Shown here: positions 1 through 38,675 of the stretch, one piece after another | How the letters are laid out: each line of letters begins with the position of its first letter | How positions within the stretch are numbered: position 1 is the first letter of the stretch | Origin: a virus | Length of the DNA: 38,675 bases | IMG/VR virus record: IMGVR_UViG_3300035034_002440 | Coordinates: 1 to 38,675 of that record | Reading direction: 5' to 3' (one strand) | The notes under the pieces: model-generated | Told to the model about the DNA's origin: nothing | The model's database searches: none | Seen by the model: only the letters and a program-made list of their open reading frames with translations | Translations under genes and position numbers: made by a program

Positions 1-6
1 TCAAAA

Positions 7-246
7 ATGAGAGTCGAGAAAAAGAATTACATAAATACAACCGATCCCCGTTTTAAATTAATGTACGAGCCTCGAATCATGTTCATTGGAATTCCAGAAA
101 ACAAAAAAATTGATCAGCAAGTAAGATTAGAAATTAAAGAAGAGAAAGATTTTACTCGAAATATGGCGATTGCTTACACTGCAGATGGCGACAAGGATAA
201 ACTTAAGAAAGCTTTGGGAGTTAAAAATGAAAATACAATGCAGTAA
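7..246 (+). CDS. small hypothetical early protein (79 aa)
   Basis: I do not recognise the family. The protein is highly charged (many Lys and Glu), with no membrane segment or signal peptide. Its ATG at 7-9 overlaps a TGA at 8-10, which becomes the stop of the reading frame that leaves the right end of the window if the molecule is circular. Translation is therefore probably coupled to that 40-aa gene. It overlaps the next gene by 20 bases. It is the second gene of an early operon driven from the promoter near 38495. Confidence 0.7.
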   Translation: MRVEKKNYINTTDPRFKLMYEPRIMFIGIPENKKIDQQVRLEIKEEKDFTRNMAIAYTADGDKDKLKKALGVKNENTMQ

Positions 247-607
247 ATTTTTTAAAATCTTTAAAAGACAAATAACTTTTGATTCACATGCTTGTGTTAA
301 AAACACGAGTGAAGAAATAAAATGCAAAATATGCGGGGAAATAGTCGAAGATTTAATCTGTGAGTGCCAAAGGTGGAGCATAGAAAATGAGTTTTTCGAA
401 AGGGAATATAGCTCCAGTGAAGAGTTTTTTGAAAAATCGGGGTGGTTTTTTGATGGAGTAAAAAGAAGCGCGGATACTTTTGATCTTTTTGTTTTAAAAA
501 TATTTGTAGGGCAAGGCCATAAAAAAATCGCGAAAACCTTCTCAGGGGTTTCTTTATCTGACTGCGAACAAAAACTTTTAGAGTGGGCGAATGATGAACT
601 TATTTGA
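227..607 (+). CDS. hypothetical protein with CxxC pairs (126 aa)
   Basis: The start at 227 is preferred over an upstream in-frame ATG at 170 because it follows GGGAG at good spacing and keeps the overlap with the previous gene short. Residues about 29-50 carry two Cys pairs (CKIC and CEC), compatible with a small zinc-binding site. The C-terminal half contains a short segment (KKIAKTFSG) that could belong to a helix-turn-helix, but this is weak. It overlaps the next gene start, so it sits in a tightly packed operon. Function unknown. Confidence 0.7.
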   Translation: MKIQCSKFFKIFKRQITFDSHACVKNTSEEIKCKICGEIVEDLICECQRWSIENEFFEREYSSSEEFFEKSGWFFDGVKRSADTFDLFVLKIFVGQGHKKIAKTFSGVSLSDCEQKLLEWANDELI

Positions 608-869
608 TTTTTACGGAAATTTTATAAAAGACCGATCTATTGAAGCAGCCAGAGAAAGGTTTAAGACGGCTGAAAGAAGTATGCAGCCTGAAGAAGAAAT
701 AATTGAGGGTGAAAACGAAGGCGAGGTTTGCAATAGGGAAGGGTGTAAGGGCGAGATGGTGGACGCTATAGTGGACATGAAGTGCTATGGAGGAATGCCT
801 ATCGAGATAAATGGAATTGGTTGTAATGAATGTGAAATTAAAGTTGAAGAAAGGTGGGATGGCGAATAA
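591..869 (+). CDS. hypothetical Cys-rich small protein (92 aa)
   Basis: Unknown family. There are two adjacent ATG codons (591 and 594), either of which could be the start. The second half contains six Cys residues in patterns such as CNREGC and GCNEC, suggesting metal binding. The N-terminal half is acidic and helical in composition. It overlaps the genes on both sides, which supports it as a real member of the 7-1143 operon. Confidence 0.65.
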   Translation: MMNLFDFYGNFIKDRSIEAARERFKTAERSMQPEEEIIEGENEGEVCNREGCKGEMVDAIVDMKCYGGMPIEINGIGCNECEIKVEERWDGE

Positions 870-1143
870 AACAGAAAAATATCTTGAAGAAAAGATGAAA
901 AAAGCAGGCATGCTTACTATTGATGGAATGATGAATAAATCTAAACTAATAAAAAAAATGAAATCTTTAAGAACTTCTCTAAATGAGGCTGTTTGTTACG
1001 CTGAAAATCATATATTAAATCATTATTTTTCAGAGGCTCAAGTCGCTATTGATATGTGTAAGTATTTTGAAAGCCAGATTAGCACTCTTGAAACGATATT
1101 AAGCTGTGCGTCGGAAGAATATTCAATAATTGAAGAGGTTTAA
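859..1143 (+). CDS. hypothetical helical protein (94 aa)
   Basis: The start at 859 (MANKTEKY) is chosen over an in-frame ATG at 811 because it follows AAGGTGGG directly and overlaps the preceding stop by 11 bases. Composition is helical and Lys/Glu rich with a few Cys residues. No domain is recognised. It is the last gene before a promoter-like gap of about 90 bases, so it probably ends the first early operon. Confidence 0.68.
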   Translation: MANKTEKYLEEKMKKAGMLTIDGMMNKSKLIKKMKSLRTSLNEAVCYAENHILNHYFSEAQVAIDMCKYFESQISTLETILSCASEEYSIIEEV

Positions 1144-1150
1144 ATATTAA

Positions 1151-1194
1151 TTGTTACAAATAAGAGTTGACTGACTCAGTCTTCTTTGTAACGT
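1151..1194 (+). promoter_or_regulatory. promoter with two TGTWAC operator-like sites and a 13-bp palindrome
   Basis: TTGACT at 1167-1172 is followed after 16 bases by TAACGT at 1189-1194, lying in CTTTGTAACG. A second copy of the motif, TTGTTACAA (1151-1159), lies just upstream. A perfect palindrome GACTGACTCAGTC (1169-1181) overlaps the -35 and spacer. The same TTGACT-N16-TA layout with TGTTAC occurs at 38495 and on the minus strand at 29715. It would drive the genes from 1235 onward. Promoter activity is inferred from sequence only. Confidence 0.55.
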
Positions 1195-1234
1195 ATAAGG
1201 AATAAGTTAAATAAATTATTTTAAGAGGTTTAAA

Positions 1235-1579
1235 ATGCCGTGCTACGATGGAAGGAAAGAGGAGTATCGAGAATTACAAAGGGAAGAACTTTTAAGATCC
1301 AAGGAAGAGAACAAAGATCATTACCGCTGTATGAAAGAGTTAAAAACTCAAAATGATTGGTTGGGTTCTGCTATATGCGCTCTAACCTCTGAATTAGAAA
1401 GAAGGGGTATAGCGGACGATGTTATTGCAAAAGCTAGCAGGTCTGGCTTAATAAATATTATGGGATTCTGGTCTGCTCATAAAAATGATGACGTGACAAG
1501 ACTTTCTAGAGAAATACACAAATACTCAAAAGACGAGCAAGCAGTAATGAAAAAAATACTGAATGAAAAAACAGTTTAA
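1235..1579 (+). CDS. hypothetical phage protein beginning MPCYDGR (114 aa)
   Basis: The MPCYDGR start resembles a group of small uncharacterised phage proteins that begin MPCYD; I recall the resemblance but no function. The first 45 residues are charged and helical and look like a coiled coil. The rest contains FWSAHKNDD and a basic C-terminus. It is the first gene after the 1167 promoter, with AAGAGG before its ATG. No catalytic motif is visible. Confidence 0.75.
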   Translation: MPCYDGRKEEYRELQREELLRSKEENKDHYRCMKELKTQNDWLGSAICALTSELERRGIADDVIAKASRSGLINIMGFWSAHKNDDVTRLSREIHKYSKDEQAVMKKILNEKTV

Positions 1580-1581
1580 TT

Positions 1582-1770
1582 ATGGCTGAAAAAAAGAAAA
1601 GAAAAAGGCTGGTCCCCGGGCGGGCTGGTAAAGGAGTGGTTTATATTAGCAGGCCGACAAAGCCTTTAAGGATACCTCTTATATATCACCCTAAGATTTT
1701 AAAATTGGTAAAATTAATGGATGGTCACGAGCTGGACAAAATAAAAATTGAAATCACTATAGAAGATTAA
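1582..1770 (+). CDS. small basic hypothetical protein (62 aa)
   Basis: It begins three bases after the preceding stop and is surely co-transcribed. The N-terminus is a strongly basic stretch (KKKRKR) followed by a Gly/Arg-rich segment, as in small nucleic-acid-binding proteins. The C-terminal half is mixed hydrophobic and charged. No family is recognised; nucleic-acid binding is only a suggestion from composition. Confidence 0.6.
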   Translation: MAEKKKRKRLVPGRAGKGVVYISRPTKPLRIPLIYHPKILKLVKLMDGHELDKIKIEITIED

Positions 1771-1804
1771 ATATATATTCAAAAATTTAAATTAAGGACT
1801 AAAA

Positions 1805-2137
1805 ATGGAAATAGAAAATTTATTAAAGCTAATGGAGCTTCTAAAAGAAGAGAAAAAAGAAAATTTGAACGAATGCGGCTCTGTATTTCAAATTGGGGAA
1901 AAATATATAATTAGGACGGTCACTTTTATAATCGTTGGAAAACTTAAAATGGTAACAGATAAAGAATTGCTTTTTGAAAGTGCTGCGTGGATTGCAGACA
2001 CAGGCAGATTTTATGATTTTCTTAAGGATGGATCTTTTGAAGAGGCGGAGCCTTTTGTAGATGACGCTATTGTCGGCAGGGGGGCGATAGTAGACGGTAC
2101 TCTCTGGAATCACGATCTAGTAAGGGCTCAGAAATGA
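1805..2137 (+). CDS. hypothetical protein (110 aa)
   Basis: Unknown family. An N-terminal Lys/Glu helix is followed by a beta-rich segment with alternating hydrophobics (about residues 30-60) and an acidic C-terminal part. The end of the protein (GTLWNHDL) has an aromatic-rich tail as in some small phage proteins. Its TGA overlaps the ATG of the repeat-containing gene at 2134 as ATGA, so the two are likely translationally coupled. Confidence 0.65.
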   Translation: MEIENLLKLMELLKEEKKENLNECGSVFQIGEKYIIRTVTFIIVGKLKMVTDKELLFESAAWIADTGRFYDFLKDGSFEEAEPFVDDAIVGRGAIVDGTLWNHDLVRAQK

Positions 2138-2346
2138 ACGCGGCTGTCTTACTTCAGGACCACGTAAAATCAAAGTCAAAATCATGGTCATGGTCAAAAT
2201 CAAGGGCATGGTCAAAATCATGGTCATGGTCAGAGTCAAAATCATGGTCATGGTCAAAATCAAAATCATGGTCATGGTCAAAATCAAGGGCATGGTCAAA
2301 ATCATGGTCAAAATCAGGGTCAGGGTCAAGACCATGGTCAGAGTAA
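2134..2346 (+). CDS. Trp-Ser/Lys-Ser dipeptide-repeat protein (70 aa)
   Basis: After a 12-residue leader the protein is an almost pure alternation X-Ser, where X is Trp, Lys, Arg, Gly, Glu or Ala (for example KSWSWSKSRAWSKS), ending RPWSE. It follows the previous gene with an ATGA overlap, which favours this frame. The underlying hexanucleotide repeat leaves other frames open as well: GHGQNQ on the same strand and DHDHDF on the opposite strand. No function is known to me. Short phage ORFs made of XS dipeptides exist elsewhere as hypotheticals. Confidence 0.5.
   Translation: MNAAVLLQDHVKSKSKSWSWSKSRAWSKSWSWSESKSWSWSKSKSWSWSKSRAWSKSWSKSGSGSRPWSE
2160..2345 (+). repeat. hexanucleotide-based low-complexity repeat, about 185 bp
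   Basis: The tract is built from 6-base words of the form TCATGG, TCAAAA, TCAAGG and GCATGG in varying order, about 31 units. It has no stop codon in most frames. A 36-base arrangement recurs (TGGTCAAAATCAAGGGCATGG appears near both ends), implying expansion by internal duplication. It lies between the coupled gene start at 2134 and the next gene at 2497. Confidence 0.9.
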
Positions 2347-2444
2347 TCCACCAGTTCGGGGGAGTTAAATGCATAAGTTTTAGCGGGACATTTTTAGGCA
2401 GTCTTAAAGTCTAGCTTCACAGCGAAAAATAAGCAGCGGGGTTT

Positions 2445-2464
2445 CCTGTCCTACAAAAAACAGG
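2445..2464 (+). terminator. weak hairpin in the 2347-2496 gap
   Basis: CCTGT (2445-2449) pairs with ACAGG (2460-2464) across a 10-base A-rich loop, followed by only three T residues. The stem is short, so termination is doubtful. The remainder of the gap holds nothing I recognise apart from the leader TTAGAGAGAGA directly before the ATG at 2497. Confidence 0.2.
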
Positions 2465-2496
2465 CTTTAAAAACATGATAATTAGAGAGAGAAAAA

Positions 2497-2763
2497 ATGG
2501 AACTAAGAGATTTAGATTACGTAAATACAAAAATGCATTATTTTTATTTTAGTTTATTTGGAGATGAAGGTTTTTCAACTATAACTTCAGCATTTCCAGA
2601 AAAGAAAGTGAGTATAAGCGAGATTAACGACATTGAGTCAAAATTAAGTGAGACCCACGGGGCAACTCTGAAAGTTACGTCGTTTTCCTACATGGGGTTT
2701 ATGAGTGCGGAAGAAGCCGAAGGCGGTTTTTTAGAGGAGGTAAACCATGTCAAGTCTCAATAA
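2497..2763 (+). CDS. hypothetical protein, paralogue of the gene at 4227 (88 aa)
   Basis: The ATG follows the AGAGAGAGA leader used by several genes here. The protein has an aromatic N-terminal strand (HYFYFSLFG), then a helix, then VTSFSYMGFMSAEEAEGG. The gene at 4227 shows the same plan, with VSYLGRMSSKEFKGG at the same place. Both look like small alpha/beta proteins of a type common in phage early regions. Function unknown. It overlaps the next gene by 17 bases. Confidence 0.68.
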   Translation: MELRDLDYVNTKMHYFYFSLFGDEGFSTITSAFPEKKVSISEINDIESKLSETHGATLKVTSFSYMGFMSAEEAEGGFLEEVNHVKSQ

Positions 2764-2929
2764 ATTAATTGAAGTGTTAAAAGAACAGCAAGACTCTAAA
2801 AAAGAGTTCCTTGTCGGAATGGGAGATAGGGACCCTACGCCATCAATAATTACATTGGTCAATATTCAAAACTCTCAAACAGAAAAAATAATTAGAATTT
2901 TAGAAGGATTAAATGGCGAGTTTAAATAA
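2747..2929 (+). CDS. small hypothetical protein preceding SSB (60 aa)
   Basis: A short helical, charged protein. Its start is preceded by GAGGAGG, a strong ribosome-binding site, and its end overlaps the ssb start by 17 bases, so it is probably made together with SSB. No domain or motif is recognised. Confidence 0.65.
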   Translation: MSSLNKLIEVLKEQQDSKKEFLVGMGDRDPTPSIITLVNIQNSQTEKIIRILEGLNGEFK

Positions 2930-3365
2930 AGTAATACTGATCGGAAGACTCGGATCAGATCCAGAAAAAACGCTATTAAATGGCGGGTCAACAGTTGCCA
3001 AGTTTTCCTTGGCAACTTCTGAGAAATACAAAGATCAGGAAGGAAATCAGCAAGAGAAAACAGAATGGCACCGAATTGTTATGTGGAACAAACTTGCAGA
3101 TCTTGCAGAAAAATACCTTTCAAAAGGTAAACAAGTTTACATTGAAGGAAGTTTGAAGACTAACGAATGGAATGATAAAGACGGGAACAAGCGTTTTACG
3201 ACGGAGGTAAACGCGCAAACCATGCAGTTTTTAGATTCAAAAAGTGGCAATGGTGGGAACTCTAGTAATAATAATTACAAGTCAAATTCGGGAAATCAAC
3301 AAACTCCATATATAAAAAATAGCCAGTTTGAAGATGATTTTATGGAAGACGACATTCCTTTTTAA
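2913..3365 (+). CDS. ssb: single-stranded DNA-binding protein
   Basis: Typical bacterial/phage SSB of 150 aa. The N-terminal 105 residues form the OB fold, with the classic opening LNKVILIGRLGSDPE and the segments EWHRIVMW and GKQVYIEGSL. A Gly/Asn/Ser-rich linker (about 110-135) follows. The acidic tip ends DDIPF, the conserved tail that binds partner proteins. It coats ssDNA during replication and recombination and would work with the ERF and YqaJ proteins encoded on the same arm. Its start overlaps the upstream 60-aa gene. Confidence 0.97.
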   Translation: MASLNKVILIGRLGSDPEKTLLNGGSTVAKFSLATSEKYKDQEGNQQEKTEWHRIVMWNKLADLAEKYLSKGKQVYIEGSLKTNEWNDKDGNKRFTTEVNAQTMQFLDSKSGNGGNSSNNNYKSNSGNQQTPYIKNSQFEDDFMEDDIPF

Positions 3366-3379
3366 TATATTTTGTTTTA

Positions 3380-3406
3380 TTGACTTATTAAAATGATTTA
3401 TATAAA
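3380..3406 (+). promoter_or_regulatory. sigma70-like promoter upstream of the KilA-N gene
   Basis: TTGACT (3380-3385) and TATAAA (3401-3406) are separated by 15 bases in an AT-rich gap. The TTGACT is the same -35 as in the other phage promoters, but no TGTWACA palindrome is present. It would transcribe the KilA-N gene and the tRNA. Confidence 0.5.
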
Positions 3407-3439
3407 CAGTTTTAATAAGTTAACAAATAAATAGGGATT

Positions 3440-4057
3440 ATGAAGACTGAAGTAATAATGAAAAGAGAGCTCTTTGGTGTCGAAGTTAGGCAAAAGTCCA
3501 AAGAGGAGTACTTTAATGCGACCGACGTTGTGAAAGCTGGCAATAAGCTTAGAGTCGGCAAAGATTTAAACCCTTTTAATTTATCTCAATTTCTTGAGTA
3601 TAATTCAACAAAAGAGTTTATCAAGGAAATTGAAGAAAGCGAAAAAGTAGACGCGTATAAAATATCAAAAGGAAGGAATGGCGGAACGTGGGTTCACCCT
3701 CTTTTACTGATAGATATTGCACTTGCAATCCATCCGAAACTAAAACTTGAGGCCTACAAATGGTTGCACGATTTCCTGCTAAAAAACAGGAATAAATCAG
3801 GTGAATCATTCAATAAAATGACAGGGGTTTTATATAACCGGCACGGGGACAAAAAAACTTATCACAAATTTATTAATAGTGTTTGCTTGAAGATAAGAGA
3901 ATATTGTGGAGTAAGTGCAACAAGTAAGGAGGCTTGGCAAAACGCTAGCGAAGAGCAGCTTGAAAAAAGGGATAAAATCCACAACCGAGTTTACACTCTT
4001 GCTTGTGCGTTAAATAAGAATGAAGAGGCCGTCAGGCTGGCTTTTTTGGAAGAATAA
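3440..4057 (+). CDS. KilA-N domain protein
   Basis: 205 aa. Residues about 10-110 match the KilA-N fold found in phage and large-DNA-virus proteins, including YFNATDVVKAGN, an internal SKGRNGGTWVHPLLLIDIA and a KLEAYKWLHDFLL helix. KilA-N domains bind DNA, and the family is often an anti-repressor or regulator. The C-terminal 80 residues form a second helical domain. It has its own promoter and a good ribosome-binding site (AGGGATT). The tRNA begins immediately after its stop codon. Role here is inferred as regulation of phage genes. Confidence 0.9.
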   Translation: MKTEVIMKRELFGVEVRQKSKEEYFNATDVVKAGNKLRVGKDLNPFNLSQFLEYNSTKEFIKEIEESEKVDAYKISKGRNGGTWVHPLLLIDIALAIHPKLKLEAYKWLHDFLLKNRNKSGESFNKMTGVLYNRHGDKKTYHKFINSVCLKIREYCGVSATSKEAWQNASEEQLEKRDKIHNRVYTLACALNKNEEAVRLAFLEE

Positions 4058-4134
4058 AGGCGGGTAGCTCAGTTGGTTAGAGCAACGCGCTCATAACGCG
4101 TAGGTCGTGAGTTCGAGTCTCACCCCGCCTACCA
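4058..4134 (+). tRNA. tRNA with anticodon CAT, probably elongator tRNA-Met
   Basis: A full cloverleaf is visible. The acceptor AGGCGGG pairs with CCCGCCT, the anticodon stem ACGCG/CGCGT holds the loop CTCATAA, the T arm is GTGAG/CTCAC with loop TTCGAGT, and the discriminator A is followed by an encoded CCA. The paired first base argues against an initiator tRNA. Met elongator fits best. An Ile tRNA with lysidine-modified CAT cannot be excluded by eye. The gene abuts the KilA-N stop codon. Confidence 0.95.
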
Positions 4135-4138
4135 AGTC

Positions 4139-4194
4139 GAGGCCGATTACGTGGTTTAATCTGTAAATTAAACTTGTTTTCCTTAATCGGTCTC
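4139..4194 (+). other. nested hairpin RNA element just after the tRNA
   Basis: The outer stem GAGGCCGATTA (4139-4149) pairs with TAATCGGTCTC (4184-4194), 11 bp with one G-T. Inside it, GTTTAAT (4154-4160) pairs perfectly with ATTAAAC (4167-4173) over a 6-base loop. No T-run follows, so it is not a classic terminator. It could be a processing structure for the tRNA 3' end, a decayed second tRNA (the outer 7 bp look like an acceptor stem), or a small RNA. Confidence 0.6.
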
Positions 4195-4226
4195 ACAATT
4201 TTAATCTAAAATAGAGAGAGAAGAAA

Positions 4227-4478
4227 ATGAAATCACTTAAAAGTATGGTGAGAGGTTTTTTGAGTAAAAAATATTACTGGCACCTTTTTGGGTATAGGCA
4301 CGAAAAAGGATACGGTTCAATTGAAATGGGACTTGTTAAAAAAAATATAACCCAGGACACAATTGCGGAAGTTGTAGAACAAGTTTTAAAAAACCCACTT
4401 GTCGATGACCTCGTTATTTTAAACGTAAGCTACTTAGGCAGGATGTCGAGCAAGGAATTTAAAGGTGGCTATGGCTAG
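4227..4478 (+). CDS. hypothetical protein, paralogue of the gene at 2497 (83 aa)
   Basis: Preceded by the leader TAGAGAGAGAAGAAA. The aromatic N-terminal strand (YYWHLFGYRHEKGYGSIEM) and the C-terminal VSYLGRMSSKEFKGG match in position the gene at 2497, so the two are probably an old duplication. Small alpha/beta protein, function unknown. The first 14 residues are basic. Confidence 0.66.
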   Translation: MKSLKSMVRGFLSKKYYWHLFGYRHEKGYGSIEMGLVKKNITQDTIAEVVEQVLKNPLVDDLVILNVSYLGRMSSKEFKGGYG

Positions 4479-4560
4479 AGTTAAATAGTTAGAGAATACT
4501 TTAGGAATCAGGAAGAAAGGAGAACGTGACTTCCACAAGCGAACCGAGAATCAAATAAAT

Positions 4561-4818
4561 ATGCCTTCAAATAACATAATAAGTGAAGCGGTTAGGGATC
4601 AAAATAAAATCAGACAGAATCAGAAAGTTGAAAAACTTATGTTCATGTCGGGATTAAAAAAAGATGAGATCGCTTTTAATATGGGGTATAAAGACCGCAA
4701 CAATATTTATGCAGCTTTACTCTATAGAGGATTGCCGAAAGATAAAGAAATTATGATCGATATGATGTTGGAAATTGAACAATTAAAATATGATCTACAT
4801 AGAGCAAGGAGTAAATGA
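4561..4818 (+). CDS. putative helix-turn-helix protein (85 aa)
   Basis: Residues about 33-55 (LKKDEIAFNMGYKDRNNIY) read like a helix-turn-helix of the type that recognises DNA, followed by a helical C-terminus. The protein may be a small regulator or packaging-type DNA binder. The ribosome-binding site is weak, but no other start codon lies upstream before a stop. Its end overlaps the next gene as ATGA. Family not identified. Confidence 0.6.
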   Translation: MPSNNIISEAVRDQNKIRQNQKVEKLMFMSGLKKDEIAFNMGYKDRNNIYAALLYRGLPKDKEIMIDMMLEIEQLKYDLHRARSK

Positions 4819-5234
4819 ATATGAAATCGACTTCCGTTACGAAGAAGGATGATAAATTAAATAGAGAATGTAATAAATGTTTTAAGACAAAATCTTTAAA
4901 TGATTATTATTTGCAAAACAAAGCGATGAATTATTATGGATATTCATGCAAAGACTGTATTAAGAAAAGCAATAAATACGTTGCGGCGGTTAAAGAAGAA
5001 AAGCTGAAAACAGTAAGAAGGCGAGAATACGAAAAAACAAAATGGGTTTCATCGATAAAGGAGATTTATAAGTTAGAGCAATTACATTTAGAATTAAATC
5101 TTTTTCGTGTTGAGATGATAGATAAAATAGAAATCAAAGAAAATGAAGAGCAAAGAAGAGCTTTGAAACAAGAGCTTAATAAATTAAAAGGCTATATTTA
5201 CAGATGCGAGCAATATTTTTTTGATAAATTGTAA
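4815..5234 (+). CDS. zinc-ribbon plus coiled-coil protein (139 aa)
   Basis: Residues about 18-48 have CNKC, then about 25 residues, then CKDC, with the K-x-L-x-D-Y-Y spacing typical of phage zinc ribbons often found with HNH nucleases. No HNH residues follow. Instead, residues 55-139 are a Lys/Glu/Leu-rich helix, likely a coiled coil. DNA or RNA binding is inferred from the zinc ribbon alone. It is coupled to the preceding gene by an ATGA overlap. Confidence 0.7.
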   Translation: MNMKSTSVTKKDDKLNRECNKCFKTKSLNDYYLQNKAMNYYGYSCKDCIKKSNKYVAAVKEEKLKTVRRREYEKTKWVSSIKEIYKLEQLHLELNLFRVEMIDKIEIKENEEQRRALKQELNKLKGYIYRCEQYFFDKL

Positions 5235-5260
5235 GAATAAAACCATAAAAGAGGTTAAGG

Positions 5261-5815
5261 ATGATTAAAAACGGCGATTTCATAGAGCAGATGATCGACA
5301 GAGGGCACATCGTCGGAGCTGTAAAAGATAATATCAATGCGGCAAGTTTGAATTTAACTCTCGGAAAAGAGTTTAAGTCTTTTGACTATTCAATGATGGG
5401 TAATATATCACTTAAACACCCTGAGAAAGTAAAATACAACACTTACTTCGGAAGTTATAATTTAAGGCCTGCCGGATTCGTTTTAGCGTCTTCTTTAGAG
5501 TATTTTTGCATGCCCGACAATATTGCGGCTACTCTAACTATGCGGTCAAGCGCTGGAAGGTTAGGTTTAGATCATTACGAGTGCGGATTGTTTGAGCCTC
5601 TTTTCAAAGGACAGGGCACTTTTGAGCTAACAAACAACCACGACGTTTTCAAAATTGATGGATCAAAAAACGAGACTTACATTGAGTTAAATGAGGGTGA
5701 TATTGTGATTCAAGCTATATTCCATGAAGTTAATCCAGTCTCTGAAAAATACGGATATAATTTTAAAGGGAAATATAACGGGCAACGTGGAACAACTGTG
5801 AGTTTAGGTATATGA
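5261..5815 (+). CDS. dcd: dCTP deaminase / dUTPase-family protein
   Basis: 184 aa, about the usual length for dCTP deaminase. It has the family signatures in order: INAASLNLTLG (residues 25-35), RPAGFVLASSLE (69-80), MRSSAGRLGL (94-103) with the Ser-Arg active-site signature, GTFELTNN (119-126) placing a Glu where the catalytic Glu is expected, and YNGQRG near the end. Dcd converts dCTP to dUTP in pyrimidine synthesis. A dUTPase or fused activity cannot be separated by eye. The segment around residues 104-116 differs from the usual His-x-Ile-Asp-Pro-Gly. Its TGA overlaps the next ATG. Confidence 0.88.
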   Translation: MIKNGDFIEQMIDRGHIVGAVKDNINAASLNLTLGKEFKSFDYSMMGNISLKHPEKVKYNTYFGSYNLRPAGFVLASSLEYFCMPDNIAATLTMRSSAGRLGLDHYECGLFEPLFKGQGTFELTNNHDVFKIDGSKNETYIELNEGDIVIQAIFHEVNPVSEKYGYNFKGKYNGQRGTTVSLGI

Positions 5816-5961
5816 AAGGAGATAAAGATTTAGAGTTGGTTTGGAAAGCTACTCTAGAATCTTGTAAAGAGACTCAAAGAAAAACGATAAGAAATATTTG
5901 GTTCCATTTAGTCTTAATAGTCTCCCATACCACATTTCTATTATATCAGTTTTTTACTTAG
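5812..5961 (+). CDS. small membrane peptide (49 aa)
   Basis: The ATG overlaps the Dcd stop as ATGA. The first 29 residues are charged. Residues about 30-48 are hydrophobic and aromatic (FHLVLIVSHTTFLLYQFF), a likely single membrane segment, giving a tail-anchored shape. It is the last gene of the plus arm and converges on the minus-strand lipoprotein, overlapping it by 8 bases. Function unknown. Confidence 0.55.
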   Translation: MKGDKDLELVWKATLESCKETQRKTIRNIWFHLVLIVSHTTFLLYQFFT

Positions 5962-6133
5962 CCGCTTTCTCAATATGCTCGTAGCATCCTTGGGTTCTCA
6001 TCCTCACTACACACGCCGCAATCTGCCATTTATTCAATTTAGTCTTACTAGTCCTCCTTTTGTCTTTAGAAGTTCCACAGGACGCTAATAGGGCGATTAA
6101 AAGAAATAATCCGATCTTAGTCCATGCATTCAT
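5954..6133 (-). CDS. small lipoprotein (59 aa), o-spanin-like in size
   Basis: The N-terminus is a type II signal peptide with lipobox LASC (Cys19), followed by a very basic stretch (KDKRRTSKTK) and two more Cys (41, 50). Size and lipidation resemble Rz1-type outer-membrane spanins or small host lipoproteins, but it is not Pro-rich and no inner-membrane partner is evident beside it. The start overlaps the upstream lipoprotein gene by 17 bases. It is the last gene of the minus arm. Confidence 0.65.
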   Translation of the reverse strand: MNAWTKIGLFLLIALLASCGTSKDKRRTSKTKLNKWQIAACVVRMRTQGCYEHIEKAAK

Positions 6134-7472
6134 ATTCTTCTATACCAGCGTTGCTACCGATTTCAGTTAAAACGTTAGTTGTTGGATTTAGTTTTAAGAA
6201 TTTATCGTCGATTGAAATATCTAAAGAGCCGTTACAATACGTTATCCAGTTCGGCTTTGTGTATGCGCTAACGTTAATCAGTGTTTCAACTCTTGTTTTT
6301 GCGTTTGTTTTTGATAATTTTAAAGATCCGTCGTTCCCAGATATCATAAATATATTTTCTTTATCGAAATCTTGAAAAAAATTAACTATAGAATGCGCGG
6401 AAATACTAGAGCCTACAAACTCCATTTGATTTTTACCAAAAGAGTTTAGATCATAATAAAAAAAACGGATTGAAGACTCGCAAAGCAAGTACCCTTCATG
6501 GACCTCAGACAATAAGCAATTGCTTAAAGAATACGGTATGTTAAATCTATTTGAACCGCCAGAATAACACCATTGCCCTATGTTTGACTCATTATAACAA
6601 TCAACGAGACCCGGTCTAGAAAAATATACCTTTGTTCCGCCGCTTTCATTCACGCAAAGATAATCATAAGGGGCTTCGTCTCCTGAATTTCTTATTTTAG
6701 CGACAATGCAATTTAAATCTTTCTTAAAGACGTAATCAAAATCCTCAGCGTTAAACCCGTCTGTGTTTGAATAACCAGCTACTCTGTTGCTAATTGAAGC
6801 TGTAAACGTTGAGTCTAGTCTAGTGTATGTATTATTGAAAAATTTATAAATATAATGCTTGCCGTTATTTTTTCTAAAATGAATAAAATTCGAATGAACT
6901 GTGAAATGTTTCACATCGCTAGTCATTACAAAAGCTACTGAATCACCCGTATTTGTTAAAACAAGGTTAATCAAACCGCTATTAGTATTGAAAAAATAAT
7001 GGCCAAGTCTTTGATAGATTAAAGAAGAACTTTTTAAGTTACCTGACTGGCTTTTAGGCAACCCTATTTCAGAAAGAGGTACGGCAATATCATTTGATAA
7101 AACAATGTAAACTTCTTTGTCTTCTCCGTCTGAGTATTGAATCGCTTTTGAAGCCCCTGATATATTGTAAACAGAAACAAAATTTTCTGGCTGCATATCT
7201 TCGATAGTGTCGGAAATAGGGACTAGATCTCCGCTTTGGTAAGTGATTAAATTATCAGTAAAAGAAGAGCCTACAGAGTTTGAAGAGGAATCGCCTCTTT
7301 TGACTGCCGCGTTTGAATTACCGCTTAGTTTTATCGACTTTATTTTTGATGAGCTTATTTTAGGGGGCGTAGATTCTGATTTTTTATCTTTCTCTTCTCC
7401 ATTGTTTGAATCAGCGCAAGAAAAGAAAATAAAAGAAAAAGCTACTGCATAAAAGATGGTTCTTGCTGCCAT
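6117..7472 (-). CDS. large surface lipoprotein following the tail fibre (451 aa)
   Basis: A signal peptide ends in lipobox FFSC (Cys19), followed by a long Ser/Asn/Lys-rich linker (20-75) and then about 370 residues of beta-rich sequence with recurring Tyr, Gly and Asn and several Cys pairs. This resembles a beta-propeller or other repeated-sheet fold, but no named domain is clear. The ribosome-binding site is AGAGGATTTCC. It lies downstream of the tail-fibre genes, the usual place for receptor-related extras. A lipid-anchored protein is more likely a cell-surface product (receptor blocking) than a virion part. That is inference. Confidence 0.8.
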   Translation of the reverse strand: MAARTIFYAVAFSFIFFSCADSNNGEEKDKKSESTPPKISSSKIKSIKLSGNSNAAVKRGDSSSNSVGSSFTDNLITYQSGDLVPISDTIEDMQPENFVSVYNISGASKAIQYSDGEDKEVYIVLSNDIAVPLSEIGLPKSQSGNLKSSSLIYQRLGHYFFNTNSGLINLVLTNTGDSVAFVMTSDVKHFTVHSNFIHFRKNNGKHYIYKFFNNTYTRLDSTFTASISNRVAGYSNTDGFNAEDFDYVFKKDLNCIVAKIRNSGDEAPYDYLCVNESGGTKVYFSRPGLVDCYNESNIGQWCYSGGSNRFNIPYSLSNCLLSEVHEGYLLCESSIRFFYYDLNSFGKNQMEFVGSSISAHSIVNFFQDFDKENIFMISGNDGSLKLSKTNAKTRVETLINVSAYTKPNWITYCNGSLDISIDDKFLKLNPTTNVLTEIGSNAGIEEYECMD

Positions 7473-7533
7473 TGGAAATCCTCTGTGTACTCGTTAACTG
7501 TTGAAATAACCTCGCGTAAATATTGCCGATATG

Positions 7534-7896
7534 TCAAAAGCTAATTTTTTTCTGACTCTGAAATAGGATAATCAGAGAGCATAAATGGCGAGTCAGTTTT
7601 TTGTAATTTAGAACTCTGATAGGACGCAAAAATTCATTCTTCCAAAGATCTAAATTTTCTTGATTAGATTGTGTTCTTATCAACTCTTCTTCTTCCAGTT
7701 TTACTGATTTAATTTCTTGCGAAGTTTTGTTGACAAATGACCAACCTAGTCCAGACTCAACGATATTTAATATTTCCGAAGAAACAGAAGGTTTTTTGAT
7801 TCCACTTAAAGCCCCGCTAAACCAATCTTTATATTTTTTTATCTGCGACTCAACTTCTTCCTTTGATTTAAAATCGTTTTTATTTAGTTCTAGCAT
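7534..7896 (-). CDS. possible tail-fibre assembly protein (120 aa)
   Basis: It starts inside the tail-fibre stop (ATG at 7896, seven-base overlap) and so is coupled to it. An in-frame TTG at 7902 is an alternative start. The first 85 residues are soluble and helical with a central WSFVNKT segment. Position just after the fibre is where tail-fibre chaperones sit, but no family signature is seen. The last 20 residues are basic and hydrophobic. Confidence 0.6.
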   Translation of the reverse strand: MLELNKNDFKSKEEVESQIKKYKDWFSGALSGIKKPSVSSEILNIVESGLGWSFVNKTSQEIKSVKLEEEELIRTQSNQENLDLWKNEFLRPIRVLNYKKLTRHLCSLIILFQSQKKISF

Positions 7897-9329
7897 TGCC
7901 AAATTTTAAATGAGGTTTTTGATTCAGGATGGTTTTCTTTACCCGTCCTCGGAGTATCGTTAGCGCCGTCGTCGTATGGCTCTTTTATATACCCTGAAGC
8001 GTCAGGTACAGCGTTAGTGTTACCACTAATCCCAGCCCAGTTATAAGCCCCCCCACCAGATACAACATTTTGAAACCCTCTCGCCGTATTGCTTGCGTAC
8101 TCCTTATGATAATGGCCTTGGAATTCATCCTGCTCTTTAGAGCCCGCAACATCACCAGAATTATCAATTGTTATCTGCTCACCAGTATCATTTGCGTCCG
8201 CGTTTGCTGCAAGTTTTGTGATTGAGTCCACTAGAGTCAAAACAACCGCTGAAGGCGTTGATATGTCAACACTAAATATTGTCGTAGTTTTAGGGTTAGG
8301 GCTGCTTGTCGAGTCCGGCACTCTTCCGTTTGTCGCTGCCGTAATCCTTAAACCTTTCAAGTTTTGTAAAAAAACCAAATTATCAGCTTCAGTACCGAAC
8401 GCCGTTGCGTCAACTGTCACTAAATTTGAGCCGTTTACGAAATCAGCCGCTAGATTATTTGCGGTGCCAGGCCAGACAGTAAAAGAAACTCCGTCCGCTA
8501 GCCTTAAATGCTCTGACCCTGTGGATTGATTAGTCCCTGCCCCATGCCCAGATCTTGAGAACTTTCCAGTCCAATCTGGCAATGTAAATTGGCTATTCGT
8601 AATTGCGTTTGAAATTTGCCCCGAAGTTGTCGCTGTAAATTTAACTAAATCAAATAAATCTTTGTACTCGGATTGCTCCACGCCTGTCGTACCATCTAAG
8701 CATATACTGTAAGGATCTAAAGGGTCATAAAAAGCGTCCTCTGTTCTCCTCCTCCCAAAAATTTGACGTCCATTTAGCCAAATGTTTGAATTTTGAGTCT
8801 GATTAGATATTACTGACTGTTCAAGCCTTGTCGCCGCTGGTTTTGCTGTGACAACATCCTCAAAATCCTTGTCAGTGAAAAATTTAGCTTCTGATTTGTC
8901 AGCGTTTAATAGCTGAATTTTGAAAGGGACGTTTGAGTTTCCGGCGTCTGCGCCTAGATTTATAGTTACGCCCCTACCTTGGAAAATATCCAATCTTTTT
9001 GATCCTGCATCTAAAACAAGATTAGCGGTCAATGTTGAATCGTAAACCATCAAAACTTTATCACCATCAACGAAAGCAACTGCGGTATCGCTCGAATCTA
9101 AAGCTGCACCGCTTCCGTTCGTGTAAAATGTTGACTCGGGGGGGTCTGATTTTGTTTGAACTTCAGTTCCCCACACTTGATTTGCTTTAGATTCAAAAAT
9201 TATTTGATTTAAGTATTTATCAAAAACACCCGCCTTGCCATCTGTGCTAGCTTCAAATCCTGTCCGCCTTATCCCTGAAGGTACTATAGTTCTGCTACTT
9301 GGTTTTATTCCGAATATATCGTCAGCCAT
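7890..9329 (-). CDS. tail fibre / tail collar protein
   Basis: 479 aa. The C-terminal part has the tail-collar plan: FTLPDWTGKFSRSG, then QGHYHKEY with the His-x-His metal motif, then a Gly/Asn-rich tip closing GKENHPESKTSFKIW, where collar proteins normally read GxENRPxN. Residues about 295-370 look like an inserted beta domain. It probably contacts the cell surface. It follows the baseplate genes and overlaps a small downstream gene that may assist its folding. The N-terminus would attach to the baseplate. Confidence 0.85.
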   Translation of the reverse strand: MADDIFGIKPSSRTIVPSGIRRTGFEASTDGKAGVFDKYLNQIIFESKANQVWGTEVQTKSDPPESTFYTNGSGAALDSSDTAVAFVDGDKVLMVYDSTLTANLVLDAGSKRLDIFQGRGVTINLGADAGNSNVPFKIQLLNADKSEAKFFTDKDFEDVVTAKPAATRLEQSVISNQTQNSNIWLNGRQIFGRRRTEDAFYDPLDPYSICLDGTTGVEQSEYKDLFDLVKFTATTSGQISNAITNSQFTLPDWTGKFSRSGHGAGTNQSTGSEHLRLADGVSFTVWPGTANNLAADFVNGSNLVTVDATAFGTEADNLVFLQNLKGLRITAATNGRVPDSTSSPNPKTTTIFSVDISTPSAVVLTLVDSITKLAANADANDTGEQITIDNSGDVAGSKEQDEFQGHYHKEYASNTARGFQNVVSGGGAYNWAGISGNTNAVPDASGYIKEPYDDGANDTPRTGKENHPESKTSFKIWQC

Positions 9330-9330
9330 T

Positions 9331-9936
9331 TTATTCTGATATTAATAGTGAAAGTGTTCCGCCGTTTCCTGACGTTGAATTTGAAAGTCCTGTCCCTGCC
9401 AAAACTGACCCGCTAGGATCGCTAGAAAGTGTGAACGCGCCATTACTCAGTTTTAAACCGACGTCTAAATTAATTCCTTGCGCTCTGATTGACTGCATTT
9501 GGCTGTCAATATCGGTCTTATTTGTTACGCTTGAGTAGTTATCGACCAACGCATAAAAAGCGGCGGATCTAGGATAGAAATAAGCGTGCTCTATTTTATC
9601 CGCGTTAGTGAGATTTTTTAACGCGCTTAGCAAGACTTCATGCTGTCCAGCTTCTCTAAGTTTGATAGGTAGGACTTGTAAAAACGCACGATATTCTCCG
9701 TCACCTCTGCCATTCCTGACCCCCTGAGCTCCGTATGACTCGCCGACAATATCTAGGTTAATGCCGTCCGCGGTACTAATTGCTTTATTGTGTAAATATT
9801 TAAACGCTTCGTCTTCAATTGCTTGTAAATAATCTAGATAAATTTCAAGCTTTTTATCTATATTTACTTTTTTTTTAAAATGCTTAGTAAGCCTCCCCTT
9901 GCCTTTTTCTGAGTAGTCGGTTTTTTCTTCAAACAT
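9331..9936 (-). CDS. baseplate wedge-tip / DUF2612-like protein (201 aa)
   Basis: It lies between the baseplate J-like protein and the fibre, with a one-base overlap upstream. The segment GINLDIVGESYG...GDGEYRAFLQV is the pattern of small baseplate proteins that link wedge to fibre (DUF2612 or tail-protein I type). The C-terminal 30 residues are Gly/Ser-rich. The assignment rests on that motif and gene order. Confidence 0.75.
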   Translation of the reverse strand: MFEEKTDYSEKGKGRLTKHFKKKVNIDKKLEIYLDYLQAIEDEAFKYLHNKAISTADGINLDIVGESYGAQGVRNGRGDGEYRAFLQVLPIKLREAGQHEVLLSALKNLTNADKIEHAYFYPRSAAFYALVDNYSSVTNKTDIDSQMQSIRAQGINLDVGLKLSNGAFTLSSDPSGSVLAGTGLSNSTSGNGGTLSLLISE

Positions 9937-11327
9937 TATGTACTCGTTACACTAACATTGCCGGAATCAATATTTGCAGATTCTACCGGAGTTATTGTGA
10001 TCGTATTTGTGTTTGTTGGGCTAGCTGTTTTAGCAAATTTCAAAACATCGATTGAAACAACTCCGTTTATTGAATTAATCGCTTTTTCTAAAGTAGAGCT
10101 CCAAACGTCATAACCCGGTGAAAAATCTATTACGGCAAGAGCTGCTGCAATTTGGGCGTCTCCATCACTCGGATAAGCCTGACCTTGCAAAACGTCTGAG
10201 TTTATCGTGATTTCTACATCAACATATAATTCCACGACAGAAAGCCTTGAAAAACTAATCGAAACACTTTCACCCTCACTATCAACTAAAGCCACTGTTG
10301 TTGAACCAAAACTTCTAACACCGGAGCTTACCGAGTTAAAAACCGCTGTAGCTACCTCGCCGTCTGTCCCACCCTCGACAAAGCACTCAACAGACCCGGA
10401 AGGCCTACCGCCTCCGTCCGTAGAGTTTCCATTGTTTTCAAAAACTGTTTTCTTTATTACTCCAGAAATATCATTCAATTTCGCTAGAATAGCTTCCCTA
10501 AACCCGCCCCCGGCCACGGAAACACTAGAGTCAGCTCTTGATCTAGCCTCCGAATCAGTCTCTTTTTCTACTCCTAATGTTGCGTCTAACAAATTTTCAA
10601 CTTCAACAATTCCAGGAACTGTACCTACAATATTTGTCAAAGTCCCCGACAAAGCGGTTGTCGCCCCTGTATTTATAGCTGTAAGGATAACCGGACTAGC
10701 TTCGTAAACCGTTATTGTCCCCACTGCCGGGCTCGCAAGGGTAGAATCGACAGTTAATTCGAAGGTTGTACTTGTGCCGTTTTTTACTTGTCCTAATATG
10801 TTATAGCCGTCTAAACTGGCCCCTCGCAAAAAAACAAACGAATCGTCGGCGTATGGGTTTGAAGTCATTGTTATGGTTGCAGTCCCAGAATTTTGAGTTA
10901 ATGAAACCGCTGAGGTCGCCCCTATAATCCCTAGAGTTGCCGCTGATAGGTTTTTAAATGTCGCACTTGTTTCTATGACGCTTACGTTCAAAGCTTCCGC
11001 TGATATTGACTGGCCGTTAGTCCCTCTAGCATAAACAGTGCTAATTGAAGCAGTTGCAACATTTCTAGTTAGGCCTATTCTCTCTAATTCGTAATCAAGA
11101 GAAATCCCACTTGCTTTAGACCTTGCGTTTGAGTTGTATATCCCTGAAAAAGATTCATGTAATTTAGAAAAAGCCTCCGCTATTACGCCTATTTCTTTAC
11201 CTAGATCGGATTCATCGTCTAAATTGAAACTTGCACCATATTTAGATCTATAACTAGATTTTAACTCGCTTCTTATTTCTGCGAGAGTATTTGTCTGAAG
11301 TCCTGTTTCTGAAAATTTTATAGGCAT
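9936..11327 (-). CDS. baseplate J-like wedge protein
   Basis: 463 aa. The N-terminus (residues 10-90: LAEIRSELKSSYRSKYG, then GISLDYELERIGL) and the middle (VPGIVEVENLLDATLGVEKETDSEARSRADSS) are standard for the gpJ/gp47 wedge family. It forms the ring of the baseplate that opens on contraction. Residues about 138-210 carry an extra beta-rich stretch that looks inserted. Neighbours are the gp25-like and DUF2612-like proteins, the usual wedge partners. Confidence 0.92.
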   Translation of the reverse strand: MPIKFSETGLQTNTLAEIRSELKSSYRSKYGASFNLDDESDLGKEIGVIAEAFSKLHESFSGIYNSNARSKASGISLDYELERIGLTRNVATASISTVYARGTNGQSISAEALNVSVIETSATFKNLSAATLGIIGATSAVSLTQNSGTATITMTSNPYADDSFVFLRGASLDGYNILGQVKNGTSTTFELTVDSTLASPAVGTITVYEASPVILTAINTGATTALSGTLTNIVGTVPGIVEVENLLDATLGVEKETDSEARSRADSSVSVAGGGFREAILAKLNDISGVIKKTVFENNGNSTDGGGRPSGSVECFVEGGTDGEVATAVFNSVSSGVRSFGSTTVALVDSEGESVSISFSRLSVVELYVDVEITINSDVLQGQAYPSDGDAQIAAALAVIDFSPGYDVWSSTLEKAINSINGVVSIDVLKFAKTASPTNTNTITITPVESANIDSGNVSVTST

Positions 11328-11699
11328 TTAAATCCCGAGCTCTGTTTCTGCCTCTATTGCGCCAAATATAGAAAGAGCAACAATATTAACATTTATGGTG
11401 TTGTTTATGATTTCGTAATTCAACTCTGTAATCTGCTCTACCCCATTAACTTTAGTGACCGCGGCTCTTATCTCTGCCTCTTTAGCCACTGAAAGATTAG
11501 TTGCCCCAAGTAACGGATCTTCTTTATCAAAATAGCCAATCCCTTCTGTAAAATTAAGAAACCAATCTCCCGCGACTGAGTTAAGGTTTGTGATAATTTG
11601 CTGTTTTATGACGTCGGCGTCTTCAACGAAGACAGGCGCTCCGTTTTCTATGACAAAACCGTTAATTGAGTCGTATTTGTAGTCCCTAAAAGTAGTCAT
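11328..11699 (-). CDS. gp25-like / DUF2634 baseplate wedge protein
   Basis: 123 aa. The pattern IITNLNSVAGDWFLNFTEGIGYF is the core of the gp25/lysozyme-like wedge family, which links sheath to baseplate in contractile tails. It sits directly upstream of the J-like gene, as in other contractile phages, and overlaps the spike gene end by one base. Confidence 0.88.
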   Translation of the reverse strand: MTTFRDYKYDSINGFVIENGAPVFVEDADVIKQQIITNLNSVAGDWFLNFTEGIGYFDKEDPLLGATNLSVAKEAEIRAAVTKVNGVEQITELNYEIINNTINVNIVALSIFGAIEAETELGI

Positions 11700-12367
11700 T
11701 ATGGTTTTATGTCAGGGTTTGCAAGCGACGCGATTTTAGCTGCAAGAGTAACTAGCGTCTCGCTTGACCTGATAACGCTAGGCACAGCCGCTAAGGTTCC
11801 GCCCGCACTGTTAGGTTGGGAAACAATACTGATTAGGTCTTGCATCATCCTTAATAAGTCCGCTGTTGAATTTCCAATTTCTAAAAAAGTACCATCGGCT
11901 GTTTTTATTTGGCCAGTGTTTATTTTTGGGGGCGTTGGCCACCCTTTTAAATCAGGAGAAAGCCCCAATACCGCTACTGCGTCAGCATGAAAAAACTTTC
12001 TACCATCACTAGGCAAGACTAAACCTCCCGTATTTTTCCAATCAGCTAGGAAATTATTTGTAACAATCAATAAAACGTCAAGCCCTGCCATGCTTAATGG
12101 GTCCATAGGAGGTCTTATCATAAACGTGTTAGTTTTTCCGGGAAGTAATATTGGAACGTTCAGTATTCTTTGAGGGTAAGGAGACTTTGTTAAACTATCG
12201 ACTTTCAAGAACCCACTAAAAACATCTGCAACATAATTATTTGGGTTTGATAATGATGGCCTTGCCGCAATTATATTGCCGGGCATTGAAGTGCTTACAC
12301 TAGACATAACTCTAGAGACAACGCTCTCTATCGCATCTTCTAAATCATCGCTTCCATCAAAATTCAT
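11699..12367 (-). CDS. Gp138-type membrane-puncturing spike protein
   Basis: 222 aa. The N-terminal region (MPGNIIAARPSLSN...VADVFSGF, then YPQRILNVPILLPG, then GRKFFHADAVAVLG) has the layout of the Gp138 N-terminal domain, an OB-fold platform for the central needle. The C-terminal 60 residues are mainly helical. The needle itself appears short. Placed between hub and wedge genes, as in small contractile phages. Confidence 0.85.
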   Translation of the reverse strand: MNFDGSDDLEDAIESVVSRVMSSVSTSMPGNIIAARPSLSNPNNYVADVFSGFLKVDSLTKSPYPQRILNVPILLPGKTNTFMIRPPMDPLSMAGLDVLLIVTNNFLADWKNTGGLVLPSDGRKFFHADAVAVLGLSPDLKGWPTPPKINTGQIKTADGTFLEIGNSTADLLRMMQDLISIVSQPNSAGGTLAAVPSVIRSSETLVTLAAKIASLANPDIKP

Positions 12368-13314
12368 AATGCTGGCAATATTGTAATTTTAGGGAAATAA
12401 GCGACAACAGTGCTAGAAAATTCACCATCTCTATTATCGATGTTATGAGTTACCTTAACGATAGCAAGTATTGTTGTTCTACCAATATTTATATTTGAGC
12501 CTGCCGCTAATCTATAAAGAGAATCTGAAAGTAATATTACAGGGTCTCCGATTCTTAAAGAGCCGTCTAGGTTAACCTTAAAAACTACTCCTTCCGGTGT
12601 TATTTCGGGCGAGCCGATCAATCCATTTGCCGGTGTTATTATCTTTGGAACTGCTAAAGGGTCGATTTGACCCGCGACATACCCTGAAACACCAGCATCG
12701 TCAAAACTGAATTTTACTCTTCCCGGCAATCCTTGTTCAAACCTTTTTAAAAAGGTGTCCAGCGTTTCATCAATCTCTTCTTCCTCAGCGAATACGGCAG
12801 CGCCTAAGACTGTATTTAAATACAGGCTAGAGCCCGCCGTTTGTGTAAGTTTTGCTTGAGTAAGTACAGTGTTGAGAACGGAAAGCTTAGTCTGACCTTT
12901 TGAGGCAACGGTTTTAATTCTTTGCCGCCTTAACTGAAATATATTATTCTTAAGATTTACTCTTGTGATATAGTCAGGAGGTATCTTAGAGGTACTACCA
13001 TCATAAACAATCCCACTAAAAATAAGTCGTAATCCGTCCGATAAATAGCCCGCGAATACCTGAACAAGTGCTCCAGTGTTTACCCCGTTTAAATCTTTTT
13101 TGAAATCAAGCGATCCAGAGCTTAAATCGTTAAGGTTATATAACTCTAAGGAGGCGCTTGTTATCTTGTTTGTGGAAATCTGCTTTTCTATCTGACCAGT
13201 GATATAAATCTGAGGCTGGGTTAATGCTGACGTGATAGGGTTTATTACTATCGGAGTCCCGCCAATCAAAGGGGTTATCACGACTTGTATATAGCGTCTT
13301 CTTAATATAATCAC
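12364..13314 (-). CDS. baseplate hub protein
   Basis: 316 aa, beta-rich, starting MIILRRRYIQVVITPLIGG. It corresponds in position and size to the hub protein (T4 gp27/late-control-D functional equivalent) of minimal contractile baseplates. It overlaps both neighbours by four bases (plug upstream, spike downstream). No strong sequence motif is visible, so the call leans on order. Confidence 0.75.
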   Translation of the reverse strand: MIILRRRYIQVVITPLIGGTPIVINPITSALTQPQIYITGQIEKQISTNKITSASLELYNLNDLSSGSLDFKKDLNGVNTGALVQVFAGYLSDGLRLIFSGIVYDGSTSKIPPDYITRVNLKNNIFQLRRQRIKTVASKGQTKLSVLNTVLTQAKLTQTAGSSLYLNTVLGAAVFAEEEEIDETLDTFLKRFEQGLPGRVKFSFDDAGVSGYVAGQIDPLAVPKIITPANGLIGSPEITPEGVVFKVNLDGSLRIGDPVILLSDSLYRLAAGSNINIGRTTILAIVKVTHNIDNRDGEFSSTVVAYFPKITILPAL

Positions 13315-13628
13315 AAAACCTCTGTGTATTTCAGGACTACCTCTTTACCAAAGTTAGTCTCTGTGGGGTCACGATTAAAACCGTCTATGTCGATTGCCTC
13401 AAGAGTGCCAAGTGGAACCGCTAAATGTTTTAATTGTTTTAATAAGTCCACACCTCCAAAGATAGGGATCTCGCTAATTTTGTCATCAATACTCATAAGC
13501 CAGGCGTCGATTCTTTTTTGATATTTTATTTTAAAAGTATAGGAAGTGCCGTTCAGGGATTTTTGGAACCGAACAATCCTTAGGTTATTATCCTGTATCA
13601 CGCCTAAGTTAAAGATAATTTCAGCCAT
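13311..13628 (-). CDS. baseplate plug protein (Pam3-plug type)
   Basis: 105 aa beta-rich protein with the pattern YTFKIKYQKRIDAWLMSIDD...IFGGVDLL...LGTLEAIDIDG...NFGKEVVLKYTEVL. This matches small plug/hub proteins of cyanophage-Pam3-like baseplates, where a trimer sits at the tail-tube exit. Its position between the Dit-like and hub genes agrees. Confidence 0.78.
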   Translation of the reverse strand: MAEIIFNLGVIQDNNLRIVRFQKSLNGTSYTFKIKYQKRIDAWLMSIDDKISEIPIFGGVDLLKQLKHLAVPLGTLEAIDIDGFNRDPTETNFGKEVVLKYTEVL

Positions 13629-14134
13629 TAAATAACCCCTAAATCGACTAAGTCAGTTGCTGTGTGGGCAATGTCTTGGTCTAGTAATAGGTTAGCGGCA
13701 AGAAACGCTAATCCTAGCGCTGTATTTTGAATTTCAACAAACTTAAGGTTCATAATTAAAGACTTTCCGTCTTCAGGAGTTTTTACCGGATTTACAACTG
13801 ATAGATATATGAACGAATAAGTTTTAACACTCGTAGATAATATTAACGGAGTTGATAAAAACTGCCATAGCTCGAGTTGAGCATTTACTACACGGGATCT
13901 GCCGTCGAAAACCTCTTGAGAATCTCCCATCGGGGTATCAGTAATTCTAATCGTCAACTCGCATTCTTTTGGCATCTGGATCGAATTATCAAAGCCGAAC
14001 CTGCCAAACTCTGTGGGGTAACTAGTATATTCTTTTACGGAATTGTGACTCTCACTTATAACGGCGTCTATTTCAATCGGCAAACCGGGGCCGAGTATCA
14101 CCGATCTTGTGTTAGAAGATTGAGTTAAAGCCAT
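13628..14134 (-). CDS. Dit-like baseplate protein
   Basis: 168 aa. The N-terminal segment IEIDAVISESHNSVKEYTSYPTEFG resembles the Dit-like tail protein N-terminal family (EAVxSExH...EITxxPVExG), which connects tube and baseplate. The C-terminal part (VEIQNTALGLAFLAANLLL) is helical. It directly follows the tape-measure gene, as expected, overlapping it by one base. Confidence 0.78.
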   Translation of the reverse strand: MALTQSSNTRSVILGPGLPIEIDAVISESHNSVKEYTSYPTEFGRFGFDNSIQMPKECELTIRITDTPMGDSQEVFDGRSRVVNAQLELWQFLSTPLILSTSVKTYSFIYLSVVNPVKTPEDGKSLIMNLKFVEIQNTALGLAFLAANLLLDQDIAHTATDLVDLGVI

Positions 14135-15216
14135 TAATTACCTAAAGGAATAATTTGATTCGCAGACTGTGGGGCAACTCGTTCTGTATTTTTATCTACA
14201 ATATCTTTCGATTTCTTTGATAAAACATCGTTTACAACCTTCCCTATTACTACGGGGTCTTGCGCGCCATTTATGTTTATCGTGTTTGTTTGGTTTACTA
14301 CTTTCCCGCCCCCGCTGTACTGCTTCTCCCACCTATTTGTTTGATCTTTCACAGCGTCAACTAATGGGAATATGTAATTTTTCAAAACTGGTGCGGCTAT
14401 GTTTTCCCCAAACGAAGAGCTCAGGTTTTCAGATTCAGAAGAGACCCTTTTAAATAATCCAGAAGCTGAATTTGAAATTCTTTCCGTAGATTTAGATAAT
14501 CTAGAATCAAGTCTAGGCATCAAAGTTTGCGCAAACATCATTCTTTGTGCTGGTGTTACTTCTGCCATCATGGAACTAAACTTAGTTCTTGCGTACTCAT
14601 CGGCCTCTTGCGCTGTTGTAAGACCTAAGTCCGTCAATCCGCCCATCGCTCCCGTTTTTATGAAGTCCATAAAAGCGGATGATGCGCCTTGGGTACTTTG
14701 TCTTGTTGCAAGGCCTAGAGCCGCCATTCTTTCAAGCTGACTAAGAACAAAACCTAAGTCACTAGTTTTTGTCATTGAATCAAAAACAGAATTAAGAAGG
14801 TCTAGGTCTGTTGTTAAATCTTTTATCGGTTGTGGTAATTTGCTGATTGCGTCTTCTATTTTTTTAAGTCCACTTGTCCCGATTTCCTGTCTAAATTCAA
14901 GAGCGGCTTTTGCTTCATCAATAGTGGCGAAAACCTTAAAAGCTTTACTCGTAGCATTTATTGCCCATCTAGCGACATCAGCCCCGAGTCTGAAAAGTGA
15001 AAGCTTCCATAGTTTTCGTGTAGCCCCTTCATTCTTCTTAAATGAGTCATTCATACTCTTGAAAAAACTATCGAGGTTGACGTCTTCAAAATCCCCTTTA
15101 GCGTTCTTCATCGTGATTTTTAAATCGTTAAACTTAGACTTAAAACGGTCTGCCCCGGTCGGGTCGAAGTCGAAACCTAGTTGTGCTAGTAATGATCTTA
15201 CTGGTTCGTCAGCCAT
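14134..15216 (-). CDS. short tail tape measure protein
   Basis: 360 aa, helical, with an N-terminal coiled region (DPTGADRFKSKFNDLKITMKN), a hydrophobic middle and a Ser/Lys-rich end. It sits directly after the frameshifted tail chaperone, which defines it as the tape measure. At roughly 0.15 nm per residue the tail would be near 50 nm, short for a myovirus; this is a rule-of-thumb inference. The region about residues 275-360 (SGGGKVVNQTNTININGAQ) looks beta-rich. Confidence 0.88.
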   Translation of the reverse strand: MADEPVRSLLAQLGFDFDPTGADRFKSKFNDLKITMKNAKGDFEDVNLDSFFKSMNDSFKKNEGATRKLWKLSLFRLGADVARWAINATSKAFKVFATIDEAKAALEFRQEIGTSGLKKIEDAISKLPQPIKDLTTDLDLLNSVFDSMTKTSDLGFVLSQLERMAALGLATRQSTQGASSAFMDFIKTGAMGGLTDLGLTTAQEADEYARTKFSSMMAEVTPAQRMMFAQTLMPRLDSRLSKSTERISNSASGLFKRVSSESENLSSSFGENIAAPVLKNYIFPLVDAVKDQTNRWEKQYSGGGKVVNQTNTININGAQDPVVIGKVVNDVLSKKSKDIVDKNTERVAPQSANQIIPLGN

Positions 15217-15217
15217 T

Positions 15218-15813
15218 TTATATTTCGCTTTCTTCTATCTGATTGAATTGCTGTATTGACTCTAAATCAATGTAGTAGACCATTTTTATCAAATCCGTAT
15301 ACGTCCAACTTTCTCGTATCTCCTGAAGGGTTCCGTATTTTTTACGCACAGCTACCCAGATTAAGGAATTTATCTCCCCATCCTCCAGCTCTACGTATTG
15401 CCTCCGCTGATATCCTTCTCTGAAGACTTCGGGGAAAGTATCCCTATTTCGACTAACTTTTTTTTTAACTCTATAACCGATTTCCCATAATTTAGTTCAA
15501 AACAATCAAACGCTAGGGGTATCAAATGCTCGTAGTGCTTTTGGAAATGGTCATCAAACTTTTCGTCGTCTTTGATGAGAGGGATTGTAATAGTGGACTG
15601 GACTAGCTCTTTCAACATTGAAGCGGTTTCTTGAGGATCAAGGCTAGATAAGCAATCAAAAAACCCTGCTTGAATTGAAGGATTTGAATTCATAGAGTCC
15701 ATAAACCCCGCGAAAACCTTACCGTACTTAAATTGAAGAACTATCCTTTTTGTGGCTTTGAACTCTTCTAGGTGGTAATTTATATTGTCGATTTCTTTAG
15801 TTTTTGTGTTCAT
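15218..15813 (-). CDS. tail assembly chaperone, -1 frameshift long form (198 aa)
   Basis: The zero-frame product (15813-15391, 140 aa) is the short chaperone. Inside it the A9 run contains A AAA AAG in the correct phase. A -1 slip after codon 119 (AAG, 15459-15457) enters an open frame of 79 codons (begins VSRNRDTFPEVF, ends IEESEI) that stops at 15220-15218, two bases before the tape-measure ATG. That second frame has no good start of its own, so it is made by frameshifting, as in the G/GT pair of lambda. The chaperone guides tube assembly around the tape measure. The start follows an AGAGAGAG leader. Confidence 0.88.
15391..15813 (-). CDS. tail assembly chaperone, unshifted short form (140 aa)
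   Basis: The product of normal reading, ending KDISGGNT. It is a soluble, mostly helical protein located between the tail tube and tape-measure genes, which is where the gpG-like chaperone always lies. It shares its first 119 residues with the frameshifted form. The ATG is preceded by AAAGAGAGAGA, and a TTGTTACAA operator-like palindrome lies about 35 bases upstream. Confidence 0.9.
   Translation of the reverse strand: MNTKTKEIDNINYHLEEFKATKRIVLQFKYGKVFAGFMDSMNSNPSIQAGFFDCLSSLDPQETASMLKELVQSTITIPLIKDDEKFDDHFQKHYEHLIPLAFDCFELNYGKSVIELKKKLVEIGILSPKSSEKDISGGNT
15457..15463 (-). other. programmed -1 frameshift slippery site A AAA AAG
   Basis: The heptamer lies at the 3' end of a nine-A run, in zero-frame phase A|AAA|AAG, the most efficient bacterial slippery sequence. 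The -1 frame stays open for 79 codons beyond it up to the tape-measure start. No obvious strong stimulatory hairpin is visible by eye immediately downstream. Confidence 0.88.
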
Positions 15814-15847
15814 TCTCTCTCTTTTTGTTTATTTGCAAAAATAAATA

Positions 15848-15856
15848 TTGTTACAA
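15848..15856 (-). promoter_or_regulatory. TTGTTACAA palindrome upstream of the tail chaperone
   Basis: A perfect 9-bp palindrome on the minus strand, one of several copies of the TGTWACA motif in the genome. It is followed by the AGAGAG leader and the chaperone ATG. A -35 at a convincing distance is not clear, so this may be a regulator-binding site or a weak internal promoter of the structural operon. Confidence 0.45.
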
Positions 15857-15876
15857 ACAAACAAATTAAGCAAGCT

Positions 15877-16320
15877 CTATTGAGCAGTGTTACCCCCAAT
15901 ATCACCTCGGAGATTTGTGCACTTAATTCTCCAGACTCTATTTTGTCCGGTGTTACCAACTGACACGTCTGCGTATTTTAAGATAAAACATTTAGCAGAA
16001 CTTAGTTGTGTCTGACCGTTCAAATCCTTAAAACTGGAAACGAAAATCCTTTGTCCGGTACTTAAATCTTCATTAATAAGATTACTCAAAGTCTTATTAA
16101 AATCACTCGATTGAGCTAATGTGATTGTGAGAACAGCAGCAAAATTATTAGTCGCAAACCGTGTATCTTCACCATCATTACCTCTTTCATGAACCCAAGC
16201 GTCAGCATCCCAAACAATACTTACCTGAACTCCTGCCGCATAACCAGAAACGGTTTTTCCATCGATCACCAGCGGCATCTCCGAAGGATCGACAGAACTT
16301 AACTTATTTAAAACTGTCAT
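15877..16320 (-). CDS. tail tube protein (DUF3277-like)
   Basis: 147 aa beta-rich protein (opens LSSVDPSEMPLVIDGKTVSG, later NNFAAVLTITLAQSSDFN) with the plan of the DUF3277 tube family. It sits right after the sheath gene, as expected. It polymerises as hexamers to form the inner tube through which DNA passes. Confidence 0.85.
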   Translation of the reverse strand: MTVLNKLSSVDPSEMPLVIDGKTVSGYAAGVQVSIVWDADAWVHERGNDGEDTRFATNNFAAVLTITLAQSSDFNKTLSNLINEDLSTGQRIFVSSFKDLNGQTQLSSAKCFILKYADVSVGNTGQNRVWRIKCTNLRGDIGGNTAQ

Positions 16321-16327
16321 TTTTTAC

Positions 16328-17611
16328 CTAAACTAATAATTTTACGTTGTATGATGTTTTTAATATTGTCGAACCAACTCTCGCTGTAACAACTATTTCT
16401 GGGTAAATCCCTGCTTGCCTGTTAGCCGCTGACGCTGTCAAGGCGTCCGCTGTAACTATAGTGTACGGCTGGGTATTATTTAAAGGATTTAAACCCCCTC
16501 TTGAGAGCTGAGTATCCAGCGGCCCAATAACACCCGCTGCGACTTGTTGAGCCCCAGTGTTTGTATAAGAAGGTTTATCATTAATTACAATTTGAAACGT
16601 TTCAGCTTCAATATTAACGTCTAACCAAGCTGCGACAACCTGGTCTTTTATTTGGCGCCCCGTAACCATTAGCCCGTCAGCAGTTATTGATATGTTATTG
16701 TAGGGGTTTAAGTAAGTATTGTAATGTTTACTCCTTAAGACCTGTACTTGCGAGTCAGTTAAAAGCGTTTTTGGGATAGCTACTTGCCCAACTAGACTTA
16801 TATAGGCCGCTGTATCTGAACCGATCGGATTGGAAAAGAAGGCGGACTGTAATGCTGACTCAATAAATTTATACCTTGCGAAATAAGATATCGCTTCCCC
16901 ATCGGCATCGTTGGCAGCGCCGGTCGCCAATATTGTAAAAGTGTTTGCGTCAGCGACTGTCGCAACTGTCGCGTTTATATTTACTGAGCTATCAGAATGT
17001 CCAACAGGGGTAATATCGTCTCCAACCCTTAATCCATGAGCAGTACTCGCAAATGTTACGATTCCGCTCGCAACCGTGACGGTTATTGAAGCCGCATCTA
17101 CTCCGCATTGATGGTGACAATACGCGCCTACGTTATTATAATTGAGCGCAGAAAGTGAAGACGCAATATCAGCGACGCTTGCTGCGTTTAGTTTTGTCGC
17201 GTCAAACTCGGTAGAGAAAAAGTAAACAATGTTTTTACCCGCGCACCAATCCGCGATAGTGTCTATAATAGTTTCGTTTTTTGTTGTTGTGATTAAAGTA
17301 AACCAATCTTTATCTTCATCCCACAACGCATCAAGACTCGCAGTTATACTTGCGTCACCGTTTGTAACTCGACCAACCTTTGTTGTCTTGTTGTGTCCTG
17401 GTTGCTTATAGTGAGCGTCTAAAGCTTTATAAATTTTAGTTGTAGCCGCAAATGTAGCTGCGGCATCCGCTAAACTAACAAAAGTCTGCGTTAAGTTTGT
17501 TATTGTGTCCTCTAAGTCAACATCGAGAAAAAGAGTAAGCTCTAACGATTGACTAGAAACTACGCGGTCCTCAATTTCGACTTCCGCGTCTGATATATCT
17601 AATATGGCCAT
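16328..17611 (-). CDS. tail sheath protein (DUF3383-like)
   Basis: 427 aa. Features are FVSLADAAATFAATTKIYKA in the N-terminal part, DWFTLITTTKNETIIDTIADWC in the middle, and a C-terminal part with LKTSYNVKLLV; this is the DUF3383 sheath type. The sheath contracts to drive the tube into the cell. Residues about 169-243 form a separate beta domain (ASTAHGLRVGDDITPVG, then ATVADANTFTI) inserted in the sheath and probably exposed on the tail surface. Confidence 0.88.
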   Translation of the reverse strand: MAILDISDAEVEIEDRVVSSQSLELTLFLDVDLEDTITNLTQTFVSLADAAATFAATTKIYKALDAHYKQPGHNKTTKVGRVTNGDASITASLDALWDEDKDWFTLITTTKNETIIDTIADWCAGKNIVYFFSTEFDATKLNAASVADIASSLSALNYNNVGAYCHHQCGVDAASITVTVASGIVTFASTAHGLRVGDDITPVGHSDSSVNINATVATVADANTFTILATGAANDADGEAISYFARYKFIESALQSAFFSNPIGSDTAAYISLVGQVAIPKTLLTDSQVQVLRSKHYNTYLNPYNNISITADGLMVTGRQIKDQVVAAWLDVNIEAETFQIVINDKPSYTNTGAQQVAAGVIGPLDTQLSRGGLNPLNNTQPYTIVTADALTASAANRQAGIYPEIVVTARVGSTILKTSYNVKLLV

Positions 17612-18145
17612 CTAAATTCCTTGTAATGTTGTTGTGGTTGAGACAGATGTTATTTTTTCTATTGATTGTTGCTGGTTAGATACGAAGCTTAGTATTATTT
17701 CAACAGGGCATCTTAACTCGTGAATATCCCCTAAATAGTTACTAAACGAACTTAAATCTCGGTAATCCATCAACCCTATATTGTTTGATCTTGCATAAAC
17801 TTTTGAAGCATTAAGTCTCAGCCTTGTCAAAAACTCATCAGCTAGTTGATACGCGCTTTTATATCCTACGATCGACTCGTTTGCGGCTTGTTTTTCAGTT
17901 TTAGAGCAAAACATTATCTGAATAGTTTCTAGTTTTGGGACATCGATGTTTTCCGTGTAAGTTGAATCACTCAATGAAAACTCTCCGTAAGACACGTGCT
18001 CTTGACTAATTCTTGTTGATGATATTTCTGACCAAGCGGCGTAAGGTAGCGATGGGGGTTTTGCCCCATCTTGGTTTTGCTTAATGAATTCGGTAGTTGG
18101 GTCAACCACTTTTAAATAACCATACACGGTCGCGTAAGGAATCAT
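17612..18145 (-). CDS. neck / tail terminator protein (LIC_12616-like)
   Basis: 177 aa, located immediately before the sheath. Sequence features (YATVYGYLKVVDPTTEFIKQNQ, then LPYAAWSEISSTR) recall the LIC_12616 family of phage neck proteins that close the tail tube or join head to tail. The assignment rests on order and general resemblance. It overlaps the upstream gene by four bases. Confidence 0.7.
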   Translation of the reverse strand: MIPYATVYGYLKVVDPTTEFIKQNQDGAKPPSLPYAAWSEISSTRISQEHVSYGEFSLSDSTYTENIDVPKLETIQIMFCSKTEKQAANESIVGYKSAYQLADEFLTRLRLNASKVYARSNNIGLMDYRDLSSFSNYLGDIHELRCPVEIILSFVSNQQQSIEKITSVSTTTTLQGI

Positions 18146-18516
18146 TCAACACCTTCAGAAATATTTTGCCTTTCACCAGTCCTTGTAAGATCAAAACTTC
18201 TATGAAATGGCCATTCTTGAATATTGTTAATATCAAAAACTCCGGTACCAATTTCTACTTTGTCTTTGTTTCTTATTAACTGGTCAATTGTGGCCCATCC
18301 GTTACGATCCTGCATTGTTCTCTCTCCAATACTTTCTTGCACAATTTTTTTGGTCACTGGCTGACTATAAATTAAAACCTGTGTTCTATCGCTCTTGTCT
18401 TCCATGTATATTCCATCGACGTAAGAACCACCGTCACGATCGAATCTTACTATCACGTGGGGTGATTGTCTTTTTTGGACTACTCTCGCAGCTTGAACAC
18501 CTTCTCTAATAGCCAT
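18142..18516 (-). CDS. head-closure or neck protein (124 aa)
   Basis: A small beta-rich protein with VIVRFDRDGGSYVDGIY, placed between the gp10-like and terminator genes, as a head-closure protein is in similar phages. No family signature is firm. It overlaps both neighbours, so it is part of the same translational chain. Confidence 0.6.
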   Translation of the reverse strand: MAIREGVQAARVVQKRQSPHVIVRFDRDGGSYVDGIYMEDKSDRTQVLIYSQPVTKKIVQESIGERTMQDRNGWATIDQLIRNKDKVEIGTGVFDINNIQEWPFHRSFDLTRTGERQNISEGVE

Positions 18517-19094
18517 TATTCAACCACCGTCTTTATTGACTGTTGCAATCTACCCTCTCCTTGAAGAGGATTTTTGTTACCCCCTTTTTTGGCTAAAGTG
18601 GATTTCGCGTTGGCCACAAAATTAGAGCCCTCATTTATTTCTTTTTGAATCAGATTATTGTAAGTTTCACCCCATAAAAACAAAGCTTGATTAATTTTTA
18701 ATTGCCCATCCCTAACTTTAGCCGCGAGCCCAACACCTACTTCGATTAAGTGTTCTTTGTGTTTATCAAAAGTTTGTCTTATGAACGGTCTCGGCGGAAT
18801 AATTATAGTACTAGACTTTGTTCTTCCTGATAAATAACCTTTCCCTTTGTTTAAGTCTTTTTCTTTAAGGAATCTTGTTTGCCCCCTTTTCGCTGAAGCT
18901 TTACTCTTAAAGCCGTATGCAACACCGCCTTTATTCTCTATCGTCGCCCCGAACTCGTTTGCTATAGCGTATTTTAAAACCTCACCTTCCGCATCACCAT
19001 GTATGCCGACAGTGGACTTCTTAAAATCACCATCTTTCAGTCTTGAAATGATACCATCTAATAAGTCTGGCCCTTCTTTTATTTCCAATGACAT
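18516..19094 (-). CDS. virion morphogenesis / HK97 gp10-type neck protein
   Basis: 192 aa. It includes VGIHGDAEGEVLKYAIANEFG and IIPPRPFIRQTFDKHKEHLIEVG. The phrase PPRPFIR-x-TFD is the hallmark of gp10-like and Mu-G-like neck proteins that join head and tail. The C-terminal part ends with the usual PLQGEGRLQQSI. Confidence 0.85.
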   Translation of the reverse strand: MSLEIKEGPDLLDGIISRLKDGDFKKSTVGIHGDAEGEVLKYAIANEFGATIENKGGVAYGFKSKASAKRGQTRFLKEKDLNKGKGYLSGRTKSSTIIIPPRPFIRQTFDKHKEHLIEVGVGLAAKVRDGQLKINQALFLWGETYNNLIQKEINEGSNFVANAKSTLAKKGGNKNPLQGEGRLQQSIKTVVE

Positions 19095-19096
19095 AT

Positions 19097-19513
19097 CTAA
19101 CCAACGAAAAATTTCTTTTGTCGTTTCTTTACGTTTTCTGTTAATAATTCATAATATTGGCGACCAAAATGGGTTTCCAATATGCCTTGTTCAGCCGAGG
19201 GATTGTTTACGGGCATTGTTTTGCTAATTGATATATTGCCGACTGATTCGCTGCCAGTCGTACCCTCACCCGAAGCTGGCGTTATTGCTAAAGCCGCTTT
19301 GTGTGCTGCGTAAAATCTACGACCGTGAAACGTTAAAATACCCCATCTAACAAAAAAACATTTTTGCTCTGCCAAATGCAGAATCATAGTTTTTTGATTA
19401 TCGTTAAAATTTTGTAGCGAATATGGATCAAAGCTAAGCGATTCTTGATCGGCTTCAAGAATCGCAGTATCAAGCACATCTTGCCAGACAATTTCACCAT
19501 TTAAAATAGTCAT
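19097..19513 (-). CDS. head-tail adaptor (DUF4054-like)
   Basis: 138 aa. A helical N-terminus is followed by MILHLAEQKCFF and then an AAHKAALAI stretch with Gly/Ser/Thr-rich linkers, the plan of the DUF4054 connector family (Leu-Ala-x-His segment). It lies just after the small head gene and before the gp10-like gene, as expected. Confidence 0.75.
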   Translation of the reverse strand: MTILNGEIVWQDVLDTAILEADQESLSFDPYSLQNFNDNQKTMILHLAEQKCFFVRWGILTFHGRRFYAAHKAALAITPASGEGTTGSESVGNISISKTMPVNNPSAEQGILETHFGRQYYELLTENVKKRQKKFFVG

Positions 19514-19794
19514 TAAACTACCAAAGTTTTTTCATACGATTCTTTTTTATTTTCAGAATCAAGATTCTTCTTACCTCCTTTTATTTCTATAATAGAGAAA
19601 TCACCAGAATCTAAAAGGTCTTGGAAATGACTTTCTTTTGAATCCTGTAAAAACTTCTTTTCCTCATCTGTAATTATTTTAAAAACATTTGCATCCCCTT
19701 TGAAAATATTATCTTTTCTAGGGAAAACAACACTAACTTTTTTACAAGTCAATGTTTGCTCTGTATTGGTGTGATTAAAAACTTTCCAATTCAT
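19513..19794 (-). CDS. small head-associated protein (93 aa)
   Basis: Unknown family. It sits between major capsid and DUF4054 genes, where many phages encode a short capsid accessory protein. Beta-rich first half, Lys/Glu-rich C-terminus. A one-base overlap downstream shows it belongs to the head operon. Confidence 0.6.
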   Translation of the reverse strand: MNWKVFNHTNTEQTLTCKKVSVVFPRKDNIFKGDANVFKIITDEEKKFLQDSKESHFQDLLDSGDFSIIEIKGGKKNLDSENKKESYEKTLVV

Positions 19795-19803
19795 TTTTTA
19801 CCT

Positions 19804-21000
19804 TTAAATATCGTAAAGTTGCGTCATTGATTTAGGATGCAGAATAGTCAACCCTGACATTTCTTGTTCAACACCATATTCAATCCTTAATTGATTAAAA
19901 CTAGGTGGATGAAAAATGAGCTGATCGTTAATCCTCGCCTTAATCAAGGTAGCATCTCTCGCTTTAAAACAAACCGCCATGTCTGAAGAACCGGTTCCAG
20001 CGCCAGACAATTCGGGGATGCTGACAAATTCTTTAATCAAAGGAAGGCCGTCTCCACCTTTTGCTTTTAAAGCAATATCACCAATAAAAGTATCGGTGGC
20101 CGTCCCCATTCTTGTAGAAAAAATCAAATTAAGATGTGAAATTGGCAGTCCGATTGTAAAACCGCTTTTCCCGTAAGCGTTTTTGTTGTCTAAAATTATT
20201 TTATTCGGCATACCAATAATGTCCGCCAATATTTCGTCTGTTGTTTTATCCGCGCCATCCCAAGGCTTGGCATTTGACCCCGCCGCAGAAGCAGCGGCTG
20301 AAACATTCGGGACGTTAGCTGCGTTAATTAAACCCGTAATATTTAAACTCGCATCTCCAACAATCATGTTTTTATGAGCTGTGATCTCGAAACCATTAAT
20401 AGTATTTTCTTGATCTGCTCTGTCAATTTCAGCCCCAGCAAATGCAGCGGCTCTAATCTCAGCATATGTGTAATAATATCCTTGATTATAGACATGCTGT
20501 TTATTCATGTATTCCTTCGCGTTAGACCGTTTGAAATTAATCGTCCCGTCTCCACGAGCTGAAACGCTAGCCCCGTCACCAGTTTTTTCATACTGTTTAT
20601 AATTAACATGGCTAGCACCAAGTGGGACGTTTTGGATCGCAAACCAAGCACGCCAGTCCCCTAAAGGTTTATATTTTAACGTATTGAATTCAGGGTCCAT
20701 GAATGTTGTATCACGTTCAAAAAACAATCCCGTGTTATCTAGCCGGCGTTTATCTAAATATTTCTTAACCTCCTCGGCCTCATTGTATATTTTCTTATCA
20801 CTCTTGTCTTGCCTGTAAAGACCTTTAAAGCAGGGGTCGTTTACAGCTCTTTTATAAAAGTGTTCCTCACGGAAAAATTCCTTCAAACCAGACTTGCCGT
20901 AAGCTTCTGCTTTCGCAGATTTGTTTTGGAAAAAAGTTTCATAAAATCCCTTTTCATTTAGAGCTTGATCCATTCTTTGTTCATAAATCGGTTTTATCAT
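19804..21000 (-). CDS. major capsid protein (DUF2184-like)
   Basis: 398 aa. Features are AEIRAAAFAGAEIDRADQ, a GLINAANVP segment (the conserved G-L-hN of DUF2184 and related HK97-fold capsids) and a late RINDQLIFHPPSFNQLRIEYG. Position after cement and protease genes supports it. The N-terminal 90 residues are highly charged and helical and may be a scaffold-like arm; a processing site is not identifiable by eye. Confidence 0.88.
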   Translation of the reverse strand: MIKPIYEQRMDQALNEKGFYETFFQNKSAKAEAYGKSGLKEFFREEHFYKRAVNDPCFKGLYRQDKSDKKIYNEAEEVKKYLDKRRLDNTGLFFERDTTFMDPEFNTLKYKPLGDWRAWFAIQNVPLGASHVNYKQYEKTGDGASVSARGDGTINFKRSNAKEYMNKQHVYNQGYYYTYAEIRAAAFAGAEIDRADQENTINGFEITAHKNMIVGDASLNITGLINAANVPNVSAAASAAGSNAKPWDGADKTTDEILADIIGMPNKIILDNKNAYGKSGFTIGLPISHLNLIFSTRMGTATDTFIGDIALKAKGGDGLPLIKEFVSIPELSGAGTGSSDMAVCFKARDATLIKARINDQLIFHPPSFNQLRIEYGVEQEMSGLTILHPKSMTQLYDI

Positions 21001-21012
21001 TTTTCAATCTCC

Positions 21013-21525
21013 TTATGTGTCAGTATCAGTATCACCGATGTTTGCGTAGATGTTAACGTAGCACTCTATAATGCTTCCACTAGTCCCAGCTTCCAAAGCT
21101 TTTATTGGGGTAATCGACGCTTTATTTGTGTCCATATCTGCTCTGTATGTATGAATCGCACTGTCGCCTCCAGCGGTATGCACAAAAAACAAATTGTCAT
21201 TTTTTGCGACTGTGTCAGTAATTGTGAGGGCAACAAAACCTTGTTGCACTATCAACAACTCGTCTTCATCGACGTAAGTTATTGTATTCGCATTTATGTT
21301 TTTAGCTTTATCGTGCTGCAGTGCTACAACTCCATAAACCGACTTAAAAGCAAAAGCGGATGCTGGAAGATCAACCCCGTTTTTCGCAGTATCAGAAATT
21401 ACAAGTTGACCCTGTAATATGTTCGTTGAAGACTCACTGACTCCCGTCGATGTGATTAAACCGCTCGATCTCGTAATTAAACCCGCACGATATTTGACCG
21501 GGTATTCTTGTGCTGCTGTTTGCAT
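21013..21525 (-). CDS. capsid cement / decoration protein
   Basis: The start at 21525 (MQTAAQEYPVKYRAG) is preferred to an in-frame ATG at 21582, because the latter overlaps the protease gene deeply while the former follows AGAGGTAAA. The 170-aa product is beta-rich with NNG-like loops and resembles DUF2190/Gp24-type cement proteins. These coat the head at capsomer joints and lie just before the major capsid gene, as here. Confidence 0.7.
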   Translation of the reverse strand: MQTAAQEYPVKYRAGLITRSSGLITSTGVSESSTNILQGQLVISDTAKNGVDLPASAFAFKSVYGVVALQHDKAKNINANTITYVDEDELLIVQQGFVALTITDTVAKNDNLFFVHTAGGDSAIHTYRADMDTNKASITPIKALEAGTSGSIIECYVNIYANIGDTDTDT

Positions 21526-21538
21526 TTTACCTCTGTAT

Positions 21539-22696
21539 TTAAAGTGGTTTTGAAGAATAATCGACGTTGGGGTCACCCTCACTGTCGTTTAGTTTGTATG
21601 TCTCAAGATTTCGTAAAGAATTAATATTACCATTAATTTTTTCTGAATCCTTATGATAAATATCCCAAGCTGCGTCTTCGTACCCTTGGATGGAATCAAA
21701 CTTTTCTTTGTCGTATCCTGCAAGCGCTAGGATTTCCCTAGTCGCTTTTTTATTAATTTCTTCAAATGATCCTGAATCCGGCATTTTATATTCAATGATT
21801 TTAGCAGAGTTTAAAATCTCTTCACGCCTTTTCATCAAAGAATCTAATTTCTCTTTTTGAATAGAGTTTTTGCCAGAATCTCTCAAAGAGGCGTTTTCTT
21901 TTTCTAAGGAGTCAATTCTCAACTTAAAACTATCCATTTTTACTAAATCAGATGCGGTAGAGTCGGACTTCTTATCTTTTTCGCTAATCAGCGTGTCTAT
22001 TTCCTTCATACACATATCTAAAGCTTTCTTCATTGCAAGAGTATCCTCGTTTTCTTCAACTTCCATTGAATCAATCTTCAAGCCGCTTTTCTCGTATGCA
22101 CCCACTTTAATCTTCATTTTCACCTCATTTGTTGTTTTATTGTAGTCAATATAAGCAGAGCCTTTTGCATCAAGCCTTAAGCAACACGAACTACCGGCCC
22201 GCCCTTCTGTTGTTGCTGTAACGTGATTATACCTAATTTCTAATTGCCTAAAATCGTAAGGTTCGCCGCCATAAACTCCTGGTTCTTTAACGGTTTTACA
22301 TGTGTAGCCCGCTGAAAGTTCAAGCATTTCCTCGTCTTCGATAGAGTCCATTGCTTCTTTTGAATAAATAGCTATTTTACATTTTAAATAATCTCCTTCG
22401 ACCGTGATATTTTCACCTATGGCTCCTTTTACTTGTTCTTCTGAACTTTCAGGTTTTACAAATCCACCCCTATGCTCCAATGTGAACGGTTTTAGAGATA
22501 AAGTTTTTATTGATTCTGGGTCAAAAACCTGGTCGGGATGCCGAAGCTCTCTAACAATATTGCCATTAGAATCTTCATATTTAAGAACCCCAACTCTAGT
22601 TGGTGTTGCCTCAAGGATTGCGAAACCGTTCTCATCTAAATGTTTATCGAGCTTCTTAATCCTACTTCTAACGAAATCCCATCTCTGCACGTTCAT
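21539..22696 (-). CDS. DUF2213 prohead protease with C-terminal scaffold-like region
   Basis: 385 aa. Residues about 1-190 carry the DUF2213 pattern (TPTRVGVLKYEDSNG, then RELRHPDQVFDPESIKTLSL, HRGGFVKPE, and RYNHVTATTEGRAGS). The region about 205-385 is a long Asp/Lys/Ser-rich coiled coil, as expected for a scaffold domain, so protease and scaffold appear fused. The RYNHVTATTEG segment probably contains active-site residues, but I cannot assign the triad. The start overlaps the membrane protein gene as ATGA. Confidence 0.8.
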   Translation of the reverse strand: MNVQRWDFVRSRIKKLDKHLDENGFAILEATPTRVGVLKYEDSNGNIVRELRHPDQVFDPESIKTLSLKPFTLEHRGGFVKPESSEEQVKGAIGENITVEGDYLKCKIAIYSKEAMDSIEDEEMLELSAGYTCKTVKEPGVYGGEPYDFRQLEIRYNHVTATTEGRAGSSCCLRLDAKGSAYIDYNKTTNEVKMKIKVGAYEKSGLKIDSMEVEENEDTLAMKKALDMCMKEIDTLISEKDKKSDSTASDLVKMDSFKLRIDSLEKENASLRDSGKNSIQKEKLDSLMKRREEILNSAKIIEYKMPDSGSFEEINKKATREILALAGYDKEKFDSIQGYEDAAWDIYHKDSEKINGNINSLRNLETYKLNDSEGDPNVDYSSKPL

Positions 22697-22977
22697 GACA
22701 ATAACCCCACCATGTATTCAAAAACCGTAGACCAAAAAGCTATTATAAAAGGCGAAAACTGGGCAAAAACAAGGATAAAAACAAGCGTGTAAATGCTAAT
22801 CAAAGTAATCCTTTTTAGAAATTTAGACTGTCTCGCGAAAACATCCGTTGACTGAAGAGTCATTGCTCGAGTCGCTAAAGCTCCCGCTAAAATTATAAAG
22901 TGCCACTTTATATTGTGATCAACTTGCTTAACTGCGACATAGCCATTTGATAGCGTTTGGAATAATTCAGTTATCAT
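22693..22977 (-). CDS. small membrane protein of the head-operon cassette (94 aa)
   Basis: Two or three hydrophobic stretches are visible (about 26-40 and 55-92; the second is long enough for two helices), with a positive loop between (RQSKFLKR). Size and layout are holin-like, but no family matches. It overlaps the 155-aa membrane gene upstream and the protease downstream. An alternative is an immunity or export component. Confidence 0.7.
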   Translation of the reverse strand: MITELFQTLSNGYVAVKQVDHNIKWHFIILAGALATRAMTLQSTDVFARQSKFLKRITLISIYTLVFILVFAQFSPFIIAFWSTVFEYMVGLLS

Positions 22978-23434
22978 TGCCCGTCCTTTTATATTGTATC
23001 ACGTTATCGTTTTTTAAATCTTTCTCAAATAACCCGAACTTATTGAATACTTCCAAAGGTGTCATGCCAGCCAAAGCGTAAGGAATTAGTAGTGTTGTTG
23101 GCATTAACGCTACAAAGTTAAAGAAAGCGGTCCCTGCCTGCTCAACCCCATAAAAAAGACGGTGCAAAGCTATCGACCAAGCGGAAATTATCGCAATCCT
23201 TATATATAAAGTCAGATTGAAACCGCTACTCAGAAAACACCAAAGAAAACAAAAACAAAAGACTACCCAAAAGACCGTCAAAAATATGTAATCATTTGTG
23301 TGTACAATTGAAACATTTTGTGCAGTACTCTCATATAAATATATAACATGCGATAAAAGCAAAGACAAAACACCAGAAAGTAAAACTCTGTGGATGTCTC
23401 TTGGGGCCCTAAATATCTCGAGAAAGTATTTCAT
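22967..23434 (-). CDS. four-helix membrane protein of the head-operon cassette (155 aa)
   Basis: Four likely membrane segments at about 17-34, 50-69, 73-92 and 102-122, several rich in Phe, Trp and Cys. The N-terminus and C-terminal 30 residues are charged. It is encoded between the FGE-like protein and the 94-aa membrane protein, with overlaps on both sides. No family recognised. Plausible roles are holin, superinfection exclusion or a partner of the neighbouring anchored protein. Confidence 0.72.
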   Translation of the reverse strand: MKYFLEIFRAPRDIHRVLLSGVLSLLLSHVIYLYESTAQNVSIVHTNDYIFLTVFWVVFCFCFLWCFLSSGFNLTLYIRIAIISAWSIALHRLFYGVEQAGTAFFNFVALMPTTLLIPYALAGMTPLEVFNKFGLFEKDLKNDNVIQYKRTGNDN

Positions 23435-24483
23435 TATTCGAAATCCTTAGTTTCAAAAACACACCTAAAATTTGAATACGTCTCAGAATCTCCTACCGTC
23501 TTTACGCCGTTAATCACTCTTGAATTGATTGGAGGTAGAGACCCGTTTTTCATATATATGTCGTAATAGTCCCCGATTTCGTCAATTACCCATTCTGGAT
23601 ACTCTGACTCAGTTTTTATTCTATAAAACAAATCTTTTTGCTTAGCGAAATGCTTAACCATGACGGAGTCCAATTCATTTCGAGTCGGTAGTCTCGCGTT
23701 ATGTATCTCGCAAAATTCTATAGCTTCGCTTCTTTTTGAAAACTTTGGTTCTTTACTTTCTGTAAAACTCCCGTCTTCATTTTTTGTGACAAGTCGTGAC
23801 AGATTACGCATAACAAATAAGTTATTGTTGCTATAACTATATAAATCTCTTAGAAACACACCCTCTTCGAGCATCTCTTTTTCAAGCTCTTTGAATTCTT
23901 CAGAATCAAAAACAAAATGGTCTTTCTTTGTAGATTTCTTTTTTATATCGATAACTTCGCCGCTAATATTCTCAATTGAAGTTTTCGCCATAAATTTATA
24001 AAGATAGCCACCGGTTTTCGACTCGTAGGCTTTATCAAGCAAATATAAAGCTGAGTAAGTCGCTGACAATAAAATAAACCCAGCAATAAACCTAAACCCC
24101 CAATTTAAAAACTTCTTAGTGTTTGAGCCTGCTTTTTTTAATTTTTCTGGGGCTGTAATGTAAGGCAATAAAGAAAAACCAGTATTAGGTTTTTTCAATT
24201 TATTATTTTTCAATTTCTTATCGAAAAAAAGAAACTCGTGTGTTGTGTTTATTTCGTACTGATCTTTTTGAAAAAAGATCTTAATCTTATGCCATCCAAT
24301 CCCATCATCTACTACTCTAAATTCGGGGTTGGGAACTGAAGTTGTTGTTAAATTTAAAAACCCTAACTCGTTAGGATCATATTCACCCAACAATATAATA
24401 TCGATCTCAAAACCATTAGGGACTCTAAGAGAGAAAGACTCATTAAATAATTTTTCTTTGCTAGAATTTGGAACGTACGTCAT
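23434..24483 (-). CDS. membrane-anchored protein with FGE/C-type-lectin-like C-terminus (349 aa)
   Basis: Residues 1-90 are a soluble beta-rich domain. A single membrane segment lies at about 131-149. Residues 250-345 read like the formylglycine-generating-enzyme/C-type-lectin fold: AIEFCEIHNARLPTRNELD, then PEWVIDEIGDYY, then INGVKTVG and SNFRCVF. Enzymatic FGE normally needs a Cys pair near the end; here only single Cys at 258 and 341 are seen, so ligand binding is likelier than catalysis. It overlaps the MuF gene by four bases. Function unknown. Confidence 0.72.
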   Translation of the reverse strand: MTYVPNSSKEKLFNESFSLRVPNGFEIDIILLGEYDPNELGFLNLTTTSVPNPEFRVVDDGIGWHKIKIFFQKDQYEINTTHEFLFFDKKLKNNKLKKPNTGFSLLPYITAPEKLKKAGSNTKKFLNWGFRFIAGFILLSATYSALYLLDKAYESKTGGYLYKFMAKTSIENISGEVIDIKKKSTKKDHFVFDSEEFKELEKEMLEEGVFLRDLYSYSNNNLFVMRNLSRLVTKNEDGSFTESKEPKFSKRSEAIEFCEIHNARLPTRNELDSVMVKHFAKQKDLFYRIKTESEYPEWVIDEIGDYYDIYMKNGSLPPINSRVINGVKTVGDSETYSNFRCVFETKDFE

Positions 24484-25388
24484 AATATACCCAAGCTTTT
24501 TAATTGTTGTGTCTTTTCTTCTGCTTTAATTATCTTAGTTGTCCTTTCGCCTAGTAAGTCTTCTATTACCATTTCTGCTTGACATTTACAGTTTATATCT
24601 TGCCCGGGCTCGTTCCTTTCTCCAGATCTTTTCCCTGTGGTTACTGTAATTGGCGGCTTGCCCCACTCAAAAACAGCGCCTTCTAATTTTGCATGATCAT
24701 CTCTAACCGCGATATTCCCTCTTGTTCGCCAGATATAACGAGATCCACCGTTTGATTTTTGTCTTACCTTGTCGAGCTGCCCGTTAAGTTTCTGGATTTG
24801 GTCAGTAGCGACCAGTTTCGCTCTTGATTTGTGGAATTCCCCACGATCAATAATTTTTTCTTTTAATTCTTTTACTATGCTTTTGTTTGAAGTACCCGAC
24901 TGCAAACCGCCCATCACAATGTCTTCAACTTCTGAAAAATAACTTTCTGAAATAGTTGTGATCTTCTTTGTATTAGACTTGATCGATAATTCTAAATATT
25001 CTTTAACAAAAGGATCTGACTTTAAAGGCTCAACATTAGCGATGCTATTTAAAGATTTATCAAACTCCCTCTTATGATCGTTGCCAGCCCCAATAAAAAC
25101 CTTATCAACTTTCTTGATGATTTTTCTTTGATATAAATTAGTGTCAGGAATTCCGCCAGCAAGCAAAGCTCCGAAATGGTTAATGTAAATCCCTCTCAAA
25201 ACCCTTTTAAACAATTCAGAGAACGATGAAATACTATCTTCCCTTTGAACCACCCCTATTAAAATCGGGAATAAATCCTTTTTTACGAGCCTTTCCGCGT
25301 TCTTAATTTCACTATCAAAGATCTTTTTTAGTTTGAATCTATAAGCATCACTTATATCAACAATCAATTTCTTTCTCTTTTTACTCAT
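24480..25388 (-). CDS. MuF-type head morphogenesis protein
   Basis: 302 aa. The C-terminal part shows the MuF signature IAVRDDHAKLEGAVFEWGKPP ... PGQDINCKCQAEMV. Members act in head assembly next to the portal and sometimes enter the cell with DNA. It lies directly after the portal and before the membrane cassette. The ribosome-binding site before its ATG is weak, and a 13-bp palindrome TTGTTGTCAACAA (25399-25411) sits there. Confidence 0.88.
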   Translation of the reverse strand: MSKKRKKLIVDISDAYRFKLKKIFDSEIKNAERLVKKDLFPILIGVVQREDSISSFSELFKRVLRGIYINHFGALLAGGIPDTNLYQRKIIKKVDKVFIGAGNDHKREFDKSLNSIANVEPLKSDPFVKEYLELSIKSNTKKITTISESYFSEVEDIVMGGLQSGTSNKSIVKELKEKIIDRGEFHKSRAKLVATDQIQKLNGQLDKVRQKSNGGSRYIWRTRGNIAVRDDHAKLEGAVFEWGKPPITVTTGKRSGERNEPGQDINCKCQAEMVIEDLLGERTTKIIKAEEKTQQLKSLGIL

Positions 25389-25427
25389 AACGCTTTAATT
25401 GTTGTCAACAAAACAATCCCTTGTTTG

Positions 25428-26864
25428 TTACGACTCATTATTGCTTTCCTGAGAACTATCGGATTCACCCCGCGATATCTCTGCAACCCTCTCTTCTTCC
25501 ATTGCGTCACGTTCAGATTCATCTATAATGTAAGAATCATAGTCAAAGTTGTCACTGCTAAATCTTGATTTTGTACCCTCGTCTGGCGTAAGCATTCCGA
25601 TTTCAACATACGCTTTGTCGATTTCGGATGAAATCTTCCTCGCTTGTAATGATTCGAGAAGAGTTGGTTCGCTAAGATTGTTGAATTTAAATTTGCTTTT
25701 TCTGGGGTCAAAACCCATTAAAAGTAAACATTTTTGAATGCTTTTCCGACCTTTCGTGTTTTGTATCGATTTTAGACGTTTATGATAATTTCTTAAATCA
25801 GTTTCAGCGCTAGAGCCTCCTAATGCTCCGCCTTCAGCACTAAATAAAACTGAATGAGGTATTCCAGGGTCAGCAGCGGCACAAACTTGGTTTGTAAATC
25901 TGTCCAGCATTTCGGGGAGTCCAGCAAGATTCGCTGAATCTCTTTTTAATTCCTCTTCATCTCCAAAAACACCGACGTTTTTCATACCCATCAAAGATAT
26001 CGCTTGCTGCGCTTTTGTTATTATTAAATCGTCTTCATTGTTCGCCACTAATTCAGCTAGACCCTCAATTTTTAGGGTTTTCCAAAAAAACTCACCCACC
26101 GCATCAGTTGCAGACTGGAAAGATATTCCATAACTTTTAAGAGCCGAGTTGAAAGGCTCAAGAACTGATAAACCCCATCCTCTACGCTCAACGCGAAATT
26201 TTTGTGCACTCGGGGGTTTCCCATCTATCAATATTAATCTGGAATGATGAATTTCTCTATTTTCCGAGCTGCCGGGTTGAATAATTATAGTCGTGTAGTG
26301 CTCCGGCTTGCCGATAAGCGAAGGATCAACATCTTTCCTAGATGCATTATAATATGTTATAGGAAAACAATACCAGGAATTTACAACCTCTATTCTTTTA
26401 ATGTTTTTATATGAGGGGTTTTTTAGAGGTAATCTTTCGTCGTCACCGTAATCGAACCAAATAGCTGCGCCATAATGGTTGCGAGATTGTTTCATAGCAT
26501 GAATTATTTTTTCTTTTATTTCAAACTCATCAAAAAGGTCCTCTATCATCTCGATTTGAGATGCATTTGAATCCTCTTCATCGTTAGACTTAATGAATTC
26601 GATCCAATTCGAAAACATATCGTCTACGGGAGCATCGATAACTCGAGACGCTAGCCAGTTTTCATTATACAATCTTTCTAACTCATGCATAGACATCCGG
26701 CCGTCACTAAGGAATGTAGTATTGCTAGAAATGTCATACCCCCCACCGAGCCCTGTGTTTGGATTGTAAAACGAATCCTGTCTCCTTTTGAGAGTACTAC
26801 CTCTTTCGGTCAAAGCTTTATCCATCGTGATTCTTTTTTTTGCTCTATTCTTTTTTTTAGACAT
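25428..26864 (-). CDS. phage portal protein (DUF1073 type)
   Basis: 478 aa. The N-terminus after a basic stretch shows the DUF1073 portal layout (YNENWLASRVIDAPVDDMF, then KQSRNHYGAAIWFDYGDDERLPL, and RLILIDGKPP), with the helical clip/stem in the middle. The C-terminal 60 residues are acidic and helical. The portal is the dodecameric gate for DNA packaging. It overlaps the terminase gene by eight bases, the usual neighbour. Confidence 0.85.
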   Translation of the reverse strand: MSKKKNRAKKRITMDKALTERGSTLKRRQDSFYNPNTGLGGGYDISSNTTFLSDGRMSMHELERLYNENWLASRVIDAPVDDMFSNWIEFIKSNDEEDSNASQIEMIEDLFDEFEIKEKIIHAMKQSRNHYGAAIWFDYGDDERLPLKNPSYKNIKRIEVVNSWYCFPITYYNASRKDVDPSLIGKPEHYTTIIIQPGSSENREIHHSRLILIDGKPPSAQKFRVERRGWGLSVLEPFNSALKSYGISFQSATDAVGEFFWKTLKIEGLAELVANNEDDLIITKAQQAISLMGMKNVGVFGDEEELKRDSANLAGLPEMLDRFTNQVCAAADPGIPHSVLFSAEGGALGGSSAETDLRNYHKRLKSIQNTKGRKSIQKCLLLMGFDPRKSKFKFNNLSEPTLLESLQARKISSEIDKAYVEIGMLTPDEGTKSRFSSDNFDYDSYIIDESERDAMEEERVAEISRGESDSSQESNNES

Positions 26865-28119
26865 TATTTTTTCTCTTCCTTAAAGCCTCTGCCATGGTTA
26901 ATTTTCCCTGAATTAAAGGCGCGATAGCGTATCTAATAGCATCAATATAATGGTTATCAGCATCCACTATCGTCCTCAATATGTCACCACTAAGTCTGTC
27001 AACTTTGTACGAATAATCCTTACATTCTTGAGATACTCTTTTACAACGAGTGTGAACCACTATTTTTTCAAATTTTCTTATATAAGCAATACCATCCTCA
27101 ACCGAACCACTCCATTTCTTAGCGGCTTCTATATTTAATCCATTCTTTTTTAAATAAGAAATAGTCTCCGGCCTCGCGCAATCTCCCCGGATTTTAAATT
27201 TATCATAATCGGGTACTTTTGAATAAATATCCTCTATCATATTATCCAAATCGATTTTTTTTCCACCTGCTTCATGGGTAATCCAAAGAATATTATCATA
27301 AATATAGCAGCGAACGAAAGCATTTGGATCTTGAGAAAACCCGAAATCCGTACCGTAATATGGACCGTCATAAAGAGGTGTTTTGTGTCGAGGGTGTAAA
27401 TGTTCTTCAAAATCCTCTATTTGCCATTTGCCGTAAAAAATTTGGGCTTTTGTTCTCTTCAACAACTCCCCTTCCCATATATTGTAGTAAGTGTCTTGAT
27501 CGTTCTTGAAATGCTCAAGTCTTTCCTCTTCAAGCACCTTGGGGAACCACGGATTGTCTCTAAAATTTACTTTTACTATTCGTGAGTTTTTAGGGGGATT
27601 TAATATGAATCTTCTATGACAAGGCGACTCTTCATCTTTAGGATTCCATATCGCCCATATCTCAGACTGAGGCAAAAGTTCAGACTTGCCCTCATTCCTT
27701 ATCGTAGGGATTAATAAATTCCAAGAATCTTCGATTACTGTCTCCGCTTCTTCAACCAGACAAATATCAATCTTTGCCATGGACTTTATTGATTCTATGT
27801 TATTGTGAAGACCCGCAAAAAGAAATTCAGTCCCATTTTTGCCTTTTATAAAATTAGCCCCAATTATATAACAAGATGCTAGTATTGGATCAGATTCTAT
27901 TGCGCTTTTAACTTCAGCGAACACGGATTCTTTTAAAGAATTTTGGTACTCCCTTGTGCAAAGTATTCTTAGCTTTTCTTTCGCTCCATAAACTGCTGCG
28001 GCTTTTGCTACTGAGAACGATTTCCCAGAACCGCGACCTCCATAAAAACATTTATATCTTGAAGGCTTAGCTAATGCCCACGCTATTTTCTTTGGAACAT
28101 CTAATGATAAAACCGCCAT
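26857..28119 (-). CDS. terL: large terminase subunit
   Basis: 420 aa, normal length. The ATPase has Walker A GGRGSGKS (27-34) and Walker B DICLVEEAE (118-126). The nuclease domain has GTDFGFSQDP (256-265), RGDCARPE (311-318) and DADNHYIDAIRY (386-397), carrying the acidic metal-binding residues. It packages DNA into the prohead and cuts the concatemer. PBSX/Terminase_3-type sequence is often linked to headful packaging, consistent with a circularly permuted genome, but that is inference. It starts on the last base of the small subunit gene. Confidence 0.96.
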   Translation of the reverse strand: MAVLSLDVPKKIAWALAKPSRYKCFYGGRGSGKSFSVAKAAAVYGAKEKLRILCTREYQNSLKESVFAEVKSAIESDPILASCYIIGANFIKGKNGTEFLFAGLHNNIESIKSMAKIDICLVEEAETVIEDSWNLLIPTIRNEGKSELLPQSEIWAIWNPKDEESPCHRRFILNPPKNSRIVKVNFRDNPWFPKVLEEERLEHFKNDQDTYYNIWEGELLKRTKAQIFYGKWQIEDFEEHLHPRHKTPLYDGPYYGTDFGFSQDPNAFVRCYIYDNILWITHEAGGKKIDLDNMIEDIYSKVPDYDKFKIRGDCARPETISYLKKNGLNIEAAKKWSGSVEDGIAYIRKFEKIVVHTRCKRVSQECKDYSYKVDRLSGDILRTIVDADNHYIDAIRYAIAPLIQGKLTMAEALRKRKNNV

Positions 28120-28658
28120 TATTCGGGAGGTGGTCCGTCAGGATCAATCCCGTTGAATTCAATTCTCTCGATCAATATTGGCTTATCATAAACTTTATCT
28201 TTATCCAGCCCAAACGCTTTCCGTTTATCTAAGAAAGAAACGTTAAGTGTTTTTACCGCTTCGTTTAAAAATTTCTGTGCCGCGTGCAAAGTTTCGCTTT
28301 GAGATTTTGTGACCTCACCCGATTCCTTAATAATCTCCGAAAATTTAGATAGATTGTATTGTGTGAGGTTTTCAATACCTTCGAGGTTTTTAATGTGTTT
28401 TTTGTCTACGTCTAAAAGAACATTGCTCGAATGCTCAATTAATTGAGCAGTCACCTTGTCAGATATTTTTTTGCTCAGCTTTTGCTTGTTGATCGCGTAT
28501 TTCCATTTATAGGTCTTAGCCCACTTCTCTACTGTCTGCCGAGACAAATTAGTACCGCCGCTTGAGTACTTTTGAGCAATTTTTGACTTGCTCATTATAC
28601 CCGCTTCGTAATCAACCCCAATCTGTAATATTAAGTCCTCACTATACTTACTACTCAT
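28119..28658 (-). CDS. terS: small terminase subunit
   Basis: 179 aa. An N-terminal helix-turn-helix is visible in YEAGIMSKSKIAQKYSSGGTN followed by LSRQTVEKWAKTYKW, as in TerS proteins that recognise the packaging site. The rest is a helical oligomerisation region. It lies just upstream of terL with a one-base overlap, the standard arrangement. The packaging site is often inside this gene, but none is visible by eye. Confidence 0.88.
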   Translation of the reverse strand: MSSKYSEDLILQIGVDYEAGIMSKSKIAQKYSSGGTNLSRQTVEKWAKTYKWKYAINKQKLSKKISDKVTAQLIEHSSNVLLDVDKKHIKNLEGIENLTQYNLSKFSEIIKESGEVTKSQSETLHAAQKFLNEAVKTLNVSFLDKRKAFGLDKDKVYDKPILIERIEFNGIDPDGPPPE

Positions 28659-28665
28659 TCATTCA

Positions 28666-29370
28666 TTATAAATCGTAATTAAAATCTTCTAAATTAAAAT
28701 CCATCACTAAACCGTTATCTACATTTAATTGTTTTCGATTATTTTCTTTATCTAAAACCAAAGAAAGCTTCCTTGATGATTTTACCGAATGATTATCTTC
28801 AATATTAATATCTTTAAAAGCGTTGTCAAAGAAAGAAACAAAAAAGTCTGACAAATCTTTATTATCATCGATTTCAAATAACTCCAGACGGGTATTTCTA
28901 TTTAAATTCGCGCTTGTTCTAACGACAAAATTAAAATTTTCATTTCTTATAACAACAAATTTGGCATGTATTCTAGTTGTCCGTACGCAATCACCAAATC
29001 TATCGAGTAATTTTCCGAACTCTTCGTTTCTGTACTGCTTAGCTCCAGTGTCTATCATGAATTTTATATTTCTTATCTTATTCGTGTTTAAGAACTCAAA
29101 AGCTTTTTTTATACCGTCGCTACTAGCGGCCCACGTAGACAAGTAAACATCTGCCGGTCCGCTTTTAATTAATAAATATTCAATAAGGTCAGAAAGAGAG
29201 AATTGACCACCAGTCAAACCTATTCTTGATCCTCCTTTTTGGATGTCTCCAACTATGTTTTTAATACTCGCTTGTGAACTCATTAATGTTTTAGTCTCCT
29301 CTTTTATAAATGAAAATGAAAGTTGGTCATCGGCTATTTGTGACGGTAGAAAATCTGGTGTTTTTTTCAT
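28666..29370 (-). CDS. phospholipase-D-like (single HxK) protein
   Basis: 234 aa. Residues 133-141 (RIHAKFVVI) hold His135 and Lys137 of an HxK motif, followed by TSANLNRNTRLE (152-163), as in one-motif PLD-superfamily proteins that work as dimers. The family includes nucleases and lipid enzymes; substrate is unknown here. The N-terminus (KKTPDFLPSQIADDQLSF) resembles a group of proteins I associate with genes beside terS. A strong AAGGAGG ribosome-binding site precedes it. Confidence 0.78.
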   Translation of the reverse strand: MKKTPDFLPSQIADDQLSFSFIKEETKTLMSSQASIKNIVGDIQKGGSRIGLTGGQFSLSDLIEYLLIKSGPADVYLSTWAASSDGIKKAFEFLNTNKIRNIKFMIDTGAKQYRNEEFGKLLDRFGDCVRTTRIHAKFVVIRNENFNFVVRTSANLNRNTRLELFEIDDNKDLSDFFVSFFDNAFKDINIEDNHSVKSSRKLSLVLDKENNRKQLNVDNGLVMDFNLEDFNYDL

Positions 29371-29371
29371 G

Positions 29372-29644
29372 TTAAAAAACCTCCTTAAAATTGCTAACTG
29401 AAAGCCGAGCTAATATAACTACCAGCTTAGAGACTTCATTGATTCCTTCCGCTTCTTCGCAGTAATTAAGCGCAGATTCCTTGCTTTCAAAACGTTTCCC
29501 ACTCATCTTTGTTAAAGGATTCCCGTTTTTTGTCGGTTTCAACAAAGCTGTGCCGTCACTGTTTGTGTAAATATCTAAAGAATAACCGTTATAACTAATG
29601 TTGAATGGGCAAGATTCGAATTTTACAATATTTTTATTTCTCAT
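29372..29644 (-). CDS. hypothetical protein (90 aa)
   Basis: Small beta/alpha protein with no recognised motif, the first gene behind a good promoter at 29715-29687 on the minus strand. It is followed closely by the PLD-like gene and the terminase genes, so it may begin the packaging transcription unit. Function unknown. Confidence 0.68.
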   Translation of the reverse strand: MRNKNIVKFESCPFNISYNGYSLDIYTNSDGTALLKPTKNGNPLTKMSGKRFESKESALNYCEEAEGINEVSKLVVILARLSVSNFKEVF

Positions 29645-29686
29645 TTTATTTCTCTCAAGTTTTAATTATTTCGTTTTAACTTAATT

Positions 29687-29715
29687 AACTGTAACAGTTT
29701 AATATTATAAGTCAA
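29687..29715 (-). promoter_or_regulatory. promoter with AACTGTAACAGTT palindrome
   Basis: On the minus strand TTGACT (29715-29710) is followed after 16 bases by TACAGT inside the perfect 13-bp palindrome AACTGTAACAGTT (29687-29699). The layout matches the promoters at 38495 and 1167 on the plus strand. A protein bound to the palindrome would cover the -10. It would drive the genes 29644 to the terminases and perhaps the whole structural operon. Confidence 0.65.
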
Positions 29716-29768
29716 CAATTAATTGGAACAATAAACCGTTTATTTTTATTGAGAATCTTTAAGAAATA

Positions 29769-29831
29769 TCATATTAATTTATCCGCCAAACCTTGATCTA
29801 TATAAAAATTTAATTCTTTTTCTTTGCCCAT
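29769..29831 (-). CDS. tiny ORF with the phage leader (20 aa)
   Basis: Encodes a soluble, charged 20-residue peptide (MGKEKELNFY...). The ATG follows CTAGAGAGAT, the same GAGAG leader used by real genes here, about 24 bases after the operator palindrome at 29855. It could be a genuine micro-gene or a leader peptide for the 29644 promoter region. Evidence is the leader only. Confidence 0.4.
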   Translation of the reverse strand: MGKEKELNFYIDQGLADKLI

Positions 29832-29854
29832 ATCTCTCTAGTTTGTTAGATTTA

Positions 29855-29867
29855 ATTTGTAACAAAT
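29855..29867 (-). promoter_or_regulatory. operator-like palindrome ATTTGTAACAAAT
   Basis: A perfect 13-bp palindrome. On the minus strand a weak TTTACT lies 17 bases before TACAAA. It precedes the GAGAG leader of the tiny ORF at 29831 and follows the stop of the gene at 29893. It is one of the best copies of the recurring TGTWACA motif. Confidence 0.55.
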
Positions 29868-29892
29868 AGAGAGTATGGAGTAAACAGGATAA

Positions 29893-30498
29893 TTAAGGAT
29901 TGATTAAATCGTAGAGACTAGCAGTTGAAGTTGAAGGGATTGTCACAGTTGAATCAATTCCTGATTCTTTAATTTTAAATCTGACAGTCGAGCCTTGAGG
30001 GAAAAACCAAGAGTAAACTCCGGCAGATCTTTCATCAAAGATTCTTTTATTTTTTCTGAAATACTTACTTGACGAAGCTTGATAATTACCTCCGGTGATT
30101 TGAGCGAACGGTTTTTGCGTTTCGTTGTAATGCTCTGAAGAAAGCGTTTCGCCCCCGTCTGACTCAAAAAGGCTGACTGAAACTTTGCATATGCTTGCAG
30201 GTATTTGTCCAACGATAATGTCCTCAGTCCATCCACCAAATTCCTCCACTCCTGTTTGCTTCAAAGATCCATTCGTCATGATGTACAGATATTTAATATA
30301 AGAAGTGGGCGCGGTGGTAATGTTGGAAAAAGGCCATTTAAAAATCCCGGTCGTGCCTATTTCTGCGCAAGCTAATGATGATGTGGCCGGGTTTGAATTA
30401 TCTGATACGTCATAAATTGTAATAGTTACCGTATTACCGGAAGTAAAAGTTCCAACGGCTTTTTGCACAGAAATTTCGTCTAATCTATTTCTAGCCAT
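29893..30498 (-). CDS. virion-like beta-rich protein (201 aa)
   Basis: Repeating Gly, Thr and Ser with alternating hydrophobics (TFTSGNTVTITIYDV, GIFKWPFSNIT, GSTVRFKIKESG) indicates a beta-sandwich, similar in style to phage decoration or fibre proteins. No signal peptide is present. It lies away from the tail genes, just before the terminase group. The family is not recognised. Confidence 0.65.
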   Translation of the reverse strand: MARNRLDEISVQKAVGTFTSGNTVTITIYDVSDNSNPATSSLACAEIGTTGIFKWPFSNITTAPTSYIKYLYIMTNGSLKQTGVEEFGGWTEDIIVGQIPASICKVSVSLFESDGGETLSSEHYNETQKPFAQITGGNYQASSSKYFRKNKRIFDERSAGVYSWFFPQGSTVRFKIKESGIDSTVTIPSTSTASLYDLINP

Positions 30499-30499
30499 T

Positions 30500-30625
30500 T
30501 TAATTTACAGCGTAAGTTTTCAAAATTAAATTAATTGCATAAAGTGCGCTGACCATTTCCCGCCGTTTGTCTGATAAAATTAGAGAGAAAAAATCAGATT
30601 CATTACGTACTAGTGAGCAGCGCAT
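30500..30625 (-). CDS. small ORF between membrane gene and 29893 gene (41 aa)
   Basis: Fits between the stop at 30627 and the ATG at 30498 with single-base gaps, which favours a real gene. The sequence is amphipathic with a hydrophobic middle (FFSLILSDKRREMVSALYAINLIL). The ribosome-binding site is weak. I give it moderate to low confidence. Confidence 0.4.
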   Translation of the reverse strand: MRCSLVRNESDFFSLILSDKRREMVSALYAINLILKTYAVN

Positions 30626-30626
30626 G

Positions 30627-30764
30627 TTATTTAAAAAACAATGATGTGATAAGAGCGCAAGCAATAACTATAAAAGATATTTTTAATACCACTTTTAAAA
30701 ACTTCCACCCGATTAGTGTCATGATTAAAAGAACTATAGCGAAAATAACAATAAAAACTTCCAT
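30627..30764 (-). CDS. tiny two-helix membrane protein (45 aa)
   Basis: Almost entirely hydrophobic, with two membrane spans (about 3-19 and 27-44) split by a short WKFLK loop. Its ATG overlaps the stop of the outer-membrane protein gene by one base, so it is coupled to it. Size resembles very small holins or toxin-like peptides. No family recognised. Confidence 0.62.
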   Translation of the reverse strand: MEVFIVIFAIVLLIMTLIGWKFLKVVLKISFIVIACALITSLFFK

Positions 30765-31465
30765 CAGAAAAGCACTTGAAAAGTTATTCCATGCAAACTC
30801 ATTCCAATGTTCCTTTCCGCCCCCGAATCCTTCCCTGCAATTGAAATATATCTATACCCAATTCTTGAGCTATCCGATTCATCTAGCGCGTATTCGTAAC
30901 CGACACTCATAAACTCCGTTGTTCCTGAGTACTGTTCACCAAGGAAATCAACTTTTGAATCCGCGATCCCTATTTTACCGAAAATTATACTTCTATTTGT
31001 TATCCATGTTCTAATCCCAACGTAAGCTGCAACGTGTTTGTGATGAATATCATCGTCTGTTTCATCACTAAGATGAGAGAACTTTTGATCGATAAAAGTT
31101 GCCCCAATCGTGAAAAATTCACTAATATTATGTTCGAGGAACCCGCTTATACCTTCAACTCCAGCGTATTGATTCCCGTCTTGATAGGGCACAGCGTAGG
31201 CAGAGACCATTAAGCCAATCGCCCACCTTTTGTATTTCGCGTACCCTTGGTTTGCTGATCTATCCCCTTCATCGTCCTTACGATCTCCCGCTCCGTCACT
31301 TTTGGACTGGAGCCCGACAGAGTCGAGAATAAAATTATTTTGTACTCCTTTTCCTTCTTCAACGTGCCGTTTGCATGTCGTGCCGATCTTGCCTGCACAC
31401 CAAGCCTGTAAATTGCCGGCGAAAAACAAAGAAATAAAAACAGATATAACTAAAGCTTTAATCAT
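30764..31465 (-). CDS. outer-membrane beta-barrel protein (233 aa)
   Basis: A clear Sec signal peptide ends LQA at residue 21. The mature protein starts with two Cys (23 and 30), then a charged Gly/Asp-rich linker to about 75, then repeated amphipathic strands (RWAIGLMVSAYAVPY, FFTIGATFIDQ, HVAAYVGIRTWI, EFMSVGYEYAL, RIGYRYISIAG) ending in Phe, the usual BAM insertion signal. It is probably an eight-strand barrel. Phages use such proteins (for example lambda Lom) to alter the host surface. It overlaps the small lipoprotein gene as ATGA. Confidence 0.85.
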   Translation of the reverse strand: MIKALVISVFISLFFAGNLQAWCAGKIGTTCKRHVEEGKGVQNNFILDSVGLQSKSDGAGDRKDDEGDRSANQGYAKYKRWAIGLMVSAYAVPYQDGNQYAGVEGISGFLEHNISEFFTIGATFIDQKFSHLSDETDDDIHHKHVAAYVGIRTWITNRSIIFGKIGIADSKVDFLGEQYSGTTEFMSVGYEYALDESDSSRIGYRYISIAGKDSGAERNIGMSLHGITFQVLF

Positions 31466-31608
31466 TTCTCACAATTTGAAAGAGGGTTAAGCCTGTTATA
31501 AAACTTACACTTTACACCGCTCGTCTCTTTTTCTACTGAAGAGCTTGAACACGAGATAAAAAAAAATGATGAAAAAGCGACTATTGCGGAAACTATATAT
31601 TTAGACAT
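31462..31608 (-). CDS. small lipoprotein (48 aa) before the barrel protein
   Basis: A signal peptide ends in lipobox FISC (Cys20), followed by Ser-rich residues and two more Cys (34, 46). The ribosome-binding site AGAAGG is well placed. The stop overlaps the start of the barrel gene as ATGA. Size and lipidation fit an Rz1-like outer-membrane spanin, but it is short of Pro and has no visible inner-membrane partner. It could also be an accessory of the barrel. Confidence 0.72.
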   Translation of the reverse strand: MSKYIVSAIVAFSSFFFISCSSSSVEKETSGVKCKFYNRLNPLSNCEK

Positions 31609-31617
31609 GAAACCTTC

Positions 31618-31685
31618 TATTTAGAGTTTATGCAAACTTAGACATAAACCCTAAAAACGGTCAATTTATTTATTACAGCTTTGAC
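31618..31685 (-). repeat. 68-bp duplicated hairpin element, copy A
   Basis: Matches 32814-32881 at 65 of 68 positions. On the minus strand it begins in the last codons of the gene at 32074-31673 and holds AGGGTTTATG-loop-CATAAACTCT, a 10-bp stem with one G-T, before the next ribosome-binding site. None of the differences falls in the stem. It may be an RNA processing or regulatory hairpin, or a binding dyad. Confidence 0.9.
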
Positions 31686-32074
31686 TCTAACTCTCTTTTC
31701 AACAACTCTTTGCCTTCATGTTTTAATTTAATATTTGTAGACTCAATCAAATTTTGAATTTGGGATTGTGTTCGCGCGTTCTTCTCTTGTGATAATAAGC
31801 ATAAGTAGCGCCGCCTTTCTTTCTCTAATTTGCAAATATTTTCACGAGTGAATGCAGGGCTCAAAGTGTAAATATGCTCCTTTGTAAAATCTTTAAAACC
31901 CGTAACGTTGACAACTACGTTGTTGCTTTTTTGATCAAATGCACCAATTATTTTTTGGACAAATGATCGCATAAAATCATCTGATTGGCCTTCATATTCC
32001 GCCACATCCAACAAAAATCTAAACATGGATTGTATTTCAGACTTTAGATTCTCACCTTTTAAATCTATTTCCAT
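31673..32074 (-). CDS. hypothetical helical protein (133 aa)
   Basis: Charged, mainly helical protein with a long C-terminal Lys/Glu helix, probably coiled coil. No domain recognised. A very strong ribosome-binding site (AAGGAGGGGG) precedes the ATG. Its 3' end enters the duplicated hairpin element, which separates it from the lipoprotein-barrel cassette. Confidence 0.72.
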   Translation of the reverse strand: MEIDLKGENLKSEIQSMFRFLLDVAEYEGQSDDFMRSFVQKIIGAFDQKSNNVVVNVTGFKDFTKEHIYTLSPAFTRENICKLEKERRRYLCLLSQEKNARTQSQIQNLIESTNIKLKHEGKELLKRELESKL

Positions 32075-32092
32075 AATCCCCCTCCTTTTTAT

Positions 32093-32149
32093 TTATTTCA
32101 TACTTTTAATTAGAATTTCAGAAATGAGTCCTGTTATAATTTCAATCAT
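32093..32149 (-). CDS. possible 18-aa leader ORF
   Basis: A short ORF (MIEIITGLIS...) ending 18 bases before the strong ribosome-binding site of the next gene. It has no convincing ribosome-binding site, so it may be chance. If translated it could act as a leader for the 133-aa gene. Confidence 0.2.
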   Translation of the reverse strand: MIEIITGLISEILIKSMK

Positions 32150-32197
32150 ATATTTGCCGTTTAGTTCTCCATGAATTCTATTTATGCATGGCTATTT

Positions 32198-32758
32198 CTA
32201 AAGTTTAAACCTTAATTTTGTCGGATAATAAACAGTTCCGATTTCTTTTCTTATAGCATCTTCAAGTGATTGAATCATTTTTTGAGTTTCTTGTTTAGGT
32301 CCTAAACCTTCAAAATCATCAATATTTAAGTCAGAAAAATAATTTTCTAAAAAATCATTGATTGCGCCTTTTTCTAAATAATCTCCTTCTTCAGCTAAAA
32401 CTAATTTATCGAAATCTTTAATACTATCGTATTCAATATAGTCGTAATATTCTTCTTCGGAATTGAAGATTTTGTCCGATTGGTAGATAAAAAAAGGCCC
32501 CCCATTATACTTAACTTCCTCTAAAGAATAAAAAACCTCTTCTCTTTTTGCTTCGCTGCACCTCTTACAGTAACTGTTTTTTTTATATACTGAACCGCAT
32601 TTATCACACTCGTAATGAGTGCATTCGCAATATCTAGCGTTATCCTCGTCTTTTTCTTTATTAATTCCGTAAAAATGGTTTTCAGAAAACCAACCTGTCA
32701 ATTTCCTAGTTTCAAATTTCACAGGGGCATCTTTCTTTAGTATGATTTTGTCTTCCAT
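32198..32758 (-). CDS. zinc-ribbon protein (186 aa)
   Basis: Residues about 42-68 contain CECTHYECDKCGSVYKK followed by CKRC, enough Cys and His for one or two zinc sites. The rest is acidic, with many Asp/Glu/Tyr. A GTG three bases upstream is an alternative start. It resembles phage zinc-ribbon hypotheticals and has no nuclease motif. It lies downstream of hairpin copy B. Confidence 0.68.
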   Translation of the reverse strand: MEDKIILKKDAPVKFETRKLTGWFSENHFYGINKEKDEDNARYCECTHYECDKCGSVYKKNSYCKRCSEAKREEVFYSLEEVKYNGGPFFIYQSDKIFNSEEEYYDYIEYDSIKDFDKLVLAEEGDYLEKGAINDFLENYFSDLNIDDFEGLGPKQETQKMIQSLEDAIRKEIGTVYYPTKLRFKL

Positions 32759-32813
32759 CACTCCCTTCGTTATATGTTAATTTTAGTTTTGGATAAATTG
32801 GTTTATTCAGTAT

Positions 32814-32881
32814 TATTTAGAGTTTATGCAGACTTAGACATAAACCCTAAAAACGGTCATTTTATTTATTATAGCTTTGAC
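32814..32881 (-). repeat. 68-bp duplicated hairpin element, copy B
   Basis: Same element as copy A at 31618-31685 with three differences: one in the loop, two outside the stem. It starts within the last codons of the gene at 33131-32862 and precedes the zinc-ribbon gene. Both copies occupy the same position: end of one gene, start of the next. Confidence 0.9.
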
Positions 32882-33131
32882 GCCAATCCTCAAACAAAGT
32901 CCGTTTATTTATAGTTCTTTCTTTTTCCTCAAATTCTTGGATCTCTTTTTTTACTATCTCTAGTTGTGAAATCGAATGATTTATTTTTAAGATTTTACCT
33001 GCATTTGTCACAATCGAATTATAATTTGACAAACCGTAGTCCTCTTTCAGTCTCCTTATGCAATCGTTTAAGGCCTCATTCTCATCATCGATAGATGAGT
33101 TTAATATTTTTAATACATCTTCTTTATTCAT
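32862..33131 (-). CDS. hypothetical helical protein (89 aa)
   Basis: Helical throughout, with alternating charged and Leu/Ile residues. It follows the wHTH gene directly (stop and ATG adjacent, AGGACTT ahead). Its last codons lie in hairpin copy B. No family recognised. Confidence 0.68.
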   Translation of the reverse strand: MNKEDVLKILNSSIDDENEALNDCIRRLKEDYGLSNYNSIVTNAGKILKINHSISQLEIVKKEIQEFEEKERTINKRTLFEDWRQSYNK

Positions 33132-33425
33132 TTAAAGTCCTATTAAATTTTCAACTTCTTTTTCTAATTTCCCCGTCCATTTATATTGATCAGCTCTCCG
33201 ACTCCCTGTTTCGATTTTAAATTGTTTCACGTGACCACTTTTTATCAACTCTTTTAAGCAATCATCAAGTAAATCAGCTCCTAAATCCTGGCATTTCCTG
33301 ATTAATTCAGTCCTTCCAATCTGATTGGACTTTTTTATAATAAGTCCGACTTTACGAGGCGCTAAGTATTTATCTATCTTACTTAATTTTGCCTTGATCG
33401 ACTTAACTTCCTTTTCAAGATTCAT
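33132..33425 (-). CDS. winged-helix-like DNA-binding protein (97 aa)
   Basis: The start at 33425 is preferred over an ATG at 33434 because GGAGAG precedes it. Residues about 30-85 (QIGRTELIRKCQDLGADLL, then LIKSGHVKQFKIETGSRRADQYKW) fit a winged helix-turn-helix: two helices followed by a beta wing. It is the first gene of the minus arm, next to the divergent promoters. A regulatory role, possibly through the TGTWACA sites, is plausible but unproven. Confidence 0.68.
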   Translation of the reverse strand: MNLEKEVKSIKAKLSKIDKYLAPRKVGLIIKKSNQIGRTELIRKCQDLGADLLDDCLKELIKSGHVKQFKIETGSRRADQYKWTGKLEKEVENLIGL

Positions 33426-33455
33426 ACTCTCCATTTTGTTTCAATTTAAAATCCG

Positions 33456-33484
33456 AACATAAGCCACAAAAAACAATAGTTCAA
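33456..33484 (-). promoter_or_regulatory. sigma70-like promoter for the minus arm
   Basis: On the minus strand TTGAAC (33484-33479) and TATGTT (33461-33456) are separated by 17 bases, about 30 bases before the start of the wHTH gene. No operator palindrome is seen in it. Confidence 0.65.
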
Positions 33485-33529
33485 GTTTTTTATTTGAATA
33501 CTTTCATTAAAAAGAATTGCACTAAAGAC

Positions 33530-33574
33530 TTGCCAAGAACTTTTTATTGTATGATAACCGTATTTGTAACAAAC
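33530..33574 (+). promoter_or_regulatory. promoter and ATTTGTAACAAAC operator for the plus arm
   Basis: TTGCCA (33530-33535) is followed after 16 bases by TGATAA (33552-33557). The near-perfect palindrome ATTTGTAACAAAC (33562-33574) lies where the transcript would begin, followed by the TTAGAGAGAAA leader and ATG at 33599. A repressor bound there would block the promoter. Confidence 0.62.
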
Positions 33575-33598
33575 AAAATTAATTAGAGAGAAATTAAA

Positions 33599-33787
33599 AT
33601 GAACGACGAGATTGAAGAAAAAAGGCAGGCTCAAATTAACACAGACTACGTATTAATTAAGCTTGAATGCGTAAAAGGGTATACTGAAACCCTTAAAGAA
33701 AAAGGAATGAAATACTTAGTGGACTACTTTATTCTTGGAGAAGGAAAATTCAGGTGCGTACACATTATAAAAAAGGACAAAATATGA
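33599..33787 (+). CDS. hypothetical early protein (62 aa)
   Basis: Small protein with an N-terminal charged helix followed by a beta-rich part (KYLVDYFILGEGKFRCVHII). First gene of the plus arm, behind a promoter, an operator palindrome and the GAGAG leader. Its TGA overlaps the next small gene as ATGA. Function unknown. Confidence 0.65.
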   Translation: MNDEIEEKRQAQINTDYVLIKLECVKGYTETLKEKGMKYLVDYFILGEGKFRCVHIIKKDKI

Positions 33788-33885
33788 TATTGTCAATTTT
33801 AATACCGATAGTATCCGCGATTTTAATACTAGCTCTCGAATCGTCGGAAAACAAATCAGAATGGAGTAATAAAGATGGAGAATGA
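33784..33885 (+). CDS. single-span membrane peptide (33 aa)
   Basis: The first 18 residues are hydrophobic (MILSILIPIVSAILILAL), then an acidic and polar tail. It overlaps both the previous gene and the ERF gene, which supports its being real. It could be a small membrane regulator. No family known to me. Confidence 0.5.
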   Translation: MILSILIPIVSAILILALESSENKSEWSNKDGE

Positions 33886-34624
33886 AATAATAGAACATAA
33901 AAGATCTGAATTACAAACACAGAAAGAATTAAACCCTATTTCGTTGATTCAGTTAGCTATCGAAAAAGGTGTTGACGATTTCACAAAATTGAAGGGCCTT
34001 TATGATTTGCAAGAACGTTACGAAAAAAATCTATCGATAAAATCGTTTAACCAAGCTTTTTCTGGCTTTCAACACGAGTGCCCTTCAATACCGAAAAACG
34101 CGTATAAAGACAGTCGATTCAACAGCGCTTCACTTGATGATATAGCAACGTATATAAAAGAACCTCTGTATAAAAACGGGCTATCGTACAGGTTTGAACA
34201 AAAAGTAGAATCTGACGTTTTATATGTAACTTGTTTTTTGCAGCACAAAGACGGTTTCTCAGTAAGTACGACGTTGTCTGCGGCAAAAGACACCAGCGGC
34301 GGTAAGAATTCAATTCAAGGACTTGGTTCTACAACCGCGTATCTGTGCCGTTATACCCTAACCTCAGTTTTAGGGCTCGCTCAGTGTGAAGCAGATAACG
34401 ACGACGACGGACAGAGCGCGCCAGATCCTGTAAGGTTTTACGACGATAAAAAGTTTCAAAACTTCAAAGCCGGCTGGATAGCATTGTTGCTTTCGGGATC
34501 ACACACCGTGAAAGGAGTCTGCAAACTAGTTAAGGGGAAAAACGGAGATCAACCCAGTTTAAGCCCTGAACAAATCAAAGAGCTTGAATCCGCACTTGTT
34601 GGAATGAATATCCCAAAAAAATAA
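33875..34624 (+). CDS. erf: ERF-family ssDNA annealing protein
   Basis: 249 aa. The core matches the ERF family: YEKNLSIKSFNQAFSGFQHECPSIPK, then SASLDDIATYIKEPLYKNGLSYRF, and TTAYLCRYTLTSVLGLAQCEADNDDDGQ. ERF proteins anneal complementary single strands and help circularise or recombine phage DNA, usually with an exonuclease partner, here the YqaJ gene 25 bases downstream. SSB on the same arm would assist. The C-terminal 80 residues are less conserved. Confidence 0.93.
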   Translation: MENEIIEHKRSELQTQKELNPISLIQLAIEKGVDDFTKLKGLYDLQERYEKNLSIKSFNQAFSGFQHECPSIPKNAYKDSRFNSASLDDIATYIKEPLYKNGLSYRFEQKVESDVLYVTCFLQHKDGFSVSTTLSAAKDTSGGKNSIQGLGSTTAYLCRYTLTSVLGLAQCEADNDDDGQSAPDPVRFYDDKKFQNFKAGWIALLLSGSHTVKGVCKLVKGKNGDQPSLSPEQIKELESALVGMNIPKK

Positions 34625-34648
34625 AACAATTAAAATTAGAGAGATATT

Positions 34649-36436
34649 ATGGAAATTAAAAATAGAGTAGAAATAAGACTAGAACAAGGATCGGAAGAAT
34701 GGCTTGCAGAAAGAAAAACTTCAGACGGGACAGCAAGCGAACTTCCAATCGCTGCTGGCAAATCGCAATATAAAACAAGAACTCAATTAATTGAAGAAAA
34801 AAAAGGAGTTGAAGAAAAGATCTCTTCTTTCACGCAAGAGATTTTTGCAAGGGGGCATAAAGCAGAAAATGAAGCTAGAGATATTCTTGAAGAAGAAAGA
34901 CTTGAATCATTCTTTCCAAAAGTTTTTAAGTGCGAAATCGAGGGCCTTTCTTTATTAGCGTCGCTAGACGGTATCAGCTACGACGGGAAAACTATATATG
35001 AACATAAACTGTGGAATAAAGAACTCGCTGAGAATACGCGAGCAGGTCTCATCGATGAGAAATATTCTCTTCAGCTTGATCAACAACTTTTAGTTAGCGG
35101 CGCGGAAGAAGTGGTTTTTATTTGCTCAGATGGCACTACTGAAAAGAAAGAAATGTTGATCTATAAATCAAACGAAGAAAAATTTAAAAATATCGTATCG
35201 ATATGGAAACAATTTAAAATCGACAAAGAAAATCACGTTTTCGAGCTCAAGAAAGAGAAAGTACAAGTAATGGATACTGAAGCATTCCCCGTCGTTAAAT
35301 ACTCCGTTGAGGGTTCACTGATAAGCACGAATTTTGACGACGTTAAAGAAAAACTTAAAATGATCTCTTCTGATACTTTTGAGCTTTTAGAAAAGGAGGG
35401 AAAGACTGATTTAGATTTTGAAATAATCGCAGGAACTATAAAAGCAGCGAATAGCGGAAGAGTTTCACTTAAAGAAATTAATAAAAAAATTGTCTCTGGA
35501 TTTGAAAGTTTTGAAGAATTTTTAAAAAATGTGAAAGAAGTTGATAGTATTCTTCAAAGAATGTCCGCAGCCGCAAAAAAGCTAATGGACATTGAAAAAG
35601 ACAAATTAAAATCTGAAATTGTAGATAAGGCTCATAGCGAATTTAATTTGCATCTATTAGAATTAAATAGAACATTGAAAATTAACCACCAATTTTATTT
35701 TGAATCAAGCTCTCTTTACGAAGCGGGAAAAGGGAAAAAAACAATCGATTCATACAAAGAATGCGTTAATACAGAACTTGCGAATCTTAAATCTTTTTTA
35801 AGTGAAAAATTCATTTTGTTTAAAGATTTTGATACTTATCTTGATTCGAAAAACGAGTTCTCTTTTTTATTCAATGATACATCGAACCTCGCTGTAACTT
35901 ATTTTGGAAAATCATTTTTAGATTTCAAAGAAGAAATTGATTCAAGGATCGAACAACACTTAAAGAGAGAAGAAGAGAAAATTCAAGAAGCCGTCGAAAG
36001 AGAGCAAGAAAGAGTTGAAGAAGAAAGAGTAAAAATAGAAAAAAGAATCGAACAAGAAAAAATTCACGAAGAAGAGCAAACACGATTAAGAAAAATCGTA
36101 TCAAACAACGAAAGAAAATATCATGAAGAAAATGTTAAAGAGTTTGAAGAGGCTCAATCAAACGAAATAAAAGAAGAAATCGAAAATCCTTACGAGAGCG
36201 ACAGAGATCCGGAAGAAGAAGTGGCCAACGGATATGAAAATATAATAAATTCATACTATTACTCATTTGAAAAAACAGGGGTTAAAGAGATTGATAAAAT
36301 ACTACACGCGGTCGCGTTTGCAGGCAAAATGTATCACAACACTAACAAATGGAATGATAAAGAAGATGAAAATGACGAGAGTCCAGTCGAAGCGATACAA
36401 AGAGCCGCTAACGATGCAGCTATAAAATTTAAATAA
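34649..36436 (+). CDS. YqaJ-type exonuclease with long coiled-coil tail (595 aa)
   Basis: Residues 1-190 have the YqaJ nuclease pattern: LEQGSEEWLAERK, GHKAENEARDILEE, LLASLDGISYDGK, EHKLWN (E-x-K) and LQLDQQLLVSGAEEVVF, with the acidic metal residues in place. The enzyme resects dsDNA to give the strand for ERF. The remaining 400 residues are unusual: a helical middle, then a long Glu/Arg/Lys coiled coil (about 440-515) and an acidic C-terminal domain. Most YqaJ proteins are about half this length. Confidence 0.9.
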   Translation: MEIKNRVEIRLEQGSEEWLAERKTSDGTASELPIAAGKSQYKTRTQLIEEKKGVEEKISSFTQEIFARGHKAENEARDILEEERLESFFPKVFKCEIEGLSLLASLDGISYDGKTIYEHKLWNKELAENTRAGLIDEKYSLQLDQQLLVSGAEEVVFICSDGTTEKKEMLIYKSNEEKFKNIVSIWKQFKIDKENHVFELKKEKVQVMDTEAFPVVKYSVEGSLISTNFDDVKEKLKMISSDTFELLEKEGKTDLDFEIIAGTIKAANSGRVSLKEINKKIVSGFESFEEFLKNVKEVDSILQRMSAAAKKLMDIEKDKLKSEIVDKAHSEFNLHLLELNRTLKINHQFYFESSSLYEAGKGKKTIDSYKECVNTELANLKSFLSEKFILFKDFDTYLDSKNEFSFLFNDTSNLAVTYFGKSFLDFKEEIDSRIEQHLKREEEKIQEAVEREQERVEEERVKIEKRIEQEKIHEEEQTRLRKIVSNNERKYHEENVKEFEEAQSNEIKEEIENPYESDRDPEEEVANGYENIINSYYYSFEKTGVKEIDKILHAVAFAGKMYHNTNKWNDKEDENDESPVEAIQRAANDAAIKFK

Positions 36437-36454
36437 ATCTTATAAAAAATAATT

Positions 36455-36664
36455 ATGCAAAATAAATTCAAAAAACACGATAAAGTAAAGCATTTAAAAT
36501 CGGGACTAGAGTACACAATATTGAACAACCCTATAAAATCTATGCGCCTAGAGCATAGCAATGAGCCTTTCTATCAATACACTGCTGGAAAAGGTGTTGC
36601 GTGGTTTAGATGCAAATCCGAGATGGAAGATGGAAGATTTTCTTTAATTGAAAATGAAAGTTAA
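36455..36664 (+). CDS. small beta protein, YodC/DUF2158-like (69 aa)
   Basis: The opening NKFKKHDKVKHLKSGLEYTILN resembles the DUF2158 start (GD-x-V-x-L-K-S-G) of small beta-barrel proteins, and KSEMEDGRFSLIE closes it. Often found in phage early regions without known function. Its end overlaps the DUF1367-like gene. Confidence 0.62.
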   Translation: MQNKFKKHDKVKHLKSGLEYTILNNPIKSMRLEHSNEPFYQYTAGKGVAWFRCKSEMEDGRFSLIENES

Positions 36665-37097
36665 TTTCACAAAAATTGCGGGGGGCGTTCTAGTCCCTTT
36701 TTCGCAAAATGAAGTTTTGAGAATGCAGCGATTCAAGAATGGCGATGTGTACGAAATAGATATTAAACTCGCTAGAGACGGAGGATTTAACGGGAAACTT
36801 CACGCATTCTTTGATTTTTGTTTCAACTACTGGAACCAACCAGGTTTTGAATATTCAGATGAGACGGTGCAAAGAGAAGAATTTCGCAAACAACTAACTA
36901 TTTTAGCAGGTTTTAAAGAAGTTATTCATAATCTTGACGGAACTTTTAAAATCGAAGCTAAATCTTTGAAGTATAGCATGATGGATCAAGAGGAAGTTGA
37001 GCGCCTTTTTAGATCATTGATTGATGTTGTAATGCATAAACTTTTCAAGACTGACGATAAAAAAATAATGGAAAAACTATTTAAAATATTGAACTAG
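36654..37097 (+). CDS. DUF1367-like recombination-associated protein (147 aa)
   Basis: The ATG at 36654 is preferred over an upstream TTG at 36648. The plan KVNFTKIAGGVLVPFSQ, MQRFKNGDVYEIDIKLARDG and GKLHAFFDFCFNYW resembles DUF1367 phage proteins. Its place between YqaJ and NinG fits a role in recombination or replication. Confidence 0.72.
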   Translation: MKVNFTKIAGGVLVPFSQNEVLRMQRFKNGDVYEIDIKLARDGGFNGKLHAFFDFCFNYWNQPGFEYSDETVQREEFRKQLTILAGFKEVIHNLDGTFKIEAKSLKYSMMDQEEVERLFRSLIDVVMHKLFKTDDKKIMEKLFKILN

Positions 37098-37104
37098 GGA
37101 AATT

Positions 37105-37872
37105 ATGAATAAAATAATACACGCAATACTATTAATGCTTTTAATTTCTTCATGCTCAAATGACGACACTTTAATGATAAAAATTAAAGGGGAAATTAGA
37201 GAGTCTGATAAAATCGTGGGCGCTCTTTCTGAATCTATGGATAGTCACGTAAGAATAGTTTTCGTAGAAATAGAAAGTCCTGGTGGATCTCCGTACCACT
37301 CTAAAATCATTCATGACAAATTAAAAGAAATATCCAGAACTGTTAGAGTGATTACTTATTGTGCTAGGGTTTGCGCTAGCGGGGGTTATTACATAGCGTC
37401 CGCGGGAGATAAGATTTATTCAGGTAATTATTCTTTGATCGGCAACATCGGGGTAATTATGAATATTTATAATTTTAGCGGTATTATGGAAAAAGTAGGG
37501 ATATCTCAAAAAACCATAAAAACATCTAAATACAAAGACGTTGGAAACATGCTCCGAGATATTGAAAAAACAGAGCTACAATATTTAGAAAACCTGGCTA
37601 AAAACATGAGTATCATGTTTAAGGACGATATTGAACACAATAGAAATTTACTTCAAGTAAATAAAGAAGAGGCTTTCAGTGGTAAAATATTTCTAGCTAA
37701 AAAATCAATAAAACTCGGCCTTTCTGACGAAATATCTAATAAAGAAGATATTATGAATAAAGAAAATATGTTAAATATAAGAAATGTTGAAATAGAAGAT
37801 GTGTCTAGCTTTTTATTAAAGTTTTATAACTTTATATTTAATTCTTACTCATCAAAAATGGAATTTTTTTAA
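37105..37872 (+). CDS. S49-family (SppA-like) peptidase lipoprotein
   Basis: 255 aa. A signal peptide ends in lipobox ISSC (Cys17). Residues 54-65 (VEIESPGGSPYH) and 90-99 (CASGGYYIAS) give the SppA oxyanion/nucleophile pattern, with Ser92 the expected nucleophile. TSKYKDVGNMLRD (140-152) gives Lys144 as the general base of short SppA enzymes. The dyad looks intact. S49 enzymes cut signal peptides or membrane proteins. A phage S49 peptidase is normally a capsid protease in the head operon; here it is lipid-anchored and in the recombination module, so an envelope target is more likely. Confidence 0.85.
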   Translation: MNKIIHAILLMLLISSCSNDDTLMIKIKGEIRESDKIVGALSESMDSHVRIVFVEIESPGGSPYHSKIIHDKLKEISRTVRVITYCARVCASGGYYIASAGDKIYSGNYSLIGNIGVIMNIYNFSGIMEKVGISQKTIKTSKYKDVGNMLRDIEKTELQYLENLAKNMSIMFKDDIEHNRNLLQVNKEEAFSGKIFLAKKSIKLGLSDEISNKEDIMNKENMLNIRNVEIEDVSSFLLKFYNFIFNSYSSKMEFF

Positions 37873-37875
37873 ACA

Positions 37876-38445
37876 ATGAATTCTAAAAAACGATGCAAAC
37901 AGTGTAAGAAATATTTCAGAGTCGAAACAATGCTCCTGACAAATTTTGGGAATTTCTGCGAAAACTCTTGCAGGGTTTTGTGGGCAACTCAAAACACTGA
38001 CAAACTAATCATTAAAGCTAAAATACAGAGAGAAAAGAAGGAGAGGCTCGATAAAAGACAACAACGTGGACATTTAAAAACGTTATCGCATCATAAAAAA
38101 GAAACTCAAGTTGTTTTTAACAAATACATTAGAAAAAGAGACGAAAAACTTCCGTGTATTAGTTGTCAAAGGCATCATCGTGGTCAATACCACGCCGGAC
38201 ATTATTTGAGTGTTGGAGCACATCCCGAGTTAAGATTTAATGAAAACAACTGCCACAAACAATGCTCAGTCTGCAATAATCATCTTTCGGGAAATCAAAT
38301 CAAATACAGGGTAAATCTGGTCAAAAAAATAGGTTTAAAATCAGTCGAGGAATTAGAAACAAATCAAATGCAATACAAACACACCAAAGAGCTTCTCTCG
38401 AAGCTTAAAAGCTTATATAAAGAAAAATTTAAAAATCTTAACTAA
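37876..38445 (+). CDS. ninG: NinG-like recombination endonuclease
   Basis: 189 aa. The N-terminal zinc motif (RCKQCKKYF) and the C-terminal Cys/His cluster (PCISCQRHH, then HAGHYLSVGAHPELRFNENNCHKQCSVCN) match lambda NinG/Rap, a nuclease that acts on recombination intermediates such as Holliday junctions. It starts three bases after the S49 gene. With ERF, YqaJ and SSB it completes a recombination set. Confidence 0.92.
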   Translation: MNSKKRCKQCKKYFRVETMLLTNFGNFCENSCRVLWATQNTDKLIIKAKIQREKKERLDKRQQRGHLKTLSHHKKETQVVFNKYIRKRDEKLPCISCQRHHRGQYHAGHYLSVGAHPELRFNENNCHKQCSVCNNHLSGNQIKYRVNLVKKIGLKSVEELETNQMQYKHTKELLSKLKSLYKEKFKNLN

Positions 38446-38494
38446 AAGTAATAAAAAGTAAGCCGTCTTAATATTTTATTGTTTCAATTAATTG

Positions 38495-38522
38495 TTGACT
38501 TTAATTAATATTATGTTACATT
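38495..38522 (+). promoter_or_regulatory. promoter with TGTTACA core before the terminal gene
   Basis: TTGACT (38495-38500), 16 bases, TACATT (38517-38522), with ATGTTACAT palindrome (38513-38521) across the -10. It is followed by ACAAATAACTAGAGAGAGAGAAA and ATG at 38563. The promoter at 29715 on the minus strand has the same spacing. It would drive the gene that crosses the window end. Confidence 0.6.
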
Positions 38523-38562
38523 TAATTCAACTTAAACAAACAAATAACTAGAGAGAGAGAAA

Positions 38563-38675
38563 ATGAATGAAACAGGGGCATTTTTCAACGACCTTAAAAT
38601 AAAAGAAAAATACGTCAAACGTTTGAAAGAACATCAAAAATTAGATGAAATAATCCAAGGGGATTATTGGGAAAA
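38563..38675 (+). CDS. early gene interrupted by the window end (37 codons seen)
   Basis: Begins MNETGAFFND and runs open to the last base. If the molecule is circular, it continues Asn-Gln-Lys-stop through bases 1-10, giving 40 aa and an ATGA overlap with the gene at 7. The product is charged and soluble with no domain recognised. The start is behind a strong AGAGAGAGA leader and a promoter. Confidence 0.7.
   Translation, partial: MNETGAFFNDLKIKEKYVKRLKEHQKLDEIIQGDYWE

Follow-up and report, generated by a model that had tools for sequence, protein, structure and literature searches.

What is known of where tailed phages begin their heads, and of why some begin them on the membrane, comes largely from T4 and a handful of giant phages. 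Head assembly in T4 is initiated at the inner membrane by way of the portal protein (gp20) and the host insertase YidC (PMC9026906). Heads of SPN3US also assemble on the inner membrane, and their release follows proteolysis (PMC9026906).

The locus described here belongs to the IMG/VR virus record IMGVR_UViG_3300035034_002440, which is 38,675 bases in length and is referred to below as the window. Between its MuF-like minor head protein gene and its prohead protease gene lie three membrane protein genes, designated A, B, and C. By analogy with the systems above, their products may form one inner-membrane complex that would act as a platform for assembly of the portal vertex and prohead, the leading reading of those considered, although one that falls short of probable.

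Organization of the Locus

The minus strand of the window carries, in order, the small and large terminase, portal and MuF genes, then A, B, and C, and after these the protease, cement, major capsid protein (MCP), and tail genes. The features of the locus are as follows.

25428–26864, minus strand: portal protein, assigned by position and homology and conserved among six phages.
24480–25388, minus strand: MuF-like minor head protein (PF04233, Phage_Mu_F, E 8e-15), the upstream neighbour of the trio in all six phages.
23434–24483, minus strand: gene A, 349 aa, with a beta-sandwich, a transmembrane segment, a helical neck, and a C-type-lectin/FGE-like domain; an ORF with homologues at the same location in five other phages (19–47% identity).
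24208–24462, minus strand: residues 8–92 of A, an Ig-like beta-sandwich, predicted cytoplasmic, from AlphaFold2 and structural neighbours.
24034–24111, minus strand: residues 125–150 of A, a transmembrane helix, from a hydropathy peak in six of six members and a model helix at 118–152.
23437–23871, minus strand: residues 205–349 of A, a predicted periplasmic C-type-lectin/FGE-like domain, from invariant residues and weak family matches.
22967–23434, minus strand: gene B, 155 aa, four transmembrane helices with invariant polar residues, from the ORF, hydropathy, and a model.
22693–22977, minus strand: gene C, 94 aa, two transmembrane helices with a basic loop, from the ORF and hydropathy.
21539–22696, minus strand: DUF2213 prohead (head-maturation) protease (PF09979, E 7e-36; PHROG 530, E 1e-59), the downstream neighbour of the trio in all six phages.

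The MuF, protease, cement, and capsid proteins were assigned using Pfam and PHROGs. Contractile-tail types of baseplate hub (E217 gp41-like), Dit-like protein, and tube are encoded among the tail genes. The original prediction had placed a three-gene membrane cassette between MuF and the protease, and the three ORFs are present there on the minus strand. They are not chance ORFs, because the same ORFs recur in the same order on five other phage contigs. The translational linkage it had read from the gene ends also holds: MuF and A overlap by 4 nucleotides (24480–24483), A and B by 1 (23434), B and C by 11 (22967–22977), and C and the protease by 4 (22693–22696). B, C, and the protease each have a Shine-Dalgarno-like run upstream (AAGGAT, AAGGA, and GGGG, respectively), and that of A is weaker.

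Several other features of the window were recorded. An ORF beside the small terminase (28666–29370, minus strand) matches a PHROG endonuclease family (phrog_16945, E 2e-42) and has a lower GC content (0.313). A 233-aa secreted protein (30764–31465, minus strand) has a signal peptide, a beta-barrel-like pattern, and no Pfam match. It is a possible outer-membrane protein with 61% identity to its counterpart in contig L012 and a relative in L013. Distant from the head genes is a Peptidase S49 (SppA/SohB-like) ORF with a lipoprotein-like signal (37105–37872, plus strand, E 8e-32). Two tRNAs are on the plus strand, tRNA-Met (4058–4134, also matched by Rfam) and tRNA-Phe (36617–36707, ARAGORN only). 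Past the tail fibre are small lipoprotein ORFs of 58–59 aa, the size of an o-spanin (window 5954–6133, minus strand; L013 contig 25870–26046), and a 451-aa lipoprotein (window 6117–7472, minus strand). These are possible lysis or surface genes.

Protein A

Protein A has one transmembrane span in six of six members by Wimley-White hydropathy. Lys and Arg residues are more numerous before the span than after it in several members and about equal in others. The topology is likely N-in/C-out, with charge alone leaving doubt.

The N-terminal 90 or so residues are modelled by AlphaFold2 as a seven-strand beta-sandwich with a pLDDT of about 80. This sandwich is probably cytoplasmic in the predicted topology. 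Its structural neighbours in VIA-align are Ig-like/jelly-roll sandwiches with Z of 4–6, all below significance. Among them, likewise below significance, are CBM/filamin-like sandwiches, three T7-type tail-fibre N-terminal anchors, and a cyanophage tail protein. The full A model has a mean pLDDT of 58.7, falling below 50 at residues 276–338. This low-confidence model gave no significant Foldseek match, a result that an unlisted fold would also give. Langerin is among the VIA rows for the model with Z 3.3, the C-terminal domain being poorly modelled.

The C-terminal domain contains the invariant residues A254, C258, R264, E270, E297-W298, and F339-R340-C341. C258 and C341 are the only cysteines common to all six members. 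They occupy the site of the long disulfide in C-type-lectin domains, a placement that fits a periplasmic location. The EW and FRC motifs are taken to be those of FGE-type proteins. The signature A..C, R-[LI]-P-T-like (RLPT-like)..E, EW[VTS], FRC occurs in order in all six members. It was found in 0 of 120,000 composition shuffles and nowhere else among the roughly 300 ORFs of the six phages, a control that is descriptive because the pattern was composed after the alignment had been viewed.

Family searches gave weak but convergent matches. FGE-sulfatase matches A of L022 with E 0.0036 and 17.4 bits (cut-off 23.3), or E 1.1e-4 when that record alone is searched. Lcl_C matches A of the window with 11.8 bits (cut-off 34.9; E 0.007 for one genome), and Intimin_C matches A of L013 with E 0.18. 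The best PDB match of the C-domain profile is intimin (E 0.17). All four matches fall on one helix-loop with the pattern A..C....RLPT..E, and none passes a curated family cut-off. The outer domain therefore shows resemblance to a superfamily rather than membership of any one family. Judged from these sequence patterns, its resemblance to the C-type-lectin/FGE superfamily is very probable, in agreement with the FGE/C-type-lectin-like outer domain of the original prediction. A phage C-type-lectin protein that is the variable protein of a diversity-generating retroelement (DGR) would have a reverse transcriptase and a template repeat close by; no reverse transcriptase was found among the subset of window ORFs scanned.

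Proteins B and C

By the same hydropathy scale, B has four transmembrane spans in all six members and C has two spans around a basic loop, also in all six. The predicted count of one span for A and four for B is thus borne out. The predicted model of B is a four-helix model. Its invariant polar residues are D13, H15, R16, H29, R79, H91, R92, and E98. The model has a mean pLDDT of 65.4, and its nearest folds, EmrE and LTC4 synthase, have Z of about 5, which is within noise for helical bundles. The fold match was not significant, and an unlisted fold would still be compatible with this.

The positive-inside rule predicts an N-out, C-out topology for C. In L024 and L046, C has an extra N-terminal, signal-like hydrophobic stretch. 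A VirB2-like or pilin-like identity for C, suggested by a signal peptide followed by two spans in these two phages, found no support in Pfam and was rejected. No Pfam family, holin families included, matches B or C above noise. PHROGs, again with holins included, gave no match above noise for B and C of the window or for the other B proteins scanned.

Distribution of the Trio

The order MuF-A-B-C-protease is present on one strand in six of six distinct phages (the window, L012, L013, L022, L024, and L046), which belong to a poorly known contractile-tailed group. This count covers the clade members in which the MuF-protease interval is covered; a further contig, L014, stops at MuF. In L024 an additional ORF separates A from B, and a small one separates MuF from A. 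Single-query searches with A and B returned a near-identical contig only. L012, L013, L022, and L024 were retrieved by MuF, MuF-alignment, and portal-alignment searches, and L046 by the B profile alone.

Six records with a related MuF outside the clade gave no match to the A or B profiles. Four of these, Leptolyngbya phage Lbo-JY16, Rhizobium phage RHph_I72, Vibrio phage 1.016.O, and MW202455, have no trio, and their protease gene comes immediately after MuF or is separated from it by an ORF of 35 residues. In phiPLPE and KpV52 the gap is filled by unrelated genes (L006 5788–6849 and L007 5430–7465). Gene product 26 of phiPLPE and the KpV52 gap genes were considered as membrane homologues of A or B and rejected, having no match to either profile. 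The KpV52 gap holds a 62-aa two-span ORF that is on the opposite strand and unrelated to the trio. Because these two gaps hold unrelated extra genes, lineages other than this clade may have a hot spot for insertions in the MuF-protease interval.

Searches found no relatives of A or B among 50,697 phage records (isolated phages) or 72,556 plasmids. In GTDB (one genome per species), none was found for B by a short-peptide motif scan, which distant relatives can escape, and none for MuF in the same set. Literature searches found no comparable membrane trio in a head operon. The trio is a new, conserved, uncharacterised module with a putative function.

Two observations concern the relatives themselves. 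The L024 contig (42,786 bases) carries ParA-like (KGGVGKT), replication-initiator-like, and integrase/recombinase-like genes, identified by eye; this gene content suggests a phage-plasmid or temperate phage. A YdjM-like inner-membrane protein (PF04307) is encoded in the three longest relatives (L013 contig 31823–32260, L024 contig 11373–11870, and L046 3801–4238). It is close to the head region in two of the three and was not found in the window.

Inheritance of the Trio

The lowest identities to the window proteins among the six phages are 19% for A, 28% for B, 13% for C, 40% for MuF, 32% for the protease, and 24% for MCP. The trio is kept at MCP identities of 24–32% and across changes in terminase and shell genes. 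Across pairs of phages, identity in MuF, in A, and in B rises and falls together (r 0.92–0.95).

The pair L024 and L046 shows a divided pattern. Shell identities are 40% for the protease, 33% for cement, and 37% for MCP, and the identities outside the shell are 55% for the portal, 64% for MuF, 47% for A, 56% for B, and 46% for C. Tail proteins (tube, Dit, hub, and baseplate J) have 64–67% identity. The ratio of shell identity to portal/MuF identity is 0.62 in this pair versus 0.80–1.19 in the other 14 pairs. For the trio the ratio is 0.83, which is normal for close pairs. The large terminases of L046 and L024 gave no BLAST match to those of other family members. On the simplest reading, the shell block alone would have been replaced or have diverged separately in L024 or L046, the trio staying with the portal and MuF. 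Since the shell diverged while the trio stayed close, and since the terminase differs between subgroups, the trio is tied to the portal side and not to one particular shell. This argument rests on a single event in one genome pair.

Promoter-like sites numbered 13 versus 15.8 expected by chance, with no trio promoter above chance. No terminator-like sites were found on the coding strand of the trio. Its GC3 is like that of neighbouring genes. A recent insertion or moron was rejected on these grounds, together with the single site in six of six phages despite deep divergence. The occurrence of MuF-A-B-C-protease in all six phages, down to the lowest identities of 19%, 28%, and 13%, also argues that the trio was not recently inserted. 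The trio is, by these comparisons, an old, fixed part of the head operon in its clade.

The original prediction had described the cassette as inserted, which is contradicted by its vertical conservation at one site. To its question whether the trio moves as a block the answer is divided: the three genes stay together in every phage, but at the same site throughout, with no support for mobility. The possibility it raised that the genes are constant structural proteins of related phages is matched for presence, and inside the clade only.

Possible Functions

Deep conservation in place and the lack of known relatives make a core job probable for the trio, such as tethering head assembly to the membrane. 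A core late function, as opposed to an accessory one, is indicated because of the constant presence, the overlaps with MuF and the protease, the absence of a promoter or terminator of its own, the neighbour-like composition, and the co-inheritance with portal and MuF. A platform for portal-vertex and prohead assembly is favoured by four points. All six phages, divergent as they are, retain MuF-A-B-C-protease; the trio stays with the portal-MuF side in L024 and L046 while the shell differs; A is predicted to be N-in with a folded cytoplasmic domain; and T4 and SPN3US give precedent for membrane-based head assembly. The genetic linkage of the trio to portal and minor head genes persists through the divergence of the six phages.

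In such a platform, A, B, and C would be made together with the late head genes. B and C would form the membrane body, and the cytoplasmic beta-sandwich of A would hold the portal/MuF initiation complex. The outer C-type-lectin-like domain would anchor the complex or report through a periplasmic ligand, either peptidoglycan or an envelope protein. At maturation, the protease encoded next in the operon would free the finished prohead. The platform would be a phage-encoded counterpart to the portal and host insertase YidC of T4. A fuller proposal is that a myophage clade supplies a dedicated scaffold for building portal and prohead at the inner membrane, made of three phage proteins, anchored in the periplasm by a lectin-type domain, and encoded as a fixed part of the head operon; this is less likely than not.

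Several points count against a platform. Lbo-JY16, RHph_I72, 1.016.O, and MW202455, with a related MuF and similar head-gene order, manage without the trio. Vertical inheritance could by itself account for a position next to MuF. The argument from the shell swap comes from one genome pair, and the similarity of the A N-terminal domain to tail-fibre anchors is below significance (Z 4–5).

Superinfection exclusion, or envelope modification more broadly, would place B and C in the inner membrane. The lectin-like domain of A would bind either a component of an arriving phage or a receptor in the periplasm and stop DNA entry by related phages. Exclusion systems typically include membrane proteins that carry a binding domain in the periplasm, some clade members look temperate or plasmid-like (the integrase-like and ParA-like genes of L024), and unrelated extra genes also occupy the same gap in phiPLPE and KpV52. 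Genes for exclusion, however, tend to be patchily distributed and to carry a promoter of their own, whereas no trio promoter stands out, GC3 is neighbour-like, and the trio is in all six members through large divergence. It would also be expressed late, with the head genes. An exclusion role is unlikely on this evidence.

A lysis or lysis-timing module, with C and B as holin and antiholin gated by A as a sensor of the periplasm, is somewhat harder to sustain. C is holin-like in size and topology, the trio holds the only multi-span phage genes found in the window, and no peptidoglycan hydrolase was recognised among the ORFs scanned in the window, L013, and L024. Against this, no trio member matches a holin or endolysin family, and the trio is adjoined by MuF and the prohead protease in all six phages, with no peptidoglycan hydrolase in or beside it. 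The many invariant charged and histidine residues of B are unlike most holins. Small lipoproteins and other small transmembrane genes lie elsewhere, past the tail fibre (window 5954–6133; 58-aa and 67-aa ORFs of L013).

Packaging of the trio in the head with MuF, for an inner-membrane DNA channel at infection, is improbable. The trio is encoded right after MuF, and the MuF of the window matches PHROG 4529, whose annotation reads "minor head protein and DNA pilot". The type II signal anchor of A and its outer domain with an invariant cysteine pair nevertheless suggest insertion in the membrane of the producing cell, as does the signal-like N-terminus of C in two phages. Host attachment by the virion, one of the roles first put forward, is unlikely because A is membrane-inserted. 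An auxiliary metabolic gene set, with the trio as a membrane enzyme or redox module and a cofactor bound by the invariant histidines of B, is very improbable: H15, H29, H91, R92, and E98 do lie within the predicted four-helix bundle, but no family or significant fold match was found, EmrE and LTC4 synthase being at noise level (Z about 5).

Comparison with Known Systems

A membrane trio conserved at this position, with a minor head gene on one side and the prohead protease gene on the other, would be a compact, genetically separable system for studying sites of head initiation. Should its role prove to be lysis or exclusion, the trio would still be a novel membrane module, fixed in its phage clade, for which the searches of public phage, plasmid, and genome collections found no relatives.

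The small two-span and four-span proteins, with their predicted late expression, resemble a holin/antiholin cassette. The trio differs in having no family match or endolysin partner, in lying between two head genes, and in including a large outer-domain protein. It resembles superinfection-exclusion proteins in consisting of phage-made inner-membrane proteins. Those are usually single accessory genes, whereas the trio is a three-gene unit, fixed in its clade and overlapping head genes.

The outer domain of A shares with C-type-lectin, FGE, Lcl_C, and intimin domains a helix with A..C, the R-[LI]-P-T-like..E stretch, EW, and the final FRC. It differs from these domains in that it is below every curated cut-off, with no catalytic role of FGE implied, and is borne on a type II membrane protein from a phage head operon.

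No sequence relationship was found between the trio and the membrane head-assembly components of T4 or SPN3US. T4 uses host YidC and the portal; here three dedicated phage membrane proteins would serve. The likeness to T4 and SPN3US would be a head assembly that is coupled to the inner membrane and that the prohead protease concludes; here the trio genes are linked to portal and MuF and adjoin the protease gene.
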